DNA of 32,859 bases from Desulfonema limicola (GTDB taxonomy: Bacteria > Desulfobacterota > Desulfobacteria > Desulfobacterales > RPRI01): positions 1-32,859 of the forward strand of contig DYJH01000024.1 in the NCBI GenBank assembly GCA_020723255.1. The letters run 5' to 3'. The notes under the pieces were generated by a model. It worked only from the letters and a program-made list of their open reading frames with translations. It was not told where the DNA came from and did not search any database. Shown here one piece after another: positions 1-32,859 of this stretch (within the stretch, counting starts at the first letter, position 1; each line of letters begins with the position of its first letter). A program made the translations under genes and the position numbers.

Positions 1-313
1 GCTTCTCGGAATATTTCATAGGTGCAAGCTTATTGTTTTTACCCAAACCAAGCATTCCTTTTAAACCAAGCATCCTTGGAACATCCGGGCCGTGCAAATC
101 GACATCCATCAACCCAACTTTAAAACCTTTGTTTGATAGAGCTATGGCAAGATTAACTGATGTGCTTGTTTTTCCGACCCCGCCTTTTCCGCTCATAACT
201 ATAAATTTATGTTTAATTTTTTTTAAAGAATCTTCAACAGATATATCCTGTACGTCTTTTTTCATTTTCTGCTTTGCAGCATCGCAGCCAGAGCCGCCGT
301 GAATAATTTCCAT
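1..313 (-). CDS. Mrp/NBP35-family P-loop ATPase, N-terminal part (cut by window edge)
   Basis: Only the first ~104 codons are in the window; the gene runs off the left edge. Translation of the minus strand shows a deviant Walker A, SGKGGVGKTSTSV, at about residues 41-53, then VGLMDVDLHGPDVPRMLG, the switch region typical of Mrp/NBP35 (ApbC) proteins. These proteins bind and transfer Fe-S clusters in the cytoplasm. A short N-terminal stretch contains one cysteine (residue 10), but the ferredoxin-like or DUF59 domain of some homologues is absent at this end. The ATG at 313 is preceded by a clear GGAGG about 8 bases upstream, which settles the start. It lies 99 bp downstream of uvrA on the same strand, so co-transcription with pdxA-uvrA is possible. 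Family assignment is firm; the exact paralogue cannot be told from this fragment. Confidence 0.9.
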   Translation of the reverse strand, partial: MEIIHGGSGCDAAKQKMKKDVQDISVEDSLKKIKHKFIVMSGKGGVGKTSTSVNLAIALSNKGFKVGLMDVDLHGPDVPRMLGLKGMLGLGKNNKLAPMKYSEK

Positions 314-412
314 TTCTTATGCCTCCAAAATGCTATGTATTGTTGAAAAAGTATCATTAATTGTCATAAATCTATAAGTATTTTTATAATCGGAGTTTTA
401 TTGATGCAGCAT

Positions 413-3247
413 TTAAATATATTTTGCGTTTTTGTTCAAAACTTTTCTTAAATATTGGCCGGTATAGGATTCGCCGTTTTTCGATAATTCTTCAGGCGTG
501 CCGAAACCGGTTATAAACCCGCCGTCATCACCGCCTTCCGGCCCAAGATCTATGACATGGTCGGCAGTTTTTATAACATCCATGTTATGCTCAATTACTA
601 TTACAGTATTTCCCGAATCGACAAGCCTGTTTAATACATTAAGCAGTTTCTGTATATCATCTACATGAAGCCCTGTTGTTGGTTCATCAAGAATATAGAC
701 GGTTCTGCCGGTCCCTTTTTTACTAAGCTCCCTTGAAAGCTTTACCCTCTGAGCTTCACCTCCTGAAAGGGTTGTTGCGGGCTGGCCTATTTTGATATAT
801 CCGAGCCCGACATCCGACAATGTTGTAAGTTTTGTTTTTATATTTTTGATCCTGTCAAAAAAAGCAATGCCCTGATTTACAGTCATATCCAGAACGTCTG
901 CGATATTTTCTCCCTTGTATTCCACTTCAAGTGTTTCACGGTTATATCTTTTGCCGTGGCATACATCGCAGGATACATAGACATCCGGCAGAAAATGCAT
1001 TTCAATTTTTATTATTCCGTCTCCGCTGCATGATTCGCATCTTCCTCCTTTAACATTGAAGCTGAATCTGCCGGGCTTATAGCCTCTCATGCGGGCATCG
1101 GGAGTCCTTGAAAAAAGCTCTCTTATGTATGTAAAAAGACCGGTATAAGTTCCGGGATTTGAACGGGGAGTTCTTCCTATGGGAGATTGGTCTATATTTA
1201 TTACTTTATCTATGGATTCAAGGCCAAGCGCTGAGTTGTGGGCGCCAACCTGTATTCTTGCGTTATAAATCTTGCGGGATAAAATGTTGTATAATGTTTC
1301 AAGGACAAGAGTGGATTTGCCTGAGCCTGATACACCTGTAACGCATATGAATTTGCCGAGAGGGAATACAACGTCAATATTTTTAAGATTGTTTTCCGAA
1401 GCGCCCTTTATAATGATTTTTTTGCCGGTTCCATTGCGGCGTATTTTTGGAACTTCAATTCGCCTCCGTCCGGAAAGGTATTGGCCGGTTAATGAATCAC
1501 AATCTTTTACCAAAAGGTCTGGAGCGCCTGAAAAAACCACCTTGCCGCCGTTAACTCCTGCACCAGGCCCCATATCTATCACATAATCGGATGAAAGGAT
1601 TGTCTCTTCATCGTGCTCCACAACAAGGACTGTATTTCCCAGATCACGCATATTAAACAGAGTCGAAAGCAGTCTTTTGTTGTCTCTCTGGTGCAATCCG
1701 ATGCTTGGCTCGTCCAGTACATAAAGAACCCCCGTAAGTTTCGATCCTATCTGTGTGGCGAGCCTGATTCTCTGGCTTTCTCCACCCGATAGGGTATAGG
1801 CTGATCTGTCGAGCGTAAGATAAGAAAGTCCGACATTCTCAAGAAAAGCAAGCCGTTCCTGTATCTCTTTTATAACTCTTTTTGCAATTACTTCCTTTTT
1901 CCCGTCAAGTTTAAGATTTTTAAAGAACGCGGAGGCTTTTGAAACTGAAAGCGCGGTTATTTCAGAAATAGTGGCATCCCCTACCCTGACAGATCTGCTT
2001 GCTTTGTTCAATCTTGTGCCAAAGCACTCGGGACAGAGATGGAAGATCATATATTCCCTGATCTCTTCCCTTGTTTGGTTTGAATCGCTTTCAATATATT
2101 GCCTTTGCAGTTTAGGGATAATTCCTTCATATGCTTTTGTATAACTGAAACGGCGGTTATTTTGCTCAAAATGAAAATTTATCTGTTCATTTCCTGATCC
2201 GTAAAGCAATACCTTCTTAAAATCCTCCGAAAGATCTTTGTACGGAGTATATAAATTAACATTGTAGTGTTTTGTAAGCCCATCAAGAAATTCATTGAAC
2301 TGAATGGAATTTCTGTTTGCCCAGATTGCGACAGCACCCTGGCGCAAAGAGAGCTCCTTATTGGGGATGATCAGATCGGGGTCAAATTCCGGAGTTGTTC
2401 CAAGCCCATCGCATTTAGTGCATGCTCCCTGCGGTGAATTAAAGGAAAAACTTGCTGGTGTGAATTCAGGATAGCTTATTCCACATGTAATGCAGGCAGA
2501 CTTTTCACTGAAAAGAATCGGATATTCTCCTGAAACATCAACAGTAACGAGCCCATCGGATTGCGACATCGCAAGCTCAAGAGAATCGGCGAGTCTGTTT
2601 CTGATAGTTTGCTTTATTACCAGTCTATCAACGATAACATCAATCGTATGTTTTATGTTCTTATCCAGCTTTTGTGCTTCTTCAATTTCATATATCTTAC
2701 CGTCTATCCTGACTCTAGAGAAACCGTTTTTTCTAAGTTGTTTTATAAGCTTTTCATGAGATCCCTTTTGACCCGAAATCAGCGGAGACAAAATGGTGAT
2801 TTTGGTTCCCTCGTTCAGAGACATAATTTTATCTGCTATTTGATCAATAGATTGGGCTGTAATCGGTTTTTGGCAGATATAACAATGTGGGTTTCCGGTT
2901 GTGGCATAAAGAAGACGGAGATAATCATATATTTCGGTAACAGTCCCAACGGTTGATCTCGGGTTGTGGCTTGCTGTCTTCTGTTCTATAGCAATTGCAG
3001 GAGAAAGTCCTTCTATAGTATCGACGTCAGGTTTATCCATACGTTCTAAAAACTGGCGGGCGTAAGTCGAAAGAGATTCAACATATCTTCGCTGCCCTTC
3101 TGCATATAATGTATCAAAGGCGAGAGTCGATTTTCCCGAACCTGAAAGTCCTGTGATTACAACAAGCTTGTTCCTTGGAAGATCTACATCGATATTTTTA
3201 AGATTATGCTGTCTTGCGCCTCTGACAATTATCTTATCATAAGCCAT
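413..3247 (-). CDS. uvrA: Excinuclease ABC subunit A
   Basis: The 944-residue protein is full length for UvrA, the damage-recognition ATPase of nucleotide excision repair. It has two ABC modules. The first Walker A (GLSGSGKST) is at residues 33-41 and the second (GVSGSGKST) near 635-643. Both ABC signatures ([12 protein letters not shown] and [12 protein letters not shown]) and both Walker B segments ([25 protein letters not shown]) are intact. The CxxC pairs of the structural zinc modules are present, for example CITCG and CESCSGDG. The ATG at 3247 follows an AAGGGA about 7 bases upstream. It lies downstream of pdxA, separated by 137 bp that is almost entirely a long palindromic element. Nothing suggests damage to the gene. 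No SOS box was recognised in front of it. Confidence 0.98.
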
Positions 3248-3261
3248 TAAAAAATCCCTTC

Positions 3262-3385
3262 ATGCCAAGTCGCATTCAAATTCTATCTGCGTTGGCTTCG
3301 TCGGTTCTGTCCTCGGCGTATTACATATACGCCTGCGGGAAAACCTCCTTGCCGCCTTGCTATCTTTTTGAATGCAACTTGGTAT
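3262..3385. repeat. 124-bp MITE-like imperfect palindrome
   Basis: The element fills the gap between pdxA and uvrA and overlaps the first base of the pdxA stop codon. Its outer arms pair closely: CCAAGTCGCATTCAA (3265-3279) against TTGAATGCAACTTGG (3368-3382), extended outwards by ATG/TAT with one wobble. The centre is a perfect 7-bp hairpin, GGCGTAT (3315-3321), 5-base loop, ATACGCC (3327-3333). The intermediate arms pair only in part. This is the form of a non-autonomous miniature inverted-repeat or REP-like element. It carries no ORF that I believe. In RNA it would fold into one long hairpin between the two cistrons. Only this copy is seen in the window. Confidence 0.7.
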
Positions 3386-4398
3386 TATACATCTTTTTGC
3401 AAGCAGTTTGCCTGAAAAGCGGCCATTTTTATTGCTGCTATAAGGCTGCCCGGATGGGCATTGCCTTTTCCGGCTATATCATAGGCCGTTCCATGATCAA
3501 CGGAAGTTCTTACAATCGGAATTCCGAGTGTAGTGTTAACCCCATCTGCAAAATGAACCATTTTGAAAGGGATAAGCCCCTGATCATGGTACATGCAAAC
3601 TACAGCATCGTAAGTTCCGTTTAATACAGTATAAAATAATGTATCAGGCGGAAAAGGACCTGATACATTAAATCCTTCTTTAGCCGATTTTTCTATAGCC
3701 GGCATTATAATATCGTTTTCCTCATTGCCGAATATACCGCTTTCGCCTGCATGCGGGTTAAGACCTGCTACAGCAATTTTTGGTGATTCAACGCCAAAGC
3801 GTCTGATAAGAGCTTCTCCTGTAATCTTTATTGTTTTAAAGACATTTTCTATCGAGATGGCATCCGAAACTTTTTTTAGAGGCATGTGGATTGTTACAAG
3901 GGATATTTTAAGCCTGTCGCCTGCCATCATCATGATAAAATCTTTGGCGCCTGTACGCTCTGCTATAAGTTCAGTGTGGCCATTATAATTAAATCCTGCC
4001 ATCTGCATTATTTTTTTATTTATCGGACATGTCACTATTCCGGATAGTTCTCCTTTTAATGCCATGTCGGTCGCTTTAATAACATACTCCACCATTGCTT
4101 TACCCGTCTGTATCGTAGGATTTGCCCAGAAAGTTTCATTAAAATCAAGCTCGGAAACACAAAGCAGGTCTATTACACCATGATTATAAATGCCCTGGGA
4201 ATGGTTTGAAACCCGTTTTAAATCTATTTTGCTTCCTGCAATTTTTTTTGCAGTTGAAATAACCCCCATATCACCTATTACAAGTGGCCTGCATAGTTCA
4301 TAAAGGGCCGGATTGCTCAAAGCAGATAATATAATTTCAGGCCCGATTCCTGCCGGATCTCCTGCGGTTATTCCTATCAGAGGTTTATTGTTTTTCAT
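3385..4398 (-). CDS. pdxA: 4-hydroxythreonine-4-phosphate dehydrogenase
   Basis: The 337-residue protein is full length for PdxA, which oxidises 4-phosphohydroxy-L-threonine in the DXP-dependent route to pyridoxal phosphate. The N-terminus ITAGDPAGIGPE is the family signature. The three metal-binding histidines are present: H141 in NGHTE, H216 in LNPHAGE and H271 in YHDQG. The C-terminal substrate region (TSVDHGTAYDIAG) is also intact. The ATG at 4398 follows AAAGGAATTGTC, a usable ribosome binding site. It is the first gene of a minus-strand series with uvrA and the Mrp-type ATPase. The upstream 547 bp is a divergent intergenic region shared with the dnaA paralogue. Some PdxA homologues act on other 4-phosphoerythronate-like substrates (PdxA2), which sequence alone cannot exclude. 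Confidence 0.96.
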   Translation of the reverse strand: MKNNKPLIGITAGDPAGIGPEIILSALSNPALYELCRPLVIGDMGVISTAKKIAGSKIDLKRVSNHSQGIYNHGVIDLLCVSELDFNETFWANPTIQTGKAMVEYVIKATDMALKGELSGIVTCPINKKIMQMAGFNYNGHTELIAERTGAKDFIMMMAGDRLKISLVTIHMPLKKVSDAISIENVFKTIKITGEALIRRFGVESPKIAVAGLNPHAGESGIFGNEENDIIMPAIEKSAKEGFNVSGPFPPDTLFYTVLNGTYDAVVCMYHDQGLIPFKMVHFADGVNTTLGIPIVRTSVDHGTAYDIAGKGNAHPGSLIAAIKMAAFQANCLQKDV

Positions 4399-4945
4399 GA
4401 CAATTCCTTTTCAGAACTTTATTGAGATATAGACATTAACAAAACTCTCAATGTTTGAAATTTGGGATTATTCTTTTTTTTTATACTACAGAGCCAATAA
4501 TTCTTTTTCAACAATTTCCAATGCTATTAACCGTAAAAATTCCACCAAGTCGAATATGCCAAATAATAAAAGGTAATCGAAGAATTTGAGAGATTTTAAC
4601 AATTGAGCATTGGTGTTTTATTATTAAAAATATATGTTGATATGCCTAAAATATCAGAAAAAAACAAGCAAAGGCAAAAACGATTGAAGGCAAAGGAATT
4701 AATTTGCGCCCATAAACTATATTTAATTATTATAAGGAGATATAAATTGTTAACAACTTCTGAAAAAACATTCGGAATTCAGTTTTTATCCGGTTTGACA
4801 TAGCTCTTTCAATGCATTAAAAAAGCGCCATGTCTAAATTAACAATTCGCATCACCTTGTAACTTACAATCAGTTGTTTTGCAAAAAGTACTCATCAGCA
4901 AGCAGGTTAATCGGTTTTTCAACTAAAATTGGGAAAATTATTTTT
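4399..4945. other. AT-rich divergent intergenic region, no convincing gene
   Basis: This 547-bp stretch separates pdxA (minus) from the dnaA paralogue (plus). I found no tRNA and no credible protein gene. I searched for DnaA boxes of the TTATNCACA type on both strands and saw none, so there is no sign of a canonical origin. An 8-bp inverted repeat, CCAATGCT (4518-4525) and AGCATTGG (4606-4613), and a looser one around 4794-4838 (TTTGACAT and ATGTCTAAA) are the only structured parts noticed. Confidence 0.6.
4795..4823 (+). promoter_or_regulatory. Candidate sigma-70 promoter for the dnaA paralogue
   Basis: A perfect -35 hexamer TTGACA (4795-4800) is followed after 17 bases by TAAAAA (4818-4823), a weak -10. 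The -35 lies inside one arm of an imperfect inverted repeat (TTTGACAT ... ATGTCTAAA, ending about 4838), which could be an operator. A start near 4830 would give a leader of about 115 bases. The call rests on consensus matching only. Confidence 0.3.
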
Positions 4946-6289
4946 ATGGAAGCTATCTGGAATTCGATCAAGATTGCGATTAAGATGAATATTCCCGAAC
5001 ACTCATACAGAATGTGGATAGAGCCTCTTAAGTTCGGTGGAATTGAAAATGGTGCAATGGTACTAACAGCTCCTAACCATTTTTCTCAGAAAAGAGCTCA
5101 GGATAATTATGGCTCTCTAATTCTTTCGGAATTGAAAAAAATTTCAGGAGAATACAGCAGATATATTATAGAAATTTCTGAAAATGGGGAAAAAACCGGA
5201 TTGGACAAAGTGCAAAATAACATTCAATTACCACTTCCGATAGAAAATATAAAGCCTCATTACGGCAGATTTTTAAGAAGAGATTTCACATTTGATCATT
5301 TTGTTGTGGGAGGAAACAATGAATTTGCTTTTTCAGCCTCCCTCTCTCTTGCCGCAAAGAAAAATTCTATGCAGAATTGTCTTTTTTTATTAGCAAAGAC
5401 TGGAATGGGCAAGAGCCATCTTTCACAGGCAGCAGGGCACCATATTATTTCTCAATACCCATCGGAACGTGTCTATTATCTTACTGCTGAAGATTTCAGC
5501 AATGAAATGGTTCAGGCATACAAGACAGATTCAATAGATAAATTTAAAGGAAAATACAGAAAGGAATGCGATATACTTCTTTTGGAAGATGTTCATTTTT
5601 TAAGCGGTAAAGAGCGAACCCAGATCGAACTTGCCTTGACTCTTGACACACTTCTTGATGCCGATAAGAAAATCATATTTTCAAGCTGTTATCTTCCAAA
5701 TGATATCCCTAAGCTGAACGATAAACTAAAATCCCGCTTTTCTTACGGAATTATTTCGGCTATTGAGCCCCCTAATTTCAGGACAAGGGTAAGAATACTT
5801 CAAAAGAAAATGCTTTCAAACGGTTACAAGATAGAGGAAGAAGTAATTAATTATCTTGCAAGTGAGCTGACAGAAGATGTGCGTCAGCTTGAAAGCGGAC
5901 TTATAGGTGTTACAGCAAGATCATCACTTATGGGATTACCCATAGATCTTGAACTTGCTGAAAGTGTGGTCAAAAATATAACTCAAAGGAAAAAGAACAT
6001 CACAATCGACGTAATAAAAAAACTTGTTTGCAAATATTTTAATATTTCTTTAAGCGATATGACATCCAATTCCCGTAAACAGGCATTTATGCGTCCGAGA
6101 CAGATTGCAATTTATCTTGCCCGCCGATATACGGACTCACCGTTGCAGACAATCGGAAAAAGTTTTAACAAATATCATGCAACCGCTCTCCATTCAATAG
6201 GAGTAATTGAAAGAAGTATAAAAGAGAACGGTTCTTTAAAGAAGCAGGTTGAGCTTTTTTGTCAGAAACTTGAGTCCGGTAATTTCTAA
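4946..6289 (+). CDS. Divergent DnaA-family AAA+ protein (second DnaA)
   Basis: All DnaA domains are recognisable in 447 residues. Domain I is at ~1-80 (WNSIKI, MWIEPL). AAA+ domain III is at ~112-345, with Walker B LLLEDVHFLSGKERTQ (211-226), a sensor-1 region KIIFSSCYLPNDIP and the SRF arginine (264). The domain IV helix-turn-helix is at ~355-447 (RPRQIAIYLARR). Key places depart from the norm: Walker A is AKTGMGKS (150-157), where DnaA normally has GG at the start. The DNA-binding signature FGGRDHTTVLHA is replaced by the shorter FNKYHATALHS. Target sequence and nucleotide behaviour may therefore differ from canonical DnaA. I chose the ATG at 4946 because an upstream TTG in frame (4874) only adds a tail unlike DnaA. 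glcD starts on the base after the stop. It could act as a regulator rather than the replication initiator. Confidence 0.88.
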   Translation: MEAIWNSIKIAIKMNIPEHSYRMWIEPLKFGGIENGAMVLTAPNHFSQKRAQDNYGSLILSELKKISGEYSRYIIEISENGEKTGLDKVQNNIQLPLPIENIKPHYGRFLRRDFTFDHFVVGGNNEFAFSASLSLAAKKNSMQNCLFLLAKTGMGKSHLSQAAGHHIISQYPSERVYYLTAEDFSNEMVQAYKTDSIDKFKGKYRKECDILLLEDVHFLSGKERTQIELALTLDTLLDADKKIIFSSCYLPNDIPKLNDKLKSRFSYGIISAIEPPNFRTRVRILQKKMLSNGYKIEEEVINYLASELTEDVRQLESGLIGVTARSSLMGLPIDLELAESVVKNITQRKKNITIDVIKKLVCKYFNISLSDMTSNSRKQAFMRPRQIAIYLARRYTDSPLQTIGKSFNKYHATALHSIGVIERSIKENGSLKKQVELFCQKLESGNF

Positions 6290-7675
6290 ATGATCTTTAA
6301 AGATTCTGCATATAAAAAGATTGAGGATATAGTTGGTTCCGAATATTGCAGCAGAGCAAAGGAAGAAACTGTTTGTTATTCCTATGATGCTTCAGCAAGC
6401 GGATATTATCCGGATGCTGTGGTATTTCCGGGAAACACAAGCGAAGTTTCGAGCATATTAAAACTTGCCTGCATAGAGGGTTTTTTTGTTATACCGCGCG
6501 GTTCCGGTTCAGGAATGACCGGAGGATCTGTGCCTGTTATGGGAGGAGTGGTTATTGCCATGAACCGCTTCAACCGTATAATCGAAATTGATACTGACAA
6601 TTTTACTGCATCAGTTGAACCGGGAGTTATTACTGCACAATTTCACAGGGAGGTTGAAAAACTAAATCTGTTTTATCCACCGGATCCATCAAGTTCGGAA
6701 TTTTCAACTTTAGGAGGAAATCTTGCAGAATGCGCAGGGGGGCCAAGAGCTGTAAAATACGGCGTAACGCGCGACTACGTGCTTGGTCTTGAGGCAGTAC
6801 TTCCAACCGGAGAAGTGATTAAGACAGGCGTAAAAACAGCCAAGGGTGTTGTAGGATACGATTTGACTCGTCTTTTTATAGGATCTGAGGGAACTCTTGG
6901 AATAATCACGCAAATAACTGTAAAGCTTTTACCCCTTCCTGACTCGGTAGAAACCATAACCGCATCTTTTTTTGAGCTTGAAAAAGCGGCCGGAACCGTT
7001 TCAGAAATCATAAGACAAGGAATTGTTCCAAGAACTATTGAATTTATGGACAAGGAATCCATAAAATGCGTTGAAAAATATCTTGATACAAGTATAGCTG
7101 TTAATGCCTCAGCATTGCTCATAATAGAAGTGGATGGACGATCAGATGAAGTTAAATCATCTATAATACGGCTTAAGGAGCTTTGTATAGAGACAGGGGC
7201 GAACGATGTAAGAATTGCCGGGTCAAAAGAAGAGACCGCTTTAATCTGGAAAGCCCGCAAGGCGGTATCACCGGCATTGTTTACCTATGCTCCCGATAAA
7301 ATAAATGAAGACATCGTTGTTCCGCGGAGCAAAATTCCGGATATGGTTAGAAAGATTAATTCTATAAGAATTAAAACCGGTTTGACTATTGCAAGTTTTG
7401 GACATGCTGGCGACGGGAATATACATTTTAACATAATGCTTGATAAAAAAAACAGGGAGGAATTGAAAAAGGCCGAAGCCGCTGTTGAAGAATTATTTGA
7501 TTATACCATTGAACTTGGAGGAACGATTTCAGGAGAGCATGGCATAGGCATTACAAAGGCAGCGTATATGACAAAAGAGATAGGCCCTGTTGAAATTGAA
7601 CTTATGAGAAATATAAAAAAACTCTTTGATCCCAAAGGAATACTAAATCCCGGCAAAATTTTTAGCGAACACTGA
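6290..7675 (+). CDS. FAD-linked oxidoreductase, GlcD / D-lactate dehydrogenase family
   Basis: The 461-residue protein matches the GlcD/D-lactate dehydrogenase family of VAO-type flavoenzymes, which oxidise 2-hydroxy acids such as glycolate or D-lactate. The N-terminal FAD-binding domain shows IPRGSGSGMTGGSVP at about 67-81 and STLGGNLAECAGGPRAVKYG at about 140-159. The C-terminal domain carries ASFGHAGDGNIHFN and the GTISGEHGIG motif that ends the active site. The ATG directly follows the stop codon of the dnaA paralogue with no spacer, so translation is probably coupled, and a FadL-type porin gene follows 22 bp after its stop. No GlcE or GlcF partner is in the window, so the electron acceptor is unknown; an electron-transfer flavoprotein or an Fe-S partner elsewhere is possible. 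The substrate cannot be decided from sequence. Confidence 0.92.
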   Translation: MIFKDSAYKKIEDIVGSEYCSRAKEETVCYSYDASASGYYPDAVVFPGNTSEVSSILKLACIEGFFVIPRGSGSGMTGGSVPVMGGVVIAMNRFNRIIEIDTDNFTASVEPGVITAQFHREVEKLNLFYPPDPSSSEFSTLGGNLAECAGGPRAVKYGVTRDYVLGLEAVLPTGEVIKTGVKTAKGVVGYDLTRLFIGSEGTLGIITQITVKLLPLPDSVETITASFFELEKAAGTVSEIIRQGIVPRTIEFMDKESIKCVEKYLDTSIAVNASALLIIEVDGRSDEVKSSIIRLKELCIETGANDVRIAGSKEETALIWKARKAVSPALFTYAPDKINEDIVVPRSKIPDMVRKINSIRIKTGLTIASFGHAGDGNIHFNIMLDKKNREELKKAEAAVEELFDYTIELGGTISGEHGIGITKAAYMTKEIGPVEIELMRNIKKLFDPKGILNPGKIFSEH

Positions 7676-7697
7676 TATCAGGAAAAGAGGTGGCATA

Positions 7698-8870
7698 ATG
7701 TTTAAGATGATTATCTGTATTTCTACTTGTATTGTTCTTATTGTATCAGTTCTTACCTTCAATGCAAATGCTTGTTTGCTGGATCCTACCGTTGGAGCTA
7801 GAGCTACCGGCATGGGATCCGCTGTAGTAGCCAATCCAAATGACCCTCTTAGCGCATTTTATTATAACACTGCGGGTCTGGCCGATATTAAAGGAACCCA
7901 TTTTGAAATAGGCGCGGGTTATGCTGATTTCAAATTACGATACCAAAATTTTCAGGGCTACGATGAGCATAACACTTCAGCAGCTTTTGTTCCAAATTTC
8001 AGCTATTCCACCGATTCCGCAGGTCCCGTAATTTTAGGCATTAGTGCCTTCAGCAGTCTTGGCGTAGGTTATAAATTCAAAAAAGATCCTGCACATGGGA
8101 TTACCAGTGATATAGACTCCACAGCAGGAGTATTGTTTCTTACCCCTGGTATTGCATATAAGTTAACTCCTAAGCTTGCTGTTGGCTTGCAATTGAATAT
8201 TGGATATGGACTCACTGAAGCGAAAACACCCGTTTCAGGCAGTGTGTTGGATGTTGAAGCCGATGGCACCGGCTTTGGAGCATCTCTTGGCATGATTTAT
8301 AACTATACTGAATCATTAAATTTAGGCATAAGCTGGCGTTCTCCGATGCATGTATCTCAGAAAGGAGATGCCAAAATCGGAGGCGGCAAATATGATTTTG
8401 ATGTTGATATTTACAGCCCTCAGACACTTGCTGCCGGTATCGGATATAAAATTACCCCCAATTTTCTTATTACCGGATCTGTAAAGTGGAGTGACTGGTC
8501 ATACTTTGACAAATCAACATCAACTTTAAACAATGTTAAGCAGCCATTTGCAAAAAACTCAAGAGATGGTTTCAGATATGCATTAGGCTGCGAATATACA
8601 GTTAATGATTTATTAACTTTACGCGCAGGCTTTCTTTACGATCCATACTCCATAAAAGAAGAATGGATTTCACCTACGTTAGCTGATGCCACATTTTACA
8701 ATCTGGCAATCGGCTCAACCTTTACTATCGAAAAGTTTAAAATAGATTTATTTCTGTCCGGATCAACCATCAAATCCAGAAAGGTCACAAACTCTCAAAC
8801 AGGCTATCCCGGAAAATATGAAGGATATACTTTCCCATTTGCAGGTATAGATGTGTCTTATGTTTTTTAA
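7698..8870 (+). CDS. OmpP1/FadL-family outer-membrane transport protein
   Basis: The 390-residue protein starts with a signal peptide: MFKMIIC, a hydrophobic stretch, then ANA just before CLLDPTVGARATGMG. That mature start is the FadL pattern, in which a G-A-R-x-x-x-M-G segment leads into the hatch that plugs the barrel. NPNDPLSAFYYNTAGLA is the hallmark N-terminal motif. The rest alternates polar and hydrophobic residues as in a beta barrel and ends in SYVF, a typical C-terminal phenylalanine for outer-membrane insertion. FadL proteins pass hydrophobic compounds such as long-chain fatty acids or aromatics through the outer membrane. AGAGGTGG lies 6 bases before the ATG. Its position just after the flavoenzyme suggests one transcription unit, but a shared substrate is only a guess. 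Confidence 0.92.
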   Translation: MFKMIICISTCIVLIVSVLTFNANACLLDPTVGARATGMGSAVVANPNDPLSAFYYNTAGLADIKGTHFEIGAGYADFKLRYQNFQGYDEHNTSAAFVPNFSYSTDSAGPVILGISAFSSLGVGYKFKKDPAHGITSDIDSTAGVLFLTPGIAYKLTPKLAVGLQLNIGYGLTEAKTPVSGSVLDVEADGTGFGASLGMIYNYTESLNLGISWRSPMHVSQKGDAKIGGGKYDFDVDIYSPQTLAAGIGYKITPNFLITGSVKWSDWSYFDKSTSTLNNVKQPFAKNSRDGFRYALGCEYTVNDLLTLRAGFLYDPYSIKEEWISPTLADATFYNLAIGSTFTIEKFKIDLFLSGSTIKSRKVTNSQTGYPGKYEGYTFPFAGIDVSYVF

Positions 8871-8927
8871 TATGATATGCGTTTCATGCAAATCTTATAA
8901 CCAACGTGTGTAAATACACCCGACGAT

Positions 8928-9461
8928 TTATCTGCGATCCAGAAAACGTGAAGCAAGGCAAAGCCCCGAAATTGTTTTGCTGTCTCTAATTTCTCCGCTT
9001 GTGATCATTTCCATAACGTCATCAAGTTTTAATTTGTGGACTTTCAGTATTTCATCTTTGTCAAGATTTTGCTTTGCCTCAACAAGTTCGGTCGCAAGAA
9101 ATATATGAATACGCTCGTCGGAATAACCGGGGACAGGTACAATTTCGGTTAATTTTTGCATTTTATTTGCTCTGTAACCGGTTTCTTCGATAAGCTCTCT
9201 TTTTGCGCATTCAATAGGAACTTCACCAGACGCAAGAACGCCGGCAGGAATTTCCCATATAAAACCACCGACTGCATACCTGTATTGTTTGACCAATATT
9301 ATTTCATTGCCATCCAATAAGGGAACTATAGCCGATGCGCCGGGGTGACGGATCACATCTATATTCGTTGTCAGACCGTTTGACAGTGTGACATTATCAG
9401 AAAAAAAACTAAATACTTTACCCTTATAAATATTTATGCTGCTGTTTAATTTTGCAGACAT
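8928..9461 (-). CDS. NUDIX hydrolase, ADP-ribose pyrophosphatase type
   Basis: The 177-residue protein carries an intact Nudix box, running from GVLASGE to RELIEETGY at about residues 74-97, which coordinates the Mg ions that cleave nucleoside diphosphates linked to another moiety. The sequence before it (VVKQYRYAVGGFIWEIPAG type, here ILVKQYRYAVGGFIWEIPAG) is characteristic of the NudF/ADP-ribose pyrophosphatase subgroup. The ATG at 9461 is preceded by AGGAGA. It is the last gene of the minus-strand run that begins with ddl, 50 bp after the tsaC-type gene. Substrate preference (ADP-ribose or other sugar nucleotides) is inferred from the subgroup, not shown. Confidence 0.93.
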   Translation of the reverse strand: MSAKLNSSINIYKGKVFSFFSDNVTLSNGLTTNIDVIRHPGASAIVPLLDGNEIILVKQYRYAVGGFIWEIPAGVLASGEVPIECAKRELIEETGYRANKMQKLTEIVPVPGYSDERIHIFLATELVEAKQNLDKDEILKVHKLKLDDVMEMITSGEIRDSKTISGLCLASRFLDRR

Positions 9462-9511
9462 TTTCTCTCCTATATCAAGTAGTAAGCTTTAGGTTTTAGG
9501 TATGGGGAGCT

Positions 9512-10153
9512 TCAATTTATAACCGACAGGATTTCATTTCCGGGGACTTCGCCTTCTCTTATGATAACCGGAAATTCTCCCGTAGCGTCAACTACTGTAG
9601 AACCTATACCGCCTTTAAGCTTGCCGGCATCAATTATCAGATCAACTTTTTCCATTATTTCAGAATCAATATCCGATATGCGAAAGCAACCCGGGGCTCC
9701 CGATAAATTTGCGCTTGTTCCTGTTATCGGCGATCCAACAGCCTTTACAAGAGCCAGAGCAACAGGATGGCCCGGCTTCCGTATGCCTATTTTTCCGATT
9801 CCTGCCGAAAGATTTGCCGGAACAGCGTTAACTGCTTCAAGTATGACTGTGACTCCGCCCGGCCAGAACTTTTCCATAATCTGTTTAGCCATTGGAGTAA
9901 CATCTTTTACAATGCAGGAAATCATAAGATAACTGTCCACAAGAACAAGCAGCGGTTTTTTTTCTGCACGTCCCTTTATTTCAAACACTTTTTCAACCGC
10001 TTTTTCATCATAAGCATCGGCAGCAAGACCATAAAGGCACCTTGCAGGAAATACTACTACTCCACCGCTTCTTATAACAGATGCCGCTTTTCTGATTAGC
10101 TCCGGCTCGGGTTTCTCCGGATCAATTTTTATGATTTTATCTGAAATTCTCAA
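9512..10153 (-). CDS. L-threonylcarbamoyladenylate synthase (TsaC/Sua5/YrdC family)
   Basis: The product makes threonylcarbamoyl-AMP from threonine, bicarbonate and ATP, the first step of t6A modification at position 37 of ANN-decoding tRNAs. The YrdC fold is visible: [29 protein letters not shown] with the substrate-binding KGR, and [10 protein letters not shown]. It is YrdC-domain only, lacking the extra Sua5 domain. The frame is open back to an ATG at 10204, which would overlap the purD-purE gene by 68 bp with a basic tail unlike the family. I prefer the TTG at 10153, giving 213 residues starting [11 protein letters not shown] and a 17-bp overlap. Neither start has a strong ribosome binding site, so coupling to the upstream gene is likely. 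Confidence 0.9.
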
Positions 10154-11909
10154 GTTTCTTTGCTTTCTTTTCAACCTGAGCAGCCATTTCTTTCTTGAAG
10201 GCATCTATCATGGCGGAAAGCGCCGGGTCTGAAATTGCGAGAATCTGCACTGCAAGAATCCCGGCATTTCTAGCGCCGGATTTTCCTATGGCAACAGTTG
10301 CCACAGGCACTCCAGGAGGCATCTGGACGGTTGATAATAATGAATCAAGCCCTGCAAGGCACGATGAATCTATAGGAACTCCGATTACGGGAAGAGAAGT
10401 ATGCGCTGCGAGCACTCCTGCAAGATGCGCTGCATGACCGGCGCCTGCAATTATTGCTTTGATTCCCCTCTGCCTTGCGCCCAAAGCAAGATTAGCAGCT
10501 TTTTCCGGGGTTCTGTGGGCTGACGCCACAGTAATTTCAAATGGAATGCCGAATTTCTTCAACACGGCAACAGCTTCCTCCATCACTTCATAATCAGAAT
10601 CGCTTCCCATTACAATCGAAACCACAGGAAGCGCTTTAATCCGTTTCACAGCCTTATGCCCTATATCTGTTCTGAACTGGACGCCATTCCAGCTTATTTT
10701 TAATACTGCCCGGTATGCTTTATCAATTGCTAAAGACACGGTATCGCCGATAGCCGTTACCCCGAGCACACGTCCGCCGTTTGCAACTACAGCACTGTCT
10801 TTAATTGCTGTACCCGCATGAAACACAATTACATCTTTTATGCGGGCGGCATCTTCAAGCCCTTTTATCGGTATCCCTTTTTTATAAGCGCCCGGATACC
10901 CGCCTGATGCCATGACAACGCAAAGCGATGCTCTCTCATCAATTTCTATATTGCACTTATTAAGCCTTTCTTCTATTACGGCTTCCATTATCGGAATTAT
11001 GTCGCTTTTTATCCTGACCAAAAGGGCCTGCGCTTCCGGGTCGCCGAATCTGCAGTTAAACTCTAAAACCATGATTTTATCATTGTCAATCATGAGCCCG
11101 GCATATAAAATCCCCTTGTAAGGCCTTCCTTCCTCAGCCATAGCCCGGACAGTAGGCATCATGATCTCTTCCATGATCTTTTTATGAATATATCTGTCAA
11201 CAATAGGGGCAGGCGAATAAGCGCCCATTCCGCCGGTATTCGGACCTTTATCGTTATCAAAGATCGGCTTGTGATCCTGTGAAGACGGAAGAGGAAGAAC
11301 GGTTTTACCGTCAGTAAATGCAAGAAACGACACCTCTTCCCCGGTAAGAAGCTCTTCAATTACAACTCTTTTGCCTGCCTCGCCGAAAGAACGTTTTATC
11401 ATTATGTCGTCAAGCGCCTCTATCGCCTGTTTTTCTGTTGAGCATACGACAACTCCCTTTCCGGCTGCAAGCCCGTCTGCCTTGACAACACAGGGAGCTT
11501 TGGCTTTGCGGATATAGTTTTCCGCTATCTTGTAGTTTGAAAATATTTTGCCGGAAGCAGTGGGTATGCCGTATTTCATCATCAGTTCTTTCGAAAAGCA
11601 TTTGCTTGACTCCAATTCAGAAGCTTTCATGGAAGATCCGAAAATTTTCAAACCGGCTTTTTCAAATAAATCTGTTATACCATTTGAAAGAGGAGCTTCC
11701 GGACCCACAACTGTCAGCGATATCTTCTCTTTTTCAGCAAATGCGAGAAGACCGTTAACATCATCCGAACTAATGGGAATACACTCCGCAAGACCGGCTA
11801 TACCGGCATTTCCCGGCGCACAAAATATTTTTTTTACCTTTGGACTCTGCGCTATTTTCCATACAAGCGCATGCTCTCTTCCTCCGCCTCCAACTACCAA
11901 TACTTTCAT
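10137..11909 (-). CDS. PurD-PurE fusion: GAR synthetase with N5-CAIR mutase
   Basis: One 590-residue reading frame holds two purine enzymes. Residues 1-~420 are PurD, an ATP-grasp ligase joining phosphoribosylamine and glycine: [16 protein letters not shown] at the start, [11 protein letters not shown], the [12 protein letters not shown] loop, and [12 protein letters not shown] near the Mg site. Residues ~428-590 are a class I Pur[19 protein letters not shown] and a PVIGVPID segment, the mutase that converts N5-CAIR to CAIR and needs a PurK elsewhere. The joint is only about 8-10 residues after the normal PurD end ([11 protein letters not shown]). GGAGG sits 4 bases before the ATG at 11909, so the in-frame ATG at 11924 is unlikely. 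The enzymes catalyse non-consecutive steps. No frameshift is needed to read through. Confidence 0.93.
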
Positions 11910-11947
11910 AAAAACCTCCGGCACAGAGCTTTATTTTAACACCTTGT

Positions 11948-12700
11948 CTAACGCATGCTTTCTTGGATTATCTTATCGATAATCGCCTGTTTTTTCTCCT
12001 CAAGATCTTCTCTGCTGATAACGGCTCCTTTTAAACCTCCGTTTAATGCAATTTCGGAAAGATAACATTTATTGTCAGCAGTTACCATTATATCTATATG
12101 CGCAAAAGGGAACTTGCCCCTTTTCATAACGGCTTTGCAGAAACTCTTTTTATCTTCATCAAGTGCAAACGGGCTGCTTTTTCCGCCTGCTGCCATATTC
12201 ATTCTGAAATTATCAGGATTATACCGGGTATATGATTCAATATAATCTCCCGCCACTATCACACGAATATCGGTAAAGTTTTCAATAAAAGGCTGCAAGA
12301 TGAAAGGATAAGACGAGTCCGACATAGACATAAAACTGTATAGAATTTCTATCGAATCCCATTTTCTTATTCCAAATCCGCAATGCATGCGGTCTTGTTT
12401 TGTAATCACAAATCCTATTTTATGCCTGTTGTAACAGCTGACTGCATCTATAAGATCTCTCCTTCTTAAAATGGCGCGGGTATCGGGAATCATCCGGTTA
12501 TTCAAAAAAAGCGCCTGCACAACTTTAGAGCCGCTGATAATCTGGGAAAGTGGAGAAGGGACACATAGCACACCCCTTTCAATAAGATCGATCAGCAAAA
12601 ACTGCTTCATCCTGTCGGCGCCGACTATTCCGGCAAATATATCGCCAGATCCGATATCTTCATAATTATCCATTAACTCTTTTATGCTTGATATTATCAA
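11948..12700 (-). CDS. RimK-like ATP-grasp protein of unknown substrate
   Basis: The 250-residue protein is not a family I can name exactly, but its core is an ATP-grasp fold of RimK type. Visible elements are VPSPLSQIISGSKVVQALFL at about 47-66 (position of the RimK pre-ATP helix), FVITKQDRMHCGFGI with the ATP-binding lysine, ILQPFIENFTDIRVIVAGD at about 135-153, and FRMNMAAGG and CYLSEIALNGGLKGA, which hold the Mg-binding Asn/Glu. RimK-type enzymes ligate amino acids or amines to carboxylates. It overlaps ddl by 4 bp (12697-12700), so the two are translationally coupled, and purD-purE follows 38 bp after its stop. A role near peptidoglycan or glutathione-like peptide synthesis is possible, but is inference from position only. 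Confidence 0.75.
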   Translation of the reverse strand: MIISSIKELMDNYEDIGSGDIFAGIVGADRMKQFLLIDLIERGVLCVPSPLSQIISGSKVVQALFLNNRMIPDTRAILRRRDLIDAVSCYNRHKIGFVITKQDRMHCGFGIRKWDSIEILYSFMSMSDSSYPFILQPFIENFTDIRVIVAGDYIESYTRYNPDNFRMNMAAGGKSSPFALDEDKKSFCKAVMKRGKFPFAHIDIMVTADNKCYLSEIALNGGLKGAVISREDLEEKKQAIIDKIIQESMR

Positions 12701-13659
12701 TTACCCGCCTTTCTGTCTTTTGCTTTTACGCGCCCTTCAATGCCAAGCTCGATAAGCTTATCAATAAGTTCTGTGAAAGATATCCCGGCGGCTTTTGCTG
12801 CTAAGGGCAAAAGGCTTGTTGCAGTCATACCCGGAATAGTATTTGTTTCAAGAACATAAATCTCTTTTCCGGAAAGTATCATATCGGTCCTGCTGTATCC
12901 CTTGCAAAAAAGGGCTTTGTGAGCCATTTTTGCATAGATTTGCGCTTTTTCCGCCAAGTCTTCATCAATTGCGGCAGGGCATATCTCTTTGGTTGCCCCG
13001 GCCTTGTATTTTGCATTGTAATCAAAAAAGCCGAAACTTTTGTCAGGAATTATTTCTACAATCGGCAAAGACTCAAGTTTGTCATTTCCTATAACTCCTC
13101 CGGTAATCTCAATGCCTTCTATAAAAGTTTCAACCAATACTGCATCATCGGAAGAAAAAGCCGCTTTAACAGAATCATTAAATGATTCTTCCGATTTTAC
13201 TACTGAAACTCCGATACTGGAGCCTCCTGAAACAGGCTTTATAATAAGTTGAGAACCGAGGCGTTTCTCACAGGTTTTGTATTCAAGTATATCATCTTTT
13301 TCTATTACAATATAAGGAGGAACCGGAATCCCTGATTTTTCATAAAGCTGCTTTGAAGCAAACTTATTCATGGCTATTGCGCTTCCTAAGACGCCTGAGC
13401 CTTGATATGGAATGCCAAGGAGATCAAGAAGTCCCTGGATAGTGCCGTCTTCACCAAAATGCCCGTGAAGTACAATTAGCGCAAAATCTATATTAGATGA
13501 ATCAGATATGAGGCGCAAGAGTTCCGATTCGGGATCATAACGTATTACATCATATTTAATTTTATCTAACGCTTCATAAACCTGATCGCCGCTCTTTCTG
13601 GATACCTCCCGCTCACCCGATATTCCGCCTGAAATAAGCGCTATTTTAAGTTTTTTCAC
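12697..13659 (-). CDS. ddl: D-alanine--D-alanine ligase
   Basis: The 320-residue protein is a standard Ddl, the cytoplasmic ATP-grasp ligase that makes the D-Ala-D-Ala end of the peptidoglycan stem peptide. Visible features are SGGISGEREVS at about 10-20 (first D-Ala site), VLHGHFGEDGTIQG, the KPVSGGSSIGV loop for ATP, the omega-loop FFDYNAKY whose Tyr and Lys go with D-Ala rather than D-Lac specificity, and ETNTIPGMT at the Mg site. The start is GTG at 13659; a GTG fits MKKLKIALISGG and no better ATG is near. DUF1992 lies 133 bp upstream on the same strand across a palindromic repeat, and the RimK-like gene overlaps its stop by 4 bp. Confidence 0.96.
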   Translation of the reverse strand: MKKLKIALISGGISGEREVSRKSGDQVYEALDKIKYDVIRYDPESELLRLISDSSNIDFALIVLHGHFGEDGTIQGLLDLLGIPYQGSGVLGSAIAMNKFASKQLYEKSGIPVPPYIVIEKDDILEYKTCEKRLGSQLIIKPVSGGSSIGVSVVKSEESFNDSVKAAFSSDDAVLVETFIEGIEITGGVIGNDKLESLPIVEIIPDKSFGFFDYNAKYKAGATKEICPAAIDEDLAEKAQIYAKMAHKALFCKGYSRTDMILSGKEIYVLETNTIPGMTATSLLPLAAKAAGISFTELIDKLIELGIEGRVKAKDRKAGN

Positions 13660-13683
13660 AAATTATAAACCCTATTTATGTCA

Positions 13684-13777
13684 ATTCCCCTCACACTGAT
13701 CCTCTCTCCCCAAGGGGCGAGGAAAATCTCCCCTGCCTTGAGGGAGGGAACTAAGGGGAGAGCGAATTATGGCAATT
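13684..13777. repeat. Palindromic CTCCCC/GGGGAG intergenic repeat
   Basis: Between the DUF1992 gene and ddl there are two short palindromes in a row: CTCTCCCCAAGGGGCGAG, then CTCCCCTGCCTTGAGGGAG, followed by GGAACTAAGGGGAGAGCGAATTATGGCAAT. The same vocabulary (GGGGATTAAGGGGAGGGTGAA and a following TGGCAAT or TGACAAT) recurs many times at 27280-27880. This is a dispersed non-coding repeat family of the host genome. It may act as an mRNA hairpin in this operon. Confidence 0.7.
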
Positions 13778-13792
13778 TATATAAGTCATCAA

Positions 13793-14167
13793 TTATTTTT
13801 TAGCGATCCGGTTGACCAGCTTTTCAGCATAGATTTCAGTCTCTTCGAATAAAATAGAAGTATTTCGCATAAGATTAAGTTTCATTTTCATAAAATTCAG
13901 TTTTTTTAAAACCCGGTATTTTTCGGAGGTATCTTCCATACCGGCAAGCAGTTCTTCAGTATTTACAATCTCTTTTTTAAGCTCAATTTCAGGCGGTAAA
14001 TAGTCGGCGTTTTTTAATATCTTATAGGCGATGCGAAGATCCTCCGGAACCGAACCTGACTCTTCAAAATCAAGGGGCTGTCCTTTTCCGGAAAGATTAT
14101 CAAACTCTCCTTTTCGCTGGGCATCCAATATTCTTTCTTCAACAATTTTATAAAAACCGGGTATCAT
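13793..14167 (-). CDS. DUF1992 (DnaJ-homologue subfamily C member 28-like) protein
   Basis: The 124-residue protein matches the DUF1992 family (YhdN-like; the conserved domain also found in DNAJC28). The signature IVEERILDAQRKGEFDNLSGKGQPLDFE is split here as IVEERILDAQRKGEFDNLSG followed by KGQPLDFE at residues 8-35. The rest is helical and charged (EIELKKEIVNTEELL). There is no J domain, signal peptide or membrane segment. The biochemical role of this family is not established. It is the first gene upstream of ddl on the same strand, 133 bp away. The ATG at 14167 has only weak Shine-Dalgarno support. Confidence 0.88.
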   Translation of the reverse strand: MIPGFYKIVEERILDAQRKGEFDNLSGKGQPLDFEESGSVPEDLRIAYKILKNADYLPPEIELKKEIVNTEELLAGMEDTSEKYRVLKKLNFMKMKLNLMRNTSILFEETEIYAEKLVNRIAKK

Positions 14168-14620
14168 TGCTTAATCAACTCTCTGATGTTTTTAGAATAT
14201 AGGTATTGATCATTTCATTAAAAATTCACCGCTAAAATTTGACTCACCCTTTAAAATGAAGGCATATATTTCGCTTATACCCGATAGACCTCATTTCCCT
14301 TTATTAGCGCAATTTTATAGCATATTACAAATATTGCAGTCAATAAAGATACTTCATAAAAATGATTACCGAATTGCCTCTGTTGGCCGCTCTCATGACA
14401 TTTCCCATCCGCTCTTTTTCAGGCTTAGATCGCCATCTTTTGGGCACCTTCCAAGTATCCGGCTTTAAAATAAGCCTTATATTGTTTAACATACTGCCGC
14501 AAGATTCTTTGTAAGGGCGATTCTATGATTGACGCAGGAAGGTATGGGAAACATCAATATCCTTCAGGCATTACCCTCAAAATGTGTCGGTTCATCCCCA
14601 CGGGTGTAAAGAAAAGATAA
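14168..14620. other. Intergenic region, no gene; holds the CRISPR relic at its end
   Basis: This 453-bp stretch lies between the exonuclease stop and the DUF1992 start. Apart from the CRISPR-like relic at 14526-14616, I saw only a small hairpin, GGCTTT-AAAAT-AAGCC at 14461-14476, without a T-run. The plus-strand reading frame at 14256-14468 has no ribosome binding site and a composition unlike a protein, so I do not call it. Confidence 0.6.
14526..14616 (-). CRISPR. Relic of a type I-E-like CRISPR array (two degenerate repeats, one 33-nt spacer-sized gap)
   Basis: The plus-strand segment CGGTTCATCCCCACGGGTGT (14588-14607) equals, from memory, the conserved 20-base end of a common type I-E 29-mer repeat whose other end would be GGGGAACAC; here it is AAAGAAAAG. 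Exactly one period away, 14526-14554 ends in GGTATGGGAAACAT, 12 of 14 matching the missing half (GGTGTGGGGAACAT). The interval 14555-14587 is 33 bases, the normal I-E spacer size. In crRNA sense (minus strand) the order is a 5'-decayed repeat, a spacer, then a 3'-decayed repeat, the usual form of a trailer end. No further repeats are seen at the next period and no cas gene is in the window. The call depends on the remembered consensus. Confidence 0.5.
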
Positions 14621-15145
14621 TTATGGTATCTCTTTTTTCACCATCTCCATCCAAATCATCGCCGTGAGCCTTGCGTCATCCAGAGCCCGGTGCAGATGCA
14701 GGTTTTCCGGCAAATCGCCCAAAACGTGCTTTGCGACGGTATGAAGTTTATGATTCGGCAACATAGGAAAGCGTTTCCTGCTCATTTTCAAGGTGCACAA
14801 GTATCCATTGATCAAACCAAGCCCAAGACGAGAAAGCTCATATCTTAAAAAACCGATGTCAAATACGGCATTATGGGCAACAAGCGTGCTTTTTGAAATG
14901 AATTTTAGAAAATCGGGGAAAATCTCTTCGGGAGTTGGTTTTCCTGACAGCATCTCATTTGTTATGCCGTTGACTTTTTGAGCTTCTTTTGAAATAGCTT
15001 TACCGCAATTAATAAGACTTTTAAACTCAGAAATCATGCTGCCCTTTTCGATAAGAACAGCGCCGATTTCAATAATTCTTGCTCCGTGCTGCGGGTTAAA
15101 GCCGGTGGTCTCAACATCAAAAATCACATATTTATCTGAATTCAA
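14621..15145 (-). CDS. DEDDh 3'-5' exonuclease (DnaQ/epsilon-like)
   Basis: The protein is a single exonuclease domain of about 174 residues with all DEDDh motifs: Exo I FDVETTG, Exo II AHNAVFDIGFL and Exo III LHLHRALDDARLTA. Such proteins remove nucleotides from 3' ends as proofreading subunits, repair nucleases or, as Cas2-linked DnaQ domains, in CRISPR spacer trimming. The frame is open upstream through tRNA-Met, but that part (RLISAVSGVQIPASPPFHN) is only translated tRNA. The first plausible start is TTG at 15145 (MNSDKYVIFD); a GTG 5 codons later is an alternative. Neither has a ribosome binding site, so the 5' end may be lost or the gene may rely on an atypical start. A CRISPR-like repeat begins 4 bp after the stop. 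Confidence 0.85.
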   Translation of the reverse strand: MNSDKYVIFDVETTGFNPQHGARIIEIGAVLIEKGSMISEFKSLINCGKAISKEAQKVNGITNEMLSGKPTPEEIFPDFLKFISKSTLVAHNAVFDIGFLRYELSRLGLGLINGYLCTLKMSRKRFPMLPNHKLHTVAKHVLGDLPENLHLHRALDDARLTAMIWMEMVKKEIP

Positions 15146-15187
15146 TAATATTTTATATACTGTATTTGATGTCGCTGAATTATGAAA

Positions 15188-15264
15188 TGGTGGCGATGCA
15201 GGGATTTGAACCCCGGACACTGCGGATATGAGCCGCATGCTCTGACCAACTGAGCTACATCGCC
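15188..15264 (-). tRNA. tRNA-Met (CAT anticodon), probably elongator
   Basis: The minus strand folds as a complete 77-base tRNA. The acceptor GGCGATG pairs with CATCGCC, followed by A73 and an encoded CCA (15188-15190). The D arm contains AGCTCAGTTGGTCAGAGC. The anticodon arm is GCGG-CTCATAT-CCGC with CAT at 15228-15230, and the T arm holds GGTTCAAATCC. General likeness to bacterial elongator Met tRNA is better than to tRNA-Ile2 (lysidine), but CAT alone cannot exclude the latter. The initiator form is excluded because the first base pair is G-C. It lies just upstream of the exonuclease gene on the same strand. Confidence 0.95.
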
Positions 15265-15328
15265 AGATTTTGAACCGGCCTTCTACCAGCTCGCTTTGTT
15301 TAAGTCAAGCTGAAATCGTTTTCTTTTT

Positions 15329-17230
15329 CTATTCTTTAATGGAGCTTTCAGCCTCCACAACAAACTCATCCAAAGCAGATGAAGGATTTTCAAATATAAC
15401 CATAAACGGAACTGTAGCTCCGGGCTTTATATGCATATTTGATTTTTTATCTCCGAGTCTGCTTTGTAATCTTCTTTTAATTACAACCGGATCAAGATCC
15501 GACAACTCCTGCTGGGATAACTCATTACCGCAATAAACGGATTCGGCTTTAAAAAGCACTTTACCTTTTGTAAAGATTTTACCTATCAGCTTAATTTGAC
15601 TTATTGGATGTCTGTAATCATTTCTTACTCTGCCTGTAATTACAAAAAGAGTTCCGGATTTGGTATCAATAAAATCTCCCTTAAGAGTATAAGGCACCGG
15701 CGTTATATTTAAATTTCCTTTTTGATCAACTTTTGATGTTATGTATTCACTGATAAAAGGAATCTTAAGGCCAAAAGCATTGTAATATATAAAAACGCCC
15801 GAACCAATAATCAAAACAAAAATAACGGCAAAAATTAGCAAATACTTGCTGAAGAACTTCTTTTTTATCTGAGGCGGCATAACCTTGCCCGGTTCTTTTT
15901 TTTCACTTTGAGCTTTTCCTGTAGCGGTAACGCCAATTATGTCCTTCTCTACTGCTACTGTATCCTGAAATTTGTTTATATCAAACTTTTCCATTTTCTT
16001 GAGATACTCTTCAGGCTCAACTTCATCAGCCCGGACACCAAGCTTCATATCATCCATGGCAATAGTATCCGACAAATAATCCGGATGCTCTTTTTCTGAG
16101 GGCTCATCTGCTTGCAAAGACAATTCAAGGTTCTCATTTGAAAGTTCTTTGGCCGGTTCATCCGCAATCTTTTCTGTTTCAAGCATCTTTTCCAAATCGG
16201 AAAAATCAAGTTCATCATCTCCCAAAGCGGCTGTTTCTTCAAATTTAATTTCTTGCCGGCTATCTGAATGTAGATCTATATCCAAAGATAATTCAGCAGT
16301 CTCTTCGGATGGATTAACAACCGATTCCTCTGCGTCTGTTTCAGTATCAAGAATTTTTTCCAAATCGGAAAAGTCCAGCTCCTCAGAATCGTCTTCGCTC
16401 TTTTGTCCGGCTGATTTTAGCTCAGAGTCAAAACTGAGTTCAGACGTAATGCCGCCTGTTTTATCGGCGTATTCCTGGGAATCTGTTGCTTCTTCAAAAT
16501 CAGCCATCATTTCCAAATCGGAAAAATCCAGCTCTTCAGAATCCTTATTTTTTAATATCTGAGGTTCCAGATCACTCTCAAAATCAAGTTTTAATTCTCT
16601 TGAATCTTCTTCTACTTCCTCAATATCCGTATCTTCAAAATTATCAATCGCCTCATCTATTTCGGAAAGATCAATTTCCTCGGTATCACTGAATTTAAAT
16701 TTATCTTCAGTGACTTCGGACAAAAGGTTATCAAAATTGATTTCACCGTTTTCAAGCATCTTTTCAAGCTCAGAAAAATCTATATCTTCTGAATCTAAAA
16801 GTTTAGGCTCTTTTTCGCCATCATCTGCGGAAATGTTCGTTGAAGCTATTTCTGCCTTTTCCATACTTTCACTTAGATCTGAAAAGTCAAGCTCTGCTTC
16901 CTCAGACAGATTTACCCCTTTATTTCTTTCCGCAACTTCTTGAATATCAGGTTCTTTTGCATCTTCTTCTTTTTGTTCAACAGAATCATCGACTTCGACA
17001 ATGCTCGTATCTTTGGAATCAGACACAGGCAAAGCTTCTGTCTTTATTTGAGCAATATCAATCTCCTGCTCTTTGATAACCTCTGAAAGATTTTGTTCCT
17101 CCACTATAACGGGTGGATATACCATAAAAATATTTTTACATTTTGAGCACCTGGCTTTTGATCCCGATTTTTTTACTCGTTCATCTTCCAAGTTAAAACT
17201 GGTATTACAGTTCTCACAGGCAACTATCAT
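15329..17230 (-). CDS. MJ0042 zinc-ribbon protein with acidic LDFSDLEK repeats, one TM segment and DUF3426
   Basis: The 633-residue protein begins with a zinc ribbon of MJ0042 type: Cys 5 and 8 and Cys 28 and 31. A very acidic, probably disordered region (about 45-440) follows. It repeats a short motif six times: ELDFSDL (113-119), DIDFSELEKML (149-159), EIDLSEI (185-191), ELDFSDLEMM (233-242), ELDFSDLEKIL (284-294) and ELDFSDLEKML (340-350). One membrane helix lies at about 463-483 (YLLIFAVIFVLIIGSG), and the C-terminal ~130 residues match the DUF3426 beta-domain (FVITGRVRNDYRHPI). The zinc end is predicted cytoplasmic and DUF3426 periplasmic. Function is unknown. hpt lies 14 bp upstream on the same strand, so the two are probably one operon. 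GGGGGG precedes the ATG. Confidence 0.88.
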   Translation of the reverse strand: MIVACENCNTSFNLEDERVKKSGSKARCSKCKNIFMVYPPVIVEEQNLSEVIKEQEIDIAQIKTEALPVSDSKDTSIVEVDDSVEQKEEDAKEPDIQEVAERNKGVNLSEEAELDFSDLSESMEKAEIASTNISADDGEKEPKLLDSEDIDFSELEKMLENGEINFDNLLSEVTEDKFKFSDTEEIDLSEIDEAIDNFEDTDIEEVEEDSRELKLDFESDLEPQILKNKDSEELDFSDLEMMADFEEATDSQEYADKTGGITSELSFDSELKSAGQKSEDDSEELDFSDLEKILDTETDAEESVVNPSEETAELSLDIDLHSDSRQEIKFEETAALGDDELDFSDLEKMLETEKIADEPAKELSNENLELSLQADEPSEKEHPDYLSDTIAMDDMKLGVRADEVEPEEYLKKMEKFDINKFQDTVAVEKDIIGVTATGKAQSEKKEPGKVMPPQIKKKFFSKYLLIFAVIFVLIIGSGVFIYYNAFGLKIPFISEYITSKVDQKGNLNITPVPYTLKGDFIDTKSGTLFVITGRVRNDYRHPISQIKLIGKIFTKGKVLFKAESVYCGNELSQQELSDLDPVVIKRRLQSRLGDKKSNMHIKPGATVPFMVIFENPSSALDEFVVEAESSIKE

Positions 17231-17244
17231 GGCATACCCCCCGC

Positions 17245-17763
17245 TTAAAGTTTGAGCTGGTAAATTTCAGGCAGATACCGGTATTTTTCGGCATAATCAA
17301 GTCCATAACCAACAAGGAATCCGCTTTTAACCACATGGCATGAATAATCTGTTTTAATATCAGCCTCTCTGCGTTCAAGCTTATCCAGCATAGCACAAAT
17401 TTTTATGCTCTTTGGATCGAAAGCTTTTAAATAGTTGACAAGATAAGCCAAAGTTTTGCCGGTATCAACTATATCTTCAACTATCAGGACATTCTTGCTT
17501 TTTATATCAATACTAAGTTCTTTGGTCAAATTTATCTTGCCGGAACTGCTGGTGTCGGAACCATAACTTGAAGCACATATAAAATCAATCTCAACAGGAA
17601 TTGTAAGGCATCTCATGAGGTCGGACATAAAAACGAAGGCGCCTTTTAAAATACCGATAAGAACAAGTTGTGAATCTCTATAATCATCTGAAATTTTGCG
17701 GGCTACTTCAACAACCTTTGCGTATATGACATCTTTTGTTAAAACAGGTATAAGTTCATGCAT
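17245..17763 (-). CDS. hpt: Hypoxanthine phosphoribosyltransferase
   Basis: The 172-residue protein is full length for bacterial HPRT, which converts hypoxanthine and guanine to IMP and GMP with PRPP. The PRPP-binding loop VLIVEDIVDTGKTL is at about 93-106, with both acidic residues. The flexible loop region after SSYGSDTSSSG, the KGAFVFMSDLMR segment with the cis-peptide lysine, and the C-terminal base-binding FLVGYGLDYAEKYR are all present. The ATG at 17763 has only a weak ribosome binding site. The gene sits 14 bp before the zinc-ribbon gene and about 100 bp after the dnaJ-like gene on the same strand. Purine salvage here complements the purD-purE fusion elsewhere in the window. Confidence 0.95.
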   Translation of the reverse strand: MHELIPVLTKDVIYAKVVEVARKISDDYRDSQLVLIGILKGAFVFMSDLMRCLTIPVEIDFICASSYGSDTSSSGKINLTKELSIDIKSKNVLIVEDIVDTGKTLAYLVNYLKAFDPKSIKICAMLDKLERREADIKTDYSCHVVKSGFLVGYGLDYAEKYRYLPEIYQLKL

Positions 17764-17862
17764 ATGTTGATCCGAAGCAACCCTGAAAAAATGATGTAAA
17801 CAATAACCTTTTGTAGCTTTCTATTACATTTTACATGCCTTCCTGTCAATTGATTTAATTCG

Positions 17863-18774
17863 TTATATGCCGGTTGCTGCAAGTTTTTCCACCAATTCTT
17901 TCTGTTCGAAACTCAGAGTTTTCGGTATAACGATATTAATGGAAACATATAAATCGCCTGTTTTCTTCCCATGCATTTGAGGAAGTCCATGTCCGGCAAG
18001 GCGCATTTTTGTTCCATGTTTTGTACCGGGTGGTATTTTAAGGTTCAATTCCTTGCCCTCAACTGTGGGAACAGATATTTTTGTTCCAAGAAGGGCTTCG
18101 GTCAGTTTAACACTTTTATCAATATAAAGGTCATATTCTTTCACAGCATATAATGGGTTATCCAAAGCCTTTGCCAGTATATAAAGATCACCAGGCTCTC
18201 CGCCATACGGACCCGGTTCTCCCTTGCCGGCAAGACGCAATTTCTTGCCTGTTATCATTCCTTTCGGTATTTTAACGGTGATCTTCTCCGAACGCTTGCC
18301 ATGGCTGAAACTTACAACCTTAGTTGCGCCTTTAGCAATCTCTTCCAATGTTAAAGGAAGTTCATATATCAAATCCTGACCTTGAGCCTGCTGCTGATAT
18401 GCGGCATAATCTCCGAATGGGGAACCTCCTCCGAAAGTAGTGCGCCTGCCGCCTCCCCTGCCGGAAAAAGCGCCTCCGCCGATGCCGAATTCTCTTAGAA
18501 TATCATTGAAATCGAACCCCTTGAAAATATCTTCCTGTGTATATTTCTGGTTAAAAGCGGCGGATCCGAATTCATCATATTGTTTTCGTTTTTCTTTATC
18601 GCTTAAAACTGCATAAGCTTCACTGATTTTCTTGAATTTTTCTTCGGCGCTTTTATCACCCTTTGCATGGTCGGGGTGGTATTTCATAGCAAGCTTTCTG
18701 TATGCCTTCTTGATCTCTTCCTCGGTAGCATTCTTATTGACGCCAAGCTCTTTATAGTAATTGGTCTCGGCCAT
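17863..18774 (-). CDS. CbpA-type DnaJ co-chaperone (class B J-protein)
   Basis: The 303-residue protein has an N-terminal J domain (about 5-70) with the essential HPD in [10 protein letters not shown], then a glycine/phenylalanine-rich linker (about 90-125, [15 protein letters not shown]), then the two-lobed C-terminal substrate-binding domain ([41 protein letters not shown]). The four CxxCxGxG zinc motifs of DnaJ are absent, so this is a CbpA-like class B co-chaperone. It stimulates an Hsp70 (DnaK) ATPase and delivers clients. The ATG at 18774 follows AAGGGAATCTAT. A strong sigma-70 promoter lies about 70 bp upstream. No heat-shock sigma-32 element or CIRCE was recognised. Confidence 0.94.
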
Positions 18775-18844
18775 ATAGATTCCCTTTTTTTATTGTTTAA
18801 GTTAAATATTCTGTAAAATAATCAAATAACAATATTAATTTATT

Positions 18845-18873
18845 ATAATAAGGTTAAAGCAAAAACCTGTCAA
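18845..18873 (-). promoter_or_regulatory. Sigma-70 promoter for the cbpA-like gene
   Basis: On the minus strand TTGACA (18873-18868) is followed by a 17-base spacer and TATTAT (18850-18845), close to ideal. Transcription would start near 18838, giving a leader of about 64 bases before the ATG at 18774. The region is the only gap between mnmG and this gene, so the promoter probably makes cbpA independent of mnmG. Confidence 0.6.
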
Positions 18874-18904
18874 GAATCATACAATAATTTACCAGATCAA
18901 GATC

Positions 18905-20794
18905 TTATTTTAACGCTTGCTGTCCACGTTCAAAAGCCTTGATTGCTATCATAAGTACGGAAACAGCAGCCGGAGTCATACCGTCAACTCTTGAAGCCTG
19001 GCCAAGAGAAGCAGGTTTTATTTCGGTCAGTTTTTCTTTAAGTTCGTTTGACAAACCATGAACAATTGAAAAATCAAAGCCCGCATTAATTTTTATTTTT
19101 TCCAGATTCTTGAACTTTTCAATTTCTTTTTGTTGCCTTTCAATATAACCTTCATATTTAATTTCTATTTCAACCTGTTTAGTTGTTTTTGGATCTATGT
19201 TTTCAAAATCACCGGCAAGATTTCTTACAGCGCTATAATCAAGTTGTGTTCTTTTCAATAGCTGATCAAGATAGACTCCGCTTGTTATAGGATTTGTGCC
19301 CCGGCTTTCCAAAAAACAATTTACTTCTTTTGACGGCTTTATAATTATGCCTCTGATCCTGTTTAATTCGGCATCTATTTGCTTCTTGCGTTCATTCAAT
19401 TCTTTAATTGCATCATCATCAACAAGACCCAGCTCATGCCCTGCCTTCATAAGCCTCAAATCTGCATTGTCTTCGCGCAACATGAGCCTGTATTCCGCTC
19501 TTGAGGTAAACATCCGGTAAGGTTCACGGGTTCCTTTTGTGATAAGATCATCAACCATTACAGCCATGTAGGCCTGCGATCTGTCGAGAATAAAGGGAGG
19601 TCTTTTTTGAACAAAACATGCGGCATTTATCCCCGCCCATAAGCCTTGGGCCGCTGCTTCTTCGTAACCGGAAGTTCCGTTAATCTGGCCTGCAAGAAAA
19701 AGTCCTGAGATCAGTTTTGTTTCAAGAGTCTGTTTGAGCTGAACAGGGTTTATATAATCATATTCAATAGCATAAGCAGGTCTTATTATTTCAGCCTCTT
19801 CCAGCCCTTTAACCGATCTTACAAGCTGAATCTGTATTTCAATGGGGAGACTGTTGCCGAGACCGCTTGCATATATTTCATCAGTATCAAGCCCTTCCGG
19901 CTCTAAAATTACATGATGAGTTTCTCTGCCCGGAAATTTTACAACTTTGTCTTCAAACGACGGGCAATATCTTGCCGAAACTCCTTTGATTATTCCGCCA
20001 TACAATGCGGAAGATCCAAGGTTACTCAACACTATCTCACGGCTTCTTGAGTTCGTATGACCCATGTAGCTGGGCATCTGAGGCAATATAATTCTGTTTG
20101 TAAAAAATGAAAACGGCGTCGGGTTGCACTCCGAATCCTGTCTGTCAAATGCATTAAAATCGATAGTTGTTTTCTTTAATCTTGGAGGCGTTCCTGTTTT
20201 CATCCTTCCAAGATTAAACCCAAGTTCTTTCAGATTTCCAGCAAGGCTGTATGAGGCAAACTCTCCTGCTCTTCCCGCTTTCATGGAGTTAGAACCGATA
20301 TGAATAAGTCCGCTTAAAAAAGTGCCTGTAGAAAGCACTACTGCTTTTGCCGGATAGCAAAAACCTGTATAATCCATAATACCGGCAAGTTCCCCGTTTT
20401 CCACAATAAGGCGTTCAACGAAAACCTGCTTCAGATCCAGACAAGTCTGTTTTTCAACAACTGCCTTCATAGCCGTATGATACCGTAATTTGTCGTTCTG
20501 TGTTCTGGATGAATGTACGGCAGGTCCTTTTCTTGTGTTCAGCGTTCTGTATTGAATAGCGCTCTTATCGGCAATACGCGCCATTTCCCCGCCAAGCGCA
20601 TCTATTTCTTTTACAAGCTGGCCTTTAGCCATTCCTCCGATAGAAGGGCTGCAAGGCATTGCAGCAAGCTTGTCGAGATCTATCGCAACAAGAAGCACAC
20701 TGCAGCCCATTCTTGCTGCGGCAAGAGCGGCTTCACATCCGGCATGTCCGGCTCCGACTACAATAATGTCATAATTTTTAGGATAAAAGCTCAT
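18905..20794 (-). CDS. mnmG: tRNA U34 carboxymethylaminomethyl synthesis enzyme MnmG
   Basis: The 629-residue protein is full length for MnmG (GidA), which with MnmE adds the aminomethyl or carboxymethylaminomethyl group to wobble uridine 34 using FAD and methylene-THF. The FAD-binding [17 protein letters not shown] is at about 13-29. Both functional cysteines are in their conserved contexts, [12 protein letters not shown] near 45-56 and [11 protein letters not shown]. The C-terminal [14 protein letters not shown], which docks MnmE and tRNA, is intact. The ATG at 20794 has GGAAGGT about 15 bases upstream, slightly distant. It is divergent from the YhcC-type radical SAM gene with an 80-bp gap. 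No mnmE or parA/parB is adjacent in this window. Confidence 0.97.
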
Positions 20795-20874
20795 TTGTTA
20801 AAATATTTACCTTCCATTTTTATTTTCAGTATATATAATTGTATTCAAATCAAATCAAGACGGGAATCAAAATT

Positions 20875-21783
20875 TTGAAGAGCAGATATTACGATTTAAA
20901 TACCTATTTCAGAAATATTTTCGGGTGCAGGGTGCAAAAAATTACTGTTGATGCGGGGCTTACCTGCCCCAACAGAGACGGCACAACTTCAACCGGAGGC
21001 TGTATTTATTGCAATGCGCAGGGCTCCGGCACAGGCGCTCATGCAAAAGGGCTTTCCATAACACAGCAGCTCACAGAAGGAAAAGCCGCTCTTTCAAAAA
21101 GATACCAAGCGGAAAAATTCATAGCTTATTTCCAGTCATTTTCGAACACCTATGCTTCTTGTGAAAAGCTTAAAAGCTTTTATGATGAAGCATTGTCAGT
21201 TGAAAATATTGCAGGCCTTTCAATTGGAACAAGGCCAGACTGCATCAATGAATCCGTGCTTGAGCTTCTCGAAAACTATGCAAAAAAATATCTCATATGG
21301 ATTGAATACGGATTGCAATCTGCACATTATGAAACACTTTTGCTGATAAACAGAGGACATAATTATAAATGTTTCGAAAATGCCGTGAATGCTACCAAAG
21401 AAAGAGGAATAAAAATTTGCGCTCATGTCATCCTCGGTCTTCCCGGAGAAGGAAAAATACATATGCTTGAAACGGCAAAAGCATTGGCAAAGCTTGAAAT
21501 AGACGGAATCAAAATTCATCTTCTGTATGTTGTTAAAGGCACAAAAATGGAAGATCTTTATTTAAGCGGAGGATACAGATGCCTTGAACAGGATGAATAT
21601 GCACAGCTTGTATGCGATTTTCTGGAACTTCTCCCGGAGGATATGGTAATTCAGCGCCTCACAGGAGATCCTCACCGAAACGAACTGGTAGCACCCCTTT
21701 GGTCTTTAGAAAAATCGAAAACCCTCTTTCTGATCAAAACCATTCTTGAAAAAAGAAATTCATGGCAGGGAAAATTTCATTAA
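20875..21783 (+). CDS. YhcC-type radical SAM protein (TIGR01212 family)
   Basis: The protein belongs to the YhcC/TIGR01212 radical SAM family of unresolved function. The iron-sulfur ligands sit in an unusual spaced motif, CPNRDGTTSTGGCIYC, at about residues 32-47 of the 302-residue form, which is the family hallmark (C-x12-C-x2-C). Other conserved parts are FIAYFQSFSNTYA, SIGTRPDCI, WIEYGLQSAH and HVILGLPGEG. An open frame extends to a TTG at 20839, but the TTG at 20875 gives MKSRYYDLNTYF, the usual N-terminus, and has GGGA 9 bases upstream. Its stop overlaps the stop codon of the convergent histidine-kinase gene (TTAA at 21780-21783), leaving no room for a terminator between them. Confidence 0.88.
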   Translation: MKSRYYDLNTYFRNIFGCRVQKITVDAGLTCPNRDGTTSTGGCIYCNAQGSGTGAHAKGLSITQQLTEGKAALSKRYQAEKFIAYFQSFSNTYASCEKLKSFYDEALSVENIAGLSIGTRPDCINESVLELLENYAKKYLIWIEYGLQSAHYETLLLINRGHNYKCFENAVNATKERGIKICAHVILGLPGEGKIHMLETAKALAKLEIDGIKIHLLYVVKGTKMEDLYLSGGYRCLEQDEYAQLVCDFLELLPEDMVIQRLTGDPHRNELVAPLWSLEKSKTLFLIKTILEKRNSWQGKFH

Positions 21784-24101
21784 CTTGTCACTTTTAACAC
21801 ATCATTTAACACGTTACCCAATGCAATGGGATCAAAAGGCTTGGGCATCATGCCTTTGAAACCATATTCACGAAAATTTGACATAATCGGATCATCAGAG
21901 TAACCGCTGGAAACAACAGCCTTTACTTCAGGATCTATCTCAAGCAATATCTTTATCACATCCTTTCCTCCCATACGACCGGGAATTGTCAAATCCAGGA
22001 TGACTGCATCATAGGGTTTTCCGGATTTCCGGGCTTTCCTATACAACTCAACCGCTTCAACGCCATCCTTTGCGAAATCTGCTTCATACCCCAGCGTCTC
22101 CAGCATCTCTCCCATCATTATCGTTAAATATTTATCATCATCCATTACGAGTATTTTGCCCTTGCCTGTTGTTAAGAGGGCAGGTTCTTCTTTCGCCTGA
22201 ATTTCTTTGGATGAAGCAGGCAGGTAGATGTAAAATGTGGTTCCGGAACCCTGACTGGAGTTTACCGATATGTGTCCGGCGTGCTTTCTGATAATGGAAT
22301 AGGCTGTTGCAAGTCCAAGACCTCTCCCTGTCTGCTTTGTTGAAAAATAAGGATCGAATATCTTTGAAATGTGCTTTTCGGCTATACCCATCCCCTGATC
22401 CTTGATGGTGATCATGACGTATCTACCCTGCTTGACAGGCAGACCATTTCTCTCCTCTATTACTTTGTTCTCGGCACAAATCTCTATGACTCCTCCCTCC
22501 GGCGTAGCCTGGTTTGCATTTATAACTATATTATTGAAGACCTGACTTATCTGCCCGGCATCGGCCTCAACCGGCCAGAGATCTTTTGCTATCGAAAAAT
22601 GGCACCTCGATTTTGAGCCGGTCAATACAAAGCGGGAAGACTCTTCCAGAATATTTGCAATTGAAGAAACTTCCTTTACCGGCATTCCCCCTTTGGCAAA
22701 AGTCAATAACTGCATTGTCAGCGCCCTTGCCCTCATAGAAGCAGCTTCTGCCGCGCTCAGAAGATCAAATATTTTATGGTCGGATTTTATCTTCATCTTG
22801 GCAAGGGAAATATTTCCTGAAATAACCGTCAGCATATTATTGAAATCATGAGCTATGCCTCCAGCGAGAATCCCGACGGATTCAAGTTTCTGAGCCTTCA
22901 AAAGATCTTCCTCCGTCCGCTTGCGCGCTGTGATGTCATCGAACACAACAACGAAATACTCCTTACCCGGAGAATAGACCGAGAGGTCAAACCACATGCT
23001 CATGGCGGTGACGAAGAACTCGAAACGTTCGGGCAGGCCGGTCAAGGCCACCCGTGCAAACCGCTCGAACAAATCAGGATCGGCTTCGCGGATGCCCGGA
23101 ATGACCTCGGAAACCTTCTTTCCGACAACATCCTTCAATCCCGTCTGGGTTTGGAATGCGTCGTTGACGGAAAGGTAAACGAAGTCCTGCGGTCGGCCGT
23201 CCTCGAAAAGCATCCGGCAATACGCGAATCCCTCCACCATGTTTTCAAAAAGCGTCCGATAGCGCGTCTCGCTCTCGCACAGCGCCGCTTCTCTTCTCTT
23301 TAAGGATTCAGCCATATTATTGAAGGCCTTTGCAAGTTCCCCTATTTCATCTTCTGTCTCAACAGGCACCTCCTCGACCACCCCTTCCGTTCCGAGGAGT
23401 TTAGCGCTTTCAGTTAATCTGTTAAGCGGTTTTGTTATCCCCTTTATCAAGATGTATGTAACTCCGGAACCAATTATCAGGAAGATAATCCCCATCAGGA
23501 TACTCTTAAACAATATTTCATTGAGCTGCTTATTCAGCATCTCCTTATCCATCGTTATTTTGACAAATCCAATGGGACGGTCATTTTTCTGAAGAGAATC
23601 CTTAACAAAAAACATAGATTCCTCCACAAGGTGACCGGTACTTGAGATTACGGGCGCCCAGAATTCTAAATGGCTCTTATCATCAAGGTAAAAGGGGGAG
23701 AGAGACTTCCTCATTTTCTCAAATATCTTAAGTCTTTCTTGCTCATCTCTCTCAATTGATTTTTTTATAATTTTTATTCCGGGTCTTTCTTTACTCTTCA
23801 ATAGCTTCCCATCCAGATTAAACACTAAAACTTCTAATACATCCTCCTGTTGAAAAATTCCCTCAGCAGGACCCTCGAGCAGATCTTTGTTTTCCGAAAA
23901 TACGCCAATCCTTGAGTTGTAGGCAAGAACGCTTGCAAGTACTTTTCCGCCTTTTATAAGGTTGTCAGTCAGGGCTTTAATCTGGTGATGAATAAAGAGG
24001 GAAGTGAAAGAAACAGAAATAACAAATATAAAAAGGGTAATTGCAGCAAAGATCTTAATACGGAAATTTTCATTCAAGGTTTTGAGTAAATTTAGCTTCA
24101 T
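21780..24101 (-). CDS. Membrane hybrid sensor histidine kinase with PAS and receiver domains
   Basis: The 773-residue protein has a membrane helix at ~16-37, a periplasmic sensor at ~38-198, a second helix at ~199-219, HAMP at ~220-272, PAS at ~276-393 and an H-box GGIAHDFNNM with the phospho-accepting His near 418. The HATPase region shows DQGMGIAEKHISKIFDPYF and GRGLGLATAYSI, and the C-terminal receiver holds VMDDDKY and the Asp in AVILDLTIPG (near 702). It should sense a periplasmic or membrane signal and pass phosphate to its own receiver and then to an unseen phosphotransfer partner. GAGG precedes the ATG. The gene for a lone substrate-binding protein lies 99 bp upstream on the same strand across a palindromic repeat. 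The PAS-coding DNA (about 22920-23290) is far richer in GC than the flanks. Confidence 0.93.
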   Translation of the reverse strand: MKLNLLKTLNENFRIKIFAAITLFIFVISVSFTSLFIHHQIKALTDNLIKGGKVLASVLAYNSRIGVFSENKDLLEGPAEGIFQQEDVLEVLVFNLDGKLLKSKERPGIKIIKKSIERDEQERLKIFEKMRKSLSPFYLDDKSHLEFWAPVISSTGHLVEESMFFVKDSLQKNDRPIGFVKITMDKEMLNKQLNEILFKSILMGIIFLIIGSGVTYILIKGITKPLNRLTESAKLLGTEGVVEEVPVETEDEIGELAKAFNNMAESLKRREAALCESETRYRTLFENMVEGFAYCRMLFEDGRPQDFVYLSVNDAFQTQTGLKDVVGKKVSEVIPGIREADPDLFERFARVALTGLPERFEFFVTAMSMWFDLSVYSPGKEYFVVVFDDITARKRTEEDLLKAQKLESVGILAGGIAHDFNNMLTVISGNISLAKMKIKSDHKIFDLLSAAEAASMRARALTMQLLTFAKGGMPVKEVSSIANILEESSRFVLTGSKSRCHFSIAKDLWPVEADAGQISQVFNNIVINANQATPEGGVIEICAENKVIEERNGLPVKQGRYVMITIKDQGMGIAEKHISKIFDPYFSTKQTGRGLGLATAYSIIRKHAGHISVNSSQGSGTTFYIYLPASSKEIQAKEEPALLTTGKGKILVMDDDKYLTIMMGEMLETLGYEADFAKDGVEAVELYRKARKSGKPYDAVILDLTIPGRMGGKDVIKILLEIDPEVKAVVSSGYSDDPIMSNFREYGFKGMMPKPFDPIALGNVLNDVLKVTS

Positions 24102-24113
24102 TTCATTTCCTCA

Positions 24114-24188
24114 AATCCCCCCTTGCCCCCCTTTATCAAAGGGGGAATTATTATTTCTCCCTTTATCAAAGGGGGGTTGGGGGGATTT
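24114..24188. repeat. C-rich/G-rich inverted repeat with internal direct repeats
   Basis: The 75-bp element starts AATCCCCCCTTGCCCCCC and ends GGGGGGTTGGGGGGATT. Between the outer arms the unit CTTTATCAAAGGGGG occurs twice. It sits between the substrate-binding protein gene and the histidine kinase, both minus strand, and could form a strong hairpin in their common transcript. A longer relative lies at 28070-28241. Confidence 0.8.
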
Positions 24189-24200
24189 TATGCCGTCTAC

Positions 24201-25103
24201 TTAGTTAATGATCCGGGCTTTCCTGACAACATTTTCCTTAATAGTGATTCCTAATTTCTTTGCTACGTTAAGATTAACAGATATAATCGCCTTTCTTGCG
24301 TCTTCCTGTTTTCCATTTATTACACCATTTCCCGAGAGCATCTTTTTAGCCATCTCTCCTGCCTGAGAACCCATATCAAAAGCATCTACGCCTACCGACA
24401 TCAGCGCTCCCAGTTCCACATATTTCTCTGAAAAGGCAAGTATGGGTATTTTGTTTTCGAGAGAGAACAGAAGCATAAACTCAACTGTTTCAGGGGTAAT
24501 TACAGTCAAATCCGGGAGCATCCAGAAAACATCTATCTTTCCTTTCATATCCTGTATCAATTGAGGAACATCCCTGGAATTATAAACCTCCCTTACAACC
24601 GGTTTAATGCCAAATTTAACCGCGGCATCTTTTGCCTCTTTTGCAAGATGGCCTGTTCTGTCCTTGTTGTATAAAAGGCCGATTGTTTTTATTTCCGGCA
24701 TTACGGACACCAGAGTAGCTAACTGCTCTCCCTGGGATATGCTCATGCCGACGCCGCGGATATTCTTTTCTTCTGAGAGTATGGACCAGGGATTTAAGAC
24801 CATAACATAGACAACGGGGATGTCTTTAATACTTTTTACCTTCAAGAGGGCGTCCATCCCTATTGCAAGAACCATATCAGGACTGATCTTATTGATCTCC
24901 CCAGCAACATCCGCACCTTGCAATTCTGAGATAATAATTCTTTTGATCCCGGCATCGCAGACGCTTTTGAATCCCTCGACTGCTTCTTCATATGGCTGTA
25001 TCCTGCTGCTTTGAACGGCCACGACCTCCTGCCCGGCCCAGGCTAAACCCTGACATAGAATTAAAAGAAATAAAATTACAAGTATGGAAAGATTTTTTTT
25101 CAC
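24201..25103 (-). CDS. Periplasmic substrate-binding protein, ABC_sub_bind (TrpX-like) family
   Basis: The 300-residue protein begins with a signal peptide (MKKNLSILVILFLLILC, cleavage after AWA near residue 23). The rest matches the ABC_sub_bind/TrpX-like family: VAVQSSRIQPYEEAVEGF, a GADV start of the first lobe, DIPVVYVMVLNPW, TIGLLYNKDR and DLTVITPETVEF. The fold is a periplasmic-binding type I two-lobe protein. No permease or ATPase gene is near, and the next gene downstream is a hybrid histidine kinase with a periplasmic domain, so it may be a sensor partner rather than a transporter part (inference). The start is GTG at 25103; an ATG just upstream runs into a stop. Ligand unknown. A TonB-dependent receptor gene is divergent 132 bp away. 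Confidence 0.9.
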   Translation of the reverse strand: MKKNLSILVILFLLILCQGLAWAGQEVVAVQSSRIQPYEEAVEGFKSVCDAGIKRIIISELQGADVAGEINKISPDMVLAIGMDALLKVKSIKDIPVVYVMVLNPWSILSEEKNIRGVGMSISQGEQLATLVSVMPEIKTIGLLYNKDRTGHLAKEAKDAAVKFGIKPVVREVYNSRDVPQLIQDMKGKIDVFWMLPDLTVITPETVEFMLLFSLENKIPILAFSEKYVELGALMSVGVDAFDMGSQAGEMAKKMLSGNGVINGKQEDARKAIISVNLNVAKKLGITIKENVVRKARIIN

Positions 25104-25154
25104 TGCATTCTCATATGGCAGCTCAGGTTTTTGTAAAGCAAATAAATTAATTGC

Positions 25155-25183
25155 TTGAAAAAAATAAATTATATTGATAATAA
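25155..25183 (+). promoter_or_regulatory. Candidate promoter for the TonB-dependent receptor gene
   Basis: TTGAAA (25155-25160) and TAATAA (25178-25183) are spaced 17 bases in the AT-rich divergent region. The sequence after it (ATAAATTAACATAAATTATTTATT) is AT-rich with partial symmetry, but I do not see a good Fur box. The call rests on consensus matching. Confidence 0.3.
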
Positions 25184-25235
25184 ATTAACATAAATTATTT
25201 ATTCTGAAAACTCTTTTTATAAAGAAAAAACAGAA

Positions 25236-27194
25236 ATGAATTGCTCAAATAGCCATTTTTATAAAAAATGCACCCTCTTGATTTGTTTTATCCTGACAAT
25301 GACCCCCTTTTGCCGGGCTTTCGCCGCCCAGTCTGAAGAAGAAATGGATGTTCTCCGTCTGTTTTACAAAGAAAAAGACCTTGTTGTCTCGGCCACCAGG
25401 CATCCGAAACCCATTTCCCAGGTTGCGGAAAATATCACGGTTGTGACCGCAAAAGAAATAGAGGAGATGAATGCCCATACGGTAGCGGAAGTCCTTGCAA
25501 GAATACCCGGCCTTTTTGTTGTTTTCAGCGAGGGTGCAGGAAGTTTCGGCTCCACTTCCCTTACAAAAATTCAGGGTTCTGAGTTTAGGCATGTCCTTGT
25601 TCAGATAGATGGGCTAACCTGGAATTTTCTGTCAGACGGATCTGCCGAGACCAATTCAATTCCTGTCGGCATAATAGAGCGCATAGAAGTAATCAAAGGG
25701 CCTGCATCATCGGCCTGGGGATCAGCCCTGGGAGGCGTGGTTAACATTATAACAAAAGCAGCAGGAAGTTCGGAAAGGCCTTCCGGTTCCGTAACCGCTT
25801 CTTATGGTGAGAAAAATACGCAGGATCACAGGGCCGAGGTCTCGGGGAAAGAAGGAACTGTGGGGTATTATCTGTATGCTGGCAGGCAATATTCCGATGG
25901 TCAGATGCCTTCAAGAGACTTTGATACCCATAGCTTTTATTCAAAGTTTAATATCTCTCTTTCAAAGGATGCAGCAGTAGGTTTTAGCATGGGTTACAGC
26001 GATCCTCAAACCGGGCTTGGCAATTATCCGAGCGCAGATATCAGATCAACAAGCAGCAGCCGCACATTTTTTGCAACCGCCTTCCTTGAAGCTTCTCTTA
26101 CAGGAGAGCTTGATTTAAATATATCCTTCCGCCATTTCAAACAGAGAATCGATATAATGAATAATGCTCTGGGGCTGGGAGCTGTCGGCACAGCCGGAGA
26201 ATTTTATTTGGATAGCCTTTATGATGAGAAAACTACGGGAGGAAGCGGCAAACTCGTGTGGACGCACGGAGCGCATACCGCCGTATTCGGCGTGGATGTT
26301 GACAGCGGAAAGCTCGATCAGGCGCTTGCCTCGGGCTCCTTTCTGCAATCGTTTGGCGCTCCTGCGAGATCGGCAACACATCCTGATGTTGACCGGTGGG
26401 CGGTATATGCCAACGACACTATAGTAATCGACAGATTGTCGGTCACACCCGGCATCCGTTATGACCATAACAGCATTACCGGCTCCTTTACAAGCCCTTC
26501 TCTGGGAGCCACATACCGGCTTGGCGGGGATTCAATTTTAAGAGCTTCTGTGGCAAGGGGCTTTACCATGCCTCCTCTCGGCTGGACCTCAGGAGGAGGA
26601 TTGTTCCTTGATCCGAATCCATCCCTTAAGCCCGAAAAAGTCTGGTCGTATCAGGCGGGTGTGGAATCAACCGTTTTAAGATTTCTCTGGGCAAAGGCTA
26701 CGATGTTCCGTCATGAGATAAAAGATATCCTGAAAAAGGAACTGTTTGCAGGACGAGCGCCTGCCTTCAATGATCTGTTTATCAATAGCGGGTCAGACCG
26801 GCGCCATGGGATTGAGCTTGAAGCTGAAACGGTTCCCATGTACAATCTCTCTTGCCGGTCAGGGTTTGCCTATGTGGATATAGATCCTGCTACCGAGGAC
26901 GGATCTGCTGGAATTTATTCCTGGAACATCGGAATAAAGTATGACGACAAAAAATCTTTTCGTGCCCAGATCTTCGGCAGTTACGTGTGGTGGGACTTAA
27001 ATCCGGCACCAGGGGCAAGATACGATGATTTTATCTGGGACTTAAACCTTGGCAAAAAAATCTGCTCTTTCGAAAAAACTGCTGCGGAAGTATTTCTCAC
27101 GGCGCATAACATCTTTAACGGATCTCAGTACACATTTGGCGATATTCAAAATCCCGAAAGATGGGTTGAGGCCGGGATACGCTTTTCTTTTTAA
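25236..27194 (+). CDS. TonB-dependent outer-membrane receptor
   Basis: The 652-residue protein has a signal peptide (MNCSNSHFYKKC, hydrophobic run, AFA near 28-30), a plug domain at about 50-165 and a beta barrel to the end (RWVEAGIRFSF, terminal Phe). Plug hallmarks are ENITVVTAKEIEEM, VAEVLARIPGLFV, IERIEVIKGPASSAWGS and ALGGVVNIITKA. It transports a scarce ligand (siderophore, cobalamin, other large solute) through the outer membrane using TonB energy; the ligand cannot be told. A TonB box may lie in DLVVSATR near 50, a common position for DxVVxA motifs. The ATG has no clear ribosome binding site. It is divergent from a substrate-binding protein gene that precedes a sensor kinase, so these may act together. 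Next on this strand is a 710-bp repeat field and a RiPP-like precursor. Confidence 0.93.
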   Translation: MNCSNSHFYKKCTLLICFILTMTPFCRAFAAQSEEEMDVLRLFYKEKDLVVSATRHPKPISQVAENITVVTAKEIEEMNAHTVAEVLARIPGLFVVFSEGAGSFGSTSLTKIQGSEFRHVLVQIDGLTWNFLSDGSAETNSIPVGIIERIEVIKGPASSAWGSALGGVVNIITKAAGSSERPSGSVTASYGEKNTQDHRAEVSGKEGTVGYYLYAGRQYSDGQMPSRDFDTHSFYSKFNISLSKDAAVGFSMGYSDPQTGLGNYPSADIRSTSSSRTFFATAFLEASLTGELDLNISFRHFKQRIDIMNNALGLGAVGTAGEFYLDSLYDEKTTGGSGKLVWTHGAHTAVFGVDVDSGKLDQALASGSFLQSFGAPARSATHPDVDRWAVYANDTIVIDRLSVTPGIRYDHNSITGSFTSPSLGATYRLGGDSILRASVARGFTMPPLGWTSGGGLFLDPNPSLKPEKVWSYQAGVESTVLRFLWAKATMFRHEIKDILKKELFAGRAPAFNDLFINSGSDRRHGIELEAETVPMYNLSCRSGFAYVDIDPATEDGSAGIYSWNIGIKYDDKKSFRAQIFGSYVWWDLNPAPGARYDDFIWDLNLGKKICSFEKTAAEVFLTAHNIFNGSQYTFGDIQNPERWVEAGIRFSF

Positions 27195-27370
27195 TATTGT
27201 ACATTTGTTACAAGGTGTGTTAGTGTTAAAAAAGTTTATAATTTGTGGCAGGGAAATAATCAACCTGGAACTTAACGGAAATACCCTTCCCCTGAGCGGG
27301 GAGGAAAAATAAAAGTTCCCTCTTCACTTGTATGGGAGAAAAATTTCCCTCTCCCCCAAGGGGAGAGGGG

Positions 27371-27580
27371 AAATTAGTTTTAGCAATAGCTCTCCTACAA
27401 GGGGAGAGGGAAAATTAGTTCTGGCAATATGATCCTCCAGTGGGAGATGGAAAAATAATTTTGGCAACATGATCTCTCCCTTGATGGAGAAGAGAAAATA
27501 ATTTTGGCAATATGTTCTCTCCCTTGATGGAGAGGAGAAAATAATTTTGGTGATATGTGCACCACCCAAGGAAAGAAGGA
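27371..27580. repeat. Tandem array of 41-43-bp palindrome-bearing units
   Basis: Five units begin AAATTAGTT or AAATAATTT at 27371, 27412, 27453, 27496 and 27539, giving steps of 41, 41, 43 and 43. Each continues TTGGCAATATG (TAGCAATAG, TGGCAATATG, TGGCAACATG, TGGCAATATG, TGGTGATATG) and then a palindrome of the type CTCTCCCTTGATGGAGAGGAG. A sixth, separate copy is at 27740-27775. The third and fourth units are the most alike, which points to recent duplication. Confidence 0.8.
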
Positions 27581-27880
27581 AAACTAAATGTCCTTTTCGG
27601 TATGGTGTGAGAAGGTTCTTTAATTTCCCCTTCCATACAAGGAGAGAGGATCTGGAGTTTGGACATATAAGTATTTCCCCTCCCTTGAGGGGAGGGGATT
27701 AAGGGGAGGGTGAAATTTGACAATGCCTTTCCAAAGGGGAAATTAGTTCCGGCAATACGCTCCTGCAGGGGGAGAAAAAAAATTATAGGTCATTTTCCGA
27801 ATGTGGTAAGAAGACTCTTTACTTTCCACTCCCTTTAGGGGAGGGGATTAAGGGGAGGGTAAAATTACTTTTGACAATAC
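27581..27880. repeat. Two diverged copies of a longer repeat block
   Basis: Block A (27581-27725) and block B (27779-27880) share a leading part (TCCTTTTCGGTATGGTGTGAGAAG against TCATTTTCCGAATGTGGTAAGAAG, given here as 27591-27614 and 27790-27813) and a trailing part ending GGGGATTAAGGGGAGGGT then TTTGACAAT. Block A carries about 50 bp more in the middle. Block B ends 25 bp before the precursor start codon. Confidence 0.6.
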
Positions 27881-27905
27881 TAACCATAAAAAAAGGAGAT
27901 ACGGT

Positions 27906-28031
27906 ATGAAAGAAGAAATAACAAAAGAAAGCAAAGAAGAAATAAATGTGCTTGATGAAGGCATTAATCTTGATGATACAGCCATCATTAGGTTAATGTG
28001 TTGTGGTACTGCACTTGCTCCTTTCAGATGA
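27906..28031 (+). CDS. 41-residue RiPP-like precursor peptide with C-terminal MCCGTALAPFR
   Basis: This short gene was found by reading the gap before the radical SAM gene. It starts at an ATG 7 bases after a perfect AAGGAG (27893-27898) and ends in TGA at 28029-28031. The product has a charged leader-like part (MKEEITKESKEEI, then NVLDEGINLDD) and a small cysteine-bearing tail, MCCGTALAPFR. That layout, and its place 393 bp before a radical SAM/SPASM enzyme on the same strand, fits a ribosomally made peptide modified by the enzyme. The rest of the neighbourhood is non-coding repeats, so an intact frame with an ideal ribosome binding site is notable. It resembles what is called geopeptide in Geobacter annotations, an assignment from memory. 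Modification type and role are unknown. Confidence 0.75.
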   Translation: MKEEITKESKEEINVLDEGINLDDTAIIRLMCCGTALAPFR

Positions 28032-28069
28032 TTAATCTTAGCAAAAAGGGGAGCGCCGCATCTTCGACA

Positions 28070-28241
28070 TAAATCCCCCCCCAACCCCCCTTTTAAAAAA
28101 AAGGGGGGATCTAAATTTCCCTCTTTGTCAAGGGGGTTGTATAGAATCCTCTATCGAAGGGAGGTTGTATAAAATTCCCCCTTATAAAAGTGGTGTATCT
28201 AAAATTCCCCCCTTTATCAAGGGGGGGCAAGGGGGGATTTA
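28070..28241. repeat. Nested C-rich/G-rich palindrome with four inner units
   Basis: The outer arms are TAAATCCCCCCCCAACCCCC at 28070-28089 and GGGGGGGCAAGGGGGGATTTA at the right end (about 28221-28241). Between them four palindromic units of about 30-37 bp follow one another, each of the form AAATTCCCCCTTTATCAAGGGGG with varied spacing and TGTAT joints. The same family as 24114-24188. It starts 39 bp after the precursor stop. Confidence 0.8.
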
Positions 28242-28293
28242 TGACAGAGGTTCATAAATTTGCTTACGTATTGTCATTTCAAACGATATGTAT

Positions 28294-28370
28294 TGTCATT
28301 TCGAACGAAGTGAGAAATCTTAATGTATATGAGAGCCGGTAAAGGATATCTCCCTTCGGTCGATATGACA
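28294..28370. repeat. Inverted repeat of the TGTCATTTCGAAC family
   Basis: The left arm (28294-28320: TGTCATTTCGAACGAAGTG then AGAAATCT) pairs with the right arm (28344-28370: GGATATCTCCC then TTCGGTCGATATGACA) around a 23-base loop. A partial extra copy of the left end, TTGTCATTTCAAACGATATG, precedes it at 28271-28290. I recognise this as a widespread intergenic palindrome of many bacterial genomes; it is not coding. Confidence 0.75.
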
Positions 28371-28424
28371 CCGAAATTATGAAATGGAGTATTTTGTCGT
28401 GCGCTATAATTTTCTTTAAACACT

Positions 28425-29735
28425 ATGCAGCTTTCCCGCTACCTCAAAGTATATTCTTACGAAGAAAGCCCCGGATATCTGTTGCTTTTTTCCACCCGGA
28501 AGATGTCAAAGATCCTTCTTAAAAAAGAGACATATCAGGCCATAGAAAATAACAGCGGGATTTCTCCCTCCAATGAGGCTTTGTTATCAAAGCTCGGCAT
28601 GATAGTTCATAACAGAGAGGAGGAAAAGCGGGCTGTTTTCAGTTTTTTCGATGAGTTGAATAAAAAAAATGACGGATTGAACGTCATTGTTGTCCTTAAT
28701 CTGGACTGCAACTTTGCCTGCACATACTGTTATGAAGGGGGCATGAAGGGAAAACTCTACATGTCTTCGGCTACGGCGGATCACCTTGTAGATTTCATCA
28801 AAAATAATTTCCCGCGCCATAAAAAATCTCTCCTTATAGATTTTTACGGGGGAGAACCTCTTTTAAGCACAGGGCTTATTAAATATATTTCCCACGCCCT
28901 CAAATCCTTCACCGAAAGCAGGGGAGCCTCTTACGGCTTTACCCTTGTCACAAACGGATCCCTCTTTACAAAAAAGGCAGCCAAGGAGCTGGTTTCCTGC
29001 GGTCTTGAAAGTGTGAAAATATCTTTAGACGGTCCGGCCGAAACACATAATCAATCCCGTCCTTTTAAATCCGGCGCCGGCAGCTTCGATGCTATAATCA
29101 GGAATATCAAGGAAACCTGCGGCCTTGTCAAAATCGGCGTGGGAGGAAATTTCGAGAGAGGCAACTACGAAAAATTTCCAATGCTCCTCGATTATCTGAC
29201 GGCTGAGGGACTTACATCAGACAAGATTGCCTCGGTGAAATTTGACCCCGTGATGAAACAGCCTGAAGGAGAATTTGCTCCCCCGGACTCTATGGGCGGC
29301 TGTACATCCATCAATGAACCGTGGCTGTCGGGAGTTGCCGCTCATTTGCGGGAAGAGATTTTAAAAAGGGGATACAATACGCAAAAGCTGATGCCCATGA
29401 CCTGCATGGTAGAATCTACAAACTCCTATGTGGTTAATTTCGACGGTGTTATATACAAATGTCCGGGCGTTATCGGCAAAAAAGGCTATGAGGTGGGAAA
29501 TCTTCTGACGGGCGCAAGAGATTGCGCCTCTTATAAGCTTGGCCTCTGGAAAAATGAGGACTGCGGCGGGTGTGAATATCTGCCTCTCTGTTACGGGGGA
29601 TGCAGGTATATGACCTTTTTACGTGATGGAAATACAGATACGGTGGATTGTCAAAAAGCTTATCTCGATGCCTCGCTTGAGACATTAGTCAAGCAGGACA
29701 TTAAATATAAACGAGTGGTCAACAACCAGGGATGA
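28425..29735 (+). CDS. Radical SAM/SPASM peptide maturase (geopeptide-maturase-like)
   Basis: The 436-residue enzyme has a radical SAM core with C95, C99 and C102 (CNFACTYCYEG) binding the SAM-reducing 4Fe-4S cluster, and DFYGGEPLL and VTNGSL as further core motifs. The C-terminal SPASM domain has all ligands: C327, the GVIYKC step to C346, then C380-x2-C383-x5-C389-x3-C393-x15-C409. Such enzymes make thioether, C-C or similar crosslinks in ribosomal peptides. The N-terminal ~70 residues (MQLSRYLKVYSYEES) may act as a precursor-binding domain. From memory this N-terminus and layout match the putative geopeptide maturase family. The ATG has no Shine-Dalgarno; a perfect TATAAT ends 14 bases before it, so it may be translated leaderless. 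The precursor gene lies 393 bp upstream. No dedicated transporter or protease is adjacent. Confidence 0.88.
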   Translation: MQLSRYLKVYSYEESPGYLLLFSTRKMSKILLKKETYQAIENNSGISPSNEALLSKLGMIVHNREEEKRAVFSFFDELNKKNDGLNVIVVLNLDCNFACTYCYEGGMKGKLYMSSATADHLVDFIKNNFPRHKKSLLIDFYGGEPLLSTGLIKYISHALKSFTESRGASYGFTLVTNGSLFTKKAAKELVSCGLESVKISLDGPAETHNQSRPFKSGAGSFDAIIRNIKETCGLVKIGVGGNFERGNYEKFPMLLDYLTAEGLTSDKIASVKFDPVMKQPEGEFAPPDSMGGCTSINEPWLSGVAAHLREEILKRGYNTQKLMPMTCMVESTNSYVVNFDGVIYKCPGVIGKKGYEVGNLLTGARDCASYKLGLWKNEDCGGCEYLPLCYGGCRYMTFLRDGNTDTVDCQKAYLDASLETLVKQDIKYKRVVNNQG

Positions 29736-29910
29736 TGAAATCGTAAAAAATCCCCCGAACCGTCATACCTGCGAAGGCCGGTATCCAGAACACATTGAAT
29801 TTACTTATTTACGGCCTTCCACGGTATGTCGAAAAGCGGTGTTTCCCGACTTCTAACGAAGTCGAGTTCTTAAAATATTATATAATTTGCTGTTGGGCTT
29901 GACCTGAATC
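29736..29910. repeat. Intergenic repeat remnants and a small hairpin after the maturase gene
   Basis: CGTCATACCTGCGAAGGCCG at 29761-29780, followed by GTATCCAGAA, is a decayed copy of the common CGTCATTCCGGCGAAAGCCG intergenic palindrome. Further on, CGACTTC (29847-29853) and GAAGTCG (29858-29864) form a 7-bp stem with a TAAC loop, which may act as a weak terminator for the maturase; there is no T-run. Confidence 0.5.
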
Positions 29911-29938
29911 TTGACATTTTCATGATTATAAGTACAAT
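29911..29938 (+). promoter_or_regulatory. BrnTA promoter with overlapping GTAC palindrome
   Basis: TTGACA (29911-29916) is followed after 16 bases by TACAAT (29933-29938). The start codon at 29945 is only 6 bases after the -10, so transcription probably starts at or within a base or two of it and the message may be leaderless. The -10 is inside a near-perfect palindrome GTACAATGTAC (29932-29942), a plausible operator for autoregulation by the BrnA/BrnT complex. Confidence 0.55.
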
Positions 29939-29944
29939 GTACAT

Positions 29945-30238
29945 ATGACTGAGCTGCGTTTTGAATGGGACAAACGGAAGGAAAGGGCTAATGTAAAAAA
30001 ACATGGCATTTCTTTCGATGAAGCACGCACGGTTTTCTATGACGAAAATGCAGTTCAATTTTTTGATCCTGACCATTCCGATGATGAAGACCGTTTCATC
30101 CTACTTGGGATAAGTTTTAGAGTTAGGGTTCTCGTTGTCTGTCATTGTTTTCGGAAAAGTGATGCAGTTGTTAGGATTATATCTGCCAGAAAAGCGGATG
30201 GTGATGAAGAAAATGAATATTGGAGGTACAGAAAATGA
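29945..30238 (+). CDS. brnT: BrnT-family ribonuclease toxin
   Basis: The 97-residue protein matches BrnT, the toxin of a type II toxin-antitoxin system, an RNase with a RelE-like fold that cuts RNA and slows growth. The family pattern is clear: FEWDKRKERANVKKHGISF at 6-24, then EARTVFYDE, the RFILLG strand and the C-terminal RIISARKADGDEENEYWR. The key arginine and histidine positions in KHG and RIISAR are kept. It is directly followed by the antitoxin, whose ATG overlaps its stop (ATGA). No ribosome binding site is seen upstream of the ATG; a promoter ends 6 bases earlier. It lies at the edge of an accessory region next to conserved rfaE2. Confidence 0.92.
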   Translation: MTELRFEWDKRKERANVKKHGISFDEARTVFYDENAVQFFDPDHSDDEDRFILLGISFRVRVLVVCHCFRKSDAVVRIISARKADGDEENEYWRYRK

Positions 30239-30480
30239 GAGACCGTTACGATTTTTCCAAAATGAAGGGATGCAAAAACCCTTATATAAAATATTTAAAA
30301 CAACCGGTTACTATGCGGCTTGACCGTGACACCGTTTCATATTTCAAATCTATGTCGGAAGAATCGGGTATTCCTTACCAAAACTTAATAAACCTTTATC
30401 TTCGCGACTGCGCTGTTAATCACCGAAAACTACACATGAAATGGCAGGCTGAAAATGTCCAACAACCGCTTGCACTCTGA
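30235..30480 (+). CDS. brnA: BrnA-family antitoxin
   Basis: The 81-residue protein is the partner of BrnT. The N-terminal half (MRDRYDFSKMKGCKNPYIKY) wraps the toxin in known complexes. The C-terminal half (PVTMRLDRDTVSYFKSMS, then GIPYQNLINLYLRDC) is a ribbon-helix-helix DNA-binding domain of the type that represses its own promoter. GGAGG (30222-30226) lies 8 bases before the ATG at 30235; an in-frame ATG at 30220 would put that ribosome binding site inside the gene, so it is rejected. The start overlaps the BrnT stop, which couples translation of the two. Confidence 0.9.
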   Translation: MRDRYDFSKMKGCKNPYIKYLKQPVTMRLDRDTVSYFKSMSEESGIPYQNLINLYLRDCAVNHRKLHMKWQAENVQQPLAL

Positions 30481-30821
30481 CCGGCGGAATCTTTAGGTTT
30501 CTCATGCTACTCGGTGTGCAAAATAATGTAATATTAAACAGACACCAGGTTTATCCCGCCGTCAGGTGAAGCGGAGCGATATTCATTAATTTGCACTGAA
30601 TGCCCGACAAAAAAATTCGGGCATGACATGAGATGGCCTCTTATTTCCCCTCACCCCCGTATCAAGTATGGGGCAGTCTCTGGCCATCTCCAGGGAGAGG
30701 GAAGACATTGGATAATGTCATGTGGTATCTTATTTACTTCGTTTCATAATATGCCGCCGATATGGTGTAAAATTGCTTTTTACGAATGTATCAAATTTTT
30801 TACTTGTAAAACGAGAGGCGC
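30481..30821. other. Intergenic region with two palindromes, no gene
   Basis: A hairpin ATGCCCGA (30600-30607), 9-base A-rich loop, TCGGGCAT (30617-30624) may end the brnTA transcript, although no T-run follows. A second element has GAGATGGCC (30630-30638) and GGCCATCTC (30682-30690) as arms enclosing TTTCCCCTCACCCCCGTATC and GTATGGGG, a cousin of the CTCCCC repeats elsewhere. The two open frames starting at 30628 and 30722 are not convincing. Confidence 0.6.
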
Positions 30822-31304
30822 ATGGAGAAAATATTAACACAGAAAGAACTTGTCCGGGAAGTAAATCTCCTGAAAAAAGCAGGAAAGCAAATAGTATTTA
30901 CAAACGGATGCTTCGATATTCTTCATGCCGGACATATAAAGTACCTGAATTCAGCTAAAAAAGAAGGAGACATTCTTGTTGTCGGACTTAACTCCGATAA
31001 ATCTGTAAAGTCTATAAAAGGTGAAAAAAGGCCTATAGTTCCTCAAATGCAAAGAGCTGAAGTGCTATCCGGGCTGTCGAGCGTTGATTATATTACTTTT
31101 TTTGATGAACCTGACCCTTTGAATCTTATAAAAGAGGTTTCGCCGGATGTGCTGGTTAAAGGAAACGACTGGGCTGAAGATAATATTATCGGAGCTGATT
31201 ATGTGAAAGCAAATGGAGGCAGGGTTGTCAGGGCTTCTTTTGTTCCGGACGTATCGACTTCTGCAATAATAAAAAGAATCCTGGAAGTGTATAAAGCCGG
31301 TTGA
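30822..31304 (+). CDS. rfaE2: D-glycero-beta-D-manno-heptose 1-phosphate adenylyltransferase (RfaE domain II)
   Basis: The 160-residue protein is the stand-alone nucleotidyltransferase domain that is the C-terminal half of HldE (RfaE) in enterobacteria. It transfers AMP from ATP to heptose-1-phosphate for the lipopolysaccharide core. The cytidylyltransferase-like HxGH motif is in FTNGCFDILHAGHIKYL (about 25-41). LVVGLNSDKSVKSIKGEKRP, and VSPDVLVKGNDW near 105-116, are also conserved. The kinase half must be encoded elsewhere. GAGAGG precedes the ATG by a few bases. pgeF begins 1 bp after its stop codon, so both are one unit. The gene implies a heptose-containing outer membrane glycolipid. Confidence 0.94.
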   Translation: MEKILTQKELVREVNLLKKAGKQIVFTNGCFDILHAGHIKYLNSAKKEGDILVVGLNSDKSVKSIKGEKRPIVPQMQRAEVLSGLSSVDYITFFDEPDPLNLIKEVSPDVLVKGNDWAEDNIIGADYVKANGGRVVRASFVPDVSTSAIIKRILEVYKAG

Positions 31305-31305
31305 A

Positions 31306-32076
31306 TTGATTTTAAGAAATATAAACGGAATTTCATATTACCTGTTTCCTAATCTTGAGTCTTTTCCTGATTTGATGCATGGAATATTTACAAGAAATGG
31401 CGGGTTCAGCAAAGGGCCTTTCAGCAGCCTTAATGTCAGCCTGTCTGTCGGAGATGTTTCTGAAAATGTAATACGAAACCGAAAAGTTGTTTCCAAATGC
31501 ATGGATAATGGCGAGCTTATTTTTATAAAACAGGTTCACGGCCGTAATGTTGTATTTGTTTCGGGAAAAACGCCAAATGCTTCAACTCCTGTAGCCGGCG
31601 ATGCGCTGGTGACCGATCTTTATAATAAACTGCTCGTGATAAAAATTGCAGACTGCCAGGCAGTTCTTTTGTATGATACTGCTAAACATGTTATTGCCAA
31701 TGTACATTCAGGCTGGCGGGGGAGTATTCATAATATATTGGGCGCCACTATAGATGCCATGAAAGAAAAATTTAATTGCAGGCCTTCTGATATATTGGCA
31801 GGCATAAGCCCTTCGCTTGGACCCTGTTGCGCAGAATTTGTAAACTACAAAAATGAAATCCCTGAACAGTACTGGAAATATAAGGATTCTGGCTGCAATT
31901 TTGATTTCTGGACTATAAGCGCCGACCAGCTTTCTTGTGCAGGCGTAATTCCGGAAAATATATATTCTTGCAGAATATGCACAAGATGTAATAAAGATCT
32001 TTTTTATTCATACAGGGGAGAGAAAATCACCGGAAGATTGGCAACGGTTATAGGGCTTAAAAGTGTCAGCATATGA
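31306..32076 (+). CDS. pgeF: Peptidoglycan editing factor PgeF (multicopper/laccase-domain family)
   Basis: The 256-residue protein belongs to the YfiH/COG1496 family, now called PgeF, which in E. coli removes faulty peptidoglycan precursors with misplaced L-serine; related proteins act as purine nucleoside phosphorylases or adenosine deaminases. The metal and catalytic residues are kept: H78 in IKQVHGR, C117 in IADCQAVLLYD and H134 in NVHSGWRGS. The C-terminal SCRICTRCNKDLFYSYRGE is also typical. The start is TTG at 31306 with MILRNINGISY; no ATG comes before the conserved core. It is directly after rfaE2 and 48 bp before pyrK. Confidence 0.93.
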   Translation: MILRNINGISYYLFPNLESFPDLMHGIFTRNGGFSKGPFSSLNVSLSVGDVSENVIRNRKVVSKCMDNGELIFIKQVHGRNVVFVSGKTPNASTPVAGDALVTDLYNKLLVIKIADCQAVLLYDTAKHVIANVHSGWRGSIHNILGATIDAMKEKFNCRPSDILAGISPSLGPCCAEFVNYKNEIPEQYWKYKDSGCNFDFWTISADQLSCAGVIPENIYSCRICTRCNKDLFYSYRGEKITGRLATVIGLKSVSI

Positions 32077-32124
32077 AATGCCGCCCTGCAAAATATAATA
32101 GATGGACAACAAAAAAGCAAGCTT

Positions 32125-32859
32125 ATGTTTTTAGGAAAAGTTAAGGTACTGTGGAATAATAAATTAGGTTCGTTATATTATAATATAGGGCTGAACGGAG
32201 TTAAAGGTTTATTTGCTGCAAAACCGGGACAGTTTGTCATGCTTCGCCTTACGAGCGGGATTACGCCTTTTTTGCGCCGCCCTTTTTCAGTGCACAACAT
32301 CACTGTCAGAAAAAATAATGAAAAATGTATTGAAATTCTATACGAAGTTGTTGGAGAATTTACAGGAAGGCTCTCAGAAATCAAAGCAGGCGAATGGCTT
32401 GACATCATGGGGCCGCTTGGCAAAGGGTTCACTTTAACTGAAAATTACAGCAAAGTATTTGTGGTAGCAGGCGGCATAGGAGTTGCCCCGATGCTTTTTC
32501 TAAGCTCACGTTTAATAGAGAAAAAACATATTAATCCCCCTGGTATAAAAATATTTCTTGGCGCAAGAACAAAAGATTGCATTTTATGCAGGAATGATTT
32601 CTTTAATCTTGGCCTTGATGTAAAAATAGCAACCGATGACGGAAGCGAGGGCGATGCCTGTTTTATAACAAATTCTGTTGATGCGGCTCTGGCAGAAAGC
32701 CGGCCGGGAATAATTTATGCATGCGGGCCATCGGGGATGCTAAAATCCTTGGCAATTATAGCACATGCGTATGAAGTGCCGTGTGAGGTTTCGATGGAAA
32801 GCATAATGGCATGCGGTATGGGGGCATGTCTTGGGTGTGCTTTGGAAGGAAACGATGAC
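32125..32859 (+). CDS. pyrK: Dihydroorotate dehydrogenase B electron-transfer subunit, 5' 245 codons (cut by window edge)
   Basis: The open frame from ATG 32125 runs to the window end without a stop. It encodes the ferredoxin-reductase-like PyrK, which passes electrons from the PyrD subunit to NAD through FAD and a 2Fe-2S cluster in pyrimidine synthesis. FAD-binding RRPFSVHN is at about 50-57, the NAD-domain VVAGGIGVAPMLFL near 113-126, and the cluster motif ACGMGACLGC near 232-241, so only the last few residues are missing. Usual length is about 260. No strong ribosome binding site is seen; an ATG further upstream (32102) is out of frame with a stop. A pyrD gene is expected just after the window. 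Confidence 0.92.
   Translation, partial: MFLGKVKVLWNNKLGSLYYNIGLNGVKGLFAAKPGQFVMLRLTSGITPFLRRPFSVHNITVRKNNEKCIEILYEVVGEFTGRLSEIKAGEWLDIMGPLGKGFTLTENYSKVFVVAGGIGVAPMLFLSSRLIEKKHINPPGIKIFLGARTKDCILCRNDFFNLGLDVKIATDDGSEGDACFITNSVDAALAESRPGIIYACGPSGMLKSLAIIAHAYEVPCEVSMESIMACGMGACLGCALEGNDD

Follow-up and report, generated by a model that had tools for sequence, protein, structure and literature searches.

A Cys-Cys geopeptide precursor and its radical SAM maturase are inherited with a TonB-dependent receptor, a periplasmic binding protein and, at most loci, a histidine kinase in Desulfonema limicola and its relatives

A 32,859-nucleotide stretch of Desulfonema limicola DNA (contig DYJH01000024.1 of assembly GCA_020723255.1, all of it analyzed here and called the window) holds a 41-codon reading frame with adjacent cysteines upstream of a radical SAM/SPASM enzyme. 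The arrangement raises the question of whether the short frame encodes a genuine RiPP precursor and, if it does, what its product would be for. The features at the center of this question are as follows.

27195..27905, repeat-filled spacer containing a 43-bp tandem array at 27356-27558 (repeat analysis)
27893..27898, + strand, ribosome-binding site AAGGAG, 7 nt 5' of the ATG
27906..28031, + strand, geopeptide-type precursor, 41 aa (leave-genus-out profile match, E 2.7e-12)
27936..27965, + strand, conserved leader motif EEINVLDEGI (pattern common to relatives)
27999..28028, + strand, putative core CCGTALAPFR (predicted boundary)
28032..28424, 393-bp spacer between peptide and maturase, with repeat-like sequence (gene coordinates, repeat analysis)
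28425..29735, + strand, geopeptide radical SAM/SPASM maturase TIGR04280, 436 aa (545.2 bits, cut-off 400)

The precursor frame ends in TGA and its translation is MKEEITKESKEEINVLDEGINLDDTAIIRLMCCGTALAPFR. The preliminary description of this DNA had reported a 41-codon gene with an AAGGAG site lying 393 bp from the enzyme, and each of these particulars is borne out, the gap being exactly 393 bp. That distance is unusual, as the median between peptide and maturase is 70.5 bp (48 peptides). Part of the spacer upstream of the peptide recurs elsewhere in the genome. A search of the window with Rfam at the gathering threshold returned tRNA only.

By sequence, the enzyme is a member of an already named family. 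Its residues 1-429 align to positions 1-428 of the NCBIfam profile TIGR04280 (geopep_mat_rSAM), and the score, 545.2 bits where the cut-off is 400, shows that the geopeptide/maturase label used in the preliminary description was right. The next-best NCBIfam families (CefB, TIGR04463, Clo7bot, PapB, and others), all peptide maturases of the SPASM or radical SAM type, fall far below their own cut-offs, and Pfam Radical_SAM matches at 53 bits. The cysteines of the CX3CX2C site (C95, C99, and C102) are invariant in an alignment of six sequences, as are the seven further cysteines noted previously (C327, C346, C380, C383, C389, C393, and C409). A structure model of the maturase (pLDDT 65; best superposition with 5why, at an rmsd of about 11 Å) supports no more than the general fold, and in this low-confidence model residues 1-80 form an N-terminal strand-and-helix domain. 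Homology of that domain to PqqD or to an RRE gained no support from sequence profiles: a profile comparison with 17 PqqD sequences gave a probability of 0.04%, and no RRE or PqqD chain was listed in a PDB sequence search with the domain. Maturases of three loci have a C-terminal extension of ~270-300 aa, in which no Pfam family was matched at its curated cut-off in the two loci scanned (L102 and L104).

Repeats occur in the spacers on both sides of the peptide ORF, as might be expected if the ORF were a chance frame inside repeat-rich sequence. However, a peptide profile whose training set excluded the window and its two congeners scored the window peptide at 42.1 bits (E 2.7e-12), whereas the runner-up among the 1,049 stop-to-stop frames of the window reached 6.8 bits and the top score in 20 block shuffles was 10.9 bits. 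These results refute a chance origin, to which we now give next to no credence. In 30 control loci, our first peptide profile found no match better than E 0.12. Comparison of the window peptide gene with those of its two congeners gave dN/dS values of 0.39/0.49 and 0.35/0.74 (about 0.8 and 0.5), in which purifying selection shows only faintly. The search with profile models that had been proposed previously had a divided outcome, with the maturase matching TIGR04280 and the peptide matching no family in NCBIfam (at E<=10) or Pfam (at E<=0.1). TIGR04281, tried as a model of the precursor, proved to be an unrelated periplasmic family. A search for selenocysteine-containing peptides, reading TGA as a residue, returned nothing convincing among the loci without a standard match.

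To place the pair in context we compared 51 maturases: that of the window, 45 in 44 regions (L079-L122; L093 has two maturases, and the enzyme of L122 is below cut-off) and five in the named loci L045-L049, with the TIGR04280 scores covering the other maturases. A similar precursor lies within 2.5 kb of the maturase at 47 of the 51 loci, including one at L117 that was accepted by eye (profile E 8.0); the profile alone finds 46 of 51 at E<0.01, and 10 of the loci it matched were not among its seeds. The preliminary description had named the absence of any similar peptide beside homologues of the enzyme as grounds for giving up the pair, and this comparison found the reverse. The four loci lacking a peptide are L046, where the contig starts inside the maturase, L114 and L116, where contigs end 1.6 and 0.8 kb upstream, and L122, where the maturase scores only 307 bits. 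In the genomes of L114 and L116 a matching peptide is present beside a receptor at the end of another contig (L158 and L159).

Conservation of the cysteine-pair tail together with the enzyme, which the preliminary description proposed to test, is found in the sense that CC occurs in 49/49 peptides collected, a count in which CC was a selection criterion. Seeds for the profile, 34 in number, were chosen by visual inspection among frames with CC, CxC, or LDxG, and CC-containing frames alone were kept in the final list, so the invariance of CC is somewhat circular. A leader-only profile, trained on those same peptides, gave 49 matches at E<1, all of which contain CC. A single variant with CIC came to light, at L153, where a receptor is present but no maturase lies nearby. 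Other positions are more variable: Arg is eight residues after CC in 30 of the 49 peptides, Pro is six residues after it in 22, and the leader pattern [VI][LVIF][DE]x[GA] is present in its strict form in 37. The EEINVLDEGI motif of the window leader is a probable recognition site for the maturase. Peptide and enzyme are a conserved pair across the sequences compared, and that they constitute a real RiPP pair is, in our judgment, very likely.

The nearest solved enzyme to the window maturase, both by sequence and by the low-confidence model, is 5wgg/5why, which we take to be CteB. As this nearest solved enzyme is a thioether-forming maturase, thioether formation, which the preliminary description had suggested on account of the adjacent cysteines, appears the likeliest reaction on the CC core. 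PapB and SCIFF, among the next-best family models, likewise belong to thioether systems (PMC9413430). The residues following CC in the 49 peptides include no fixed acceptor such as Thr, Asp, or Glu. A possible alternative product chemistry is a thiooxazole, which SbtM is described as making (PMC11002830).

The preliminary description made no mention of the genes upstream of the peptide as members of the same cassette. These are:

21780..24101, - strand, hybrid sensor histidine kinase (Pfam sCache_4, HAMP, PAS, HATPase_c, and a C-terminal receiver)
24201..25103, - strand, periplasmic binding protein PF04392 (ABC_sub_bind; Pfam, 120 bits)
25104..25235, divergent intergenic region between the binding-protein and receptor genes (gene coordinates)
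25236..27194, + strand, TonB-dependent receptor, plug and barrel (Pfam)

The HisKA match of the kinase is just under the Pfam cut-off, and no N-terminal signaling domain was matched by Pfam in the receptor. The receptor has weak similarity to BtuB and siderophore receptors. The PDB relatives of the binding protein are 3lkv, 6hni, and 3lft, the last of which was solved with L-Trp bound; our structure model of the binding protein was poor (pLDDT 63).

Neighboring genes were clustered within 8 kb of the maturases and then recounted with profiles within 9 kb. Besides peptide and maturase, three genes are frequent at the 51 loci, and they are the same three that are found in the window. The TonB-dependent receptor is present at 46 of 51 loci, being missing from L046, L107, L114, and L116, where at most 1.8 kb of contig lies upstream, and from L122 with its sub-cut-off enzyme. 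The PF04392 binding protein is present at 43, the further loci without it (L080, L100, and L049) each having at most 2.6 kb upstream. The kinase, counted with a profile that is partly generic, is present at 39 after the removal of two of 41 matches (L046, where the match is a LuxR-type response regulator, and L122, as a sub-cut-off locus). Peptide, receptor, and binding protein occur together at 43/51 loci, and with the kinase at 39/51. In the usual order the kinase and binding protein face away from the receptor, peptide, and maturase, and at some loci (e.g., L088, L091, and L094) all three of receptor, binding protein, and kinase face away from peptide and maturase. Two gene clusters, c5 and c6, were interpreted as shadow frames antisense to the maturase and binding-protein genes, and profiles were then used for a recount; nine of the loci concerned have a G+C content of 0.57-0.71 vs. 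0.41 in the window. A regular-expression search for sigma-54-like sites in 26 receptor/binding-protein intergenic regions gave three weak matches, none of them in the window.

The association holds across whole genomes. A maturase above cut-off occurs in 10 of 59 relatives, and the window receptor finds a match at E<=1e-100 in all 10 of these and in 0/49 of the others; the next receptor match (G049, 8.5e-73) shares its contig with a maturase that scores below cut-off. The binding protein is matched at E<=1e-40 in the same 10 relatives and in G044, whose contig starts inside that gene. In the phylum, 395 genomes were surveyed by scoring the top 3 to 5 first-look candidates from each, and a maturase above cut-off was present in 31 of them. 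With the same number of candidates scored, a receptor profile at E<=1e-140 matches 31/31 maturase genomes, 12 of which contributed to that profile, vs. 1/364 others (G211). The next receptor match, at 1.2e-138, is in G153, where a CC peptide and a diverged enzyme are likewise encoded (L148). These E-value thresholds were chosen after the gaps in the scores had been viewed. The binding-protein profile at E<=1e-50 matches 31/31 maturase genomes and 16/364 others, again among the best 3 to 5 candidates per genome, and is therefore less specific than the receptor. Strong binding-protein matches in G217, G403, and G181, which are without a maturase, lie at contig ends, where neighbors would be missing; at the contig end of G217 the start of a receptor gene is still visible. 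Pairwise distances between maturases correlate with those between receptors (r 0.81), binding proteins (0.78), and kinases (0.74), and the correlations across these four proteins range from 0.66 to 0.81 (51 maturases, 42 receptors, 36 binding proteins, 31 kinases, and, in the same set, 47 peptides); shared descent alone could also produce them. From these gene and genome comparisons we conclude that receptor, binding protein, and usually kinase are inherited with the peptide and the maturase.

Against the link, some modules have the upstream genes without a maturase. Receptor, binding protein, and kinase are found in regions without a maturase in G211, G354:C82, and G210:C22, the last of which carries a CIC peptide, and a TonB receptor with a PF04392 protein and neither peptide nor maturase was present in 10 of 18 regions examined, which were chosen from a longer list of binding-protein matches. 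Because such modules exist without maturase or geopeptide, it appears that a pre-existing uptake-and-sensing module was joined to the geopeptide.

Three diverged loci bear on what the binding protein might bind. In L143, L148, and L149 the binding protein near the receptor belongs to PF00496, the dipeptide/oligopeptide-binding family, and no match to the PF04392 profile was found. The PF00496 gene adjoins the receptor in L148 and L149 (in the latter it is cut by the contig end, and there is no maturase), and a regulator lies in between in L143. A CC peptide with a different leader directly precedes the enzyme in L148; no convincing CC peptide was found in L143, which has the PF00496 protein, receptor, and enzyme. 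That two unrelated binding-protein families occupy the same seat suggests that a binding protein acts behind the receptor; the family found in the diverged loci favors a peptide-like ligand. PF00496 proteins also bind non-peptide ligands.

If the product were to leave the cell, an exporter might be expected. A transporter of the major facilitator superfamily (MFS_1 and MFS_3 by profile) is present at 6 of the 51 loci (L107, L108, L112, L114, L116, and L120), all of them from three genera (g79, g218, and g239), and also beside the sub-cut-off enzyme of L143. MFS_3 includes EntS, the exporter of the siderophore enterobactin, and the MFS_3-type transporter beside the cassette is a candidate exporter. 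MFS_1 was matched by four of the genes following the maturase (77 of 81 listed), and none of the 25 families listed was matched by more. The MFS gene apart, there is no exporter and no leader peptidase that recurs in four or more of the 51 systems within 8 kb, and near the cassette of the window neither an MFS transporter nor another exporter was found. At both L100 and L103 a sulfatase follows the maturase.

How might these parts work together? We lean toward the view that what the receptor, binding protein, and kinase handle is the product of the peptide itself, and identification of the MFS gene made us slightly more confident of this than before. The VLDEG element of the leader would guide the maturase to the precursor, and the maturase would modify the Cys-Cys core, in all likelihood by forming thioethers. 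After removal of the leader, a product of about ten residues would exit the cell, in some lineages perhaps through the adjacent MFS transporter. Either by itself or with cargo such as a thiol-loving metal, it would re-enter via the dedicated receptor and be bound by the periplasmic binding protein, which would report to the histidine kinase, and the kinase in turn would feed back on the cassette. That the product carries cargo, in the manner of a metallophore, is the more tentative part of this proposal and one on which we would not insist.

The same own-product reading has a form without cargo, in which the product is a pure peptide pheromone reporting cell density via receptor, binding protein, and kinase. 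The kinase at 39 of 51 loci would suit such a signal, as would the LuxR-type response regulator located just 3' of the maturase in L045, L046, and L047, and core residues other than CC vary as they do in specificity-coding signals. The invariant element, however, is a thiol pair, which is more typical of metal or redox chemistry, and no exporter was found at the locus of the window; we consider a pheromone doubtful, and less likely than a cargo carrier. A reading outside the own-product view, which we rate lower again, is that receptor, binding protein, and kinase sense an outside compound (e.g., a metal complex, a cofactor, or an amino-acid-like molecule) and switch on a geopeptide that works intracellularly or in the periplasm, where it might serve, e.g., in redox chemistry or metal handling. 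It would account for the want of an exporter or peptidase common to the loci and for the receptor/PF04392 pairs without a geopeptide in 10 of the 18 regions, and both the L-Trp in 3lft and the receptor's weak resemblance to BtuB and to siderophore receptors are in keeping with it. Against it are the receptor subfamily, which is almost always accompanied by the maturase (the single case without it being among 364 genomes), the oligopeptide-family binding protein in three divergent loci, and the possible exporter at six. Many radical SAM RiPPs are antibiotics, and an antibacterial role, with receptor and kinase providing immunity or detection of competitors, might be entertained on that account. 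Yet no further potential immunity gene recurs in at least four systems, and the receptor would presumably let the toxin into its producer, which makes this role improbable in our estimation.

Several known systems share parts of the cassette. The named geopeptide family itself (TIGR04280) agrees in the full-length enzyme match above cut-off and in the short adjoining peptide, but a receptor, a binding protein, and a kinase are not described as its parts, within our searches. In the literature searched, in which most subscription papers fell outside the scope, there was no mention of "geopeptide" or "TIGR04280", nor, among titles and the starts of abstracts, a description of this cassette. Geopeptide cassettes are present in the phylum of the window and in Nitrospirae records. 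The maturases of SCIFF and ranthipeptides (CteB 5wgg/5why and PapB) have the same SPASM architecture and act on Cys-containing cores, but here no fixed acceptor follows CC and the loci compared have a TonB receptor.

The closest working analogues of the cassette appear to be methanobactin and the Bacteroides Itf locus. Methanobactin is a RiPP chalkophore made with MbnA and MbnB/C and served by the TonB-dependent MbnT, and periplasmic binding proteins are encoded in some operons, with uptake of the organism's own product having been proposed (PMC3621798). The small Cys-containing precursor, the dedicated TonB-dependent receptor, and, in some operons, the binding protein are shared with the present cassette. 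Methanobactin loci as described there differ in having MATE exporters and, in some, MbnI/MbnR, whereas here there is a histidine kinase, with an MFS transporter at 6/51 loci, and in place of MbnB/MbnC the radical SAM maturase is the sole peptide-modifying enzyme recurring in at least four of the 51 loci. The Bacteroides ItfA-F RiPP locus encodes a radical SAM enzyme, a YcaO protein, an ABC/C39 transporter, and the TonB transporter ItfF (PMC11002830). It likewise combines a radical SAM RiPP with a TonB-dependent transporter but differs in its YcaO protein and ABC/C39 transporter, neither of which recurs here, where a binding protein and a kinase are found instead.

As far as the literature searched shows, geopeptides have had a name but no described function. 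Their co-inheritance with a receptor, a binding protein, and in most cases a kinase gives this orphan RiPP a circuit that can be tested, in which receptor, binding protein, and kinase could each be used as bait for the product. We offer as a conjecture, held with the same reserve as the metallophore proposal above, that these cassettes represent a class of Cys-Cys peptide metallophores, widespread and made by radical SAM enzymes, that are retrieved by a receptor and sensed by a kinase through a stand-alone periplasmic binding protein. If the product is a metallophore, the cassette would represent a new way of metal handling, with a methanobactin-like economy built from unrelated enzymes; if the product is a signal instead, Gram-negative bacteria would have a peptide signal for which both entry route and sensor are defined.

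Loci outside the window with geopeptide-like or related genes show the following:

L153 10444-10545 (+), peptide with a geopeptide-like leader and a CIC tail in place of CC
L148 9737-9880 (+), 47-residue CC peptide with a differing leader
L148 9884-11191 (+), diverged maturase
L144 6973-7110 (-), candidate 45-residue precursor with a CCCMCSVTCSNGGGC stretch
L144 1432-6861 (-), SPASM-type radical SAM enzymes, four in tandem, scoring 187-203 bits against TIGR04280
L143 8422-9717, MFS_3-type transporter

The CIC peptide adjoins a complete receptor, binding-protein and kinase set, with no maturase within the fetched region, and at L148, a diverged relative, the CC peptide lies immediately 5' of the maturase, and the genes beside this pair encode a TonB receptor and a protein of family PF00496. 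At L144 the candidate precursor comes first with the four enzymes behind it, and the genome concerned (G013) also has a geopeptide cassette. The maturase ORFs of L102, L104 and L105 carry a C-terminal extension of ~270-300 residues, for which scans of L102 and L104 gave no Pfam match at the cut-off.

The window itself has further features flanking the peptide and maturase:

27356-27558, 43-bp tandem repeat (~4.9 copies), spacer before the peptide
27674-27866, two 44-bp repeats, same spacer
29945-30480, BrnT toxin/BrnA antitoxin pair (Pfam)

These repeats fill the spacer 5' of the peptide, where two of the four exact genomic copies of GGGGAGGGGATTAAGGGGAGGG are located, and the toxin/antitoxin pair is directly 3' of the maturase.

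At L143, as in L107, L108, L112, L114, L116 and L120, the MFS_3-type transporter adjoins the geopeptide cassette and is a candidate exporter of the geopeptide product.
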